Source: Microcaldota archaeon (GTDB lineage: Archaea; Micrarchaeota; Micrarchaeia; Micrarchaeales; CABMGC01). From it: 55,393 nucleotides of DNA. Positions 1 to 55,393 of the stretch are shown here, in pieces (position 1 is the first letter of the stretch; each line of letters opens with the position of its first letter). The notes beneath the pieces are model-generated. The model made no database searches, was not told where the DNA came from, and worked only from the letters and a program-made list of their open reading frames with translations. Both the position numbers and the translations under genes were made by a program. The DNA lies in NCBI GenBank assembly GCA_021791245.1, contig JAJYWY010000031.1, positions 1-55,393 of the forward strand, written 5' to 3'.

Positions 1-572
1 GTGATGGATTTGGGGTTGGCGAGAATTACGACTCTTTTATTATCAACTTCTACTTCTTGAGGATCTACGAACAAAGCGACATTTTCTTTTCCTATTGTTT
101 CTTCTGGAATCTGCGATGCAGGAAATATCCATTTTCTGCCCACTCCATCATTATCCATATCTACTACATCCTCCCCTTTTTTGAATTTTACATCTTGCTC
201 CAGATAAATTAGAACTTCCCTTGCCCATGAGGGATAATAATTTTGTTCGCACAGAGACTTCCATGCATCTGAATATACAAATACATCGTCATGCAGTACA
301 TTTGAAGGGAGGCCTCCCTTGTCTTTTACGAGATCTCTCGCTTCCAGCCAAGCTGCCTTGATTACTTTTCCGTCTTTGTCGAGCAGAGGCACTATCCTCT
401 GTTTTCCCGGAATTATTATTTTGGGTTCAGCTTTTTGTTGTTCTGCTGCTTCTTTTGCTTTCCTTTCCTCTTCTTCTTTTGCTTCTCTCTTTTTCTCTAT
501 GCCCTTTACGTATTCATCAAGATTTTTATTGCCCCCTATCCTGAGGTTTTTTGGAATGAATATATTGTCCAT
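1..572 (-). CDS. hypothetical protein, C-terminus cut off by the window edge
   Basis: Open minus-strand frame from ATG at 572 to the window start: MDNIFIPKNLRIGGNKNLDEYVKGIEKKREAKEAEERKAKEAAEQQKAEPKIIIPGKQRIVPLLDKDGKVIKAAWLEARDLV...; directly downstream of the MoxR gene. Confidence 0.6.
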   Translation of the reverse strand, partial: MDNIFIPKNLRIGGNKNLDEYVKGIEKKREAKEEEERKAKEAAEQQKAEPKIIIPGKQRIVPLLDKDGKVIKAAWLEARDLVKDKGGLPSNVLHDDVFVYSDAWKSLCEQNYYPSWAREVLIYLEQDVKFKKGEDVVDMDNDGVGRKWIFPASQIPEETIGKENVALFVDPQEVEVDNKRVVILANPKSI

Positions 573-588
573 GTCTTACACTTTAGGT

Positions 589-1965
589 TCATTTTGTGCT
601 TGCTGCTATTGCCTTATTGTTTATGTCACGCGCAATCTGCTTTGCGAATTCCCAGCTTGGAGGAATATCATTTTCGTGTTTTTCTTTTAGTTCGCCCTGT
701 GCGGCGTATTTAATTGCTATGAGTGAGGCTTCTATTCCTTTATTGACTTCTTTAGCTACTTCTTTTACCACATTATCCGCAGCAATGTTTGGGTTTCCGT
801 AATTTCCCTCAAGCTCTATTAGCGCGGTTGTTAATGCTCCGGAATATGGAAGTACGAGCCTGTACGCTTCAAGCACGGTATTATAGTCGAGCTTGAATTC
901 GGCGCCAGTGCGCGCGGATGCGACTGCTGCAAGCCCTATTGCAAGAGACATCGTCTTGTTCACTCCCCTTATAGTGAAAGGTTTTACAAAAGATATCATG
1001 TTTCCTGCCGCGTTTGCCCCTTTTTGCACCAATATGTCGGGATATACGTTTTTTATCATTCTCTTGCTCATCATATATGCGAAACTTTTGTTATTGGAAT
1101 CGATATTGACAGAATCTATGTAGTCGATCCCATGGTCTAAGAATTGCCCGGTGAGCCATGCATCGAAATAATTGCTGCTGTTTATCCTAAACTCGGGCAT
1201 TCCTGCAGGATATACTTTTGTCTGTTCATATGCAGACACTACTTCCTTTATTAGATCGTTTTTCTCCGATATTTTTACCCTAGGGTCTGTGGTGTTCATA
1301 GAAACGTTAAGGGTGTCCATAGGCAATGGATAATAATAATCGAAATCTATTGTAAGATGAAGCCTGTCGCGGAGAGCATTGTCTATTGAAAATGTGCCCA
1401 TGAATTCTCCATTGCCGAGGTTTCCAGTGGCTATGCCAATGAAATAATTTGATGCTCCTGGTTTGCCAAGGTACACCTTCTTTCCCTTGAACTCTATGTA
1501 TCCGTCGGTTATGTTGAAAAATTGGTTTTGTAGTACGGGCGGGCATCTGTTCAGCTCGTCTATAAGCGCAAGATTGAAATTAACCTTTTCTGTCAGTTCT
1601 GTCACATCGTCGGTCTTTCCTTTCATTTTCGAGAGCTTATCTAGATCCATCCTTGTAAACAGCCCATTCAGGTTAATATCCAGAGACCCTCTAAGATCAA
1701 GAGCATTGCCATTGAATATAGAATTCATTATATCGTTGGAAATTTGCGTCTTTCCAGGTCCTGCCTCTCCTACGAAGAAGAGGTTCAGCCTTGTGACAAG
1801 CGCTGCAACAATCACATCCCACATCTTTAGCTGAATTCCGTTTACATTTGCGACATCCCTGCTGTTTGTGTATATCCGCTTAACGGACAAAAGCGGCTTG
1901 ATCATCTCAAAATTCGGAGTTCTTATTTGGTCTTCTTTCTTCTTGATTTGTTCAATTGCATTCAA
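589..1965 (-). CDS. MoxR-like AAA+ ATPase
   Basis: Walker A-like GEAGPGKTQ, Walker B LIDELNRCPPVLQNQFF, IATGNLGNGEFMGTFSIDNALRDR sensor region. Confidence 0.75.
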   Translation of the reverse strand: MNAIEQIKKKEDQIRTPNFEMIKPLLSVKRIYTNSRDVANVNGIQLKMWDVIVAALVTRLNLFFVGEAGPGKTQISNDIMNSIFNGNALDLRGSLDINLNGLFTRMDLDKLSKMKGKTDDVTELTEKVNFNLALIDELNRCPPVLQNQFFNITDGYIEFKGKKVYLGKPGASNYFIGIATGNLGNGEFMGTFSIDNALRDRLHLTIDFDYYYPLPMDTLNVSMNTTDPRVKISEKNDLIKEVVSAYEQTKVYPAGMPEFRINSSNYFDAWLTGQFLDHGIDYIDSVNIDSNNKSFAYMMSKRMIKNVYPDILVQKGANAAGNMISFVKPFTIRGVNKTMSLAIGLAAVASARTGAEFKLDYNTVLEAYRLVLPYSGALTTALIELEGNYGNPNIAADNVVKEVAKEVNKGIEASLIAIKYAAQGELKEKHENDIPPSWEFAKQIARDINNKAIAASTK

Positions 1966-2012
1966 TTTTCACACCAATTATATTATTCTGTATAATATAA
2001 ACTGTGTAGAAT

Positions 2013-2029
2013 CAGCGCTATTTGCGCTG
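2013..2029. repeat. hairpin CAGCGC-TATTT-GCGCTG between the MoxR gene and the TnpA remnant
   Basis: Perfect 6-bp stem with 5-nt loop. Confidence 0.5.
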
Positions 2030-2054
2030 CTTGCACGCTATTTCCTTATTCTTG

Positions 2055-2360
2055 CTATATATATGCTTTGTTCTTTGTTCGTTTATTGTGTTTATTCAGT
2101 ATCTGTATTACCTGTGCAACAGAAAGTTTATTTGGTACGTTGACTTCCATATGAATGTGTGCAAAATCGTCTCCAAACGAGAATTCTTTTATCTTGATTT
2201 TGTACTGCATCTCGATTTCTTTGAATGCATCTGCAACAATCTTCTGCATCTTCGGATTCTTGAAGACCTTGAATCGATATTTCGGTACAAGCACAATGTG
2301 CTCAAAGTTGTACTGGAAATCCAATTCCTTTTTATTTTTTGTCTGATTTACACTCACCAT
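2055..2360 (-). pseudogene. IS200/IS605-family TnpA (Y1 HUH transposase), C-terminally truncated
   Basis: MVSVNQTKNKKELDFQYNFEHIVLVPKYRFKVF...FGDDFAHIHMEVNVPNKLSVAQVIQILNKHNKRTKNKAYI*; HUH motif HIH present, the normal C-terminal region with the catalytic Tyr helix is missing. Confidence 0.8.
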
Positions 2361-2463
2361 TGTATCGCGTCGGCGGCAGAATATTAGCAGCAGTAAAACC
2401 TGCTGCACACTGCCGTTGGAGAAATATTCTAGAGAAAGCGTATATTACTGAATGATTAGACAA

Positions 2464-2482
2464 TCCCCAACGAAGTTGGGGG
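2464..2482. repeat. subterminal hairpin of the IS200/IS605 remnant (probable left end)
   Basis: CCCCAAC-GAA-GTTGGGG, 7-bp stem with triloop, upstream of tnpA as in IS200/IS605 left ends. Confidence 0.6.
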
Positions 2483-2567
2483 AATCTTCAGGATATTAAT
2501 AATGTAGCACCAGAATCTCACATTTAACCTATATATTACAATACATATGCTTAGGAGAATCCGTTTA

Positions 2568-3884
2568 TTACTCAGACCTTAATGCCTTTATAGGGTCGAC
2601 TGTGCTGGCCTTCCATGCTGGATACATGCTCGCCGCTACGCTTACGGCCACTGCTACAAGTATCGCGGCTATTACTATAGTTATGCTTACAGATGGCGTC
2701 AGAGAAAAGGATGATGCTGATGCGCCGGATGGAGGACTTATGCTTCCTGGCCCCCCGGCGAAAGCGGCTCTGCTGCCACTTGCGCCTGCTCTGAACGAAC
2801 CTCCGGTGAATGAAGTGGTATGTGCTCCGCCTGAGCTTGCTGCACCGGATCCAAGCGTTGCGGCTAGGCCGTATGACCCGCCAACTCCCGCAGCTACGCC
2901 TATTATCCCTCCAAGTAACCCTATTATAAGCGCCTCGCTTAGGAACAACATGAGCACATCGCGCTTGCTGAACCCTATAGATTTTAGTATGCCTATCTCG
3001 TGGGTTCTTTCAGCCACAGAGACCATCATTATGCTCAATATGCTTATTCCGGCCACTATAAGGGATATGCCGGCTATAGCTGCAAGAAGGAGGCTCAGCG
3101 ATCCTGTTATGGAGGACACAGTCTGTGCAATCTGCTGAACTGATATTACCCTCAAAGTATTCCCATATATTGTAGTGAGAAGGGCGTATAGGGGCGCGAC
3201 TGTCGTAGTATTTGTAGCTTTTACCACGATAATGTTGTACGAGTACTTGTTCGTTATTGCCTCTGCAGCCTGGATGGGTATGAATATCGAGGTATCAGGG
3301 GATATGAATGCCGCACTGCCATATGCGTTCAATATTCCTGATGGTATAATTGTAACGCTCTTCTCGCCGCTGTCTGTTTTTGTTGTTATGTATATTGGAT
3401 TGCTGACGGTAACTGAAGATGCCTGCTGGGTTGAGGTAGGAAACGCTATGCTATATCCGACTAATCCGAACGGTAGGCTTGTATCCTGAAACACGCTTCC
3501 TGAAAGAAGGCTCACATTGCCTATGAGCTGGGAAAGGCTGTAATTGCTTACTCCTACGATCGTTGCTGTTAGCTGCTGCCCTGAAATCGTTATGTTTGCC
3601 GGAAAAGAGATTGCCGGCACCACAACACTCACATTAGGAAGGCTCTCTATTTCTGCAACATCCGCATCTGTCAATATATGCTGGCCAGATGCAGAAAGGA
3701 ATATTGAAGTAGGGCCAATCGTGGAAAGCGATTTCGATATGCCGGCTGATGCGCCGGATACTAGAGATACCAGGGCAACTATTGCGGCTACACCAATCGC
3801 CACGCTGAGCACGGTAAGCGCTGCGCGCATCTTCCTCTCGGAGATTCCCTTAAGGCTAAGCCACAAAAGGTCGTTGTACTTCAT
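2568..3884 (-). CDS. ABC transporter permease, MacB/FtsX family
   Basis: N-term LLWLSLKGISERKMRAALTVLSVAIGVAAIVAL; ISIMMVSVAERTHEIGILKSIGFSKRDVLMLFLSEALIIGLLGGIIG; C-term YPAWKASTVDPIKALRSE. Confidence 0.9.
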   Translation of the reverse strand: MKYNDLLWLSLKGISERKMRAALTVLSVAIGVAAIVALVSLVSGASAGISKSLSTIGPTSIFLSASGQHILTDADVAEIESLPNVSVVVPAISFPANITISGQQLTATIVGVSNYSLSQLIGNVSLLSGSVFQDTSLPFGLVGYSIAFPTSTQQASSVTVSNPIYITTKTDSGEKSVTIIPSGILNAYGSAAFISPDTSIFIPIQAAEAITNKYSYNIIVVKATNTTTVAPLYALLTTIYGNTLRVISVQQIAQTVSSITGSLSLLLAAIAGISLIVAGISILSIMMVSVAERTHEIGILKSIGFSKRDVLMLFLSEALIIGLLGGIIGVAAGVGGSYGLAATLGSGAASSGGAHTTSFTGGSFRAGASGSRAAFAGGPGSISPPSGASASSFSLTPSVSITIVIAAILVAVAVSVAASMYPAWKASTVDPIKALRSE

Positions 3885-5584
3885 CTGGCGCGCACCTTGG
3901 CCTTCTCATCTTCAGAATTTGCATGCCTTTTCCTCTTCCTTACGTAGCGCACGTATACAAAGACAGCAATACCAGCTACTGCTATAACAGCCAATGCATC
4001 TATTATGTAGAACGAGTTACCCCTTCTTGGATAAGCTCCGGACAGAGTTGCATTGCCGCCATATGCATAAACTGCACTGTTCTGCGCAGACGTTAGAGAA
4101 GGCGCGCCAATCTGCACCGTAGAGTACATTGTCACATTCTGCTTCTGGTTCAGGTTGTTAAGATACGATATGCTCATTGGTATTTTGTACGTTCCTTCCT
4201 TTAGCGATGGCTTGGACACGAAACTTATGGTAAAAGCGGTAGGCGTGTCTATCGGAATTGTACCCACGAAAGTAGTAGGGGAACCAACTATGCTTATGCC
4301 CGCAGGTGGAGACGCTGTTATCTGCGCGGCTATTGCAGACTGCGTGCCTATATTGTCCAGTGTTCCTGTTACGGAGAATATCTGGCCCGCTGTTGGGAAA
4401 GCCGGAGAGACTATCTCGGTAACATTTGTTATATTTATTAATCCATGGGTTATGAAGCTCAAGATCCTAGTAGCGGTATTGGCTTGGTTGCCAAGCACAT
4501 AGCTTGCATCCATTGTGAGAGTGCTTATTGGAGACGATGACGACTGCGAGTATAGGGTTACTGGAAAGCTTGCATTTGAATCCGGTGCTATATAAGGTAT
4601 TGTTACGAAATTTCCCCTACCCAGGATGCTTAGGGATGACGACGGGGAGAGCACAGCGGTAAAATTATATATCGGTAAAGAAGCTGTGTTCTGCACTATT
4701 ATGCTGGTGTTCTTTATTATTCCAGAAACAAGAGTCTGATTTCCGGGATATATGTAAATGTTGCTAGATGCACTTGGCAATGCGAAGAAGCCGAGGGTGT
4801 CGCTTATGCTTGTATTGAATCCGTAAGGGCTTATGTAATGCGAATTAATGTCGAAAACTATAGAGCTGCCTGAGTTTCCAGTTGGGATATAAACTTTCAT
4901 GTATGTTACATTAGACTGCCCCGGACCCAGAGAATATATCTCGTCAGGCTGAGAAAGTATGCTTACCCCGCCTGCCGCAACAGTTGTAACAAGATTCTTA
5001 ACTATTCCAGTTCCCGCATTCGTAACAACCACAGGTATACTGCTAACCTGACCAGAATTTATGCCAGGGCTGTTTGAGCTGAACGCTATGTCAGGGTCCC
5101 CTTTTATTGGGATATTTATGTTGAATGTTAACTTATACCTAGTTATACCCGTGTTGTTTGTGTAGTTCCATGAAATATAGAGGGGATATGAGCTCGATAC
5201 GTTCGGGCCTGAAGTAATGTTCTTTGCTATGTCAAGGTAATATACAAGATTGAAGATTGATGGTGAAGATTCGCTTGCTGCATAGTCTATAGGGGAAAGG
5301 GAGCTGTTGTAATTACTTATACCACCGTATAGAGATAGCTGTGCCTGCAGGCTTTGTATGCTGCACGAGTTGCCTGAATTCTCCATAGTTATAGTGAATG
5401 GGAGATAACTGTCGCCCGGCCCTGCGGATATGGGATGCGTGGCATTTCCCCACATCGCATTTATTATGTTCAGGCTATATCCAGGGTTTGCGCATGCAAC
5501 AGCTGCGCTGGCAATCCCTGGCTGCGCCATAAGCACAGCAGCCAGAAGTATAGGCATCGCGAACAATTTCAATCTCGTATCCAT
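3881..5584 (-). CDS. secreted/membrane-anchored S-layer-like (COG1361/CARDB-type) protein, likely accessory subunit of the ABC exporter
   Basis: Signal peptide, repeated Ig-like beta-rich segments, single C-terminal TM (FYIIDALAVIAVAGIAVFVYVRYVRKRKR); overlaps the neighbouring ABC genes. Confidence 0.65.
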   Translation of the reverse strand: MDTRLKLFAMPILLAAVLMAQPGIASAAVACANPGYSLNIINAMWGNATHPISAGPGDSYLPFTITMENSGNSCSIQSLQAQLSLYGGISNYNSSLSPIDYAASESSPSIFNLVYYLDIAKNITSGPNVSSSYPLYISWNYTNNTGITRYKLTFNINIPIKGDPDIAFSSNSPGINSGQVSSIPVVVTNAGTGIVKNLVTTVAAGGVSILSQPDEIYSLGPGQSNVTYMKVYIPTGNSGSSIVFDINSHYISPYGFNTSISDTLGFFALPSASSNIYIYPGNQTLVSGIIKNTSIIVQNTASLPIYNFTAVLSPSSSLSILGRGNFVTIPYIAPDSNASFPVTLYSQSSSSPISTLTMDASYVLGNQANTATRILSFITHGLINITNVTEIVSPAFPTAGQIFSVTGTLDNIGTQSAIAAQITASPPAGISIVGSPTTFVGTIPIDTPTAFTISFVSKPSLKEGTYKIPMSISYLNNLNQKQNVTMYSTVQIGAPSLTSAQNSAVYAYGGNATLSGAYPRRGNSFYIIDALAVIAVAGIAVFVYVRYVRKRKRHANSEDEKAKVRAR

Positions 5585-6291
5585 TTTTTTCCTCCTCTTT
5601 CCTCTTTTTCTATAAGCCCGTCCTTTATGTGTATCCTTCTCTCGAAGAATCCGGCAAGTTCAGGATCATGAGTTACCATGACAATCGTTGTTTTGTGCTC
5701 TTTGCTCACTCGCAGCATCATGTTTATAGTGTTCTTTGTAGTCTTCGTATCTAGATTTCCTGTTGGTTCGTCTGCAAGTATTATATCCGGCTTATTCACA
5801 AGCGCCCGCACTATTGCGACTCTCTGCTGCTCCCCTCCGCTCAGCTCTGTCGGCTTCTTTCCATAATAAGGTATTCCTATCTCTTCCAGCATCTGCTTTG
5901 CATATTCCTCCTTTTCAGGGGTGTGCCTATTGTCCACCATCAGTGGAAGCATCACATTCTGCAATGCGCTCAAATAAGGCACTAAATTATATGACTGGAA
6001 TATGAATCCTATCTTCTCATTCCTGAGCTTTGACACATCCGCATCGCTGAGCTTCGAAACATCTACTCCATCTATTATCACTTTGCCGTTCGTAGGGGAG
6101 TCTAGAGTGCCCATCATATCGAGAAGCGTGGTCTTGCCGCTTCCGGACGGACCTACTATTGCGGTGAATTCATTTGCCATTATCTTTACAGATATCCCCT
6201 TTATTGCCTCATATGATATCCCTTTTGATCTGTATACTTTCTTTATGTCTTTTAGTTCTATTATCGCTTTTTCAGCGCCACTAGTATTCAT
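5569..6291 (-). CDS. ABC transporter ATP-binding protein, MacB/LolD type
   Basis: [11 protein letters not shown] Walker [16 protein letters not shown] signature, [11 protein letters not shown] Walker B. Confidence 0.95.
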
Positions 6292-7799
6292 GTGGACACA
6301 TTTCCAAATATTATTCCACCCTGCGTGGCAACGGTTATCCCATAGATACTATTATTATTTATTCTTATTGCAGAGCTTGAATTGAAAAACTTCAGCTGTC
6401 CATTGAAGGATAGCGTCACGTTTTCACCCGGTCTTAGGATATATCCGAATATTTTGGGTTTCGCCATTCCTTCTGTTGCTTCTGCATGCATAAAGGAAGC
6501 ATTGCTGACATTACTTGCATTCATTGCCATCAAACCGAAGCCGGAACCGGCCATTGGAGGTAGCGCATGCGCCCATTTTGAGCGTTCCACAGATAAGAAA
6601 ACGCTGCTCATATTGGGTGATGGCAAAAGTAATGTCCCATTTGCGTTTGCAAACAGCATCATGTTGTCTAGGTGCATCAGTAGGAACTGCTTGGTCATGC
6701 TCGACCGCATGGCATCAAAATAGCTTTCCCTGTTCCCTCTTGAAATTGTTATTGTGACTGGTGAAGATATATTTAGCTTGTAAATGTTGCCGTTGAAGTG
6801 AAGGTCAATTCCGTATATTGTGGCGTTTTCAGTTCCTGTATTGCGAAGCGCTACGGAAACTGATGTGTAGTTGCCGTTGCTGTGCGCACTTGCGCTTATT
6901 ATCTTTATGCCTGAATTGTAAAGTATGTACTTGTCTGCCTCATCCAGAGTGTGAATAGCTGGCACCCGCCCTTGCCCTGAATCCCAGCTTGAATTAATAT
7001 GGACCATGGCAGCTCTAAGTGAAGAAAGCATGAGGAACTGCGTAGAATTATCGTAGTATATTGGGGTTACAACAGGAGAGAAGTCGAGCAGTATGCCGGA
7101 CGTGAAGTTAACCGCCTTGCTATTCTTTACAGAAGCAACAAGCTGTGTATTCTCTAGATATATCGGATATGTGATGTTGTCTATCTCTATGTCTGCATTG
7201 CTCACATTGAACATAACCTGCGATATCGTGGATCCTTGCTTTGCATACATGCTGCCTATTACCTGGCTTACATTTATCAGGCTCATAAGGTCTATCCTGC
7301 CGCTTGAATTTATATTTACCCAATTTGGATTTCCTAAACTTCCTATATTGGCTTCCATACCCGAATAATTTATGTAAATGGCCTGCGTGCCTGTGGGCAC
7401 GGTTGGCGGATCGGTTATGCTTATCGGCAAATACGTGGCTGTAGCGGAATTATATTGATAATATATGGCGTATATGGCTACAGCCACTAACAAAAAAGCA
7501 GCAACGAAGAAAAACGTTTTAGCAGGCTGCATCTTCCTGTTTACTATTTGTATGCCGAACTCGTTGCCGAGTTGCGAAATGCTCTGTGGGTTGGCACTTA
7601 TTTTATAATATTTCCATTTTTTTGTGTAGTTGTCGCTCTTCTCTATAAAGCCTGATTCTTCAAGGTCATGGAGGTGCTTGCTCACAGTAGATGGAGCAAG
7701 CTTAAGCTTTTCACTTATTGATGTGAGATTGTTTGAGCCGTTAGCTATGAGCTCAAGTATTCTCTTCTTTGTGTTTCCTTGTTTTGCCATGATAAGCAC
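6288..7799 (-). CDS. membrane-tethered winged-helix (ArsR-like) transcriptional regulator with large extracytoplasmic domain
   Basis: KKRILELIANGSNNLTSISEKLKLAPSTVSKHLHDLEESGFIEKSDNYTKKWKYYKIS wHTH, TM KTFFFVAAFLLVAVAIYAIYYQY, then about 380 aa extracytoplasmic. Confidence 0.75.
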   Translation of the reverse strand: MLIMAKQGNTKKRILELIANGSNNLTSISEKLKLAPSTVSKHLHDLEESGFIEKSDNYTKKWKYYKISANPQSISQLGNEFGIQIVNRKMQPAKTFFFVAAFLLVAVAIYAIYYQYNSATATYLPISITDPPTVPTGTQAIYINYSGMEANIGSLGNPNWVNINSSGRIDLMSLINVSQVIGSMYAKQGSTISQVMFNVSNADIEIDNITYPIYLENTQLVASVKNSKAVNFTSGILLDFSPVVTPIYYDNSTQFLMLSSLRAAMVHINSSWDSGQGRVPAIHTLDEADKYILYNSGIKIISASAHSNGNYTSVSVALRNTGTENATIYGIDLHFNGNIYKLNISSPVTITISRGNRESYFDAMRSSMTKQFLLMHLDNMMLFANANGTLLLPSPNMSSVFLSVERSKWAHALPPMAGSGFGLMAMNASNVSNASFMHAEATEGMAKPKIFGYILRPGENVTLSFNGQLKFFNSSSAIRINNNSIYGITVATQGGIIFGNVST

Positions 7800-8206
7800 T
7801 GATGCATGTTATTGCTTGTATTCTTTCAAATTATATTTTTATACTGTTCTATTCATTTCGTTTTTATTTCGCTTTTTAATTTACGAAATAAGGAAGGTAA
7901 AATAATATGTGTTGGAACAGGTATATATTAGCTATCATCATACATATTGAGGAAATTCATTATCTAACAGTACTATGTTAACCATTCTGATATGAAACTG
8001 CGCCTTCGGTAACGGTTTAAACTTTGTTGCATGATAGCAAATTTGCAAATTCTTATTTCTATATAGAAATTATATTTTATTATACCATATCAGTTAAGCT
8101 AACCCTATTCCTTATATTAAATACCTTGGCAATACACTGGTCAATTGTATCATTTCCAGAACAACTGTATCAATATGTGCAAACTATAAGGCAAAAATCA
8201 GATGTT

Positions 8207-8983
8207 TCAAAGTAATTTGCCGTTTTGGGTCTGATTCTTCTGTGCACTTTCTATTGTTTTTAGATCGTTTTTGAGATCTTGGAAAGAGTAGTGTGGATTG
8301 ACGCAACTGTTCCTCACAAACAGCATCATGCGTTCAGCAATGTGTGGGAGCCTAGCCAAAATGCTGGTAGAATATATTTCTACCCCAGAAAAACCAGATA
8401 TGTGCGGGATGTTATTTGGATTTACGTTTAATTTAAGGTTGTAGTAATAGGTATCAGAATCATGGCGGGTCATCATTGAATTCTCCCACCATCCGTCGCT
8501 CATCTGCCCTAATACTTCTTCTACAAAGATAAGGGCTTGGGATGGTTGCGTAAGATAAATTGTATATTCTCCAGTTCCCTGCATGGATCTGCCCATATTG
8601 CTCTTTTTGTAATAGGAATTATCTTCTGAGAATCTCTTGGCCACGGATTTATTGTACTCATTTAACCATGCCTTAAACCCTTTTTCCATTATTTCCTTTG
8701 CTTTGGCAGTATTTGACCATGTATTGGTATCCAACTCTCCGCGCTGAAGTTTCTTTATCTTCTCGCAATTCTCATCAGCCATGAATCTTAATGGATTTTG
8801 AATGAGCTTCATGTCCTTTTCATCAAAGTCTTCGAATCCTTTGATATTACGCATCGCATTTATTAATCTAGAATTGTCGTCTTCTGCGGCTTTCTCGCCC
8901 GAAGGCGCATTTTTCTCTTTTTTTGATTCCATATTATCCTCCAAAATATCTGATTTTTGCATCAAGCATGTATTTGCCAGCAA
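8207..8983 (-). CDS. hypothetical protein (ORFan-like)
   Basis: Open frame 258 aa (likely start MESKKEKNAPSGEK); no family recognised. Confidence 0.6.
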   Translation of the reverse strand: MLANTCLMQKSDILEDNMESKKEKNAPSGEKAAEDDNSRLINAMRNIKGFEDFDEKDMKLIQNPLRFMADENCEKIKKLQRGELDTNTWSNTAKAKEIMEKGFKAWLNEYNKSVAKRFSEDNSYYKKSNMGRSMQGTGEYTIYLTQPSQALIFVEEVLGQMSDGWWENSMMTRHDSDTYYYNLKLNVNPNNIPHISGFSGVEIYSTSILARLPHIAERMMLFVRNSCVNPHYSFQDLKNDLKTIESAQKNQTQNGKLL

Positions 8984-10217
8984 GCTTTCTTACACTTTTG
9001 AATTTGGAATTTCTCTGTATAAGCAAAAGATCCTTAATTATTTTATCTGCTGTAGAACTGGATAAATTATTCATCATCGTCTTAAGGGATAAAAGGGCAA
9101 TTGGCTCGGTTTTGGAATTGCAGGCTAAATTATAAAATAGTTTATTAAAATTTCCATAGTAATAGGGATATGCTTTGTCATATATTCCTATTTGCTTCAC
9201 TGCTTCCATCCTTAGAGGCAATGGGTATTTATTATCGGTTGCAAAAGTCGCAAGTGAATCTACATTTAATAGCTCTCCTTCATAATTTATTATGGATTTC
9301 ATTAAGGCTAACTTAAATGAAAGAGGAGTATTAGGATTTTTTATTCTGCTCCAAAAAACCGAATTTATGCCAGCCATATCTTTTTTCCCATCAACTGTCT
9401 TTGCTATAATTTCCTTGGTTGTGATTTTTCCAGTTTGGTATTTAAAACTGGATAGTTCCTTGTTTATCATAGCATTGGAGACAAACAGGAACGTTCCAAG
9501 AGAAGTATAAACTGCGATTTTTTTAAGATATTTTCTTAGGGTGGATATAGTTAAAGCAGTGAGAGATGTTGCTTTGTGTGCTTCATATTCTGATATTATG
9601 CCATAATACTTCTCTAGGAACTTTGGAAAATCTTTTTCACCTAATGATATCCCTAACTTTGGAAAATCTTCTATATGGTTTTGATATGTTCTTATGACTG
9701 CTCTTTTAAGAGTATTAGGATCTAAATCAAATTCCTCTGCAATCCTCAACGCCAACGCACCGCAACCTCGAAATTGCTTTTTATCCAGAATGAAATTGCA
9801 CATTTCATATATTATCTTGTCTGTATCCTCTTTCTTTAATCCAAAATGAGAAATGTATGTCTTTACATTCTTAAATTGCAACCTATTGGCATTATCTAGC
9901 GTAATATAGTTTGACATCCCAAAGAACTGTATCAAACAAGTAGTATTAATATTGATCTCTCTTTTAAGGGCTTCCTTTAGGCAATTTTTTATAGGGTTTT
10001 TATTGTAGTCTGAATATAAATCCTCTTTATTTATAAGGCCCATATCCTTTAGTTCGGTTAGGGCTTGCCGTATTGCTTCTTCTGTTGTATTATTGCTTCG
10101 CATTAATTTGCTTATTGTGGCTTTTTCCCACATGGCAGTTTCCGTATCCTGAGAATTTTTTGGATTCCTTATTTCGATGTTCATAAAATTCCGCCTAGAA
10201 GTAGCTAATCTTATCAT
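8934..10217 (-). CDS. hypothetical protein with possible winged-helix N-terminus and helical-repeat C-terminus
   Basis: 427 aa; TISKLMRSNNTTEEAIRQALTELKDMGLINKEDL resembles wHTH; C-terminal helices resemble HEAT-like repeats. Confidence 0.6.
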   Translation of the reverse strand: MIRLATSRRNFMNIEIRNPKNSQDTETAMWEKATISKLMRSNNTTEEAIRQALTELKDMGLINKEDLYSDYNKNPIKNCLKEALKREININTTCLIQFFGMSNYITLDNANRLQFKNVKTYISHFGLKKEDTDKIIYEMCNFILDKKQFRGCGALALRIAEEFDLDPNTLKRAVIRTYQNHIEDFPKLGISLGEKDFPKFLEKYYGIISEYEAHKATSLTALTISTLRKYLKKIAVYTSLGTFLFVSNAMINKELSSFKYQTGKITTKEIIAKTVDGKKDMAGINSVFWSRIKNPNTPLSFKLALMKSIINYEGELLNVDSLATFATDNKYPLPLRMEAVKQIGIYDKAYPYYYGNFNKLFYNLACNSKTEPIALLSLKTMMNNLSSSTADKIIKDLLLIQRNSKFKSVRKLAGKYMLDAKIRYFGG

Positions 10218-10241
10218 TTAATTTGTTGAGTTTTGATGAAT

Positions 10242-10496
10242 TTACACCACACAGTGGCGATAATAGCGATAACAGATTGTGATTGGCCTTGTAATAGTTA
10301 CTTGGTTCGTTATTGTTGTATTGGAATTCGATGATGTTGCATTTACTGGATTCACTGTTTTAGTGTAATTGTAATGTGGCCAGTGGTATGCAGGGAATAA
10401 GTAATGGGCATTGAAAATTCCAAATGCCGCCATGAGAATTGCAAACATCAATATAGGAAATCCTATTCTTACTACAAGTGGGTCTTTCATGATCAT
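10242..10496 (-). CDS. small membrane protein, hypothetical
   Basis: 84 aa, N-terminal TM VVRIGFPILMFAILMAAFGIF, extracytoplasmic Asn/Thr-rich tail. Confidence 0.45.
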   Translation of the reverse strand: MIMKDPLVVRIGFPILMFAILMAAFGIFNAHYLFPAYHWPHYNYTKTVNPVNATSSNSNTTITNQVTITRPITICYRYYRHCVV

Positions 10497-10559
10497 CTCC
10501 TTTTATTTTATATGTTTTAACTATTTATATAGCTATTTATAGAATACGTCAAATCACGA

Positions 10560-10630
10560 GCCTCCGGCGAGGATTGAACTCGCGGCCTTGTGCTTACCAA
10601 GCACACGCTCTACCACTGAGCTACAGAGGC
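10560..10630 (-). tRNA. tRNA-Thr (anticodon GGT)
   Basis: Full cloverleaf on minus strand: GCCTCTG...GTGTGCTTGGTAAGCAC...GCGAGTTCAATCCTCGC CGGAGGC. Confidence 0.93.
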
Positions 10631-10728
10631 GATGCACATCAAATGCAGAATAGGTATATATGAAAATTAATAAGATGCTTGTTGTTTGCAGTATCTGCTA
10701 CATGCCAACATATCATGCAGTTGTAATA

Positions 10729-11409
10729 CTAGAATATATGACCCTTAACTTCATCGTTTGCCTCATCAACATCCTTTATAGAGTCTATCGGCTTCCAGAA
10801 CTCTCCTTCAAATCTTGTACATCCAAGTTTTCCTTCCTCGGCAAGCGAAGGGAATGCCGTCTTCTCTATGTCTCCTTTCTTAGGCAGGTAGTTGAATATG
10901 CTGCTCGACATCAGGTATATGCCTGCACTTACCCAGTATTCCTTAAGCATCGGCTTCTCCTCGAATTTAGTGACTTTGTTGCCGCTTGAATGCACTACCC
11001 CATAAGGACTCTTCAGTTGTATGAGTGAGAGCTGTGCTACATCTTCTTTTTCAAGCCTCATCTTCTTTAAGTTGAAGTTTGTAAGGATATCTCCATTTAC
11101 AACTAGAAATTCCTTTTCGCCTTTTAGCGATTTTTCCGCATTCTTCAGTCCGCCGCCTGTGCCTATGGGCTCGTTTTCTATAGAAAAATCTATGTCTATC
11201 AAAGGCTTCTTTTCCCTGAAGAACTCCATTATCTTCTCGTGCTTGTACCCTGCAAGTATTATGGCTGAGTCTATCCCGTATTTCTTCAGCCATTGAAGCT
11301 GCCATTCAAGTATGGGCTTGCCTGCTATCTGCACCATTGTCTTTGGTATGTTCTCCGTTAGCGGCCTAAGCCTCTTTCCTTGGCCTCCGCACAATATAGC
11401 TGCCTTCAT
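10729..11409 (-). CDS. sugar-phosphate nucleotidyltransferase (NTP transferase family)
   Basis: MKAAILCGGQGKRLRPLTENIPKTMVQIAGKPILEWQLQWL; FLVVNGDILTNFNL. Confidence 0.88.
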   Translation of the reverse strand: MKAAILCGGQGKRLRPLTENIPKTMVQIAGKPILEWQLQWLKKYGIDSAIILAGYKHEKIMEFFREKKPLIDIDFSIENEPIGTGGGLKNAEKSLKGEKEFLVVNGDILTNFNLKKMRLEKEDVAQLSLIQLKSPYGVVHSSGNKVTKFEEKPMLKEYWVSAGIYLMSSSIFNYLPKKGDIEKTAFPSLAEEGKLGCTRFEGEFWKPIDSIKDVDEANDEVKGHIF

Positions 11410-11478
11410 GTTACCTGATTTAACTTGAAGCACAAAACTTTAAAAAAGTGTTTTGCATAATGCTGTGGCAGGAATCGT

Positions 11479-12195
11479 TCATTGCCTAGGCTTTCCTAGA
11501 TTTGGAAGCGTCACTGTTTCCATCATCTCTTTGTAGGTATTGCTTTTCTTCTGCATGTCGCCATGCGCTTTTGACAGGAAGTGCATTCTTTTCCTTAGAG
11601 TGCTTATTCTCCTTTTCCTGAATATCCTGAACAGGCTTGATTCCTCTTTTTTCAGCATTTGTTCCGTAGCTATCACTCTTTCTCTGTATCTCCTTGCAAT
11701 CTTCTCATATTTCGCCTGCTTCTCTTCCATGTTGCATGCGATCTTTGCTATATGCTGTTCTATCTTCTCAGGGGAGTCTGAAAGCACTATTAGCCCTGTC
11801 AAGATCGGCAATGCAATATCCCCTAACTTTCTATGATATACGTTTGCAAGCGTTTCTATTCCGGATATAAATCTTCTCAACTCGTCCTGATTCATATCCT
11901 TGGATCTTTTTATGAGTAGCTTGTATGGTATAACCTCATATCCGGAAGAATTTCCAAGCATCTGCTTCATGTAATGCAGATGGCTGTCGAATACAGAAGA
12001 ATTATGCCCGTTCTTTCCTATCTCGTCTTTCATCTGCTTTTGATGCTTTTCAAGGACGTTCCTTATAGCTAATGATGCAAGATCCGATGCGTGTGCTTGC
12101 GGTCCTCTGCTCTCTATCTGGGTTCTCGTTTCCATCAAGGTCGCTGTTGTGTTCGTATTATAAGCTTGTAAATAACATATGCTTTGAATCGGCAA
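11479..12195 (-). CDS. hypothetical protein, charged helical/coiled-coil
   Basis: 238-aa ORF, likely start METRTQIESRGPQ. Confidence 0.55.
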   Translation of the reverse strand: MPIQSICYLQAYNTNTTATLMETRTQIESRGPQAHASDLASLAIRNVLEKHQKQMKDEIGKNGHNSSVFDSHLHYMKQMLGNSSGYEVIPYKLLIKRSKDMNQDELRRFISGIETLANVYHRKLGDIALPILTGLIVLSDSPEKIEQHIAKIACNMEEKQAKYEKIARRYRERVIATEQMLKKEESSLFRIFRKRRISTLRKRMHFLSKAHGDMQKKSNTYKEMMETVTLPNLGKPRQ

Positions 12196-13876
12196 GCTTA
12201 AAAAACCCTACCCTTTCGAATTGGACGAATTCTCCATCCTTTATATTTGCTGCGTACTCTTCAGCATAACCTTCGCTATCCTCTATGCTCTTTATGTTTA
12301 TTTTATCTCCTGACATAAGATGCCCTATCTTCCGGAGAGTACATTTTACGTTTTTCTTTGCATCAACCCACTGGACTATCTTCAGATTCTCTTTTGAATC
12401 TGCCGCAGTCCTGCATATTATATTTCCATCTGTTGACATTATCTCTACTGCAAACAAATCCTTCAGCCTGAGCGTGCCGCCTTGCTTTAGGCTTTTTGCA
12501 TCACTGCCATCTATCAGGAGCTCGTTTCCAACGACGTATTCCTTGTAGCCAAGGTCCTGGTTTGGATGCAGCCTGAGCTTTACTGCAGATTCCGTTTTGT
12601 CCTCTACAATAATCTTTACAGGATTCTCCACGAGGAAAAGCCTCTTTGCCTTCCTGTCTATTATCTTCCTGTTCTCTGCGAGCAGCATCTCCATTGGCAC
12701 TACGCTGTCAGCCTTGCTCATGCCAAACCTAAGCACGAATTCCCTTATTGCTGAAGGTTCTATTCCCCTCTTCCTCAATGCGGCTATAGTTGCAAGCCTT
12801 GGATCATCGTATCCGGAGATAAATCCTTCCTTTATCAGTTCATTCTGCTTCCTTTTGGAAGTTATGTTGCCTTCTATTTCAAGCCTTGCTATACTGTGTA
12901 ATATGGGTTTCCTGAATCCAAGCAAGTCAAGTATCCTATAATACAGCTCGTCCCTCAGCTCGTATTCTTTGCTTCTTATAACGTCTGTTACCCCCTTAAT
13001 GGAATCTATTATAGGTGTATTGAAATCGTATGTGGGCCATGCGGAGTATTTATTTCCCTGCCTGTAATGCCTCTCCTTTTTTATCCTGAAAAGAGTCGGG
13101 TCGCGCATTGCAGAGTTTGCGGATTTCATGTTTGATGCAAGCCTTAGTACTGCTTCATTCTCATTGAAGGACCCGTCCATCATCTTTTTCCAATATGCCA
13201 TGTTCTCTTCGCGGGATTGCTTCCTGTGCACGCATTCAACTCCATGCATTCTGTTATTCTTTATAGTATCGGCATCGCACATGCATATGTAACCATGCGC
13301 TTCAGATACAATCTTCGATGCGCATTCATACATTATCTCCATGTTGTCGCTGGCATAATATTCAGAATCAAAAGAAATGCGGAGCCATTCCAGGTCCTCC
13401 TTTATTGCATCTACATATTCCTGCTTCTCCTTCTCTGGATTTGTATCGTCAAAATAAAGATTTATCTTCCCTGAATATACATTTGCGAATTCTTTCTCCA
13501 GAAAAACGGCTTTTGCATGGCCTATATGCATGTACCCGCTTGGCTCAGGCGGGAACCTAGTTATGAAATTTCCAGATATTGCGCCTTCAAGGGCCATCTT
13601 AGGTTTCGACGTTTCTTCTACTTTTCTTTTTCTTTCTTCTTCGAATTCTCCCGCGTGCTTTTTTGCCTCAGATTCTATTTCGCTTCTATCCATGGCATTT
13701 ACTTTAAGCACTATCTCATCAACAATATCAGAAGTTGCCCTTATATCCTTCTTTGCTTCTGGTATCTTTGCAAGAATCTTGTTTAGCACCGATCTTGAAT
13801 CTGCCTTACCGTAATCAAGCGCATTCTTTATTGAATAAATGAATATTGCTTCCCTTATGTCCATGTAATGCCTCAT
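12158..13876 (-). CDS. gltX: glutamyl-tRNA synthetase, archaeal type
   Basis: ITRFPPEPSGYMHIGHAKAVF (HIGH), archaeal C-terminal beta-barrel domain. Confidence 0.93.
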   Translation of the reverse strand: MRHYMDIREAIFIYSIKNALDYGKADSRSVLNKILAKIPEAKKDIRATSDIVDEIVLKVNAMDRSEIESEAKKHAGEFEEERKRKVEETSKPKMALEGAISGNFITRFPPEPSGYMHIGHAKAVFLEKEFANVYSGKINLYFDDTNPEKEKQEYVDAIKEDLEWLRISFDSEYYASDNMEIMYECASKIVSEAHGYICMCDADTIKNNRMHGVECVHRKQSREENMAYWKKMMDGSFNENEAVLRLASNMKSANSAMRDPTLFRIKKERHYRQGNKYSAWPTYDFNTPIIDSIKGVTDVIRSKEYELRDELYYRILDLLGFRKPILHSIARLEIEGNITSKRKQNELIKEGFISGYDDPRLATIAALRKRGIEPSAIREFVLRFGMSKADSVVPMEMLLAENRKIIDRKAKRLFLVENPVKIIVEDKTESAVKLRLHPNQDLGYKEYVVGNELLIDGSDAKSLKQGGTLRLKDLFAVEIMSTDGNIICRTAADSKENLKIVQWVDAKKNVKCTLRKIGHLMSGDKINIKSIEDSEGYAEEYAANIKDGEFVQFERVGFFKLADSKHMLFTSL

Positions 13877-14505
13877 ATCTTGCTAATGCTCATGTTGCCA
13901 TACAGTGTGAAATTTTGCGTTAGCAGGGAAGTAATCCTTATATTCATGCTACTCTGGTTGAAGTTTGACGAATTTATAATCAATGGGACTTGCTGCAGTT
14001 CTTCCTGGGCAGGCACGGGAAAGCTTATCGTAGTGTTCACATTAGGATTGTATATATAATTAAGATGGAAGATCAGCCTTTTTGGGAGTTTTACCTCCGC
14101 GTTTGCATATATGCTTATGCATTCTGCTTCAGCCTTAGTTATATTTCCGGATAAATATTCGTAAGCAGTTATAGGGCTAGATGATAATACATCTATCCTG
14201 TTGCCTATTTCGGTAGCAGTAAGGTTCATTCTGCCAAGCGTTGAATATGTTTTATTCAGAACTACAGGAGTTGCATTGGAATTGGCACATTCTATGGCAA
14301 AATAAAAAAAGTTGTTATATCCATCTATTCTCGCGACGGTTATGTTTGTTGCATGCCAGAACGGCGTAGAGTTATTCGCTGCATTCTGGCTTGCACTCGG
14401 CGGCTGCGGACTTGTCGCGTTGCCGCCGTATGCTGCAAATGAGCCTATCATTATGGCAGCTATGAACAGCGACCCTAGGATTTCGTAAATCTTTTTCTTT
14501 TCCAT
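13873..14505 (-). CDS. membrane-anchored extracytoplasmic protein, hypothetical
   Basis: N-terminal signal/TM, overlaps gltX start by 4 nt. Confidence 0.5.
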   Translation of the reverse strand: MEKKKIYEILGSLFIAAIMIGSFAAYGGNATSPQPPSASQNAANNSTPFWHATNITVARIDGYNNFFYFAIECANSNATPVVLNKTYSTLGRMNLTATEIGNRIDVLSSSPITAYEYLSGNITKAEAECISIYANAEVKLPKRLIFHLNYIYNPNVNTTISFPVPAQEELQQVPLIINSSNFNQSSMNIRITSLLTQNFTLYGNMSISKI

Positions 14506-14582
14506 GTGCTCATGCGTTTGCTTTTATTTGCTTATGCATCTGGATTCTCCGATGCAAAACCGAAAATCATTTGTGAACAAGT

Positions 14583-14644
14583 GCATTTATATCTATATCT
14601 ATACTTAAATATAGCATTTATATCTATATTCATACTTAATACTT
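14583..14644. repeat. tandem 31-bp imperfect direct repeat in the promoter region of the FKBP gene
   Basis: GCATTTATATCTATATCTATACTTAAATATA followed by GCATTTATATCTATATTCATACTTAATACTT. Confidence 0.7.
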
Positions 14645-14659
14645 ATTGATGGTAATTTT

Positions 14660-15364
14660 ATGGCTTTTAGCGAAAATGATTTTCTAAAAGTGGAGTACAC
14701 TGCATGGCGCATTGCAGACGGCAAGATAGTCTATACTACAGACGATGCTTTGGCAAAGAAAGAGGAAATATTCGATGAAAACGTCAAATACGGGCCGCAG
14801 CTTGTAGTCCTCAAAAGCAAAGGAATGATGAAAGGGATGAAAAGGGAGCTTCTTGGAATGAGCGTTAACGAAGTAAAGAAATTCGAGCTCGAACCTGCAG
14901 ATGCGTTTGGAGAGAGAAATTCGGATATGGTCAGGGTAATGTCAATAAACGATTTTAGGAAGAGGGACATAGAGCCTTATCCAGGGATGAAACTAGATCT
15001 TGACGGCAGCATAGCTACAATAAAAAGCGTGAACTCTGGAAGGGTGGTAGTTGATGCCAACCATCCTCTTGCAGGAGAAAGGCTACGATACGAACTTAAG
15101 GTTATAGGCAAAGTGGATGGAAACAAGGAGAAAGCTGAAGAGCTCATGAGGCATTATGATTTAAAAGGAAAGGTTTCTGGAATTGACAAGGGAGTAATGA
15201 GCGTGGATGTTGAAGATGCAAAAGACACGGCCGAATACTTCGCAAACAAGGCGACTTTTGTCAATTCTGCCCTTGACTATATTGACGGTATCAGCAAGAT
15301 AAGAATTACAGAAGAATATGCGAAGAAACAGAACGAAGAGAAACCTCAGAACAACGAATCATAG
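14660..15364 (+). CDS. FKBP-type peptidyl-prolyl cis-trans isomerase (SlyD-like)
   Basis: GMMKGMKRELLGMSVNEVKKFELEPADAFGERNSDMV; DANHPLAGERLRYELKVI. Confidence 0.88.
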   Translation: MAFSENDFLKVEYTAWRIADGKIVYTTDDALAKKEEIFDENVKYGPQLVVLKSKGMMKGMKRELLGMSVNEVKKFELEPADAFGERNSDMVRVMSINDFRKRDIEPYPGMKLDLDGSIATIKSVNSGRVVVDANHPLAGERLRYELKVIGKVDGNKEKAEELMRHYDLKGKVSGIDKGVMSVDVEDAKDTAEYFANKATFVNSALDYIDGISKIRITEEYAKKQNEEKPQNNES

Positions 15365-15915
15365 GATTTGTCGTTGAATTCGTATATTGACAGTGAGTTA
15401 TTCTTAAGGTAGCCCAATATATGCTCCTTTCCTTCGAATTCCTTTATTCCTTCTTCAAAGTCCACCATATATGCTATCTCTGAGAAAATGAAGTATACTG
15501 CGGGCCTTATGCCCTGCTCATTCTCGGCAACTATAACTTTTGATGTGTAATTGCCAAGCGCTAGAAGGAGACTGCACAGGAGTATATACCTGTCAAAGTG
15601 CTCTCCGGCAGAATGCTTTATGACCTGCTCTGGTTTGAGCCAGAACTTTATTGGTAGATTTACATTAGTTATTTTGTCCCTAACGTAATCATAAGCTTTC
15701 TTTGCAGCTTCAATAAAATCCTTATCAGGATCATATCTTTCGCCTTTAAATTCAGCTGCAAGCGAGACAACGGATTCTGAATGTGGGGATACTAGAGTGG
15801 GAAGGTCGGATGCATACAATGTCTCTTTTTCTTCTATCTGCTCCTTGTACCTGAGTATTATTTCCAGATATAAGTCGTTGTACTTGCGAAGAAGATTTAT
15901 ATCTTCAGTATCCAT
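15346..15915 (-). CDS. transglutaminase-like domain protein, putative
   Basis: KKAYDYVRDKI...HFDRYILLCSLLLALGNYTSKVIVAE...VYFIFSEIAYMVDFEEG. Confidence 0.45.
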   Translation of the reverse strand: MDTEDINLLRKYNDLYLEIILRYKEQIEEKETLYASDLPTLVSPHSESVVSLAAEFKGERYDPDKDFIEAAKKAYDYVRDKITNVNLPIKFWLKPEQVIKHSAGEHFDRYILLCSLLLALGNYTSKVIVAENEQGIRPAVYFIFSEIAYMVDFEEGIKEFEGKEHILGYLKNNSLSIYEFNDKSYDSLF

Positions 15916-15932
15916 TTTATTCGTATAGTCTA

Positions 15933-17261
15933 TTGTTTAGCAATAATATAATGGCTTTGGTAGAGTCAATGAAAGAATTCATACATGTAGAGGATGCAGA
16001 AAAGAATGTAGGAGAGGAGTGTGCATTGCGGGGATGGGTGTATAGGAAGAGATCAAGCGGAGGGCTGATATTTATAATACTAAGAGATAGCACAGGAACG
16101 ATGCAGGCTGCAGTAAAGAAGGAAAACGTAGATGAAAAGATGTGGAAGATGGCAGAGGATGCAACAATAGAATCTAGCATAGAGTTGTCAGGAATTGTGA
16201 AGGTGGATGAGAGATCCCCTACAGGATACGAGATGAATGTAAAGAGCTTCAACATTATACAGCTTTCTGAGCCTTTTCCAATAACCGAATATCAGAGCAC
16301 TGAACTGCTTCTTGACAAAAGGCACCTATGGATAAGAAGCCAGAAGATGAATAAGATACTTAGAATAAGATCTTACGTGTTCAGATACCTGCGCGGGTTC
16401 TTTGCAGACAGGGGATTCTATGAGGTTACTCCGCCTCTAATAACCAAGACAGGTGGAGAAAGCGGCTCTGAAATGTTCGACTTTGATTTTTTCGGGGACA
16501 AGGTATATCTTACCCAGTCATCGCAGCTCTACCTTGAGGCAATGATCCCGTCACTTGAAAAGGTATACTGCCTGGTCCCATCATTCAGGGCAGAAAAATC
16601 GAGAACAATAAAGCATCTTGCAGAATATTGGCACCTTGAGGTAGAAGCCGCATACTACACTAATGAAGACAATATGAAACTCCAGGAAGAGATGGTCTCT
16701 TATGTATGCCAGCAGCTTGCTAAGAACAACTCAGACCTGCTCGGGCAACTGGGAGTAAATGCAGATTCACTGGAAGAGATAAAACCGCCTTTCAAGAGGC
16801 TATCATACAAAGAGGCATTGGATTACCTTGGAAGCCATGGTGCAAAGAAGAAATGGCTCGATGATCTTGGCACTGAAGACGAAAGGATACTAACAGAAAA
16901 TGAAGATAAACCGATATTCGTCTATAATTGGCCACTCAAAATAAAGGCATTTTATATGGAAGCTAATCCTGAAAATCCGGAATTGGCATTAAACTCTGAT
17001 ATGGAAGCGCCGCATGGCCACGGCGAAATAATAGGAGGCAGCCAGAGGATATGGGATGCAAACACCCTTGAAAGCAGAATGATCGAAATGGGGCTTACTG
17101 ACAAAAGCTATGACTGGTACAGGGACCTTAGGAGATACGGGTCAGTACCACATAGTGGATTCGGGTTCGGAGTGGAGAGATTCATCAAATGGATTTTGAA
17201 TCTGGATAACATAAGGGATGCAACTCCTTTCCCAAGGATGATAAACAGGGCTGAGCCGTAG
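15933..17261 (+). CDS. asnS: asparaginyl-tRNA synthetase (archaeal AsnRS/AspRS family)
   Basis: VYLTQSSQLYLEAM, SFRAEKSRTIKHLAEYWHLEVEAAY, class II motif 3 GFGFGVERFIKWI. Confidence 0.85.
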   Translation: MFSNNIMALVESMKEFIHVEDAEKNVGEECALRGWVYRKRSSGGLIFIILRDSTGTMQAAVKKENVDEKMWKMAEDATIESSIELSGIVKVDERSPTGYEMNVKSFNIIQLSEPFPITEYQSTELLLDKRHLWIRSQKMNKILRIRSYVFRYLRGFFADRGFYEVTPPLITKTGGESGSEMFDFDFFGDKVYLTQSSQLYLEAMIPSLEKVYCLVPSFRAEKSRTIKHLAEYWHLEVEAAYYTNEDNMKLQEEMVSYVCQQLAKNNSDLLGQLGVNADSLEEIKPPFKRLSYKEALDYLGSHGAKKKWLDDLGTEDERILTENEDKPIFVYNWPLKIKAFYMEANPENPELALNSDMEAPHGHGEIIGGSQRIWDANTLESRMIEMGLTDKSYDWYRDLRRYGSVPHSGFGFGVERFIKWILNLDNIRDATPFPRMINRAEP

Positions 17262-17442
17262 AATTTTGCAGCATTTGCCAGGGTATTTGCATATGCAGAT
17301 ATGCATTGGAGCGTTTTTATAATAGCTTTTTTATAACTGTGCAATCATATAATGAACATGGGCTTGTGCCTTCCGATGGAAACAATTGAGGGCAGGGAAA
17401 GCCTTGTATAAATGCGTAAAATGCTATATCTATTAATAGTGT

Positions 17443-18162
17443 ATGAATATGGAAATAATAATATCATGCATGGACAGAAGGCTTCACGGGAAGCTGGATG
17501 CTTTCAATGACGGAGAGACGTTCTTCCTTAGGAATGCTGGAGCAAACGTGTTTGGATTAAAGGAGACATTAAGGCAATTGGTAAATAGCAACAATATAAG
17601 CGCTATAAAGGTAATGCCCCACACGGATTGCGGAGCTATGAAGCTTGTCAGTTCGGTAATCAAGGATGGCGCAAAGGTCGATGCTGAAATAGATAAAATG
17701 CTGGTTGAACAGTTCAAGCATATGAAATTCAGCAGTAGGGACGAACTTGAGAGGGCTAATCTTGAGATACAGTTAAAGCACCTCAAGGATATGTTCCCCG
17801 GGATAAATGTGGCTGGGGATCTGATAGACATAAAAGATATAGAAGATAAAGCTAAAGGGCACTCCCACGTGCTTTACATAGCAAAGCCTTCAACGAAACC
17901 TTATTCCGAGATAATAGAAGAAAATCCTTTCAACACTTATGTCGTGCAGGCATTATCAAGGGAAGAACTATATCCAGATATAAAAATTGCAGTAATGCTC
18001 GGGCAAGAAAAAGTATTCATGCCAGTATTGAGCAGGGAAGAGGAAAGAATGGTAAAGATGGACTTCAGTGTATTGGGCATGAGGCCGGATATACTCCCAG
18101 AGGAACTGAGAGAATCCATCGAGATAATAAAACGCTATTCACTTCCCACAAAAATAAAGTAA
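17443..18162 (+). CDS. beta-carbonic anhydrase-like protein
   Basis: CMDRR (CxDxR) and HTDCG (HxxC) zinc/active-site motifs, RNAGAN. Confidence 0.65.
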   Translation: MNMEIIISCMDRRLHGKLDAFNDGETFFLRNAGANVFGLKETLRQLVNSNNISAIKVMPHTDCGAMKLVSSVIKDGAKVDAEIDKMLVEQFKHMKFSSRDELERANLEIQLKHLKDMFPGINVAGDLIDIKDIEDKAKGHSHVLYIAKPSTKPYSEIIEENPFNTYVVQALSREELYPDIKIAVMLGQEKVFMPVLSREEERMVKMDFSVLGMRPDILPEELRESIEIIKRYSLPTKIK

Positions 18163-18343
18163 CATTATCCAACAATAGATTATAGTATCCAAAAGCAGCC
18201 ATGCCAATAGATGCTGCCTTTATATATTCCTTGTTCCCCATAATGCAGCCTTTATTAATGGACCATATGCAATCTCGTAGTTTAAATGCTAGAAGACTAC
18301 AGAATGGATATTGTAATAGTATATTAGACATGCAAAATAGCTT

Positions 18344-18940
18344 TTATATGGATGCCCAATCTTTCTGCTTGTTTAAATATTTGCATAATATGGAATAGGT
18401 CTTTTCTTTGTTTAATCCATCTGTGTTTATTATCTTGCCGAAGACCTTCGTGTCTAACTTTATGTCGAATCCGTAAAGTTTTTTCAACAGCTTCCTAGTA
18501 TCCTCGTCTTTCATCCTGATAATTTTGAGCGCTTTCAGATAGGGTATGGAATCCCTCTTAGCTACCCTTTCTGCTCTCACCCTCAAACTTGTATAAAGAT
18601 ATACTTTTAGGCAGTCTTTGGCCAGCCAGGGCAGGCTCCAGCTGTCTATTACTACGTTGCCCTTCTTGAGTTCGTTTAGTATTATCTTGTCCACAACAAG
18701 GTCAAGCGGCTTCTTTTCGTGCAATCTTTTCTTGAATATCTCTATCCCCTTCGTGCTTTCCCAAAAACCCATATTGTGCTTGGTTTTGTCCACGTCTACG
18801 TTCTTGCCTTCGTAAAGCCATCTCAATATGCCTGAGGGATGCACAACCTTTATTCCGTATTTCTCGCTTATCATATTTGCCATTGTGGATTTTCCAGATC
18901 CGGAGAATCCAAAGATTACAAGCCTCTTGTTTTTCTGCAT
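18344..18940 (-). CDS. cytidylate/adenylate kinase-like P-loop kinase
   Basis: LVIFGFSGSGKSTMANMISEKYGI; NVVIDSWSLPWL; RVRAERVAKRD. Confidence 0.75.
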   Translation of the reverse strand: MQKNKRLVIFGFSGSGKSTMANMISEKYGIKVVHPSGILRWLYEGKNVDVDKTKHNMGFWESTKGIEIFKKRLHEKKPLDLVVDKIILNELKKGNVVIDSWSLPWLAKDCLKVYLYTSLRVRAERVAKRDSIPYLKALKIIRMKDEDTRKLLKKLYGFDIKLDTKVFGKIINTDGLNKEKTYSILCKYLNKQKDWASI

Positions 18941-18941
18941 C

Positions 18942-20258
18942 TTATTCACACTTCCTATAAGCCTCTTCCAGAGCCTTTGCTTCTTCTGAGAAGAACATAT
19001 ATGCAACTGCATCTCTAAATATAAGCCCTTCTTTACTCAATTTTATCATGCCTTCGCCCTCCTCTATCAATCCAAGATCGCGCACCTTCTTGTATATCCC
19101 ATAAAATTTCTCCTTGAATGAAATCCCGAATCTTGACTCAAACTCCTTAGTGTCAAGCGCTTCTATGTGGCCTATTGCGTATTTTCTGAGGCTTTCTTCC
19201 TTGGTAAGAAAAACTCCTGTTCTATGGTACTTTCCCGTATCTGCATCACTTATGTACTTCATCACCTCCTGGGTGTTGTTTGCACTTCCGCTTGAATTCC
19301 TATAACATGCATTTATGCCGTAGCTCCTCGCACCCGCGCCGAACCCCAAAAGGCTCATTCCTCTGAGCGCATAATCCTGCTGGAGGAAACCCCCATTTTC
19401 TTTAATTGTATACCTGTTATGGCACGCCTGCACGTAACCGCTCTCGACAAAAAGCTCGTTGCTGCTTCGGTAGCATCCATAGATCTCCTCGCTCTTCATG
19501 AGGGATGTTTTCTTGCTACTTATATAAGTATTTGGTACTACGCCAAGGGCAAACAGCTCCACAGTGTCTGGGCGAAATGATATCGTCTCTTTCACGGACT
19601 CTTTAAAACTTTCTTTTGTCTGCCCTTCCATACCGATCATTAAGTCCACAACTATATTGTGTATTCCTACCCTTCTGAGAATCCGGAGCGCTTCTTTTGA
19701 GGTATGCGGCAGATTATGTCTCCTGGACGAAGATATTTCATCGTTTTTGAATGATTGCACCCCGATACTTACCCTATTTATTCCCAGTTCTCTGTATTCG
19801 AGGAATTTTTCATATTCTACGGACTCCGGCGTAGCTTCTATGCTCACTTCTTCGAGAGTCTCATCAAGACACGGATTTGCGATTGCTATCGCATTTATTA
19901 TCTTCCCAAGTTCGGAAGGGGTAAGGAGCGATGGAGTCCCGCCTCCAAAATGAAGTGTTTTTATCCTTTTTCCTTTCAACACCATTTCGTATTTCTTTAT
20001 TTCTTTAACTACCCTTTCGACATATTTTCCTCTGATGTTGAATGCATCGATTATCTTTAGATAGCCACAGAATGAACATATCTGTTTGCAGAAAGGTATG
20101 TGTACGTAAACGTTTATGTCGTCCGTAAAAGAAACTTCGTTTATCGGGAATGCGTCTAGATGTTTATACATTCTCGGCGTAGGGTATGTATATATGTCAG
20201 GGCGGAATTCCAAACTCCCCATAGTCTCTTCGGAAAACCTTTGGTGTGTTTGTTGCAT
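18942..20258 (-). CDS. HemN/HemW-like radical SAM protein
   Basis: YVHIPFCKQICSFCGY (CxxxCxxC), LHFGGGTPSLL, ISIGVQSF-type strand. Confidence 0.9.
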   Translation of the reverse strand: MQQTHQRFSEETMGSLEFRPDIYTYPTPRMYKHLDAFPINEVSFTDDINVYVHIPFCKQICSFCGYLKIIDAFNIRGKYVERVVKEIKKYEMVLKGKRIKTLHFGGGTPSLLTPSELGKIINAIAIANPCLDETLEEVSIEATPESVEYEKFLEYRELGINRVSIGVQSFKNDEISSSRRHNLPHTSKEALRILRRVGIHNIVVDLMIGMEGQTKESFKESVKETISFRPDTVELFALGVVPNTYISSKKTSLMKSEEIYGCYRSSNELFVESGYVQACHNRYTIKENGGFLQQDYALRGMSLLGFGAGARSYGINACYRNSSGSANNTQEVMKYISDADTGKYHRTGVFLTKEESLRKYAIGHIEALDTKEFESRFGISFKEKFYGIYKKVRDLGLIEEGEGMIKLSKEGLIFRDAVAYMFFSEEAKALEEAYRKCE

Positions 20259-20333
20259 GTTATCACGTAATATTTTTATATGCGAACTTGTGTATATTTA
20301 TATTCTCTCCAAAAATGGAGAGCGATGATTTAT

Positions 20334-21071
20334 ATGGATCTGATGGAACCATTGAAAGAACTGGGATTTACAGAGGCGGAAAGCAAGGTGTATCTTGCCC
20401 TGCTAGAACTTGGCAGTTCCTCTGCAGGTGCGATAATAAGCAAATCCGGATTGCAAAGTTCCGTGGTATACAACTGCATGGGAACTCTAATGCAAAAAGG
20501 CATGGTTACCTATTCTTCGAAGAAAAAAACAAGAATATTTTCTGCAGTGAACCCTAAGCATCTTGAAGGAATACTGAATGAAAAGGAAAGAATTGTATTG
20601 GACGCGATACCTATACTCGCAAAGATGAGCAATGCTTCTGGAAACGCACATACAGTCTCAATCTTTGAAGGGAGGAAAGCTGCGATAACCATCTTTAATG
20701 ACATTTTATACACACTTAAGAAAAACGAGGAGCATCTTGTAATTGGCATATCGGAAAATGATAGCGGGCTTGGGGATTTTGTGAAACGTTGGGAAGACAA
20801 GAGAGTCAGGAACGGAATAAGGAAGCGCGTTCTGATAGCAGGGGATGCAAAAATATGGCTTGATTATTACAGGAAGCAAAAACTTACAGACACGAGAGTG
20901 CTGCCAAACCTTTTCAAAGTTAACCTGACAATAAATATATACGGGCCTAAAACCGTCCTTGTATTATGGGGAAAATATCCGATTTATGTAATGGTTGAAA
21001 GCATTGATATTGCAAACAACTTCCGGAGATATTTTGAATTGCTTTGGTCTTCAAGCAAGAAGGCAGGCTAG
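20334..21071 (+). CDS. TrmB-family transcriptional regulator
   Basis: LKELGFTEAESKVYLALLELGSSSAGAIISKSGLQSSVVYNCMGTLMQKGMV. Confidence 0.85.
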   Translation: MDLMEPLKELGFTEAESKVYLALLELGSSSAGAIISKSGLQSSVVYNCMGTLMQKGMVTYSSKKKTRIFSAVNPKHLEGILNEKERIVLDAIPILAKMSNASGNAHTVSIFEGRKAAITIFNDILYTLKKNEEHLVIGISENDSGLGDFVKRWEDKRVRNGIRKRVLIAGDAKIWLDYYRKQKLTDTRVLPNLFKVNLTINIYGPKTVLVLWGKYPIYVMVESIDIANNFRRYFELLWSSSKKAG

Positions 21072-21979
21072 GTTATTACTATGCATGAATCCTTCTCCAC
21101 AACAAGCGTCTTCTCCAGTTGTGCGACTATTCCATTGCTTCTTTCCACTAGGACGGGGTACTCTTCCACCACACCCAATGCCGACAACTCCCTTACTGCA
21201 ACTCTTGCCTTGAACTCTGAATCCATCTCATTAACTAGCCATCTGAGAGCGAAAGGATAAGATGAATACTTGCTGTCCATTATCCCGCAGGCCCTTCTTG
21301 CATCCGCTCCCCTCCCCATCGGGCCGTTTGTGGGAAATTTCCTGAATATCTCTACTTCGTTTCCGTCCTTTACGTAACCGTCGCCATCAGTTATGAATAC
21401 TTCTACTGCTATCACCTGCCCTTCCCTGAGCTCCGTGTCATCACCATTGTCATAATTCGGCACGAATATCTCCGCATGAAGCTCTCCCTTGGCAACTCCG
21501 TGGCCGCCAAGATTCCTTATCGGATTGAAGCCTGACGCCTTAGATATCCTTTCCACTTCCTTTCCTATATCGCAAAGTTTCCTTCCGCTCTTCACCATGC
21601 TTACAGCCGCATCAAGGGCAGAGCTGCACGTATCTATCATCTTTGCGTTCTTGCCGGAAGTATCGAATGTCTCCGCGCAGTCTACCATGGTGTCGCCCTT
21701 CCTTGCGCCTAAGTCAACCTTTAGCACATCGCCATCGCTGAATGTCTTTTCGTCATTGAATTTAGGGGTGTAGTGCGCGGCATCACTGTTTATTGACAGA
21801 TTTATGGGAAACGCAAAATCGAATCCTTTCCCTTTTATGAACCTCTCGATGTCGTTCGCTAAGTCTAGTAGCTTTCTTCCAGGCTTCGCAGCTTCCCTTG
21901 CATAATCAAGCGCCTCACGCGATACCTTGCCTGCTTCCTTGAGTGCATTGATATCGGTTTCGTATTCAAATTCTTCCAT
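21068..21979 (-). CDS. map: methionine aminopeptidase, type II
   Basis: DVLKVDLGARKGDTMVDCAETF, NLGGHGVAKGELHAE, VIAVEVFITDG. Confidence 0.9.
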   Translation of the reverse strand: MEEFEYETDINALKEAGKVSREALDYAREAAKPGRKLLDLANDIERFIKGKGFDFAFPINLSINSDAAHYTPKFNDEKTFSDGDVLKVDLGARKGDTMVDCAETFDTSGKNAKMIDTCSSALDAAVSMVKSGRKLCDIGKEVERISKASGFNPIRNLGGHGVAKGELHAEIFVPNYDNGDDTELREGQVIAVEVFITDGDGYVKDGNEVEIFRKFPTNGPMGRGADARRACGIMDSKYSSYPFALRWLVNEMDSEFKARVAVRELSALGVVEEYPVLVERSNGIVAQLEKTLVVEKDSCIVIT

Positions 21980-22186
21980 AACGCATTCTTTTCAGATATA
22001 TTTTCAGACATATAATGAAGTATCCACAGGAATATTTTGTAAAGGCTATTTCCTGAAAAGGAAACAGAACTTCACAAACATCCGCTTGCTAATAATCTAT
22101 TCTTCTCACCATTTAATATATCTTTTTATCTGTATTTTGGTTTTATTTTGGTGAGATGCAGTCGCCTATTTGCATCCTGCCTGTCT

Positions 22187-24610
22187 TCATAACTTCTTTT
22201 GCTTTCCCATATCCTTCAATTCGCCTTCTTCGTATCCTAGCTCCTTGAGCAGCTTCATCGTGGCAGGGAGGATCTGGTGCTGTATGTAATAATCCGCATC
22301 GTAGTCCTTCGCCAAATCCTCTATTTCTGCCTTGTCGGATATGCTGTTTCCACTCTTGGTTATCACATAGCTTATAGTGGCACCTTCCAGTTCCTCCCTC
22401 TTTTTTATGCCTGCTGCGACCGCCTTCTTAGCAGCCGCTATCTCCGGCGACTTTATGTCATAGCTCCGCAGACTCTTCCTTATCTGCGTCTGTATGGTAA
22501 GATCCCTGAGGTCGACGCTTCCTTCCCTGAGCCTCTTTATGACTTCCTTCACTATATTGGCCGCCTTCTCCTTATCACCCTCGTGGAGTATAGTCTCGAG
22601 AACTGCCCTCTGCGTGTCCCTTGCAATCCTCGACCAATCCCTCCTCACCAGCTCAAACCCCCTTATCTTTATCTTCCCGGATTGGGAGAGAAGCGCATAT
22701 TTCTTCTTGGCTCCAGTGCCATTCTCTCCCTTCTTTCCTACGAATACTCCTCTTGTGTAGAAATCTTCAAGCTCAAGTTCCATATCCTGCGGAAGGTTTC
22801 TGTTCACCCCCTCTAGGAATGACATAGCCTCCTGCTTTGTCTTCTCGCCGAGCAAGATGAATGAGCTGTCCGTGTCTGAATAGAGCACTTTGAACCCCGC
22901 GTTTTCCGCGTCTTCTATGAGTTTTGTGACGAAAGACCTTCCATAAGCCGTAACGCTTGATGCACATTCCCTTGAGTACCAACGGGAACGTGCATAGCCG
23001 AGGTATCCATAGAATGAGTTTGCGAGTATCTTCAGCGCCTGGTACCTTGCTGTAAGCTCCTTGTCTTCAGGATTGCTTTTATGGGCCTTCTTTATCTGGT
23101 TTCTCTCGTCTATTAGCTCTTTAAGCACCATCGGCATTATTCCTCTTGGCGCTTTTCTGAAGCGGAAGCCCGTTGGCGACACGAAGGCGTCGTCGCAGTC
23201 CCTGCAGAGCGTAGAATTGTCTATATTGTGCGCTATTATTATAGACGGATAAAGCCCCTTGAAGTCGAATACCACTATATTGTCGTATATGCCAGCTTCC
23301 GGAGTTTTCACGAACGCGCCTTCGAATGGATTTTCTACCCTGGCGCCTATCACCCTTTCTTCGGGCTTGTTCGGTATCATGTGTTTTTTCACAGCTGCAT
23401 TCCTCATCATCACATATTCCACAAGCTGGCCAGTAGTCGATATGGATGCCTCGCTTATCGTAGTTCCGCTTACCCTGGCCATCTCTATTTCAAGGGGCAG
23501 GAAGAAGTCATAGAGCTCATCAAGGGAAACCGCATCGCTCATCGAATATCTTGCGAGTTCTTCGATGTCCTTTCCATCTTTGTCCCAGCGCTCCCATATC
23601 GCCATCTTGTCTACGTTTATCTTCTTCTTTCCGGTGACTGCGGAATAAACGTCATAAAGCTTGAAGCTGCTGACTTTTATCAATTGCTCCGCTGCGCCAA
23701 CCACAGACACGAATTTCGCTACGTTGAACACGTCAAGGTTTATCCTTCCTGGAATGCGGAACGCCTCTATCATTCCATGGTGCTCCTGCCTTGCTTCTCC
23801 GTCAAACCTGCATATATCGTTGAAATTTATCTTCAGCCTCTCTGCCCTAGCCTTCAGATAAGGAAGGTCAAAATTAGAGGAATTGTATCCCACGATAATG
23901 TCAGGGTCTATCCTCCTTATCACTTCTATGAACGCCCTTATCATCTCTTCCTCAGAACCGTATGTTTTTACGAAATCCTCGCTTATTTCCTTATATGTAA
24001 GCACAGCCCTCTCCTTTCCGTCAGTGTAGCTTATCATTATTATTGGGTCTTTGCCGCTGCTTGCATTCGGCATTCCTGCAGGATTGTATGTCTCTATGTC
24101 AAAGGATATGTGCTTCAAAGATTCAGAATTGCCCGCTTCTACATTTTTTATTGATTCAACAATTAGCCTATTCTCTTCTTCCCTTGCCTCAATTTCCATC
24201 TGGGAGAGGGGTGAAATGTTCTTGTCTATGAGATACCTTTTCCAGAATACTATATCGTGCTCGAAGCATTCCCCGAATTCCGAGAAGAGCCTGCTGAACC
24301 TTGGCACGCTCTTGGGATTAGATATATACACCTTTAATACCTCTTCTTCCTTCGAGCCGAGAATTTTCCTTTCCCTTTCTATCTTCTTTGCTCGCTCCGG
24401 CGCTTCCCCTTCCTGCTGTACACTAAGCAGAAGCAGCTCCTTCTCGTCAATATCAGGATTATATGGATTCACATAGAAGTAAGGCAGGAAATCCTTGTCG
24501 AATATGGCGTGTATTTTGCCCTCAGATTTGAATGCGATTCTCACTACGGCATTTCCGTTTTGCATTACGTAGTCTAAGTCTATTATTACTCCCTTTAGCT
24601 TTTGCGACAT
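22187..24610 (-). CDS. polB: family B DNA polymerase
   Basis: Exo motif SFDIETYNPAG, DFKGLYPSIIIAHN, NSFYGYLGYARSRWYSRECA, VLYSDTDSSF; no intein. Confidence 0.96.
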   Translation of the reverse strand: MSQKLKGVIIDLDYVMQNGNAVVRIAFKSEGKIHAIFDKDFLPYFYVNPYNPDIDEKELLLLSVQQEGEAPERAKKIERERKILGSKEEEVLKVYISNPKSVPRFSRLFSEFGECFEHDIVFWKRYLIDKNISPLSQMEIEAREEENRLIVESIKNVEAGNSESLKHISFDIETYNPAGMPNASSGKDPIIMISYTDGKERAVLTYKEISEDFVKTYGSEEEMIRAFIEVIRRIDPDIIVGYNSSNFDLPYLKARAERLKINFNDICRFDGEARQEHHGMIEAFRIPGRINLDVFNVAKFVSVVGAAEQLIKVSSFKLYDVYSAVTGKKKINVDKMAIWERWDKDGKDIEELARYSMSDAVSLDELYDFFLPLEIEMARVSGTTISEASISTTGQLVEYVMMRNAAVKKHMIPNKPEERVIGARVENPFEGAFVKTPEAGIYDNIVVFDFKGLYPSIIIAHNIDNSTLCRDCDDAFVSPTGFRFRKAPRGIMPMVLKELIDERNQIKKAHKSNPEDKELTARYQALKILANSFYGYLGYARSRWYSRECASSVTAYGRSFVTKLIEDAENAGFKVLYSDTDSSFILLGEKTKQEAMSFLEGVNRNLPQDMELELEDFYTRGVFVGKKGENGTGAKKKYALLSQSGKIKIRGFELVRRDWSRIARDTQRAVLETILHEGDKEKAANIVKEVIKRLREGSVDLRDLTIQTQIRKSLRSYDIKSPEIAAAKKAVAAGIKKREELEGATISYVITKSGNSISDKAEIEDLAKDYDADYYIQHQILPATMKLLKELGYEEGELKDMGKQKKL

Positions 24611-24808
24611 ACATGTATATTTACGTCAAAAGATAAAAGAGTATTGCGATATCTTGGAATTCAAATGGCAAAATTACCGTTCTTGCGGCCAGCCGCAAAG
24701 CTGCTGCAGTTGCATAGATGAAGCAATGCTAAACTAATTTTGGGCAGTGCAGAAAGGCGACATCCACCCATCCGTGAACGGCGCTGGCTTCCTCTGCGTA
24801 ATTTGGTT

Positions 24809-25231
24809 CTATGCCGCAGGATTCTCAGATTTATCCTGCAGCTTAGCCCTTGATAATGGAAGCGGGGCAGGAAATGCCATCGCATATGCAAGCAGCGTGC
24901 CTTTTGCGCCGCATTCGAAATTAAGTACATTTATCACGTTCTCCGCAAATCCTGTTGGCAGCGTCTTGTTCTTGTCCCATGCGCCCTTTATCTCTTCGAT
25001 CTCCTTCTTCTCTTCCTTCGATGATATCACGCCGACTATCTTCAAATTGCCAACTTCCTTGGCGGTTGAGCTATTGCCGCCTTCGTATTGCGTTAAGAAC
25101 GTAAAATGAACATCAACGTTGTCGCCATTTGCCTTCACATCATCGAAGTTTATGTTGAACTTCATATTGCCTACAAAGTCATCGCTTGCCCTTTCCGCCT
25201 CGACCTTGTTGATTCTTATGTTTGTTATCAT
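24809..25231 (-). CDS. SecB-like chaperone fold protein, putative
   Basis: 140 aa, beta-rich; arrangement VHFTFLTQYEGG...VGNLKIVGVISS...ENVINVLNFECGAKGTLLAYAMAFPAPLPLSR resembles SecB-like proteins. Confidence 0.4.
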   Translation of the reverse strand: MITNIRINKVEAERASDDFVGNMKFNINFDDVKANGDNVDVHFTFLTQYEGGNSSTAKEVGNLKIVGVISSKEEKKEIEEIKGAWDKNKTLPTGFAENVINVLNFECGAKGTLLAYAMAFPAPLPLSRAKLQDKSENPAA

Positions 25232-25259
25232 ATTAACACCTTCCTAGTTATATAATGGC

Positions 25260-25275
25260 AAGGATTTAAATCCTT
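25260..25275. promoter_or_regulatory. 16-bp perfect palindrome AAGGATTTAAATCCTT upstream of the SecB-like gene
   Basis: Sequence equals its own reverse complement; further flanked by GC..cttGC arms. Confidence 0.5.
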
Positions 25276-25423
25276 TTCTTGCTTTCTGTCTCTACCCGGT
25301 GCGCTTAAAACCACGCGGCTTGCCTGCACATGGTATAATTAATTTTAGATAGGATAAAACTATTTGACTTCAGAACATTATGAAAGACATTAGATAGTAA
25401 TGTATGCAACATCAGTTTGTGCG

Positions 25424-25558
25424 TTACAATCTTCCGTTGCCGAAAGGATGCAATGAGCTTACTGTATTGCATTCCTTGCATCTCGCACATCCTTCCCCTA
25501 CGACAAACGTTCCGTCTTCAATTATCCTGCATCCGCATCTTAGCATTATCCCAGGCAT
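25424..25558 (-). CDS. 44-aa cysteine-rich (possible zinc-binding) miniprotein
   Basis: MPGIMLRCGCRIIEDGTFVVGEGCARCKECNTVSSLHPFGNGRL*; CxC and CxxCxxC; absent from the ORF track because of its length. Confidence 0.5.
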   Translation of the reverse strand: MPGIMLRCGCRIIEDGTFVVGEGCARCKECNTVSSLHPFGNGRL

Positions 25559-25585
25559 ATGATCGCCATGAAAAATGCACTATAA

Positions 25586-26056
25586 TTATTTATTTCTTTG
25601 TTCGGATTTGCCGGTAGGTTTGCCCACTTTTGATATCTCAATGAAAGAGTAAATCAGGTTGCCTATCCCGAATACCCCTACCGTGCCGAATACGAGCAAT
25701 GTAGCTATGCCTATGGAATCGAGATTAGGGATAGGATTGCCTGTGCTTATAGCTATTTTATCTATAACTGGGAAGAGGATTATGAGAAGCCCTATTATAG
25801 CAAAAAGCATCCCTCCGTAATAAAGCGTCCTTCCTGAAGTCTTCCTTCCTATTGCAAGCGCATGCTTCTCGTCTATATTCTTGAATTTGACCAGGTTTGC
25901 AAATATTGCCCCGAATATTATCTGCATTATAGTAGTCCCTATTCCGAAAAATAATCCAGGAAGTGGTGCGTAAAGGAGGTTGGGCAGCTGTGGCGTTAGC
26001 ACAAACACCAGTATAGTTGCGTAAGCGCCGAACCCAAACCCAGCTATAAGCCCTAT
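25586..26056 (-). pseudogene. membrane protein gene whose 5' end is interrupted at the transposase junction
   Basis: Frame remains open upstream of the annotated GTG (IGLIAGFGFGAYATILVFVLTPQL...) until a stop at the IS junction (26057-26059). Confidence 0.5.
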
Positions 26057-26058
26057 TT

Positions 26059-26943
26059 ATGAAGCTCTTGAACGACCTTGTGCAGAACATACCAGAGAAG
26101 CAACTGCCCATAAGGGCTGGGAGACCAGAACTTTCCATGCAAGACATGGTCTTCGGCTCTGCCTTGAAGGTCTTTACGACCTTCTCGCTAAGAAGGTTTA
26201 TGACCGATGCAAATGAAGCCAAAGTGAGGGGATACTTACAGCACATACCCCACTTTACTCTTGTATCTGTCTATATGAAAAAGGAAGAGATGACACCTTT
26301 TCTGCAAGACCTCATAATGCTATCAGCACTTCCTATGAAGGCAGTAGAGACTAAGTTCGCAATAGACAGCACAGGATTCAGGACTACGAAGTTCGGAGAA
26401 TACTGCAAAGAGAAGCACAATACAGGAAGAGACCATGATTGGATTAAGGCACATATCTGTTCTGGCGTCTCTACACACATTATAACAGGCGTAGAGGTCT
26501 TGCCAGAGAATAGCGGAGATAGTCCGCAGTTCATACCGCTTGCAGAGAAGACGCATAATGCTGGCTTTACGATAGATGAGATGAGTGCGGATAAGGCTTA
26601 TTCGAGCAGAGACAACAACGCATACATAGACCAGATAGGCGGAACGCCTTATATCGCTTTCAGGAGCAACGCAACAGGGAAGCCAAGAGGGAACAACCAC
26701 ATTTGGAGAAAGATGTATAACTACTTCGTCTATAACAGAGAGGACTTCTTACAGCACTACCATCTAAGGAGCAACGTAGAAAGCACAAACAACATGATAA
26801 AGAGCAAGACGACGGATATGGTGAGAAGCAAGGATAAGACCGCACAGATTAACGAGGTGCTTCTAAAGGTCTTGTGTCATAATATCTGCGTGCTTATAAG
26901 TGCTATGTTTGAGTTGGGGATAGAGCCTAATCTGGTTTCTTAA
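26059..26943 (+). mobile_element. DDE transposase (IS4/IS5-like superfamily), apparently N-terminally truncated
   Basis: AIDSTGFRTTKFGEYC...KAHICSGVSTHIITGVEVLPENSGDSPQFIPL...DEMSADKAYSSRDN...HLRSNVESTNNMIKSK; starts at ...LFMKLLNDLVQ with a stop just upstream. Confidence 0.8.
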
Positions 26944-27151
26944 TGTCTGCGCTTGCCCCTGCACCTACATTAATTCCAGCGTCGTTTATCTCTACCCCGC
27001 AGGAATCGCACTTATAATATCTCATGCTGTAACCTTTCACACCAGAAACTACTTTATCGTCTTTTAGGTTTTCATAAGCTGTAGTAGTATGCAAGATACC
27101 CTTTTTACAGGTAGGGCAGTGCTTTCCATCTCTGTTCTGTTCTAAAGTCAT
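26927..27151 (-). CDS. small zinc-ribbon protein
   Basis: 74 aa: CPTCKKG...YYKCDSCGVEI; convergent with and overlapping the transposase 3' end. Confidence 0.6.
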   Translation of the reverse strand: MTLEQNRDGKHCPTCKKGILHTTTAYENLKDDKVVSGVKGYSMRYYKCDSCGVEINDAGINVGAGASADIKKPD

Positions 27152-27154
27152 AAT

Positions 27155-27205
27155 AATAAAACTACAAGAAGGTTAATAAAACTACAGGAAAACAATTAAA
27201 CTACA
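27155..27205. repeat. three iteron-like copies of AATAAAACTACA (third: AATTAAACTACA) with about 20-bp period
   Basis: CTACA starts at 27162, 27182 and 27201, immediately upstream of the zinc-ribbon ORF. Confidence 0.6.
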
Positions 27206-27262
27206 AAGCCGCTTCGGACAAAAAGACTAAATACGGAGCGATTACATCTAAAATGGGATTTT

Positions 27263-29662
27263 ATGGATCAATTTAATGCACCTAAGCCTGAGCAGCGCGC
27301 AGATAACATTTCTATGGACGGGATAAGCCTGCCGAAGCCTTCCCTTTCAAGTCAGATCAGGAAAAATGAATCGGTTATGGACAAGCTCATATTCTGGACG
27401 GCAGGAAGGAAGATAGCGAGAACTAAATTATCAGAGACTGAGAGAGCTGCGCTGGAAGCAGGGGACAAGAGCATAGAGGAAGGATTCTTCGATGGAAGGC
27501 CGCAGTGGCAGAGGCTGAGAGAGCTCCCAAAGGCGGAGCCGTCAGAAGAAGGGAAGGCGTTCATAGAGGATAAGGTAAAGAAGTTCACTGAGAGGCTGAA
27601 TGTTACTGAAATAAGGAAACTCAATGATCTTCCAAAGGATGTATACGAGATGCTTAAGGATTATAAGATCTGGGGGATGATAATAGACAAAGAATATGGC
27701 GGACTCGGACTCTCCCCTACAGACCATTCTGAAGCAGTGATGATGATAGGCTCTATGAGCGCCGCAGCTGCAGTAGACGCAATGGTGCCGAACTCCCTTG
27801 GTCCGGGAGAGCTCATCATGAGATATGGAACAGACGAGCAGAAAGAGAAGTGGCTTCCCGGGCTTGCAAACGGGAAAGAGATACCATGCTTCGCATTGAC
27901 ATCTATAAACGGAGGCTCGGACGCCGCAGGTGGAATGGCAAACAAAGGCAGGATCTTCATAGGGGAAGATGGAAGGTTGAAAGTGAGCGTTGACATAAGC
28001 AACAGGTACATAACGCTTGCGCCTATAACGACTTTGGCAGGTGTTGCGTTCAAGCTAAAGGATCCGGATAACCTTTTGGGAAAAGGCAAAGCACCTGGAA
28101 TAACAGTATCTTTGATACCTGCGAATACTCCGAACTTTATAACAGGAAAGCGGCACAATCCCATGGACATTCCTTTCCAGAACGGTCCTGTAGAAGGGAA
28201 GGATGTGGTAATAGACATAGAAGATAACATAATAGGAGGAAAAGACGGAGCAGGGAAAGGATGGAACATGCTTATGGAATGCCTTGCAATAGGAAGATCA
28301 ATCTCCCTCCCTGCACTCTCAGTGGCAGCGGCAAAGTATACTGCAAATTACGTTGGGTCTTTCTCGAGGATAAGAAAGCAGTTCAATACTCCAATATGCA
28401 ATTTCCAGGGAATACAGGAACTGCTTGCAAGGATAGCGGGCAAGACATACATAATGGATTCTGCAAGGAAGACTACGCTCCAGATGCTAGAAGCTGGAAA
28501 GAAGCCTACAATTCCATCCGCAATCATAAAGTACAACCTGACAGAGATGATGAGGGAAATATGCAGGGACGGAATGGATATAATGGGCGGCTCCGCAATA
28601 GTCGATGGCCCGAGAAACATAATGTCGGATTTCTACAAATCTGTGCCAATAGCAATAGGCGTGGAAGGCCACAACGTTATGACAAGAAACCTTCTAATCT
28701 TCGGGCAGGGGCTTATGAGGCTGCATCCTAACTTATATCCTATGATAAAGGCTGCACAGGAGGGAGATAAGGCGAAGTTCAGGAAACTCATGTTAAAGCA
28801 TGGCATAGATATGGCAAGATATCTTACAGTAAGCGAATTTGGGATAGGGCTGAAGGCAGGGATACATAAGGATACGCCAAAGGAGCTGCACAAGTACTAC
28901 AAGCAGATAAATTATTTGTCTGGTGGATTTGCATTCTCTGCAGCAGTGCTCTCCGCGCTGTACCAGGACAGGCTCAAGACCGAAGAGAACATATGCAGGA
29001 GGATGGGAGATGTGCTGAGCAATCTCTACATGGCGATGTCTGTACTCAACAACTTCGAACGGGAAGGCATGCACAAAGACGAACTTGATCTTGTGCATTG
29101 GTCATGCCAGTACCTCATGCACAATGCTGAAGAGGCATTCAGGGATATGCTCAAAAATTTAAAGCACAGGCCAGTGGCGGCAATACTGAAAGGCGTTGTC
29201 TTCGCAAACTGCGCTAGATATGAAAAGCCTAGCGATGAGTTGGGGAAGAGAATAGCCATGATCCTAACTGCTCCCAATGAGACGAAGGATAGGCTCACAA
29301 AAGGAATATACAGGCCAGGTCCAGGAGAAAAATTAAAATTCCTTGACAATGATGGATTAGTAAAGGAAACGGATAGGATAAAGCAGCAGGCGATAATAGA
29401 CAAAGCGTTGGAAATTTGCATCGCGGCTGAGCCATTGGAGGATAAACTCGCGAAGGCTGTCAGGGCCACTGCAAAAGAGATAAAGAAAGGGGAGGCAAAG
29501 AACAGGAACATAGCAAAGCTGCTGCAGAATCGCGATGATGATGAAAGGATTGCGCTACTAGATGCTGCACTCAAGGATGGAGTCATTGACGAGAAAGAGT
29601 TGCGTGCGCTGGTCGATGCAGACGAAATGAGAAAGGAGGTATGCACGGTTGATGCATTTTAG
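27263..29662 (+). CDS. fadE: acyl-CoA dehydrogenase, FadE-like long form (799 aa)
   Basis: MVPNSLGPGELIMRYGTDEQKEKWLPGLANGKEIPCFALTSINGGSDA; NRYITLAPITTLAGVAFKLKDPDNLLG; closely resembles enterobacterial FadE. Confidence 0.9.
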   Translation: MDQFNAPKPEQRADNISMDGISLPKPSLSSQIRKNESVMDKLIFWTAGRKIARTKLSETERAALEAGDKSIEEGFFDGRPQWQRLRELPKAEPSEEGKAFIEDKVKKFTERLNVTEIRKLNDLPKDVYEMLKDYKIWGMIIDKEYGGLGLSPTDHSEAVMMIGSMSAAAAVDAMVPNSLGPGELIMRYGTDEQKEKWLPGLANGKEIPCFALTSINGGSDAAGGMANKGRIFIGEDGRLKVSVDISNRYITLAPITTLAGVAFKLKDPDNLLGKGKAPGITVSLIPANTPNFITGKRHNPMDIPFQNGPVEGKDVVIDIEDNIIGGKDGAGKGWNMLMECLAIGRSISLPALSVAAAKYTANYVGSFSRIRKQFNTPICNFQGIQELLARIAGKTYIMDSARKTTLQMLEAGKKPTIPSAIIKYNLTEMMREICRDGMDIMGGSAIVDGPRNIMSDFYKSVPIAIGVEGHNVMTRNLLIFGQGLMRLHPNLYPMIKAAQEGDKAKFRKLMLKHGIDMARYLTVSEFGIGLKAGIHKDTPKELHKYYKQINYLSGGFAFSAAVLSALYQDRLKTEENICRRMGDVLSNLYMAMSVLNNFEREGMHKDELDLVHWSCQYLMHNAEEAFRDMLKNLKHRPVAAILKGVVFANCARYEKPSDELGKRIAMILTAPNETKDRLTKGIYRPGPGEKLKFLDNDGLVKETDRIKQQAIIDKALEICIAAEPLEDKLAKAVRATAKEIKKGEAKNRNIAKLLQNRDDDERIALLDAALKDGVIDEKELRALVDADEMRKEVCTVDAF

Positions 29663-29811
29663 TGGTATTTTAGTCATCACATTTATCCAAAATGGACCCA
29701 ATAAGAGATGGAGGCTATAACCTTACGCATATTTAGCAAAGGAGAAATCGCGGGGTAAACTTTAAAGAATCTGCGACATCTTGCGAAAAGATTACGCTTC
29801 TATAAAAATTT

Positions 29812-29843
29812 GGAGAGTCCGTGATCTGGACACGGGTCTTGAA
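29812..29843 (-). repeat. remnant of a tRNA-Pro(TGG) 3' half (putative distal attachment-site copy)
   Basis: ggagagtccgtgatctggacacgggtcttgaa matches the tRNA-Pro 3' half at 31264-31295 with 3 mismatches over 32 nt, same orientation. Confidence 0.75.
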
Positions 29844-29859
29844 TTTGGGTATTGCATCT

Positions 29860-31131
29860 TCAAATCTGCAGATTCAAAAGCCATTTCCAAAGTGGTATAA
29901 AATGTATGGTCTTTCCTGAGACATGCACCACCTTTTCATAATCCCAAGTTATAACTGTCAGTTTCACGCATTTTAATTTTCTTCCTGCATTCAGCAACGA
30001 TTCCACTTCCCTTTTCTTTAATTCTTTTTCGTTCGACACATAAGTTACTTGAAGCAGTTCTTTTATCCCATGGCTATCTCTTAGAACGAAGTCTACTTCC
30101 TCGCCGGATATATCCCTATAATAAAATATATCTGAGCTAATTTCCAATCTTTTCAATTGAAGGAAGACTAAATTTTCCATAAGTCTTCCCTTATCATATG
30201 GTAATCTCCAAGAGAGACCATTATCAGCCAAATAAACTTTTTTTGGCCATCCAGACCTGATGCTTATCTTCGTTGAATATCTATCAAGAAAAAAGAAGAT
30301 CATTGTGTCCTGCAGTTTTTCCACATAATCATAAGCAGTATTCCTACCAAATGGGACTCCATCCGATTTCAAAGAGTTAATTGCTTTTCTGATGCTCATT
30401 TCGCTTGCAAAACCCTGTGTTATAAAGTTGAAAATATACCTGGCAACTTCTATACTCTTCGCCTTCTGCCTTTCGACAAAATCCTTGAAGAATATTAATT
30501 CTCTGTATTCTGTCAAAAGTCTGTCTTTATCTCCCTTGCCTAGCACAACCTCTGGGAAGCCGCCAGATTCAAGATACTTATTAAGTAGGTTCTTTAATCT
30601 TCCTACATTTGCCATACTGTTTACGTTCATGCCGGACTCGCCCAATGCGTTAATATATTCAGAGAATGAGAATGGCAATAGTATGAAAGAGATACTTCTG
30701 CCGCGCAATTGCGTAGCCACTTCCCTTGCAAGTAACTTTGATGTAGAGCCAGTGGCATAAACTGAGTAGCCCCTGTCTAGCAAAGTCCTGATCAGGCTCT
30801 GCCAGTCATTTACATTCTGAATCTCGTCTAAAAATACTCTTTTTGCTTCTTTACCGCTGACCTCGGTAAATATCTCTGTTATCACTCTTAAAGTATCCGT
30901 GGCAGATATCCCTTTTAGGGCTATATCCTCAAAATCAAGGTATAATGTTTCAAATCTGTCATATTTGGATATCTCCTGCAACATCAATGACGTCTTACCT
31001 GCCCTTCTAGGACCTATTATTGCAGTTGCCTTACCGTGCATCTCCTTTAGTTTGAGTTCCCTATGCACAAGTGGTGGAATTTTGATTTCTAAGTAATGTG
31101 AGATATAATCCTTTACAAGGGAATTATCCAT
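29860..31131 (-). CDS. ATP-binding protein, AAA_14 + DUF4143 type
   Basis: AIIGPRRAGKTSLMLQEISKYDRFETLYLDFED; VFLDEIQNVNDWQSLIRTLLDRGYSVYATGSTSKLLAREVATQLRGR; C-term EEVDFVLRDSHGIKELLQVTYV. Confidence 0.88.
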   Translation of the reverse strand: MDNSLVKDYISHYLEIKIPPLVHRELKLKEMHGKATAIIGPRRAGKTSLMLQEISKYDRFETLYLDFEDIALKGISATDTLRVITEIFTEVSGKEAKRVFLDEIQNVNDWQSLIRTLLDRGYSVYATGSTSKLLAREVATQLRGRSISFILLPFSFSEYINALGESGMNVNSMANVGRLKNLLNKYLESGGFPEVVLGKGDKDRLLTEYRELIFFKDFVERQKAKSIEVARYIFNFITQGFASEMSIRKAINSLKSDGVPFGRNTAYDYVEKLQDTMIFFFLDRYSTKISIRSGWPKKVYLADNGLSWRLPYDKGRLMENLVFLQLKRLEISSDIFYYRDISGEEVDFVLRDSHGIKELLQVTYVSNEKELKKREVESLLNAGRKLKCVKLTVITWDYEKVVHVSGKTIHFIPLWKWLLNLQI

Positions 31132-31152
31132 AATTATCCATTAGTATTATAA

Positions 31153-31200
31153 CTGATACATTATTAGACTTTTTTGTCTCTCCAACTGAGACAATATCAG
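31153..31200. promoter_or_regulatory. nested inverted repeat upstream of the ATPase gene
   Basis: TTGTCTC-TCCAACT-GAGACAA (31174-31194) inside CTGATA (31153-31158)...TATCAG (31195-31200). Confidence 0.5.
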
Positions 31201-31263
31201 AATATGGAAAATATCAGATAGGGGTACAAGATGTACTTCCCATATATAACCCAAATGTAAAAC

Positions 31264-31336
31264 GGGGAGTCCGTGATTTGAACACGGGTCTTGAACTCCC
31301 AAAGCTCAAAGCCTAACCAAGCTAGCCTAACTCCCC
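31264..31336 (-). tRNA. tRNA-Pro (anticodon TGG)
   Basis: Minus-strand cloverleaf GGGGAGT TA GGCT...TGAGC TTTGGGA GTTCA...CCGTG TTCAAAT CACGG ACTCCCC. Confidence 0.92.
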
Positions 31337-31439
31337 GATAATTTACTTATCCCTAAGTACAGAATATGTGAAGGTAAGGTAATTAATCCTTTTTGGCTCT
31401 GGCCTCGTTTTATTTTCTTTTCATCTGCTCTAGCGCTAC

Positions 31440-32399
31440 TCAGCCCTTCTTTGCCCTTCCAGGTGGCTTCCTGACCTTTATTTCAGGGTATGCCTTGCCA
31501 AGCAGCTCTGTCTGCACCTTGTAGTCTAAGCCTGCTCCATGTATGATCTTTCCCAACAGGTAAGAATATGCCATCTGGCCCATATTATTGTACTTGCTTG
31601 TTGCCTTGCCTATTACCTGTGCAGTCTGCTGCGATGCCACCTCGGAAATAGCCTCTGCCAAGGCGCTGAGCTTACCATTCCTGCCTTTTGTTATGCTGTC
31701 TGAGTATGAAGAGAGCTCCTTGCCTACATCAGCAGGGAACATTTCGAACAGTTTCTTGTCCACTGAATCACCTATAAGGGCGAGATGCATAGCCACCTCT
31801 TCATTTTTCGTACTGTTGATTATGCTCATCTTCTTTATAGCTACCCATTTGCCCCATTTCGCGAAGAAGTCCACCCTGTCAGGATCGTTTGTGTTTACCT
31901 TCTGCACCTCAATATCTTCTCCTTTCTTTGGTTTGGGATAGTCTTTTGGAATGTAATTTAATGTGCCTGCGCCGAAAGAGAGGCATAGTTTCCTTGCGGT
32001 CTTCCAGATAATGTAGCTATACGCTATCTTCTTCAGGTTCTGCATAACCTTCTTGTCATTGTTCTTGCATGTGTTATCAACAAGCGCCTTTGCCTCTTTG
32101 GAGTCCATTTCCTTGATTATCTTTGAAAAATCAGATATGACCTCAGGGATTGTGCCATTCCTGTTGTCATGCTGCGCTTCTATGTTGTTTATTCTTGCAG
32201 AAGAGGTTGCCCTGTCTATGTATGCATCAATATCCTTGGTGTCAAAAAGAAGCTGGAACGCCTTTTCCTCTACAGAATCCCTTATTGATGCAAGCCAGTT
32301 CAGCAATACGCTTTCACCGGTCTTTTCTGCAATCTTGTGGATTGAAACCCATCCATTGTACTTTGCGAAAAGCTCTATAGAATCAGGATCCGCAGGCAT
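31440..32399 (-). CDS. hypothetical protein with two internal homologous repeats
   Basis: PDSIELFAKYNGWVSIHKIAEKTGESVLLNWLASIRDSVEEKAF versus PDRVDFFAKWGKWVAIKKMSIINSTKNEEVAMHLALIGDSVDKKLF. Confidence 0.6.
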   Translation of the reverse strand: MPADPDSIELFAKYNGWVSIHKIAEKTGESVLLNWLASIRDSVEEKAFQLLFDTKDIDAYIDRATSSARINNIEAQHDNRNGTIPEVISDFSKIIKEMDSKEAKALVDNTCKNNDKKVMQNLKKIAYSYIIWKTARKLCLSFGAGTLNYIPKDYPKPKKGEDIEVQKVNTNDPDRVDFFAKWGKWVAIKKMSIINSTKNEEVAMHLALIGDSVDKKLFEMFPADVGKELSSYSDSITKGRNGKLSALAEAISEVASQQTAQVIGKATSKYNNMGQMAYSYLLGKIIHGAGLDYKVQTELLGKAYPEIKVRKPPGRAKKG

Positions 32400-32411
32400 G
32401 AAGCATGCACC

Positions 32412-32633
32412 TTACTTCTTAACCAAATAGTATCCGCTTGCCTTCTCCCTTACTACTCTCTTAATTACTCCCTTGTTAGATAACGCGACTAGTGCGTTTG
32501 CGACAAGGCCTTTGGGCCTGCTGCACTTTGCGGCTATCGCATCCGCAGTCTTGAGCGTGTCTTCTTTTGTAGCCCCGAAGCCCTCAAGAGTCTTCACTAT
32601 GAGCTGTTCTATTGGATTAAGTTCATCTGCCAT
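32412..32633 (-). CDS. small winged-helix-like protein
   Basis: 73 aa: LNPIEQLIVKTLEGFGATKEDTLKTADAIAAKCSRPKGLVANALVALSNKGVIKRV. Confidence 0.55.
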   Translation of the reverse strand: MADELNPIEQLIVKTLEGFGATKEDTLKTADAIAAKCSRPKGLVANALVALSNKGVIKRVVREKASGYYLVKK

Positions 32634-32658
32634 TCAACCAACTTTCATAGATTAATCA

Positions 32659-32814
32659 TCATGCCTTCTTTGCCCTGAGGTCCTTAGTCTTTGGCCTCAA
32701 TGCGCTGGAGCCGCACTTCCTGCACTTCTCAGTACCCTTCTTGTTCCTGGCTTTGCACTTCCTGCATATTACTATTTTTGAGAGTTCCTCATCAGCTATC
32801 GGAAATCGACCCAT
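32659..32814 (-). CDS. rpl40e: ribosomal protein L40e
   Basis: 51 aa MGRFPIADEELSKIVICRKCKARNKKGTEKCRKCGSSALRPKTKDLRAKKA*, CxxC...CxxC; absent from the ORF track because of its length. Confidence 0.9.
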   Translation of the reverse strand: MGRFPIADEELSKIVICRKCKARNKKGTEKCRKCGSSALRPKTKDLRAKKA

Positions 32815-33144
32815 AATAAGACCATACCAGAATTAACGGATATCTATGCTTGTAAGTGTATATAAACTTTGCTTTTTTTGCTTATCACTTCCTTAGACAC
32901 GTGCATGCACATCTTTATCAATAGTATTTATTTAGAGGAGATCGTCTAAGGCTTTATATTGTAATTCAATTCTCTTTTATTAATGAAATGCATTCATCTT
33001 CCCTTGCAAAGGTTTTGCAATACCGGAAGGCTCAAGCGCAGACTTATAAATCAAGCTCTAGCATGAGCGTATTGGAATGTAGCCTGAAAAATAAGCAAGT
33101 ATTTTAAATTTTTCATGGATCACTATATTGAATAAGGTTGTTGT

Positions 33145-33573
33145 TTGGCAAAAACGGAACAAAGCATCGAATCTTATGGCGTAATCTTCTGGAGCCTTGC
33201 AAGCGCATTGTTGATTGTAAAAATAGCGCTTGATTCTGCACAGTATTACATGGCGGCTTCTGTGCCAGAAACTACAGCATATTCGAGCTTTTCCCCGCAC
33301 AGCAGCATGTTGCTTTATGCCACGCTATTGGCCTTTGTCATAGGCTTTGCATTTCTCCTTGCGGCGATATTGTCAATAAAGTCCAGAAGATCGGGATATG
33401 CCATATCCTCCATACTCTCAGCCATATTAATCATAGCAGATATAGCAGTAGGTTTTGTATGGACAGGATACGGGGCATTGATAGCGTCAGTCTCTTTTGT
33501 TACGCTCTTCTTCAGCTACAGAATGCTCACTGCACAGCGCAACGCAGCCTCTATTCCTAAGCGCAGCAGGTAA
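33145..33573 (+). CDS. multi-pass membrane protein, hypothetical
   Basis: About 4 hydrophobic segments, TTG start. Confidence 0.5.
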   Translation: MAKTEQSIESYGVIFWSLASALLIVKIALDSAQYYMAASVPETTAYSSFSPHSSMLLYATLLAFVIGFAFLLAAILSIKSRRSGYAISSILSAILIIADIAVGFVWTGYGALIASVSFVTLFFSYRMLTAQRNAASIPKRSR

Positions 33574-33704
33574 ATGCATACGTTCATGCAACTGCCGTGC
33601 AGCAGGTCTGCCAGGATTTGCGGCAGCCCTAGAAGAAAAGCTATTGCATCAATTCAGTATTTCTGCCTTTCTGTTATATCGGCAAGGCATATATCGGCGA
33701 CGAC

Positions 33705-34952
33705 TCATAATACTGCCTTGCTCTCTGCAACTAGCCTTCTCTGCCGCATAAGATATCTAAGTATTGCGCTGTTGTCTATCCACGTGGGAAGCCTTATCTC
33801 GAGCTTCGCCATCATGTATGCCAACGCATCGTTAAGCGTTGCAAACTCCTTTGCCTGGCTGCGCAGCGCTGCCCTTACGTGCTCCCTCACGTTCCATACG
33901 CCTACTGGAAGTGTGTATCCTTCGTGTACTTCCCTAAGTATTGTTACAGTAGCCTGCTTCTTCATCCTGTCAAGAAGCTCTGATACGGCGAGCCTTGCAG
34001 CGTAGTAGCACCCGCCTATCTCTGCATATGTCTTCCTGCCATCGAAGAACTCGTACGATGAGCCTATGTCTATGCTCTTGCTGCCCATGTTCCACGTAGT
34101 GTTAGGATACCACGCTTCGACAAGCTCGTAGCTCCATGCACCGGGAGCGAAGAGAACGAGCCATCTGTTGTCAAGGGAGTATGTCTCGAATACCATGTAA
34201 GAATCTATTGGCTCGTAAGTCTTCACCATAGCCAGGTTCTCCTTGCCCAGGGTGTCATCCACAGCAGTTATACTCCATCTAGTTGGGACGAACCTCCTCC
34301 TCTTGCCTGTGCCGAGGAGGCCTGAAGAGAATGCTTTCTGTATCTTAGAGACAGGGATTCCCCCTTTGTAGAGCTCAACTGCTGCCTGCGATGCATTCAT
34401 GCTGGTATCGCTGTGCGCTTTCTCAATCTTCCTGTTTGGGTATATGTTGCCCTGCAGTTCCATCTCCTTCATTCCTGCGCTGGGTCCATAAGGCTGGGAA
34501 TTGTCATCTAACGTTAGGTTCAGCATAGGCTTTCTTGTCAGAGTTATCGATGAATCTACATACTTGTCCGCCAGGGCAAGCTCTTCCACCATATACTGTA
34601 TCTTCCCTCCCAGAACGTCCTTAACGTCCACCTTTGCCATTCCCCTTACAAGCGTGGAACGGAAGCGGATTATGTCCTCTATGCTCTTCCCAACCCATTT
34701 TTCCGGGGTGCCGAGCAGCATCGTGTCCCCGAATACTGGTGGCACCATAGGCCCTATGAACACTTTTGGATATCCGAACCTGCCCACAAAGATGTCGGGT
34801 GGAGATGAGCCTTCTATCTTCGTACCGTTCATCATAGATATAGTGTTCATCTTGGCTATGTACTTAAGTATCGAAGGGTCCTTCATGTTCTTGTAGACGA
34901 CTCCTGTCCTGTTTATGGCATACTCCTGCATGGAACCAATAATATGTGGCAA
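33705..34952 (-). CDS. Nre-family archaeal DNA repair protein
   Basis: SSPPDIFVGRFGYPKVFIGPMVPPVFGDTMLLGTPEKWVGKSIEDIIRFRSTLVRG. Confidence 0.88.
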   Translation of the reverse strand: MPHIIGSMQEYAINRTGVVYKNMKDPSILKYIAKMNTISMMNGTKIEGSSPPDIFVGRFGYPKVFIGPMVPPVFGDTMLLGTPEKWVGKSIEDIIRFRSTLVRGMAKVDVKDVLGGKIQYMVEELALADKYVDSSITLTRKPMLNLTLDDNSQPYGPSAGMKEMELQGNIYPNRKIEKAHSDTSMNASQAAVELYKGGIPVSKIQKAFSSGLLGTGKRRRFVPTRWSITAVDDTLGKENLAMVKTYEPIDSYMVFETYSLDNRWLVLFAPGAWSYELVEAWYPNTTWNMGSKSIDIGSSYEFFDGRKTYAEIGGCYYAARLAVSELLDRMKKQATVTILREVHEGYTLPVGVWNVREHVRAALRSQAKEFATLNDALAYMMAKLEIRLPTWIDNSAILRYLMRQRRLVAESKAVL

Positions 34953-34986
34953 AACTAATTATTAATTTGCGCCAAAGATTGATAGT

Positions 34987-35433
34987 ATGCCTAAATATGT
35001 TGCTGATGGGGTCTGCGCCATAATAATGAACAAAGGAAGAATTCTGCTCCTCAATAGGAGGAATATACCTTTTCTTGTCAGAAACCCTGGAATCTGGTCC
35101 TTCCTGTTTGGCTCAATGGAGAAAGGCGAGAAACCGAATGAAACCGTGTACAGAGAGATAGAAGAAGAGACCAGATTGCGGAAGAAAGACCTCAAATTAA
35201 TCTCCAATGCGGGAAAGATGCTTCTCATAGATTTGCACAGCAGGAAGAGATGGTACAACTATACGTACTTGTTCGAATCCAAGTCAAGAAACGTTGAGAT
35301 AAACATTGAGAACAGCGCTTTCAGATGGGCATCAATCGAAGAAGTAAAAGAGCATAAGGGCTACACCAACATATTTTATAATGAAAAGAAGATATTAAAC
35401 CTATTAAGGGAAATGGATGAAAGACAACATTAG
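34987..35433 (+). CDS. NUDIX hydrolase
   Basis: GSMEKGEKPNETVYREIEEETRLR Nudix box. Confidence 0.85.
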   Translation: MPKYVADGVCAIIMNKGRILLLNRRNIPFLVRNPGIWSFLFGSMEKGEKPNETVYREIEEETRLRKKDLKLISNAGKMLLIDLHSRKRWYNYTYLFESKSRNVEINIENSAFRWASIEEVKEHKGYTNIFYNEKKILNLLREMDERQH

Positions 35434-36478
35434 TAAAAAATTAAGAAAGATATTCAAGAATGCGGAAGGGATAGACAAGCTTCTGCTGTTCAACACAAGC
35501 ATGCAGGACCCAAACTTCAAGTACCTTACAGGCTTCACTAGCGGCCTCTTCGAGGATACTGTTACAATAGCAGACCGCAGATCGGTTAAGGTCTATTCAA
35601 GCCCGCTTGAATATGGGGATGCAAAGAGGCAGGTGATGGAACCCGTAAAAGTTGTGCTCGTGAATGATGGTAAAAAATTCAAGAAGGATCTTGGCGGAGA
35701 ACTTCATGGAAAAGCCATAGGGATAAACGGGAATATGATGCCTTATGCAATCTTTAAGAGATTGAAAAAATACAAGCCAAGGAAGATAATTGATGTGAGC
35801 GAGGCATTCGCGTCAGCAAGGCAGACGAAAAGTGAATATGAAGTAAGGCAGATGAGATCAGCTGCATTGATAACCAAAAAAGCAATGGCAATGATACAGA
35901 GATATCTAAAGGAAGGAGTTACAGAACTGGAGATTGCTTCCAAGTTCGATGAAATATCAATGAGGCTTGGCTCCGAGAAGCCTTCGTTCAGCACCATAGT
36001 CTGCTTCGGCGCAAATGCCGCATATCCGCACCATGCCCCAGACAAGACGAAACTCGGGAAAGGCGATATGGTGCTGATCGATGCAGGCGCAACAGTAAAG
36101 AATTACTGCTCTGACATATCGCGCACATTCATCTTCGGAAAAGGCAGCAGGTACAAGGAGAAGGCCAGGATTATAGAGGTTGTAAGGGAGACGCAGCTGA
36201 AAGCCATAAGTGCCGCAAAGGCCGGATTCGGCAGGCTTGACTTGCATAATCTTGCCAAGGAGAACATAGACTCAGCAGACAATAGCAAGTACAAAGGCAA
36301 GTTCATCCACGGGCTTGGCCACTCGCTCGGCATAGAAGTGCACGATTCAAGCACGTCAAAGAAGCTCATCGATGGAATGGTGACAACGATAGAGCCTGGA
36401 ATATACGTGGAAGGACTGGGAGGGGCAAGGATAGAGGACGATATATTTATAACGAAGAAGGGGCACATAGTACTCTGA
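35417..36478 (+). CDS. M24-family Xaa-Pro aminopeptidase/dipeptidase
   Basis: DMVLIDAGATVKNYCSDISRTFIFG; FIHGLGHSLGIEVHD; VTTIEPGIYVEG. Confidence 0.9.
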   Translation: MKDNISKKLRKIFKNAEGIDKLLLFNTSMQDPNFKYLTGFTSGLFEDTVTIADRRSVKVYSSPLEYGDAKRQVMEPVKVVLVNDGKKFKKDLGGELHGKAIGINGNMMPYAIFKRLKKYKPRKIIDVSEAFASARQTKSEYEVRQMRSAALITKKAMAMIQRYLKEGVTELEIASKFDEISMRLGSEKPSFSTIVCFGANAAYPHHAPDKTKLGKGDMVLIDAGATVKNYCSDISRTFIFGKGSRYKEKARIIEVVRETQLKAISAAKAGFGRLDLHNLAKENIDSADNSKYKGKFIHGLGHSLGIEVHDSSTSKKLIDGMVTTIEPGIYVEGLGGARIEDDIFITKKGHIVL

Positions 36479-36482
36479 TTCT

Positions 36483-36555
36483 GGGGAGTTATGCTAGTCT
36501 GGTTAGGCTACCACCTTCGGGAGGTGGCGACCCGTGTTCAAATCACGGACTCCCC
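36483..36555 (+). tRNA. tRNA-Pro (anticodon CGG)
   Basis: Cloverleaf GGGGAGT...CCACC TTCGGGA GGTGG...CCGTG TTCAAAT CACGG ACTCCCC. Confidence 0.93.
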
Positions 36556-36613
36556 GATGCATTTTTGGGGTGGAGAGTAAAAGTCGCCTTTATCCCTTTT
36601 GTTTTCTCGCTTC

Positions 36614-36805
36614 TTATTTTGATTTTGGCTTTTCTTTTAAGAAAAGTGAGCTTATTAGGAATATTATGCTTAGAATAAACTCGAACATTATAAGACTAAC
36701 ATCCGTAGAGCTTCCTCCTACTTTCCAATAGGCTAGGGCACTTGTCACCCATGCAATTACCAATCCAACCCCGACTCCACGAATATAATATTTTCTTATT
36801 TCCAT
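36614..36805 (-). CDS. small two-TM protein, paralogue of the adjacent ORF
   Basis: 63 aa YYIRGVGVGLVIAWVTSALAYWKV...FEFILSIIFLISSLFLKEKPKSK. Confidence 0.5.
   Translation of the reverse strand: MEIRKYYIRGVGVGLVIAWVTSALAYWKVGGSSTDVSLIMFEFILSIIFLISSLFLKEKPKSK
36727..36784. repeat. 58-bp direct repeat copy 1
   Basis: aataggctagggcacttgtcacccatgcaattaccaatcc(aacc)ccgactccacgaa; second copy at 36845. Confidence 0.85.
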
Positions 36806-36818
36806 TTATCATTCACCT

Positions 36819-37031
36819 TTACTTTGATCTCTTTCTTACAATAAAATAGGCTAGGGCACTTGTCACCCATGCAATTACCAATCCGATCCCGACTCCACGA
36901 ACATATGCATTATTTGTAAGATGTCCGACTGCGAAGAGTATCACGCTTAGAATCAACTCTAATAGTACAAGTGCTAGTATAAGCTTCGGATATGTATTTA
37001 TTTTATTGATGTTTGTCTTTATTTTATCCAT
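36819..37031 (-). CDS. small two-TM protein, paralogue of 36614..36805
   Basis: MDKIKTNINKINTYPKLILALVLLELILSVILFAVGHLTNNAYVRGVGIGLVIAWVTSALAYFIVRKRSK. Confidence 0.5.
   Translation of the reverse strand: MDKIKTNINKINTYPKLILALVLLELILSVILFAVGHLTNNAYVRGVGIGLVIAWVTSALAYFIVRKRSK
36845..36902. repeat. 58-bp direct repeat copy 2
   Basis: Near-identical to 36727..36784. Confidence 0.85.
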
Positions 37032-37065
37032 ATCTTTCTCCGATGTGTCTTCTTCTGTAAGTTTA

Positions 37066-38424
37066 TCAGAACCTTCTTCTCCTTCTCTGGAATTCTCTCC
37101 TTCCTCCTTCGCTTCCGCCTTCCCTTTCCCTGTCCCTGTTGAATCCGCCATGCCTGAATCCGCGGCCCGATCCTCCTTCTCTCCTTCCATGGAAGCCCCC
37201 TCTGCCCCTATGGAATCCTCCTCTTTGTTCCGTGTCAAAGCTCCTGCCCCCGAAGACCTTGATGTGTGCGAACTTATCCGCATCAAGCTGTATTTCATTC
37301 ATTCTCGTGTTCGTCTCTTCCTCTATGTTCCAGATGAGGTTTTTCTGGTCATGCGTTATTATGCTGAACGCCCTCCCGTCCGCATCCATTCTTGCTGATC
37401 TGCCTACCCTGTGCACGTATACCCTAGGATCCTCAGGCACGTCGAAGTTTATTATGTCGGATATTCCTGATATGTCTATTCCTCTTGCAGCTACGTTCGT
37501 GGCTATGAGGAACCTTCCTCGTTTCTTGAACTCCATCATCTCCCTCTCCCTTCTCGGCTGCGACAGGCCTCCATGTATGAGCATTGCATTGAAGCCCTGC
37601 GCGGAGAATGCTGCGTGCACCATGCTTGCTGCGTGCTGCGTAGCGACGAAGATTATCGCCTTCTTAGGCTCGTACTTCTCTACATATGCGAGAAGCGTCG
37701 CGAACTTTCTGTTGTACTCTGCTATTGAATAGAAATGGGATATCTTTGTGGCAACGATCTCCTCTTCGCTTCCCACGCTTATGTGCACCGGAAACCTCAT
37801 GTGCCTCTTCGCCACTGAAATTATCTTCTGCGGCATGGTTGCCGAAAAGATCATCGTCTGCTTCTTTTCAGGGGTCTTTGAAAGTATTAATTCTATGTCC
37901 TCTATGAATCCCATGTCGAACATTATGTCTGCTTCGTCAAGGACGAGGAACTTTATCGCATCCAGCCTAAGGGCCCTTCTCTCATATAGGTCTATTATCC
38001 TTCCTGGAGTGCCGATTATTATGTCTGGATTCCTCCTGAGGTTCTGCATCTGGATGTTTATAGAAGCTCCCCCATATACTATGGCGACGCTCTCCCTCCT
38101 CTCATGCCTAAGTTTCGTTGCTACATCATATATCTGGATCGCAAGCTCCCTTGTAGGAACTATTATGAGAACTTCCGGATCCCTGCTTGCCACTTCTCTC
38201 TGCATTATGGGAACCATGAATGCGCAGGTCTTGCCTGTGCCGGTCTTTGCCCTGACTATGAGGTCCTTGCCTTCCAGCGCTACAGGTATTGCCTGTTCCT
38301 GGACTTCCGTTGCAGTTATGAAGTTCATCCTTTTCAATGCTTCAACAAGTCCTTGCTTTAAATTCATCTCTGAAAATTGCTTCAAATTTACACCTTGATT
38401 TAAAAGAGGAATAGATTTTATCAT
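37066..38424 (-). CDS. DEAD-box RNA helicase with RGG-rich C-terminal tail
   Basis: AKTGTGKTCAF, VLDEADIMFDMGF, IFSATMP, YVHRVGRSARMD; tail RGGFHRGRGGFHGRREGGSGRGFRHGG. Confidence 0.95.
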   Translation of the reverse strand: MIKSIPLLNQGVNLKQFSEMNLKQGLVEALKRMNFITATEVQEQAIPVALEGKDLIVRAKTGTGKTCAFMVPIMQREVASRDPEVLIIVPTRELAIQIYDVATKLRHERRESVAIVYGGASINIQMQNLRRNPDIIIGTPGRIIDLYERRALRLDAIKFLVLDEADIMFDMGFIEDIELILSKTPEKKQTMIFSATMPQKIISVAKRHMRFPVHISVGSEEEIVATKISHFYSIAEYNRKFATLLAYVEKYEPKKAIIFVATQHAASMVHAAFSAQGFNAMLIHGGLSQPRREREMMEFKKRGRFLIATNVAARGIDISGISDIINFDVPEDPRVYVHRVGRSARMDADGRAFSIITHDQKNLIWNIEEETNTRMNEIQLDADKFAHIKVFGGRSFDTEQRGGFHRGRGGFHGRREGGSGRGFRHGGFNRDREREGGSEGGRREFQRRRRRF

Positions 38425-38504
38425 GCCCTTGCTTGATTACACTCTTTCTTCATTTTATATTTCGTATATTAAGATTATTGTGCATCCCATATATAGAGCT
38501 TTGT

Positions 38505-40571
38505 CTATGGCGAATATCCTGAAAGGGCAATGGAATTCAGCACCACCGTTACAGAGCTTAACGACATTGCGAACGCTGCAAGAAGCGGCAATACCCCGTA
38601 TATGCTTAGGCCGAAGAACGGCACAAGGGCCCCTGCTGCGACTGGTATCAGCAGCGTGTTGTATCCGAAAGCCCAGAAGAGGTTCTGCCTTATCTTCCCC
38701 ATTGTGGCCTTGCTTATCATTATAGATGCCGCGACATCGTTTATATTGTTCCTCACAAGGACTATGCCCCCTGCTTCTATAGCTACGTCAGTTCCTGCCC
38801 CCAGTGCTATACCTACGTCTGCCTTCGCAAGCGCAGGCGCATCGTTTATTCCGTCGCCTACCATCGCGACTGTTCTCCCTTCTTTCTGCAGTTCTTCTAT
38901 CTTTTTCAGCTTGTCCTGCGGCTTTGCCTCCGCAATGACATTCTCTATCCCAAGCTTTTTTGCAACAGCATGCGCAGTCTTTGCGTTATCCCCGGTTATC
39001 ATGAATATCTCTATTCCTTCCTTTGAGAGGGCTTTTATTGCACCTTTGCTCTCATCCTTTATCTTATCTGCTATGGCTATTATTCCGATTACCTTCCCAT
39101 TTACGCCGATAATTACCGGAGTCTTTCCTTCGTTCGCCGCAGATGCAATGCCCTTCTCCGCGACTATTGGAACGTCCTTGAACATGTCCCTGTTTCCTAC
39201 TATTATCCTTTCTCCGGATTTGCTGACTGCATATATGCCCCTCCCCTCCATGTATTTGAAGCTGACAGGAAAACCATAATGCACCTTGATCCTGTGCGCA
39301 TATTCTATTATTGCCTTCCCAAGTATGTGCTCTGAATTTGCCTCCGCAATGCATGCCTTCCCTATGACTTCCCTCTTGCTGTGCCCCTTAACAGCAATCA
39401 CTTCGGTAACTTCAGGCTTCCCTTTGGTGAGCGTGCCGGTCTTATCGAATATTATTGTATCTACTTTCGAGGCTGTTTCAAGCGCTTCACCGCTTTTTAC
39501 CAGAATGTGGTTCCTTGCAGAAAGCCCAGATGATACCATCAGCGCCGCAGGGGTGGCTATGCCCAGCGCACATGGACACGCTATTATCAGCACGCTTACA
39601 AAGGCCAGTATGGCATACGGCATTGGCGCGTTCCCCACAGATAGCCATAGAATGAATGATGCAATCGCAATCAGTATCACTATGGGTACGAAATATGAAG
39701 ACACCTTGTCTACAAGCCTCTGGACAGGGACCCTGCTTGATGCAGCATCCCTTATTATGCTTATTATCTGCGACAGCGCAGTATCCTCGCCAGTCTTCTG
39801 CGCTTTTATCTTTATTGCGCCTGACACGTTTATGGTTCCTGCCATGACCTTGTCCCCTGCCTTCTTCGGAACTGGCATGCTCTCTCCTGTTATCATTGAT
39901 TCGTCTGCCTCTCCGGAACCATGGATTACCGTGGCGTCAACAGGGATCCTTTCGCCGGGTTTTACAAGAAGCACTGCCCCGCGTTTTAGTTCTGAAACGT
40001 CCACGTCGATTATCTTGCTGCCAATCACTGCATGCGCAGTTTTAGGCTGGAGCTTTATTATCGCCTCTATGGAAGATGTAGCACGCACTTCTGCAAGCCT
40101 TTGCATGTACGTTCCTGAAAGTATAAGTGATATTATCAGGGCTGATGTGTCGAAATACAGGTTTTGCATCGGCACCATACCCGGAAAGAACACGACGAAT
40201 GAGCTGTATGCCCATGCAGCGGTTGTCCCAATCGCTATGAGCGTATCCATATTGCTCGATCTGTTCTTCATGGCGTCGATGGTGCCCATATAGAACCTAT
40301 ACCCTGAATAAAACTGCACAAGAGTAGCTAGGGCGAACATTATGTATTTCTCATATGGAAGCCCTGTAAACGCGTATGTTAGGAGAAGTATTGCTATGGA
40401 AACAGGCCATGCAATGATAAGCGCACGTTTCAGCTCTCTCATCTCCCTTTCGGGTTTCTCGAACTGAAGCCTGCATGTCGCAGAGCAGAAGTAATACTTC
40501 CTGCCTTCCTTAGAGGAAGTTAAGTCCGTATGCTCGTCAACGTACATTCCACATACAGGATCGTATGCCAT
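38505..40571 (-). CDS. copA: copper-type P1B ATPase with N-terminal YHS domain
   Basis: DPVCGMYV...YYFCSATCRLQFEK YHS domain; CPC motif in ACPCALGIATPAALMV; DKTGTLTKGKPEV. Confidence 0.93.
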   Translation of the reverse strand: MAYDPVCGMYVDEHTDLTSSKEGRKYYFCSATCRLQFEKPEREMRELKRALIIAWPVSIAILLLTYAFTGLPYEKYIMFALATLVQFYSGYRFYMGTIDAMKNRSSNMDTLIAIGTTAAWAYSSFVVFFPGMVPMQNLYFDTSALIISLILSGTYMQRLAEVRATSSIEAIIKLQPKTAHAVIGSKIIDVDVSELKRGAVLLVKPGERIPVDATVIHGSGEADESMITGESMPVPKKAGDKVMAGTINVSGAIKIKAQKTGEDTALSQIISIIRDAASSRVPVQRLVDKVSSYFVPIVILIAIASFILWLSVGNAPMPYAILAFVSVLIIACPCALGIATPAALMVSSGLSARNHILVKSGEALETASKVDTIIFDKTGTLTKGKPEVTEVIAVKGHSKREVIGKACIAEANSEHILGKAIIEYAHRIKVHYGFPVSFKYMEGRGIYAVSKSGERIIVGNRDMFKDVPIVAEKGIASAANEGKTPVIIGVNGKVIGIIAIADKIKDESKGAIKALSKEGIEIFMITGDNAKTAHAVAKKLGIENVIAEAKPQDKLKKIEELQKEGRTVAMVGDGINDAPALAKADVGIALGAGTDVAIEAGGIVLVRNNINDVAASIMISKATMGKIRQNLFWAFGYNTLLIPVAAGALVPFFGLSIYGVLPLLAAFAMSLSSVTVVLNSIALSGYSP

Positions 40572-40580
40572 TCCCTTCCC

Positions 40581-40715
40581 TTACTTGGCGTACTTCGATG
40601 GGTTCTTGTCGAAAGAACTCTTGCACTGCGCAGAGCAGAATAAGTACTTCTTATTTTTATACGTGCTTGAGAACTTGCCTGAGCTCACTTCCATCCCGCA
40701 CACAACATCTTTCAT
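40581..40715 (-). CDS. 44-aa stand-alone YHS-domain protein
   Basis: MKDVVCGMEVSSGKFSSTYKNKKYLFCSAQCKSSFDKNPSKYAK*; in-frame upstream ATG at 40727 also possible; absent from the ORF track because of its length. Confidence 0.75.
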   Translation of the reverse strand: MKDVVCGMEVSSGKFSSTYKNKKYLFCSAQCKSSFDKNPSKYAK

Positions 40716-40777
40716 ATATCCACACATAACATTCTCGTGCACGTTTTATATCCTTTTGCATAATACTAATTGGTTTT

Positions 40778-41947
40778 ATGGCATCGCTGATTGATGATCT
40801 TCAGGAAGAGGGATTCGTGCTTCCGGATTTCAGGAACAGCAACCTGGAGGTTGCGAGACAGCTGGCTGCGTCTGACCATGGAAACATGATTGGCGACAAA
40901 GAAAAGAAAGTATTCCTTGTCATAGACGGATTGGGATACAATCTCTTCGAAAAAGTAGTGAAGAAGGGAAATGCTTTCGGCATAGAACTTGACGATGCAA
41001 GAAGGATAACTACCGTATTCCCATCAACCACCATGAACGTGATGTCAAGCATATACAGCGGCAAGACAACCGCGGAGCATGGCCTGCTTGCAAATAACGT
41101 CTTTATCAGGGAATACGGAATGCCGGTAAATGCCATAGGCCTTTCCCCGACAGCGCTGCGTGGATCGCACGGTAACAAGATCCTTCCAGAATTCATATAT
41201 CCTAAGAGCGACGTTATAAGCGCAATAAAGGGTAGGGGAAAGAAGCTCAAGATAATAATAAACGAGACCTTATCGTATTCCGGGATGAGCAGCTTCATGT
41301 TCCAGAAAGAGGATATAGTAAAATTCGTCACATTCGAAGACATGCTTGTAAAGATAAAGAAACTTGTAGAGTCTGGAGATACCGACTTCATAATGGCGTA
41401 CTTCGATATGCTAGACCATGCGGAGCACGTATTTGATCCAATATCGGAAGAGGTGGAAGAGAGCCTGGCAGGCTATCTGATTTCGCTTGAGAGGATACTG
41501 CTTCCAGCGCTAAAGGGAAGCGGATATGACTTAATAATAACCGCAGACCATGGGCACATAAGGACTCCTTTCGTGCGCGATATTAAGATACTGCCAGGTG
41601 ACAAGATGCTGGACTTTCTTATAACACCCCCTTATGGAGAGTCAAGAGTATCCTTTTTCATGGTCAGAGACAGCAGCAGAAGAATTTTCGAGGAATATGT
41701 TGAGAAGACCTTGGGCAATGCGGGGAAGCTCGTGGACGCGGACGAGCTTATCTCTACAGGCATATTCGGGAAGAAAAAAATAGACGAGAAGTTCAGGTAC
41801 AGGTTCGGCACTCACGTGCTCATAATGAAGGGCGACAATGCATTTGGATACCTTTACCCTGGCGTGGAAAGAAAGATATTCGAGACAAAAGGAGGGCACG
41901 GAAGCCTGAGCGCGGACGAGATGTACGTGCCACTTATATTGGTGTGA
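40778..41947 (+). CDS. alkaline-phosphatase superfamily nucleotide pyrophosphatase/phosphodiesterase
   Basis: KVFLVIDGLGYNLFE; TTVFPSTTMNVMSSIYSGKTTAEHGLLANN; ITADHGHIRTPF. Confidence 0.88.
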   Translation: MASLIDDLQEEGFVLPDFRNSNLEVARQLAASDHGNMIGDKEKKVFLVIDGLGYNLFEKVVKKGNAFGIELDDARRITTVFPSTTMNVMSSIYSGKTTAEHGLLANNVFIREYGMPVNAIGLSPTALRGSHGNKILPEFIYPKSDVISAIKGRGKKLKIIINETLSYSGMSSFMFQKEDIVKFVTFEDMLVKIKKLVESGDTDFIMAYFDMLDHAEHVFDPISEEVEESLAGYLISLERILLPALKGSGYDLIITADHGHIRTPFVRDIKILPGDKMLDFLITPPYGESRVSFFMVRDSSRRIFEEYVEKTLGNAGKLVDADELISTGIFGKKKIDEKFRYRFGTHVLIMKGDNAFGYLYPGVERKIFETKGGHGSLSADEMYVPLILV

Positions 41948-41951
41948 TATT

Positions 41952-42890
41952 GTGATATTGGTTACAGGTGGAACAGGGCACGTCGGAAGGCATCTTGTAG
42001 ATGCACTTGTCAAGAATGGAGAGAATGTTAGGGTATTCGCCAAAGATACAAAGTATGAGAGGAATGATGTTGACTTTGTATGTGGCGACCTGCTTGACGA
42101 GGATATTGTAATGAAGGCTGTTCATGGGGCAGACGTGATATACCATCTTGCGGCGATCGTGGACTATGTGCCTGCTCCAGACAAGCTCATGTACGACGTA
42201 AATGTTGTTGGAACACAGAACATGCTCAAGCACTCCAATGCCAAGAAATTCGTCTATTTGTCTTCCACTTCCGTGTACGGGAAGAGACATGAGAACCCTG
42301 CAAATGAGAATACACGGCTGAATCCGAGCAGCTATTACGGAAAGACCAAGGTGATTGCGGAGAAGATGGTTCTGGAGAAAGGAGGAGTCTCGATAAGGTC
42401 TCCTGTAATATACGGACCCGGATTCAACGAGGGTTTCTACACTATAATCGGACAGATACAAAAGGGTACGATGAGGATAATAGGAAATGGGAAGAACAGA
42501 ATGCAGTGGATACATGTAAGCGATCTCATAGATGCACTGCTTCTTGCAAAGGAGAAAGGAAAGAATGGCGAAGTATACCTAATTGCAGGAAAGGAAGTCA
42601 TGACGCAGGAGGAACTGCTTGGGCTGGTGGCAGAATGCCTGGGCGTGCAGAAGCCTGTGAAACACGTTTCAACAAATGCAGCATATGCGCTCGCATACTA
42701 CAAGATGTTCTCTGCGAAGCTGATGCGAAAAAAGCCGAAGCTCATACCAGGGCACATAAGTAGCATTGTAGCTGACAGAACATTCGATACATCGAAAGCC
42801 AAGAGCGAACTTGGATTCGAGGCAAAAGTTGATTACAAGCAGGGAATAATGGAGATGGTCGGCGAATTCAAGGGCAGCGTCAGCGAATAG
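41952..42890 (+). CDS. NAD-dependent epimerase/dehydratase (extended SDR)
   Basis: ILVTGGTGHVGRHLVDAL; YLSSTSVYG...SSYYGKTKVIAEKMV. Confidence 0.92.
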   Translation: MILVTGGTGHVGRHLVDALVKNGENVRVFAKDTKYERNDVDFVCGDLLDEDIVMKAVHGADVIYHLAAIVDYVPAPDKLMYDVNVVGTQNMLKHSNAKKFVYLSSTSVYGKRHENPANENTRLNPSSYYGKTKVIAEKMVLEKGGVSIRSPVIYGPGFNEGFYTIIGQIQKGTMRIIGNGKNRMQWIHVSDLIDALLLAKEKGKNGEVYLIAGKEVMTQEELLGLVAECLGVQKPVKHVSTNAAYALAYYKMFSAKLMRKKPKLIPGHISSIVADRTFDTSKAKSELGFEAKVDYKQGIMEMVGEFKGSVSE

Positions 42891-42927
42891 AAACTCGCAA
42901 ATGCCTTCAAATAAAGGATAGGCGCAA

Positions 42928-42976
42928 TTACGAGATCAGCTTCTCTACTCCAGGGAATGCAGCGAGCGCATTCTCC
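42928..42976 (-). repeat. displaced duplicate of the secY 3' terminus (encodes ..[15 protein letters not shown])
   Basis: ttacgagatcagcttctctactccagggaatgcagcgagcgcattctcct matches 43481-43529 with 3 differences, all synonymous in the SecY frame. Confidence 0.9.
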
Positions 42977-42980
42977 TTGG

Positions 42981-43196
42981 TTAATTGTAGGCGTAAGCTT
43001 TCTCCTTCTTTTTATTAAGCACGACTTCAAGAATATCTGATATTGCCTTACTGGCATCAAGTATTTCTATTTCTATTGGGGTTCCGCGTTTATTATAATG
43101 TGTTATGATGTTTCCTTTTTGCTCTCCGAAATCAGGCTTGCCTCTGCTAAGCTCTATTAGAAGTATGTCTGTTTTTGGATCGTACCTATATTTCAT
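42981..43196 (-). CDS. DUF2283-type antitoxin
   Basis: MKYRYDPKTDILLIELSRGKPDFGEQKGNIITHYNKRGTPIEIEILDASKAISDILEVVL. Confidence 0.85.
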   Translation of the reverse strand: MKYRYDPKTDILLIELSRGKPDFGEQKGNIITHYNKRGTPIEIEILDASKAISDILEVVLNKKKEKAYAYN

Positions 43197-43433
43197 ACCT
43201 TTCACTCTTTGCCTTATACACTGTTATGATTATACTTCTTCTTATTTATTTGTGTTCTTCGACGATTACTCTAACCACGTAACCATTCACACTCTCTTTT
43301 GATATATCTTCCTGGAACTATGGCCTTCGGCTATGCTCGTGGGAGTTGCTATTGCCTCTTTTACTAGCAGTTCAGAAATTTCGTATTTCTTCATCCTCTC
43401 CTTTGCATGTTGGGTTATTTCAATCTCCGCCAT
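43186..43433 (-). pseudogene. DUF4258-type toxin, disrupted by a frameshift and an in-frame stop
   Basis: MAEIEITQHAKERMKKYEISELLVKEAIATPTSIAEGHSSRKIYQKRV* (frame 1), then +NGYVVRVIVEEHK*IRRSIIITVYKAKSERYEI* in a second frame; overlaps the DUF2283 start. Confidence 0.75.
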
Positions 43434-43480
43434 GAGATAATTAATCAGACAAAAGCTAAATTACTTCTGAGTGCAGAAGC

Positions 43481-44932
43481 TTATGAAATCAGCTTCTCTA
43501 CTCCTGGGAATGCAGCGAGCGCATTCTCCTGCTCCAGCTGCTTATAGACCATGTAGATTATGCCTACCAGAAGCATTATTCCTATTCCGCTGCCTATTGC
43601 GCCTGTTATCGTGGCCATTGCAGCCAGGAAGCCGACTATTAGGCTGCCAAGGGTTATTATCGATGGGATGTATTTGCTTAGCACGTTCTCCACTGTCCTT
43701 GGATCCCTCCTGAATCCAGGTATCTGCCACCCTACGTCTCCGAGCTGAGCAGCAAGAGACTTTGCGTCCTGCCCTGCCATGGTCGTCCAGAACTTTCCGA
43801 ATATAACGCAGAGCAGCATGAGCGAGAGCGTAAATGTTATCACATGCACCCATTCCGGAAGATAGAATACGCCTCCGAAAGGCGAGTACATCGTTATCTG
43901 GCTAGTCATTATATAAGTGAAATACTGGCTGTATCCTCCTATTGCGCCGGAGGCCGCATATGCAGATGAATATGGAAGCGGAAAGTTAGGTGAGATAAGG
44001 TAAAGGAGGCCTCCGGAAAGCGCATATGTAGTTCCTGCAGGGGTGTAGCTCCCTATGAACCTGATGATGCTTGCGCCTGCACCTGCGTAAGTAGCGGTCA
44101 TTGTGAACAGTAGGGACAGATTAAGGACGAGCGCAGTTGCAAGCACTACGGGCAGCACGCTTACGTAAAGCAGGGGGATTGGCAGCCTGCCCCCGATTCC
44201 GCGGAGCTGGCTGAACACCAATGGTATCTCTAGATTTGTTTCATAAAGATATATTGCTATAAGCAGTATTATTATCGCGAAGAAGAGAGGGCCGAATGCA
44301 AGTATGGCGTTCGGTATTGCAGCTGCGCCTCTTCCGCCTATCGCTGCCATAGCTTCTGGAAGCAGTATCCCGAAAGTTCCCCCTATTATCGAGAATGCAA
44401 CATTGCCAACTATGAACATGTTTATTCCCGATGTTATTCCATACTTGCTCATCATCTCGTCAAGGTATATTATCGCGAGAGCGCCCAAGAACAGCTCGAA
44501 GACAACTATTCCGAATAAGTTTGGGCTGAGAAGTGTGACCTGGCCGGTAGCCGTGAATATATATGCCTCTATGGCAGCTATGACTATTGCCACAAGCTTC
44601 TGCATGCCCTGCATCCTTGACCTGTCCTCGGGATTGTTCTGGTCTATCTTTATTATGTCAGCGCCGCTTAGGAAGCTGAATACTATGCCTGCGACCACTA
44701 TTGGAGAAATTCCGACTGTTATAAGCGTGCCTATCCTTGCCGCAAATACTATGCTGATGAGCTGCAGCGCTGCCTGGCTCGCCACTGCAGTGTTTACTCC
44801 TGCGGCAGGAACGCTGAAGAGCACGAAGTATACTGCCATGATTATGGCAGTCCATTTTACCTTCTCCTTTATAGACAGGGGGCCGTTGGGTTTCTTTATG
44901 CCTGGAAGTACTGATAGGATTGGATCCATGCT
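43481..44932 (-). CDS. secY: preprotein translocase subunit SecY
   Basis: [45 protein letters not shown]; multi-TM; [28 protein letters not shown]-type C-terminus. Confidence 0.93.
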   Translation of the reverse strand, partial: [483 protein letters not shown]

Positions 44933-44956
44933 AGATAATGAGACCATCGGCACCAT

Positions 44957-46000
44957 CTACTTGATTTTTCTCTTTGGTATTTTTATGGAAAGTATATATC
45001 TATTTCTCTTGCCCAGCGATATTCCTGCAAGCACCTGCCTGTCAGTCATTGTTGTCGCAAGACCCTGGAAGAACGCCTTTGCAATATTTGCATTTCCCAT
45101 GCTAGACGCCTCCTCGGAGATGCGCATTGCGATTGCAGTAAAGCTTGCGCCCTTCTTCATTGTTATTTTCTCTATGCCGAAAACAGGGGACAGCTTGCCT
45201 GCCAGCAGGAATAGGTCTGCATTTGAAACCATGTGCGCAGTCTCTGATCCTGCCAGGTATGCCATCCTGGGCAGCTCTTCCGATATCTTTGCTTCATAAA
45301 GGGGCGATGAGAATATGGAGAAGTATTCTTGGGATATGCGCGAAGAGCCTGTATGCGAAAGCAATGCATTCTCAGAGAATAGCATTGGGAACTCCGATAG
45401 TTTTGCTTTTCCATCCCCTGCTTCGTAATGCGCTGCCCCATGCTCAGAGATGAACTGGCATGCCTCGTCGCCATTGCATATGCATTTGACCTCGCTGGTC
45501 GAAACTCCCTTTCCAAGCATGCCTGAAAGGTAGCCGGATATGAGCGCAGCCTCAAAGAAATGCACCTTTGAGGATATCCCAGAAAGCGCATTGCGCCTCT
45601 CAAAGGAGCTTATTATTGTGCGTGATTCGGAAGAATGGTATGTGACTTCCCCCATGCCACCGTTGGAAAGCATGTTGAAGAGCTTCTCCGGGCTTCCATT
45701 CCTGTGTATATCGTATGCCTCTCTGCCAATGCTGAACGCCTTGGCCGAAGCCATCTTCCTTAAGTTGAATGACAGAAGATAAAGCAGCTCGGGAAAAAGC
45801 AGCGCCTTCCTTGTAAGCCCTTTCCCGTATGCGAACTCCGATGCGTTATACGAAAGGATGTTGTCCAGGTCGTTTCCTTTTTTGTGCTTCTTTGATGTTA
45901 TGCCTACCTTTCCTTTCCTCTGCGTGCCCTTTATCATGTATATGTATGCATCTTTTTTGGATTTTGCGCCGGCTTTTTTCGCAACCCTGCTGTTTGTCAT
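44957..46000 (-). CDS. V4R-domain-containing protein
   Basis: FEAALISGYLSGMLGKGVSTSEVKCICNGDEACQFIS; basic N-terminus. Confidence 0.65.
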   Translation of the reverse strand: MTNSRVAKKAGAKSKKDAYIYMIKGTQRKGKVGITSKKHKKGNDLDNILSYNASEFAYGKGLTRKALLFPELLYLLSFNLRKMASAKAFSIGREAYDIHRNGSPEKLFNMLSNGGMGEVTYHSSESRTIISSFERRNALSGISSKVHFFEAALISGYLSGMLGKGVSTSEVKCICNGDEACQFISEHGAAHYEAGDGKAKLSEFPMLFSENALLSHTGSSRISQEYFSIFSSPLYEAKISEELPRMAYLAGSETAHMVSNADLFLLAGKLSPVFGIEKITMKKGASFTAIAMRISEEASSMGNANIAKAFFQGLATTMTDRQVLAGISLGKRNRYILSIKIPKRKIK

Positions 46001-46527
46001 TTCTTTCCCGTATGTTTCCTTTTCTTAATGTATATAGAATTATTCTTTATCACGCATTTCGAAGATATTTGCTTTGTGTTATAGAATATGAAGAACGTGT
46101 TCAGGAGTATAAGAAGCGAGAAGATTAGCGTCTGGTTGTTGTCCACGGAGTAAAGCACATTGCTTACGGATAGAGTATTTAGCCCCAGGGTATACATTAT
46201 GGTTGCTATTATTGGCGCCTGGCATCCGCATCCTGCTACTATTCCGCCCAACATTGTGCTCACCAGGCTGAAACTGCCGTATATATCATTCTTTATGTTT
46301 GCGAAGTTGAAGTTTACCAGGAATACTGTAACTGTAATCAGCACTGCAGAAGTGAATGTAAGCAGGTATGTGAGATATGCGACATTCATTGGCTGCGATA
46401 CTACCGGCCCGCTGCTTAGGGCTATGTTGCTGAATATTATATAATAGACTATGAGCGATGCAATAAGCAATAGTAGGTATTTTGGCTTTGTCAGTATGTA
46501 GATCAGCATCTGCGTTACGTTCTGCAT
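45997..46527 (-). CDS. multi-pass membrane protein with GCGCQAP motif
   Basis: 176 aa; about 5 TMs; MLGGIVAGCGCQAPIIATIMYTLG. Confidence 0.6.
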   Translation of the reverse strand: MQNVTQMLIYILTKPKYLLLLIASLIVYYIIFSNIALSSGPVVSQPMNVAYLTYLLTFTSAVLITVTVFLVNFNFANIKNDIYGSFSLVSTMLGGIVAGCGCQAPIIATIMYTLGLNTLSVSNVLYSVDNNQTLIFSLLILLNTFFIFYNTKQISSKCVIKNNSIYIKKRKHTGKK

Positions 46528-46531
46528 TGTG

Positions 46532-47563
46532 TCACACGTAATGGTTCTGCGCTATTATCTGCTTTATTGCAGGAAGGCTGCATACAGGAGCTGCGTTGTT
46601 TATCGAAGGGCATAACATAGCTATGTAAAGGTCTGCGGCAGCGTATTCAGTCCATCCAAACTGATCATTTGGAGCTGCAAACTCGGACAGTATCTGCGCA
46701 TGCGTCATATGTGCTATCTCAAGATTTGATGCTGATGTTGGAGTCGTGTTCCCGAAATCTATGGCATCAGCTCCTCCCACCTGGTTATCGCCCCAGATTG
46801 TATAAGGGGTGCCCTGGAAGCTGTTAAGCTTCAGTATGAGCGAAAATGCGTTCTCGTACGTAACGTTTCCTGTGGCGTTTACCTCCTGCTGTATTGTGGA
46901 GAGAGGCTGGAGCGAAAAGCCTCCGGTTATTGGCCCTGTATCCTCAAATGCTATGAAGTTAATGTATTTGCTTTGATAATGCGCACCTGTATCGAGAGTA
47001 GAGATGTTGTAGTTGTCCTGCGACCAGTATATCGTCGGCACGTCACCATCGCCAAATGAGCTGTATCCTTTGTAGAGCGCGGTAAAGTTTCCGAACCTGC
47101 TCAGCGCAAGCGCCATGGCCCACCTGTTCTCTCCGCAGAAGATGCACGTTATGCTTCCAAGATATATTACAGAAGGCTTGCCGTTTGCATAGAATGCAGA
47201 TACGTTGACCGTCTGTGCGCCTACTTCATTGACAAGGGAATGGTTCAGGTACATCATGCCAGCTTTCTCAAAGTACTGCAGAGGTGCATTGTTTATTACG
47301 CCAAGCTGGGTTTCGTTGAATGGCTGGTCTATTCCTGCAAGAGTCTGAGGCGTCTGTGCTGCAGAGACTTGCGTAGACGAACTAACATTATGTATGATTG
47401 ATGTGACGTTATTCAACTCAAGATTCAGGTTGGATATGCTTGCAAGGGAATATGCCCCTATTAATATCCCGATTATGCCTATTACTAAAGCTACGGAAGA
47501 TATTATCTTGAACATTCTTATCTTATCAGAGAATTCCTTCTTTGCGGATGATGCCTTCGCCAT
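46532..47563 (-). CDS. DUF929-family secreted thioredoxin-like protein
   Basis: N-terminal TM; VIYLGSITCIFCGENRWAMALALSRFGNF (CxxC), FIAFEDTGPITGGFSLQPLS. Confidence 0.75.
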   Translation of the reverse strand: MAKASSAKKEFSDKIRMFKIISSVALVIGIIGILIGAYSLASISNLNLELNNVTSIIHNVSSSTQVSAAQTPQTLAGIDQPFNETQLGVINNAPLQYFEKAGMMYLNHSLVNEVGAQTVNVSAFYANGKPSVIYLGSITCIFCGENRWAMALALSRFGNFTALYKGYSSFGDGDVPTIYWSQDNYNISTLDTGAHYQSKYINFIAFEDTGPITGGFSLQPLSTIQQEVNATGNVTYENAFSLILKLNSFQGTPYTIWGDNQVGGADAIDFGNTTPTSASNLEIAHMTHAQILSEFAAPNDQFGWTEYAAADLYIAMLCPSINNAAPVCSLPAIKQIIAQNHYV

Positions 47564-47705
47564 AAGAAAATGTTGATATTATAAGTATATATTTGTTTCT
47601 GAACGGTTGGCTTTGTGGTGGCGCATTTTCAAAATTAAAAATTTGGATGGTTATACTTTGCCACGTGATGCCGCCCTTATAGTCGGCCTTCAATGGCAAC
47701 CGGCT

Positions 47706-47940
47706 TCAGGAAAGCCTTATATCGTCTCCGCATGATTGGCTTATCGGATGCCCTCCTGCAGCTCTGCCGATTATATTCTGCAGGGCATTGATATCGCCGT
47801 CAATTACGCCATTAAAATTTACATGCCTTGCAATGAATTTGTATTCCGCCAATAAATGGGTGCTGAGGTTTACGCCCACATATAGATCGGACTATTTTGC
47901 AATATGGTATTTTTACGCAATTGCGGCATGTGGTGCTGCC
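47706..47940 (-). pseudogene. TnpB (IS200/IS605 OrfB) C-terminal remnant with frameshift
   Basis: TTCRNCVKIPYCKIVRSICGRKPQHPFIGGIQIHCKACKF* joined by a 1-nt shift (TTTT run) to NGVIDGDINALQNIIGRAAGGHPISQSCGDDIRLS*; zinc finger followed by the RuvC-III DxDINA motif. Confidence 0.6.
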
Positions 47941-47976
47941 ATAAATTATAATATATTTAATTAGGCATATATTATC

Positions 47977-48738
47977 ATGCAGGTATCTGAAACCGTCATG
48001 CATACAGAACAGGAATACCCTGAAGTGGCCGATGCACATTGCCACCTGAACCTATTTGAAGATCCTGAAAGGATTATAAGGGAGGCGACAGAGCGAAACG
48101 TTGCTTTCATGGTTACTGCGGGAGGGAGCAATAAAGACAATCTTGGAGCGCTTGGGATGTCATCATTTGACAATGTATTTGCAGTAGTTGGAATAGACCC
48201 CAGTTTTGCAGCCAAGGAATCCGAACATATAGCAGAGCTGGATAATATGCTTAGGATAAGCAACAAAGTTGTCGGAATAGGGGAGATAGGGCTTGACAAG
48301 AAGGTTGCGAGGAATGCAAAGGAATACGAACTGCAGAAGAAAGCATTCCTTATGCAGATAGAGCTTGCAAAGAACATGGATGTGCCTATAGTGGTGCATG
48401 CAAGGAATGCGATAGCAGATGTGCTTGATATCCTTGAGAAGAGCAGGGTCGAGAGGGCGATGCTGCATTTCTTCGAGGGGAGCATTGAAGATGCAAAGAG
48501 GGCGGAGAGGCTGGGCTTTCTTATATCGATACCCCCCTTGGACTCAAAGAAGAGGGAGAGGGCAGTAAAGGCAGTCGGCATACAGAGCATAGTGGCTGAG
48601 ACCGATGCCCCGGTAGCAGGGCTGCGGCCCATAGATGTGGTGAAATCCGTTGGCATTATTGCAAAGGCGAAGAATATTGCGTTTGCAGAAGCTGCATTTG
48701 CAATAACGGAGAACATAAGAAAGTTCTTTTATATATAG
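47977..48738 (+). CDS. tatD: TatD-family metal-dependent hydrolase/DNase
   Basis: VADAHCHLNLFEDPERI; VGIGEIGLDKK; PIVVHARNA; IVAETDAP. Confidence 0.9.
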   Translation: MQVSETVMHTEQEYPEVADAHCHLNLFEDPERIIREATERNVAFMVTAGGSNKDNLGALGMSSFDNVFAVVGIDPSFAAKESEHIAELDNMLRISNKVVGIGEIGLDKKVARNAKEYELQKKAFLMQIELAKNMDVPIVVHARNAIADVLDILEKSRVERAMLHFFEGSIEDAKRAERLGFLISIPPLDSKKRERAVKAVGIQSIVAETDAPVAGLRPIDVVKSVGIIAKAKNIAFAEAAFAITENIRKFFYI

Positions 48739-48756
48739 TGTACAGATATTTACGCT

Positions 48757-48871
48757 GGGCCCGTAGCTCAGCTTGGATAGAGCGGTAGCCTTCTAAGCTA
48801 AAGGTCGCGGGTTCAAATAGACTTCCGAGAGATAATTTTAACAGGGAAGTCTTGGAAATCCCGCCGGGCCC
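48757..48871 (+). tRNA. tRNA-Arg (anticodon TCT) with a 41-nt intron in the T-loop (48818..48858)
   Basis: GGGCCCG TA GCTC..GAGC G GTAGC CTTCTAA GCTAA AGGTC GCGGG TTCAAA|intron|T CCCGC CGGGCCC; intron forms a bulge-helix-bulge. Confidence 0.9.
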
Positions 48872-48876
48872 GCTCA

Positions 48877-49155
48877 ATGATACAGGTGAATAGAATGGAC
48901 AACAAGGAATTCGACGAGATAATAGACAACGTGAAGAGCCAGATAGAAACCCTGCTTAACGATAATACAGTTCCAAGGAACGTTAAGACAGCGCTTGACG
49001 AGGCTAAGAAGGTGCTTGAGGGCAATGACGAATATGCGGTAAGGGCGAGCACTGCAACCTACAAGATAGACGAAATAAGCAATGACATAAACCTGCCACC
49101 GTACGGAAGAACCGTAATATGGAACATACTCAGCATGCTGGAATCGATAAAGTAG
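48877..49155 (+). CDS. UPF0147 family protein
   Basis: IETLLNDNTVPRNVKTALDEAKKVLEGNDEYAVRASTATYKIDEISNDINLPPYGRTVIWNILSMLE. Confidence 0.9.
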   Translation: MIQVNRMDNKEFDEIIDNVKSQIETLLNDNTVPRNVKTALDEAKKVLEGNDEYAVRASTATYKIDEISNDINLPPYGRTVIWNILSMLESIK

Positions 49156-49255
49156 CCATGAAGCAAACAAGACTGGAAAGGCATGATATTAAAAGCATCC
49201 GCGCTTTTGCCGGTTTTCAGATATGGTTTATAACCTTTCACTCAGTATCTTTCTC

Positions 49256-49615
49256 ATGGCAAACGCTTACATAGACCTGATTGTATTTGCTATAGTAGCG
49301 GCTATGGTGCCTATAGGGATGCTTCTCGTATCGAGGCTGCTGAGCAGGAAGATGAAGAGGAACGACATTCTTTTGGACAATTACGAGAGCGCCGAGATGC
49401 CGATAGGCGATGTGAAGGATATAACCAATGACTATCTATATTACTTCCCCATCTTCATTGCGTTCGAGTTGCTGATAGTTGCACTGATATTCTGGTCTTT
49501 CGTGTACAGCGGAATAGGCATATACTTCAGCGCTGCTGTGATGCTCATGCTGATACTCGGGACTATAGCGACTTTCATATCGCTGAAATTCATGGAAAGG
49601 GATTACAATGAATAG
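49256..49615 (+). CDS. nuoA: NADH-quinone oxidoreductase subunit A
   Basis: Three TMs, YESAEMPIGDVKDITNDYLYYFPIFIAFELLIVALIFW. Confidence 0.85.
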   Translation: MANAYIDLIVFAIVAAMVPIGMLLVSRLLSRKMKRNDILLDNYESAEMPIGDVKDITNDYLYYFPIFIAFELLIVALIFWSFVYSGIGIYFSAAVMLMLILGTIATFISLKFMERDYNE

Positions 49616-50648
49616 CTATGTTTCGGAGGTAATATCAAATTTCGCCTTGCATTACGGTTTAAACGGCGTGCTTAACGAGATCGCCACTGCGATAATTTTT
49701 GCGGTGCTTGTATTAATACTCATATCTGCATTCGACTACATGTACGGATGGTTTGAAAGAAAGGTGATGGCAAAGGCGCAGCTGAGGCATGGTCCTAATG
49801 TAGTCGGAAAATACGGCATACTGCAGAACCTTGCGGACATAGTAAAACTCCTTGCCAAGGAGAACATTGTCCCGAAGAATGCAAACAAGTACCTTTTTCT
49901 TTTTAGCGTTCCGCTCATGCTTGCATTGCTGATATTCATAGAGGAGATGCTGCCTTTAAGCCCAAACTTCTACGGAGTTGACCTTTCCATAGGTCTCCTT
50001 GTTGTATTCGTGCTCATTTCCTTCACGCCCCTCATATTATTCATAGCAGGATGGGCAAGCGGAAACAAGTTCGGGTCGATAAGCGCTGACAGGTCTGTTA
50101 TGATGCTTATAAGCTACGAGCTTCCGATGTTCCTCGTCATGGCAAGCGTGGCTGTGGCTGCAGGCAGTTATAACCTCATGCAAATAGTCAACGCGCAGTC
50201 CTCGCTTCCATTTGCGCTCCTTCTTCCTGTAGGCTTCATGGTATTTTTTATAGTAATGCTTGCAGAATTCGAGAGGCCGCCGTTCGATATAAGGGAAGCG
50301 GATTCGGAGCTAATCGCAGGATGGCTTACAGACGCATCCTCTCCGTTCTATTCCATAGCTCTCTTTATAGATTATACAAGGGTGCTTCTTGGAAGCATTA
50401 TAATAACACTATTGTTTCTGGGGGGATGGATAGGGCCATTCTCGTTTCCTTTCTCCGGATTTGCATGGCTCATTGCAAAGGTAATACTTGTGGCTTTGTT
50501 CCTGATAGTGATCAGGGTTACCATGATAAGAATGAGGATAGACAAACTTCTTAGATTTGGATGGACGATAATGCTGCCACTTGCAGTGGTGAACCTCTTA
50601 TGGGCGTTTGCGCTTGTGAGCGGCTACCTTCCTGCTTTGGGCATATGA
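49608..50648 (+). CDS. nuoH: NADH-quinone oxidoreductase subunit H
   Basis: YGWFERKVMAKAQLRHGPNVVGKYGILQNLADIVKLLAKE; AEFERPPFDIREADSELIAGW. Confidence 0.95.
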   Translation: MNSYVSEVISNFALHYGLNGVLNEIATAIIFAVLVLILISAFDYMYGWFERKVMAKAQLRHGPNVVGKYGILQNLADIVKLLAKENIVPKNANKYLFLFSVPLMLALLIFIEEMLPLSPNFYGVDLSIGLLVVFVLISFTPLILFIAGWASGNKFGSISADRSVMMLISYELPMFLVMASVAVAAGSYNLMQIVNAQSSLPFALLLPVGFMVFFIVMLAEFERPPFDIREADSELIAGWLTDASSPFYSIALFIDYTRVLLGSIIITLLFLGGWIGPFSFPFSGFAWLIAKVILVALFLIVIRVTMIRMRIDKLLRFGWTIMLPLAVVNLLWAFALVSGYLPALGI

Positions 50649-50657
50649 GGTGATCGC

Positions 50658-51167
50658 ATGATAGACGCAATGCTTCTCTTTGTATTCGCAGTCCTTTCCG
50701 CGCTTGCGGTAATATCGGCATATCTCGTGGCGCTGGAAAGGTCCGTATTCCATTCCGCCCTATCTCTTGCAGCGGTATTCACATTTGGCTCCCTGCTGCT
50801 CCTCTTCATAGGGCAATATGTGATAGCATTGCTCCAGTTGTTCGTACTTGTAGGCGGACTTTCAGTATACTTGGTCGTTTCAGTAGCGTCAGAGGCAAAG
50901 ATCCCTTTCAGGAAAGCCAGCATCCCAATGCTAATAATATTGAGCGTATTTCTCTTTGCATTATTAAGCTATTACATGATACCCGGATTATACAACGGAA
51001 CTGTGCAGGGGCTTGGCAATGCAAGCTCTGGCAGCGCCATATACAATGAAGCTGCAGCTTCGCTGTCTAATATGTGGCAGCTCGTGGCTATTGTGCTCCT
51101 CTTCATGTTTGCCATAGGCATCGGGGGGATAGTCGTGATAAAATCCTCGTTAGCCAAAAAGAAATAA
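50658..51167 (+). CDS. nuoJ: NADH-quinone oxidoreductase subunit J
   Basis: FAVLSALAVISAYLVALERSVFHSALSLAAVFTFGSLLLLFIGQYVIALLQLFVLVGGLSVYLVV. Confidence 0.85.
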   Translation: MIDAMLLFVFAVLSALAVISAYLVALERSVFHSALSLAAVFTFGSLLLLFIGQYVIALLQLFVLVGGLSVYLVVSVASEAKIPFRKASIPMLIILSVFLFALLSYYMIPGLYNGTVQGLGNASSGSAIYNEAAASLSNMWQLVAIVLLFMFAIGIGGIVVIKSSLAKKK

Positions 51168-51186
51168 ACGCATTAGCGATGCGCGG

Positions 51187-51885
51187 TCAGTTTATGTATT
51201 TTAGCAGCTCGCGCATGTCATTGCCATGTATGATATGCGCAGCATGTTTCTTCAGCTCTTCCGAATCTGAAGAAAACGCTATGCCTGTCGCTTTCTTGAA
51301 TACGTTAATGTCGTTTGTGGAATCTCCGACATAAATAGCTTCGTCAAGAGACACGCCTGCATTTTTGCAGTATTTCATAAAAATCTTTGGTTTTCCGTCA
51401 GTTTCGTAATCGTAATTTTCGTATTCTCCCCTAACAAGCCTCCCATCCCTATCGAAAATAAGCTTCGTTGAGAAACTCACATAATCCATTGGAAGGCCGT
51501 ACATACGCGAGAAATACTCATATACGTTATATATCCCCCCGGAGATTATTCCGGTCTTTATCCCCTTATTCTTTAGAGTATTTATAGTTTCGAGGGCGCC
51601 GGTGTGAAGGGAAATGTTCTTTTTTACTATGTCGTAAAATTTTTTTTCTGTAAGGCAACGGTCTATATACAGATCCACCCCTTTCTGGCACCATTCGATA
51701 TAGCTTATCTTCCTTGAGAAGTACATGTCGCTTATCCGCTTCTGCTCATCCTCGCAGCCTAGCTCGAGATTTAAAAGAGCCCATGAATATTTAACCTGTG
51801 TTTTGGCAAGCGTCCCATCCCAATCGAATGCGATGAGTTTTGTTTTGCCCCTCTTTTTATATGGTTCTGCCTTCTCCATACGCAA
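51187..51885 (-). CDS. HAD-superfamily phosphatase
   Basis: LIAFDWDGTLAKTQ; GIISGGIYNV; IYVGDSTNDINVFKKA. Confidence 0.88.
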   Translation of the reverse strand: MRMEKAEPYKKRGKTKLIAFDWDGTLAKTQVKYSWALLNLELGCEDEQKRISDMYFSRKISYIEWCQKGVDLYIDRCLTEKKFYDIVKKNISLHTGALETINTLKNKGIKTGIISGGIYNVYEYFSRMYGLPMDYVSFSTKLIFDRDGRLVRGEYENYDYETDGKPKIFMKYCKNAGVSLDEAIYVGDSTNDINVFKKATGIAFSSDSEELKKHAAHIIHGNDMRELLKYIN

Positions 51886-51888
51886 ACA

Positions 51889-53019
51889 CTACAATATTCC
51901 GAAGAATTTCCTCCCCTCTCCCGAGTTGCCTTCCCTTATGTTCCTGTATTCTTTTAAAAGCTCCTCTTCCCTCTTTGAAAGGGTTTTTGGCATTTCTATT
52001 ATAACATTCACTATCTCGTCGCCTTTTGTTGAGCCCCTGAAGCTCTTGATTCCTTCGCCTCTCATTACTATCTTGGAATTTGGCTGCGTGCCTGGCTCTA
52101 TTTTTATCCTCTTTATCCCGGAAAGCGTAGGCACCTCTATCTCTCCCCCAAGAATGGCTTTGTAGAATGGAACCTGCACGTTAGTGTATATGTCGTCTTC
52201 CTCTCTCGTAAAGGTCTTGTCCTTCCTTATCTCCACTTCTATGTACAGATCCCCTTTTTTGTCCTTGCCAAAATCCCCCATGCCGTTAAGCCTTAGCCTC
52301 ATTCCGTCGCGTATCCCCTGGGGAATCGTTACTTTGACGTTTTCTGATTTTACTGTTGATCCCTTGCCTCCGCATTGCCTGCACGGCTTCTCGTATGTCT
52401 TTCCCGAGCCTCCGCATTTAGGGCATGTTGTTACTGATTCAAACCTTCCGAAGAAAGAATTCCTAACGCTTCGCACATATCCTTCACCATCGCATTGCTG
52501 GCACCTGACAAGCTTGGTGCCGGGTTCGGCGCCTGAGCCTTCGCACCTGTCGCATTCTGCAGTGTGCTTTACGTATATTTCTTTGGTAGTTCCTTCTGCA
52601 GCTTCATGCAGGGTTATGCCCATTTTATAAAGTATATCCTGGCCAATGTCTGCATTCCTCCCTCTGCCCGCGCCGCTAGAGAAGAAGACATCGAAAGGGC
52701 TGTTTCCTCCAAAGTCGGACATGTTTATGTTTATGCCAAGGTCCCTGAATATGTCGTTTACGTTGAATCCCCTGAATATATCCTCCTCAGAGAAGCTCCT
52801 GTTGAACGCCTCAGAACCCATCATGTCGTACCTTTTCCTCTTGTCAGGGTCCGACAGCACTGCATACGCTTCGTTTATCTTTTTGAAATGCTCTTCTGCC
52901 CCGCTATCCTTGTTCCTGTCTGGGTGGTACTTCAGCGCAAGCTCCCTGTATGCCTTTTTTATGTCTTCTATTGATGCATTCTTCTGTACTCCAAGTATTT
53001 TATAGAAATCTTCAGGCAT
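51889..53019 (-). CDS. dnaJ: chaperone DnaJ
   Basis: [35 protein letters not shown]; four CxxCxGxG zinc repeats. Confidence 0.97.
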
Positions 53020-53037
53020 TCATTCATCTTATTTCCA

Positions 53038-54897
53038 TTATTTTTCTACCTTGAAGTCGGCATCTGCAGTATTCGGATCGCTGTTGGAGGGGTCATTTCC
53101 TCCAGGCCCTGGCGCCTGTCCATAATCGGGGTTCGCGCCCTGGCTCTGTCCGTATATCTGTGTGCCTGCCTTCTCCAGAGCCTGCTTCAGCTTCTCGAAT
53201 GATTCTGTTATCGCAAGCTCTGATGCATCCTCCTTCTCCATTGTCTCCTTGAGCTCTGTTTTTGCCTTTTCTATCTCTTCTCTGGTTTCCTTGGATATCT
53301 TGGATTCGTTCTCCTTTAGCGTCTTCTCTGCGGTGTATATCAGGGATTCTGCATTGTTTTTAAGCTCTATCCTCTCCATGAGCTTCTTGTCTTCTTCTGC
53401 ATAACGCTCGGCATCTTTCACTTTCTTGTCTATATCTTCTCTTGTCATTTTGTTTGGAGCCACTACGCGCATGCTTTGTTCTTTCCCTGTTGCCTTGTCC
53501 TTTGCAGTAACATGCAGTATTCCATTTGCATCTATGTCGTATGTAACTTCAATCTGCGGAACTCCCCTTGGCGCATGAGGTATTCCGCTGAGCGTGAACT
53601 TGCCAAGGTCTATGTTGTCCTTAGCCATGGTCCTTTCGCCCTGCAGTATGTGTATGTCAACGCTTGGCTGCGAGTCCTCGGCAGTTGTGAATATCTGCGA
53701 CTTTTTTATAGGTATAGTGGTGTTCCTGTCTATCAGCTTCGTCATTACTCCGCCCAGTGTCTCCAAGCCCAGGGATAATGGGGTGACATCTAGAAGCACT
53801 ATGTCCTTTACTTCTCCTGTAAGAACACCTGCCTGTATTGCTGCACCGAATGCTACTGCTTCCATCGGGTCTACTCCCCGCTCTATCTTCTTGCCAAGCA
53901 GCTGTTCGACGTACCTCTGCACTATAGGCATCCTTGTAGGGCCCCCTATAAGTATTACTTTGTCTATATCCTTGGGCTCGAGTTTTGCATCGTGCAACGC
54001 CTGCATAACGGGCTTTGTAGTCCTTTCCACTATAGAAAGAATTATCTCCTCAAGCTTGGCCCTTGTCATCCTATACGTATAATTGAGGGGCTTGCCGTCC
54101 TTGCCAGTTGAAAGGAACGGAAGGTTTATGTCAGTCTGCATTGCCGTAGACAGTTCTATCTTTGCTTTCTCTCCAGATTCTCTGAGCCTCTGCATCGCCT
54201 GGCTGTCATTTGTTATGTCAACTCCGTACTTGCTTTTTACGTCGCTGACCAAAAATTCTACTATCTTGTTGTCCATATCAGTTCCGCCAAGCTGCGTATC
54301 TCCGCTTGTGGATTTGACTTCAAATACACCTGCGCCGAATTCCATGATTGTTACGTCAAGAGTGCCCCCTCCGAAATCGTATACTATTATCTTCATGTCT
54401 TTTCCTGCCTTGTCTATTCCGTATGCAAGCGATGCTGCGGTAGGTTCATTGACTAGCCTGACCACTTCGAGTCCGGCTATCTCTCCCGCATCTTTTGTAG
54501 CCTGCCTCTGGTTGTCGTCAAAGTATGCCGGAACGGTTATGACAGCTTTCTTAACTTCCTCTCCAAGGAAAGCCTCTGCATCTGACTTTATCTTCTGAAG
54601 CAGCATTGCTGACAATTCCTGGGGCGTATAGCTTTTTCCAAATATCTTGTACTTGTAGTCAGTTCCCATTTTTCTCTTGAATGCATTTACCGTTCCCTCA
54701 GGATTCGCTACAGCCTGCCTTCTTGCAGGTTCACCGACGAACCTCTGTCCGTCCTTAGTGAATGCAACATAGCTCGGGAAGGACTTACCATAAAGGGATG
54801 TGCCCTCTGAGCTTGGTATAAGCACTGGCCTTCCTCCTTCCAGTACTGCAGCAGCGCTGTTTGAAGTTCCTAAATCTATTCCTATTATTTTTGCCAT
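53038..54897 (-). CDS. dnaK: chaperone DnaK (Hsp70)
   Basis: [46 protein letters not shown]. Confidence 0.98.
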
Positions 54898-54915
54898 TTT
54901 ATCACTTTCTTAATA

Positions 54916-55393
54916 TTATTTATATTCTTTATCCTTTTTTTCCTGATTTTCCTTTTCTTCGGCATGATGCGCCTTCTTTGAGACAATAACCGATGCCGGC
55001 CTTATCAATATGTTGTCCAGGGTATATCCATTCCTAATTACTTCTATTATGGAGCCATCGTTTTCGCTGCTCTCTCTTGTCATTATTATTTCATGCTTGT
55101 AAGGGTCGTATTTCCCATTAGCGTCTATCTCTTCCAGCCCTTCGCTCTTCAGCGATGACATCATGTTCGAATACACCAGCTCTATCCCTTTTATCTTCGG
55201 GTCTTCATCTTTATTGGCCCCGGAAAGCTCTATTGCAAGTGAAAGCTCGTCTAGCGCAGGCAGCAGCTTCTTCAGCAGTTCGGCTTTTCCAAGCTTCTTC
55301 GCTTCGGATATCTCCCTTGCCGACCTCTTTTTATAATTGTCAAATTCCGCAGCGAGCCTAAGCAGCCTGTCCTTTAACTCTTCAACTTCATTC
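54916..55393 (-). CDS. grpE: nucleotide exchange factor GrpE, N-terminus beyond the window edge
   Basis: Frame continues beyond the track ORF: NEVEELKDRLLRLAAEFDNYKKRSAREISEAKKLGKAELLKKLLPALDELSLAIELSG...; VIRNGYTLDNILIRPASVIVSKK. Confidence 0.93.
   Translation of the reverse strand, partial: NEVEELKDRLLRLAAEFDNYKKRSAREISEAKKLGKAELLKKLLPALDELSLAIELSGANKDEDPKIKGIELVYSNMMSSLKSEGLEEIDANGKYDPYKHEIIMTRESSENDGSIIEVIRNGYTLDNILIRPASVIVSKKAHHAEEKENQEKKDKEYK

Follow-up and report, generated by a model that had tools for sequence, protein, structure and literature searches.

A toxin-antitoxin gene pair between two copies of the secY 3' end in a micrarchaeon: a probable remnant of a site-specific integrative element

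In the genome of a tiny acid-loving DPANN archaeon we found a toxin-antitoxin gene pair, its toxin broken, lying between two copies of the 3' end of secY (positions 42928-43529 of the window, that is, of the whole 55,393-nucleotide stretch analysed here, contig C1 of an 838.6-kb assembly of 42 contigs that is 92.6% complete). The pair has kin in cassettes, some with an integrase and some without, at tRNA genes of other Micrarchaeota. We consider it probable that the arrangement is a decayed, CIME-like site-specific element belonging to a family of small tyrosine-integrase elements in Micrarchaeota that bear DUF4258-DUF2283. On this reading a very small mobile element, in a DPANN genome near 0.84 Mb, made use of an essential translocon gene and apparently rewrote its end.

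The 3' end of secY is duplicated

The putative integration target, secY, is an open reading frame of 491 aa on the minus strand (43481..44956). Its last 15 sense codons and stop, with one further base of the gene, form the gene-proximal copy of a direct repeat (repeat B, 43481..43529, minus strand), which reads GGAGAATGC-GCTCGCT-GCATTC...TAA and is the functional, attL-like end of the gene. The gene-distal copy (repeat A, 42928..42976, minus strand) is a displaced, attR-like secY end in the same orientation, beyond which, to the left of 42928, the sequence continues as TTGCGCCTATCC... One copy completes the target gene and the other is displaced, and, as the initial annotation had it, the repeated sequence is the end of a protein-coding gene and not of a tRNA gene. 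The two copies are identical at 46 of 49 positions, or at 47/50 when the repeat is taken as 42928-42977 and 43481-43530, with a spacing of 553 bp. The three codons that differ (CCA/CCT, ATT/ATC and TCA/TCG) are all synonymous, also as first described; the duplication itself stood as well, with the count of repeated codons corrected from 16 to 15 before the stop. The end of the repeat coincides with the secY stop codon, and only foreign genes are bracketed. A terminator-like hairpin following repeat B was discounted (z -0.99).

The duplicated secY end is by far the largest direct repeat within 40000-47000, its core occurs in only these two copies in the whole genome, and the match is well beyond what chance would give. 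In the 29 relatives first compared, the best downstream match to the last 49 nt of secY reached 20-28/49, and in 80 Micrarchaeota secY loci, each taken with as much as 8 kb of flanking sequence, no match of the secY end to downstream sequence scored above 15, where the score in the host is about 41. The duplication is real and unique in this 80-locus sample. An ordinary toxin-antitoxin locus combined with an artefact of assembly or binning, in which two places were fused at a repeat, is highly improbable: the assembly is a draft, but the copies differ at three sites and lie together on one 55-kb contig, and comparable anatomies are present in independently assembled genomes.

The repeats enclose a toxin-antitoxin pair and no integrase

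The interval between the repeats (42977-43480, 504 bases) is AT-rich, with a GC content of 37.1% where secY has 49.3% and the gene that follows 46.5%, and holds only two genes, both on the minus strand. The first is an open DUF2283 antitoxin gene (42981..43196; PF10049, E=1.4e-12), whose start overlaps the end of the second, a DUF4258 toxin frame (43189..43433) that matches the first 40 positions of the Pfam model with its N-terminal part (PF14076, 5e-06). The two genes are adjacent, as in DUF4258-DUF2283 toxin-antitoxin pairs, and the toxin frame is interrupted by a frameshift at about 43290-43305 and by an in-frame TAA at 43246-43248, so that the toxin is a pseudogene in this assembly. The initial annotation was right about which genes lie between the copies; that the toxin gene is broken is a correction to it. 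From the secY stop to the toxin start runs what appears to be an element-derived leader (43434..43480, minus strand), which contains CTCAGAAGTAATTTA.

As had been noted, there is no integrase within the cassette: we found neither an integrase frame nor a stub in 42977-43480, which has no space for one. The interval thus departs from a tyrosine-recombinase integrative element in the strict sense, in which the integrase lies inside, and has the anatomy of a CIME, with attL-like and attR-like repeats kept, although putative in their activity, and integration and transfer genes absent. A casposon was rejected, since that class needs Cas1 and terminal inverted repeats and the cassette holds only two small open reading frames between repeats that are direct.

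A candidate crossover core

Within each repeat lies a 6-bp dyad around a 7-bp spacer, GAATGC-GCTCGCT-GCATTC, at 43508..43526 in repeat B and 42955-42973 in repeat A, which we regard as a candidate crossover core. On the gene side of the spacer the copies are identical for about 10 bp; on the far side the likeness extends through the second arm to the stop, and all three differences fall there. This is the pattern that a crossover in the spacer would leave. A dyad of this kind arises in 2% of shuffles and in 12-16% of codon-preserving versions (P 0.12-0.16), and because of the latter figure we count it as a suggestion only; a 6/7/6 dyad is present in the secY tails of 4/80 relatives. When the core pattern was sought as an att site elsewhere in 40 genomes, five matches with 3 mismatches were found besides the copies in the window and none was an att site: three correspond to an ENALVAF motif encoded by an RNA polymerase beta-like gene, the fourth lies in a DEAD-helicase-like gene and the fifth at an unrelated locus.

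We also weighed the possibility that the tail of secY was duplicated in tandem, with no recombinase involved, and that the toxin-antitoxin pair entered between the copies by other means. What is seen here is indeed just a 49-bp repeat with few differences and no integrase, in a region where the host's downstream gene order is rearranged. Such a history would require two unrelated events at one point, however, and the same gene pair is bracketed by target-end repeats elsewhere in the phylum. Moreover, had one copy drifted freely, three random changes would all be synonymous with P of about 0.02-0.03, which lends moderate weight to the earlier proposal that both copies evolved under coding constraint. 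We judge the tandem duplication quite unlikely.

Under the preferred reading, that of a decayed integrative element, an incoming circle carrying a copy of a secY 3' end would have recombined with the chromosomal secY 3' end, the crossover probably falling in GCTCGCT between the inverted arms. The tail brought by the element would have become the working end of the gene (repeat B) and the former end would have been pushed to the far side (repeat A), if the direction was as we suppose. We infer that a tyrosine recombinase was the integrating enzyme; the integrase would afterwards have been lost, or may have been supplied from elsewhere, and the toxin would have degraded since integration.

Homologous cassettes occupy tRNA genes in other Micrarchaeota

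Support for this reading comes from the distribution of the gene pair. DUF4258-DUF2283, or DUF2283 alone, adjoins tyrosine integrases at tRNA-Leu(TAG) in three genomes (G021, G052 and G060), whose integrases are 88-92% identical, and in a fourth, G005, the pair or DUF2283 adjoins the same integrase at a contig end. These tRNA-Leu(TAG) elements resemble the secY cassette in carrying homologous genes at the 3' end of their target and in the 7-bp spacer of the candidate core, the T-arm GAGAG-TTCAAAT-CTCTC (found at tRNA-Leu and on contig C27 of the host) having the same spacing as the secY dyad. They differ from it in that the integrase is present, the target is a tRNA T-arm, and their DUF2283 proteins are 53-58% identical to that of the secY cassette. 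In two further genomes the pair stands between copies of the tRNA-Leu 3' end next to the remains of an integrase: in G031 the copies are 20 bp, exact and 607 bp apart, with a 35-aa integrase stub, and in G051 they are 797 bp apart and the integrase is again reduced to a stub. Such stubs show that the integrase was lost there by deletion.

One genome, G036, has a cassette at tRNA-Asp in which no integrase was seen, bracketed by a 31-bp pair of repeats and 1.9 kb long. Its gene pair is among the closest to that at secY (DUF2283 68% over 62 aa, DUF4258 56%), its orientation relative to the target is also the same, and it shares the 15-bp leader motif CTCAGAAGTAATTTA; apart from its target and size, it is unlike the secY cassette in having an intact toxin and an additional Peptidase_A4 gene. 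By identity alone the closest DUF2283 is that of G064 (71% over 56 aa), around which no bracketing repeat was found. Homologous cassettes are thus present at three targets, tRNA-Leu, tRNA-Asp and secY, in every case bounded by a copy of the target's 3' end, and an integrative-element reading is well supported by this kinship. Against decay from an integrase-bearing element stand the cassette itself, which has neither integrase nor stub, the fact that no integrase is known to recognise secY, the absence of an element at secY from the other genomes compared, the want of a strict empty site and the G064 gene just mentioned. In viral contigs we found no relative of the integrase alignment and none of DUF2283.

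Two of these loci have further features. The G036 cassette at tRNA-Asp(GTC) spans L197 3481-5424, and its additional gene encodes an acid protease. At tRNA-Leu(TAG) of G052 (L194 5490-7739) the att sites are in tandem: a full integrase and the toxin-antitoxin pair are followed by a second integrase fragment with a copy of the tRNA end, the repeat measuring 343 bp.

Other integrase-less cassettes in the same genome

Specific matches, and the stretches around them, revealed other cassettes in the host. In the window itself (29810-31337) an AAA_14-DUF4143 ATPase gene (29860-31131) is the sole gene between tRNA-Pro(TGG) (31262-31337) and 29812-29843, where 32 bp of the tRNA 3' end recur at 91% identity, with no integrase in the cassette. 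On contig C9 (27517-29175; L215/L216) an AbiEi-AbiEii operon at tRNA-Leu(CAG), likewise without an integrase, is flanked by the tRNA end and its duplicate, which match exactly over 28 bp and lie about 1.6 kb apart. Integrase genes reside elsewhere: one on contig C36 starts at tRNA-Glu(CTC), one on contig C27 contains an in-frame stop, with a tRNA 3' end occurring three times in its vicinity, and on contig C34 a tRNA-Leu(TAG) is followed by an integrase-like start at the contig end. None of the resident integrases has a known specificity for secY. On C27 (L072 9300-15010) a tRNA with an apparent intron precedes the degraded integrase and two more 3'-end copies; this tRNA gives a 113-nt Rfam match at C27:76830-76942 and was missed by ARAGORN.

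These findings raise a different account of where the integrase came from, in which the secY cassette is non-autonomous, made of att, one defence or toxin-antitoxin operon and att, never had an integrase and was moved in trans by co-resident integrases. Site-specific integration is common to this account and to decay in place; the two differ on the origin of the integrase. Movement in trans would fit three integrase-less, tightly bracketed, single-operon cassettes in one genome, the integrase genes at tRNA-Glu and on C27, and a secY cassette with no room for an integrase and no stub of one. It fits poorly with the stubs of G031 and G051, which indicate deletion, and with the lack of any resident integrase known to act on the secY core, in which the spacer is GCTCGCT and not the TTCAAAT of the tRNA T-loop; nor did we see any instance of one cassette moved between sites. 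We regard it as a possible but rather unlikely origin, and hold equally doubtful the broader proposal of a Micrarchaeota class of integrase-free cassettes shuttled in trans by co-resident integrases and using both an essential protein gene (secY) and tRNA genes. Seen alongside the cassettes at tRNA genes, the one at secY suggests a mode of spread in these reduced genomes in which a single toxin-antitoxin or defence operon travels between att sites with no integrase of its own, and raises the question of whether such cassettes are dead remnants or parasites of the integrases of other elements.

Comparison with known elements

Restoration of a target gene by a carried coding 3' end is known from the lambdoid phage 21 and from e14 at icd of E. 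coli. These are prophages with an integrase, whereas at secY there is a half-kilobase remnant.

CIMEs are decayed elements that keep attL and attR and have lost their integration and transfer genes, and were defined for bacterial ICEs and IMEs (PMC5704250). The secY cassette is alike in being an interval between attL/attR-like repeats at the 3' end of a gene, with integration and transfer genes absent; it is unlike them in being archaeal, 0.55 kb long and limited to a single gene pair, with no transfer genes identified in its kin and with a mobilizability that is putative. In Thaumarchaeota, 14 of 68 mapped elements lie in the 3'-distal regions of protein genes, and in one case the stop codon of the target was replaced by element sequence and the gene end rebuilt (PMC6563490). 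Those elements share with the present one the use of the 3' end of a host protein gene; secY is absent from their list of targets, their att sites are mostly under 26 bp (PMC6563490) against the 49 bp of the secY repeat, and here the host is a micrarchaeon and the element holds no integrase. The portions of the literature available to us contained no report of secY as an integration target, a search on archaeal secY, integrase and attB returning off-topic work only, and nothing was found on such elements in the literature on Micrarchaeota integrases. We therefore describe the cassette as a CIME-like, integrase-less relative of the small Micrarchaeota tRNA elements, new in its target, size and host.

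The secY locus in relatives

A secY match was obtained in 60/60 genomes searched, the nearest relative being G005 (70%); the relatives sharing the gene are Candidatus Micrarchaeota. A second secY tail was found in none of the 80 relatives (0/80; none of the host's genus was among the genomes searched), and no element whatsoever was present where secY ends in the relatives examined. The initial annotation had expected an empty site in some relatives and other cassettes in others, and had proposed looking for a trans-acting tyrosine recombinase; no other cassettes were found at secY, and neither was a trans-acting integrase with specificity for it. Its view of the arrangement as the footprint of a site-specific element at secY is partly supported: it agrees with the attL/attR-like anatomy and with the kin at tRNA genes, and draws nothing from the secY ends of relatives. 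Integrases in four secY loci (L085, L097, L101 and L140) were set aside, as each is kilobases distant from where secY ends. Rearrangement of the genes downstream of secY in the host prevents a strict empty site from being demonstrated: in G005 and G004 secY is followed by the homologue of 33705-34952 on the opposite strand, and in the host this block has the reverse orientation, with about 6 kb of other genes separating it from secY.

We then compared the tail of SecY with its body. The last 15 residues of the host protein are 80% identical to those of L090 and 73% to those of L085, with bodies only 57-58% identical, and the nearest body (L081, 72%) has a tail only 33% identical. Among 323 background pairs with bodies in that identity range, not one has tails as much as 73% identical, and the reversal between tail and body in the host is the most extreme among 58 species. 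The SecY tail thus looks mosaic, which we take as supporting evidence only, 15 residues being few. Because this unusual peptide is encoded in both repeats, one integration event is not enough to account for the mosaic; we assume that it would need either a previous exchange at this site or a donor that already had the tail. The earlier suggestion of an incoming tail from a different lineage gains independent but small support from the mosaic. L090 was rejected as the donor at the DNA level, its tail being about 77% identical to either copy (by eye), and viral contigs gave no match to the back-translated secY tail. Separately, distant second SecY-like proteins, 29-36% identical and possibly paralogues, are encoded in four genomes (G006:C40, G018:C4, G031:C56 and G047:C18).

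Three further features of the window were noted. The G005 secY-adjacent block is inverted at 33705-36478, and helicase, copper ATPase, phosphatase and epimerase genes stand between it and secY. Just downstream of tRNA-Pro(CGG), at 36716-36905, there are two 72-bp direct repeats, 89% identical and 118 bp apart. Finally, just upstream of the copper ATPase gene a 53-aa open reading frame (40456-40742) with a copper-ATPase-like metal-binding start repeats part of the ATPase (71% over 45 bp).
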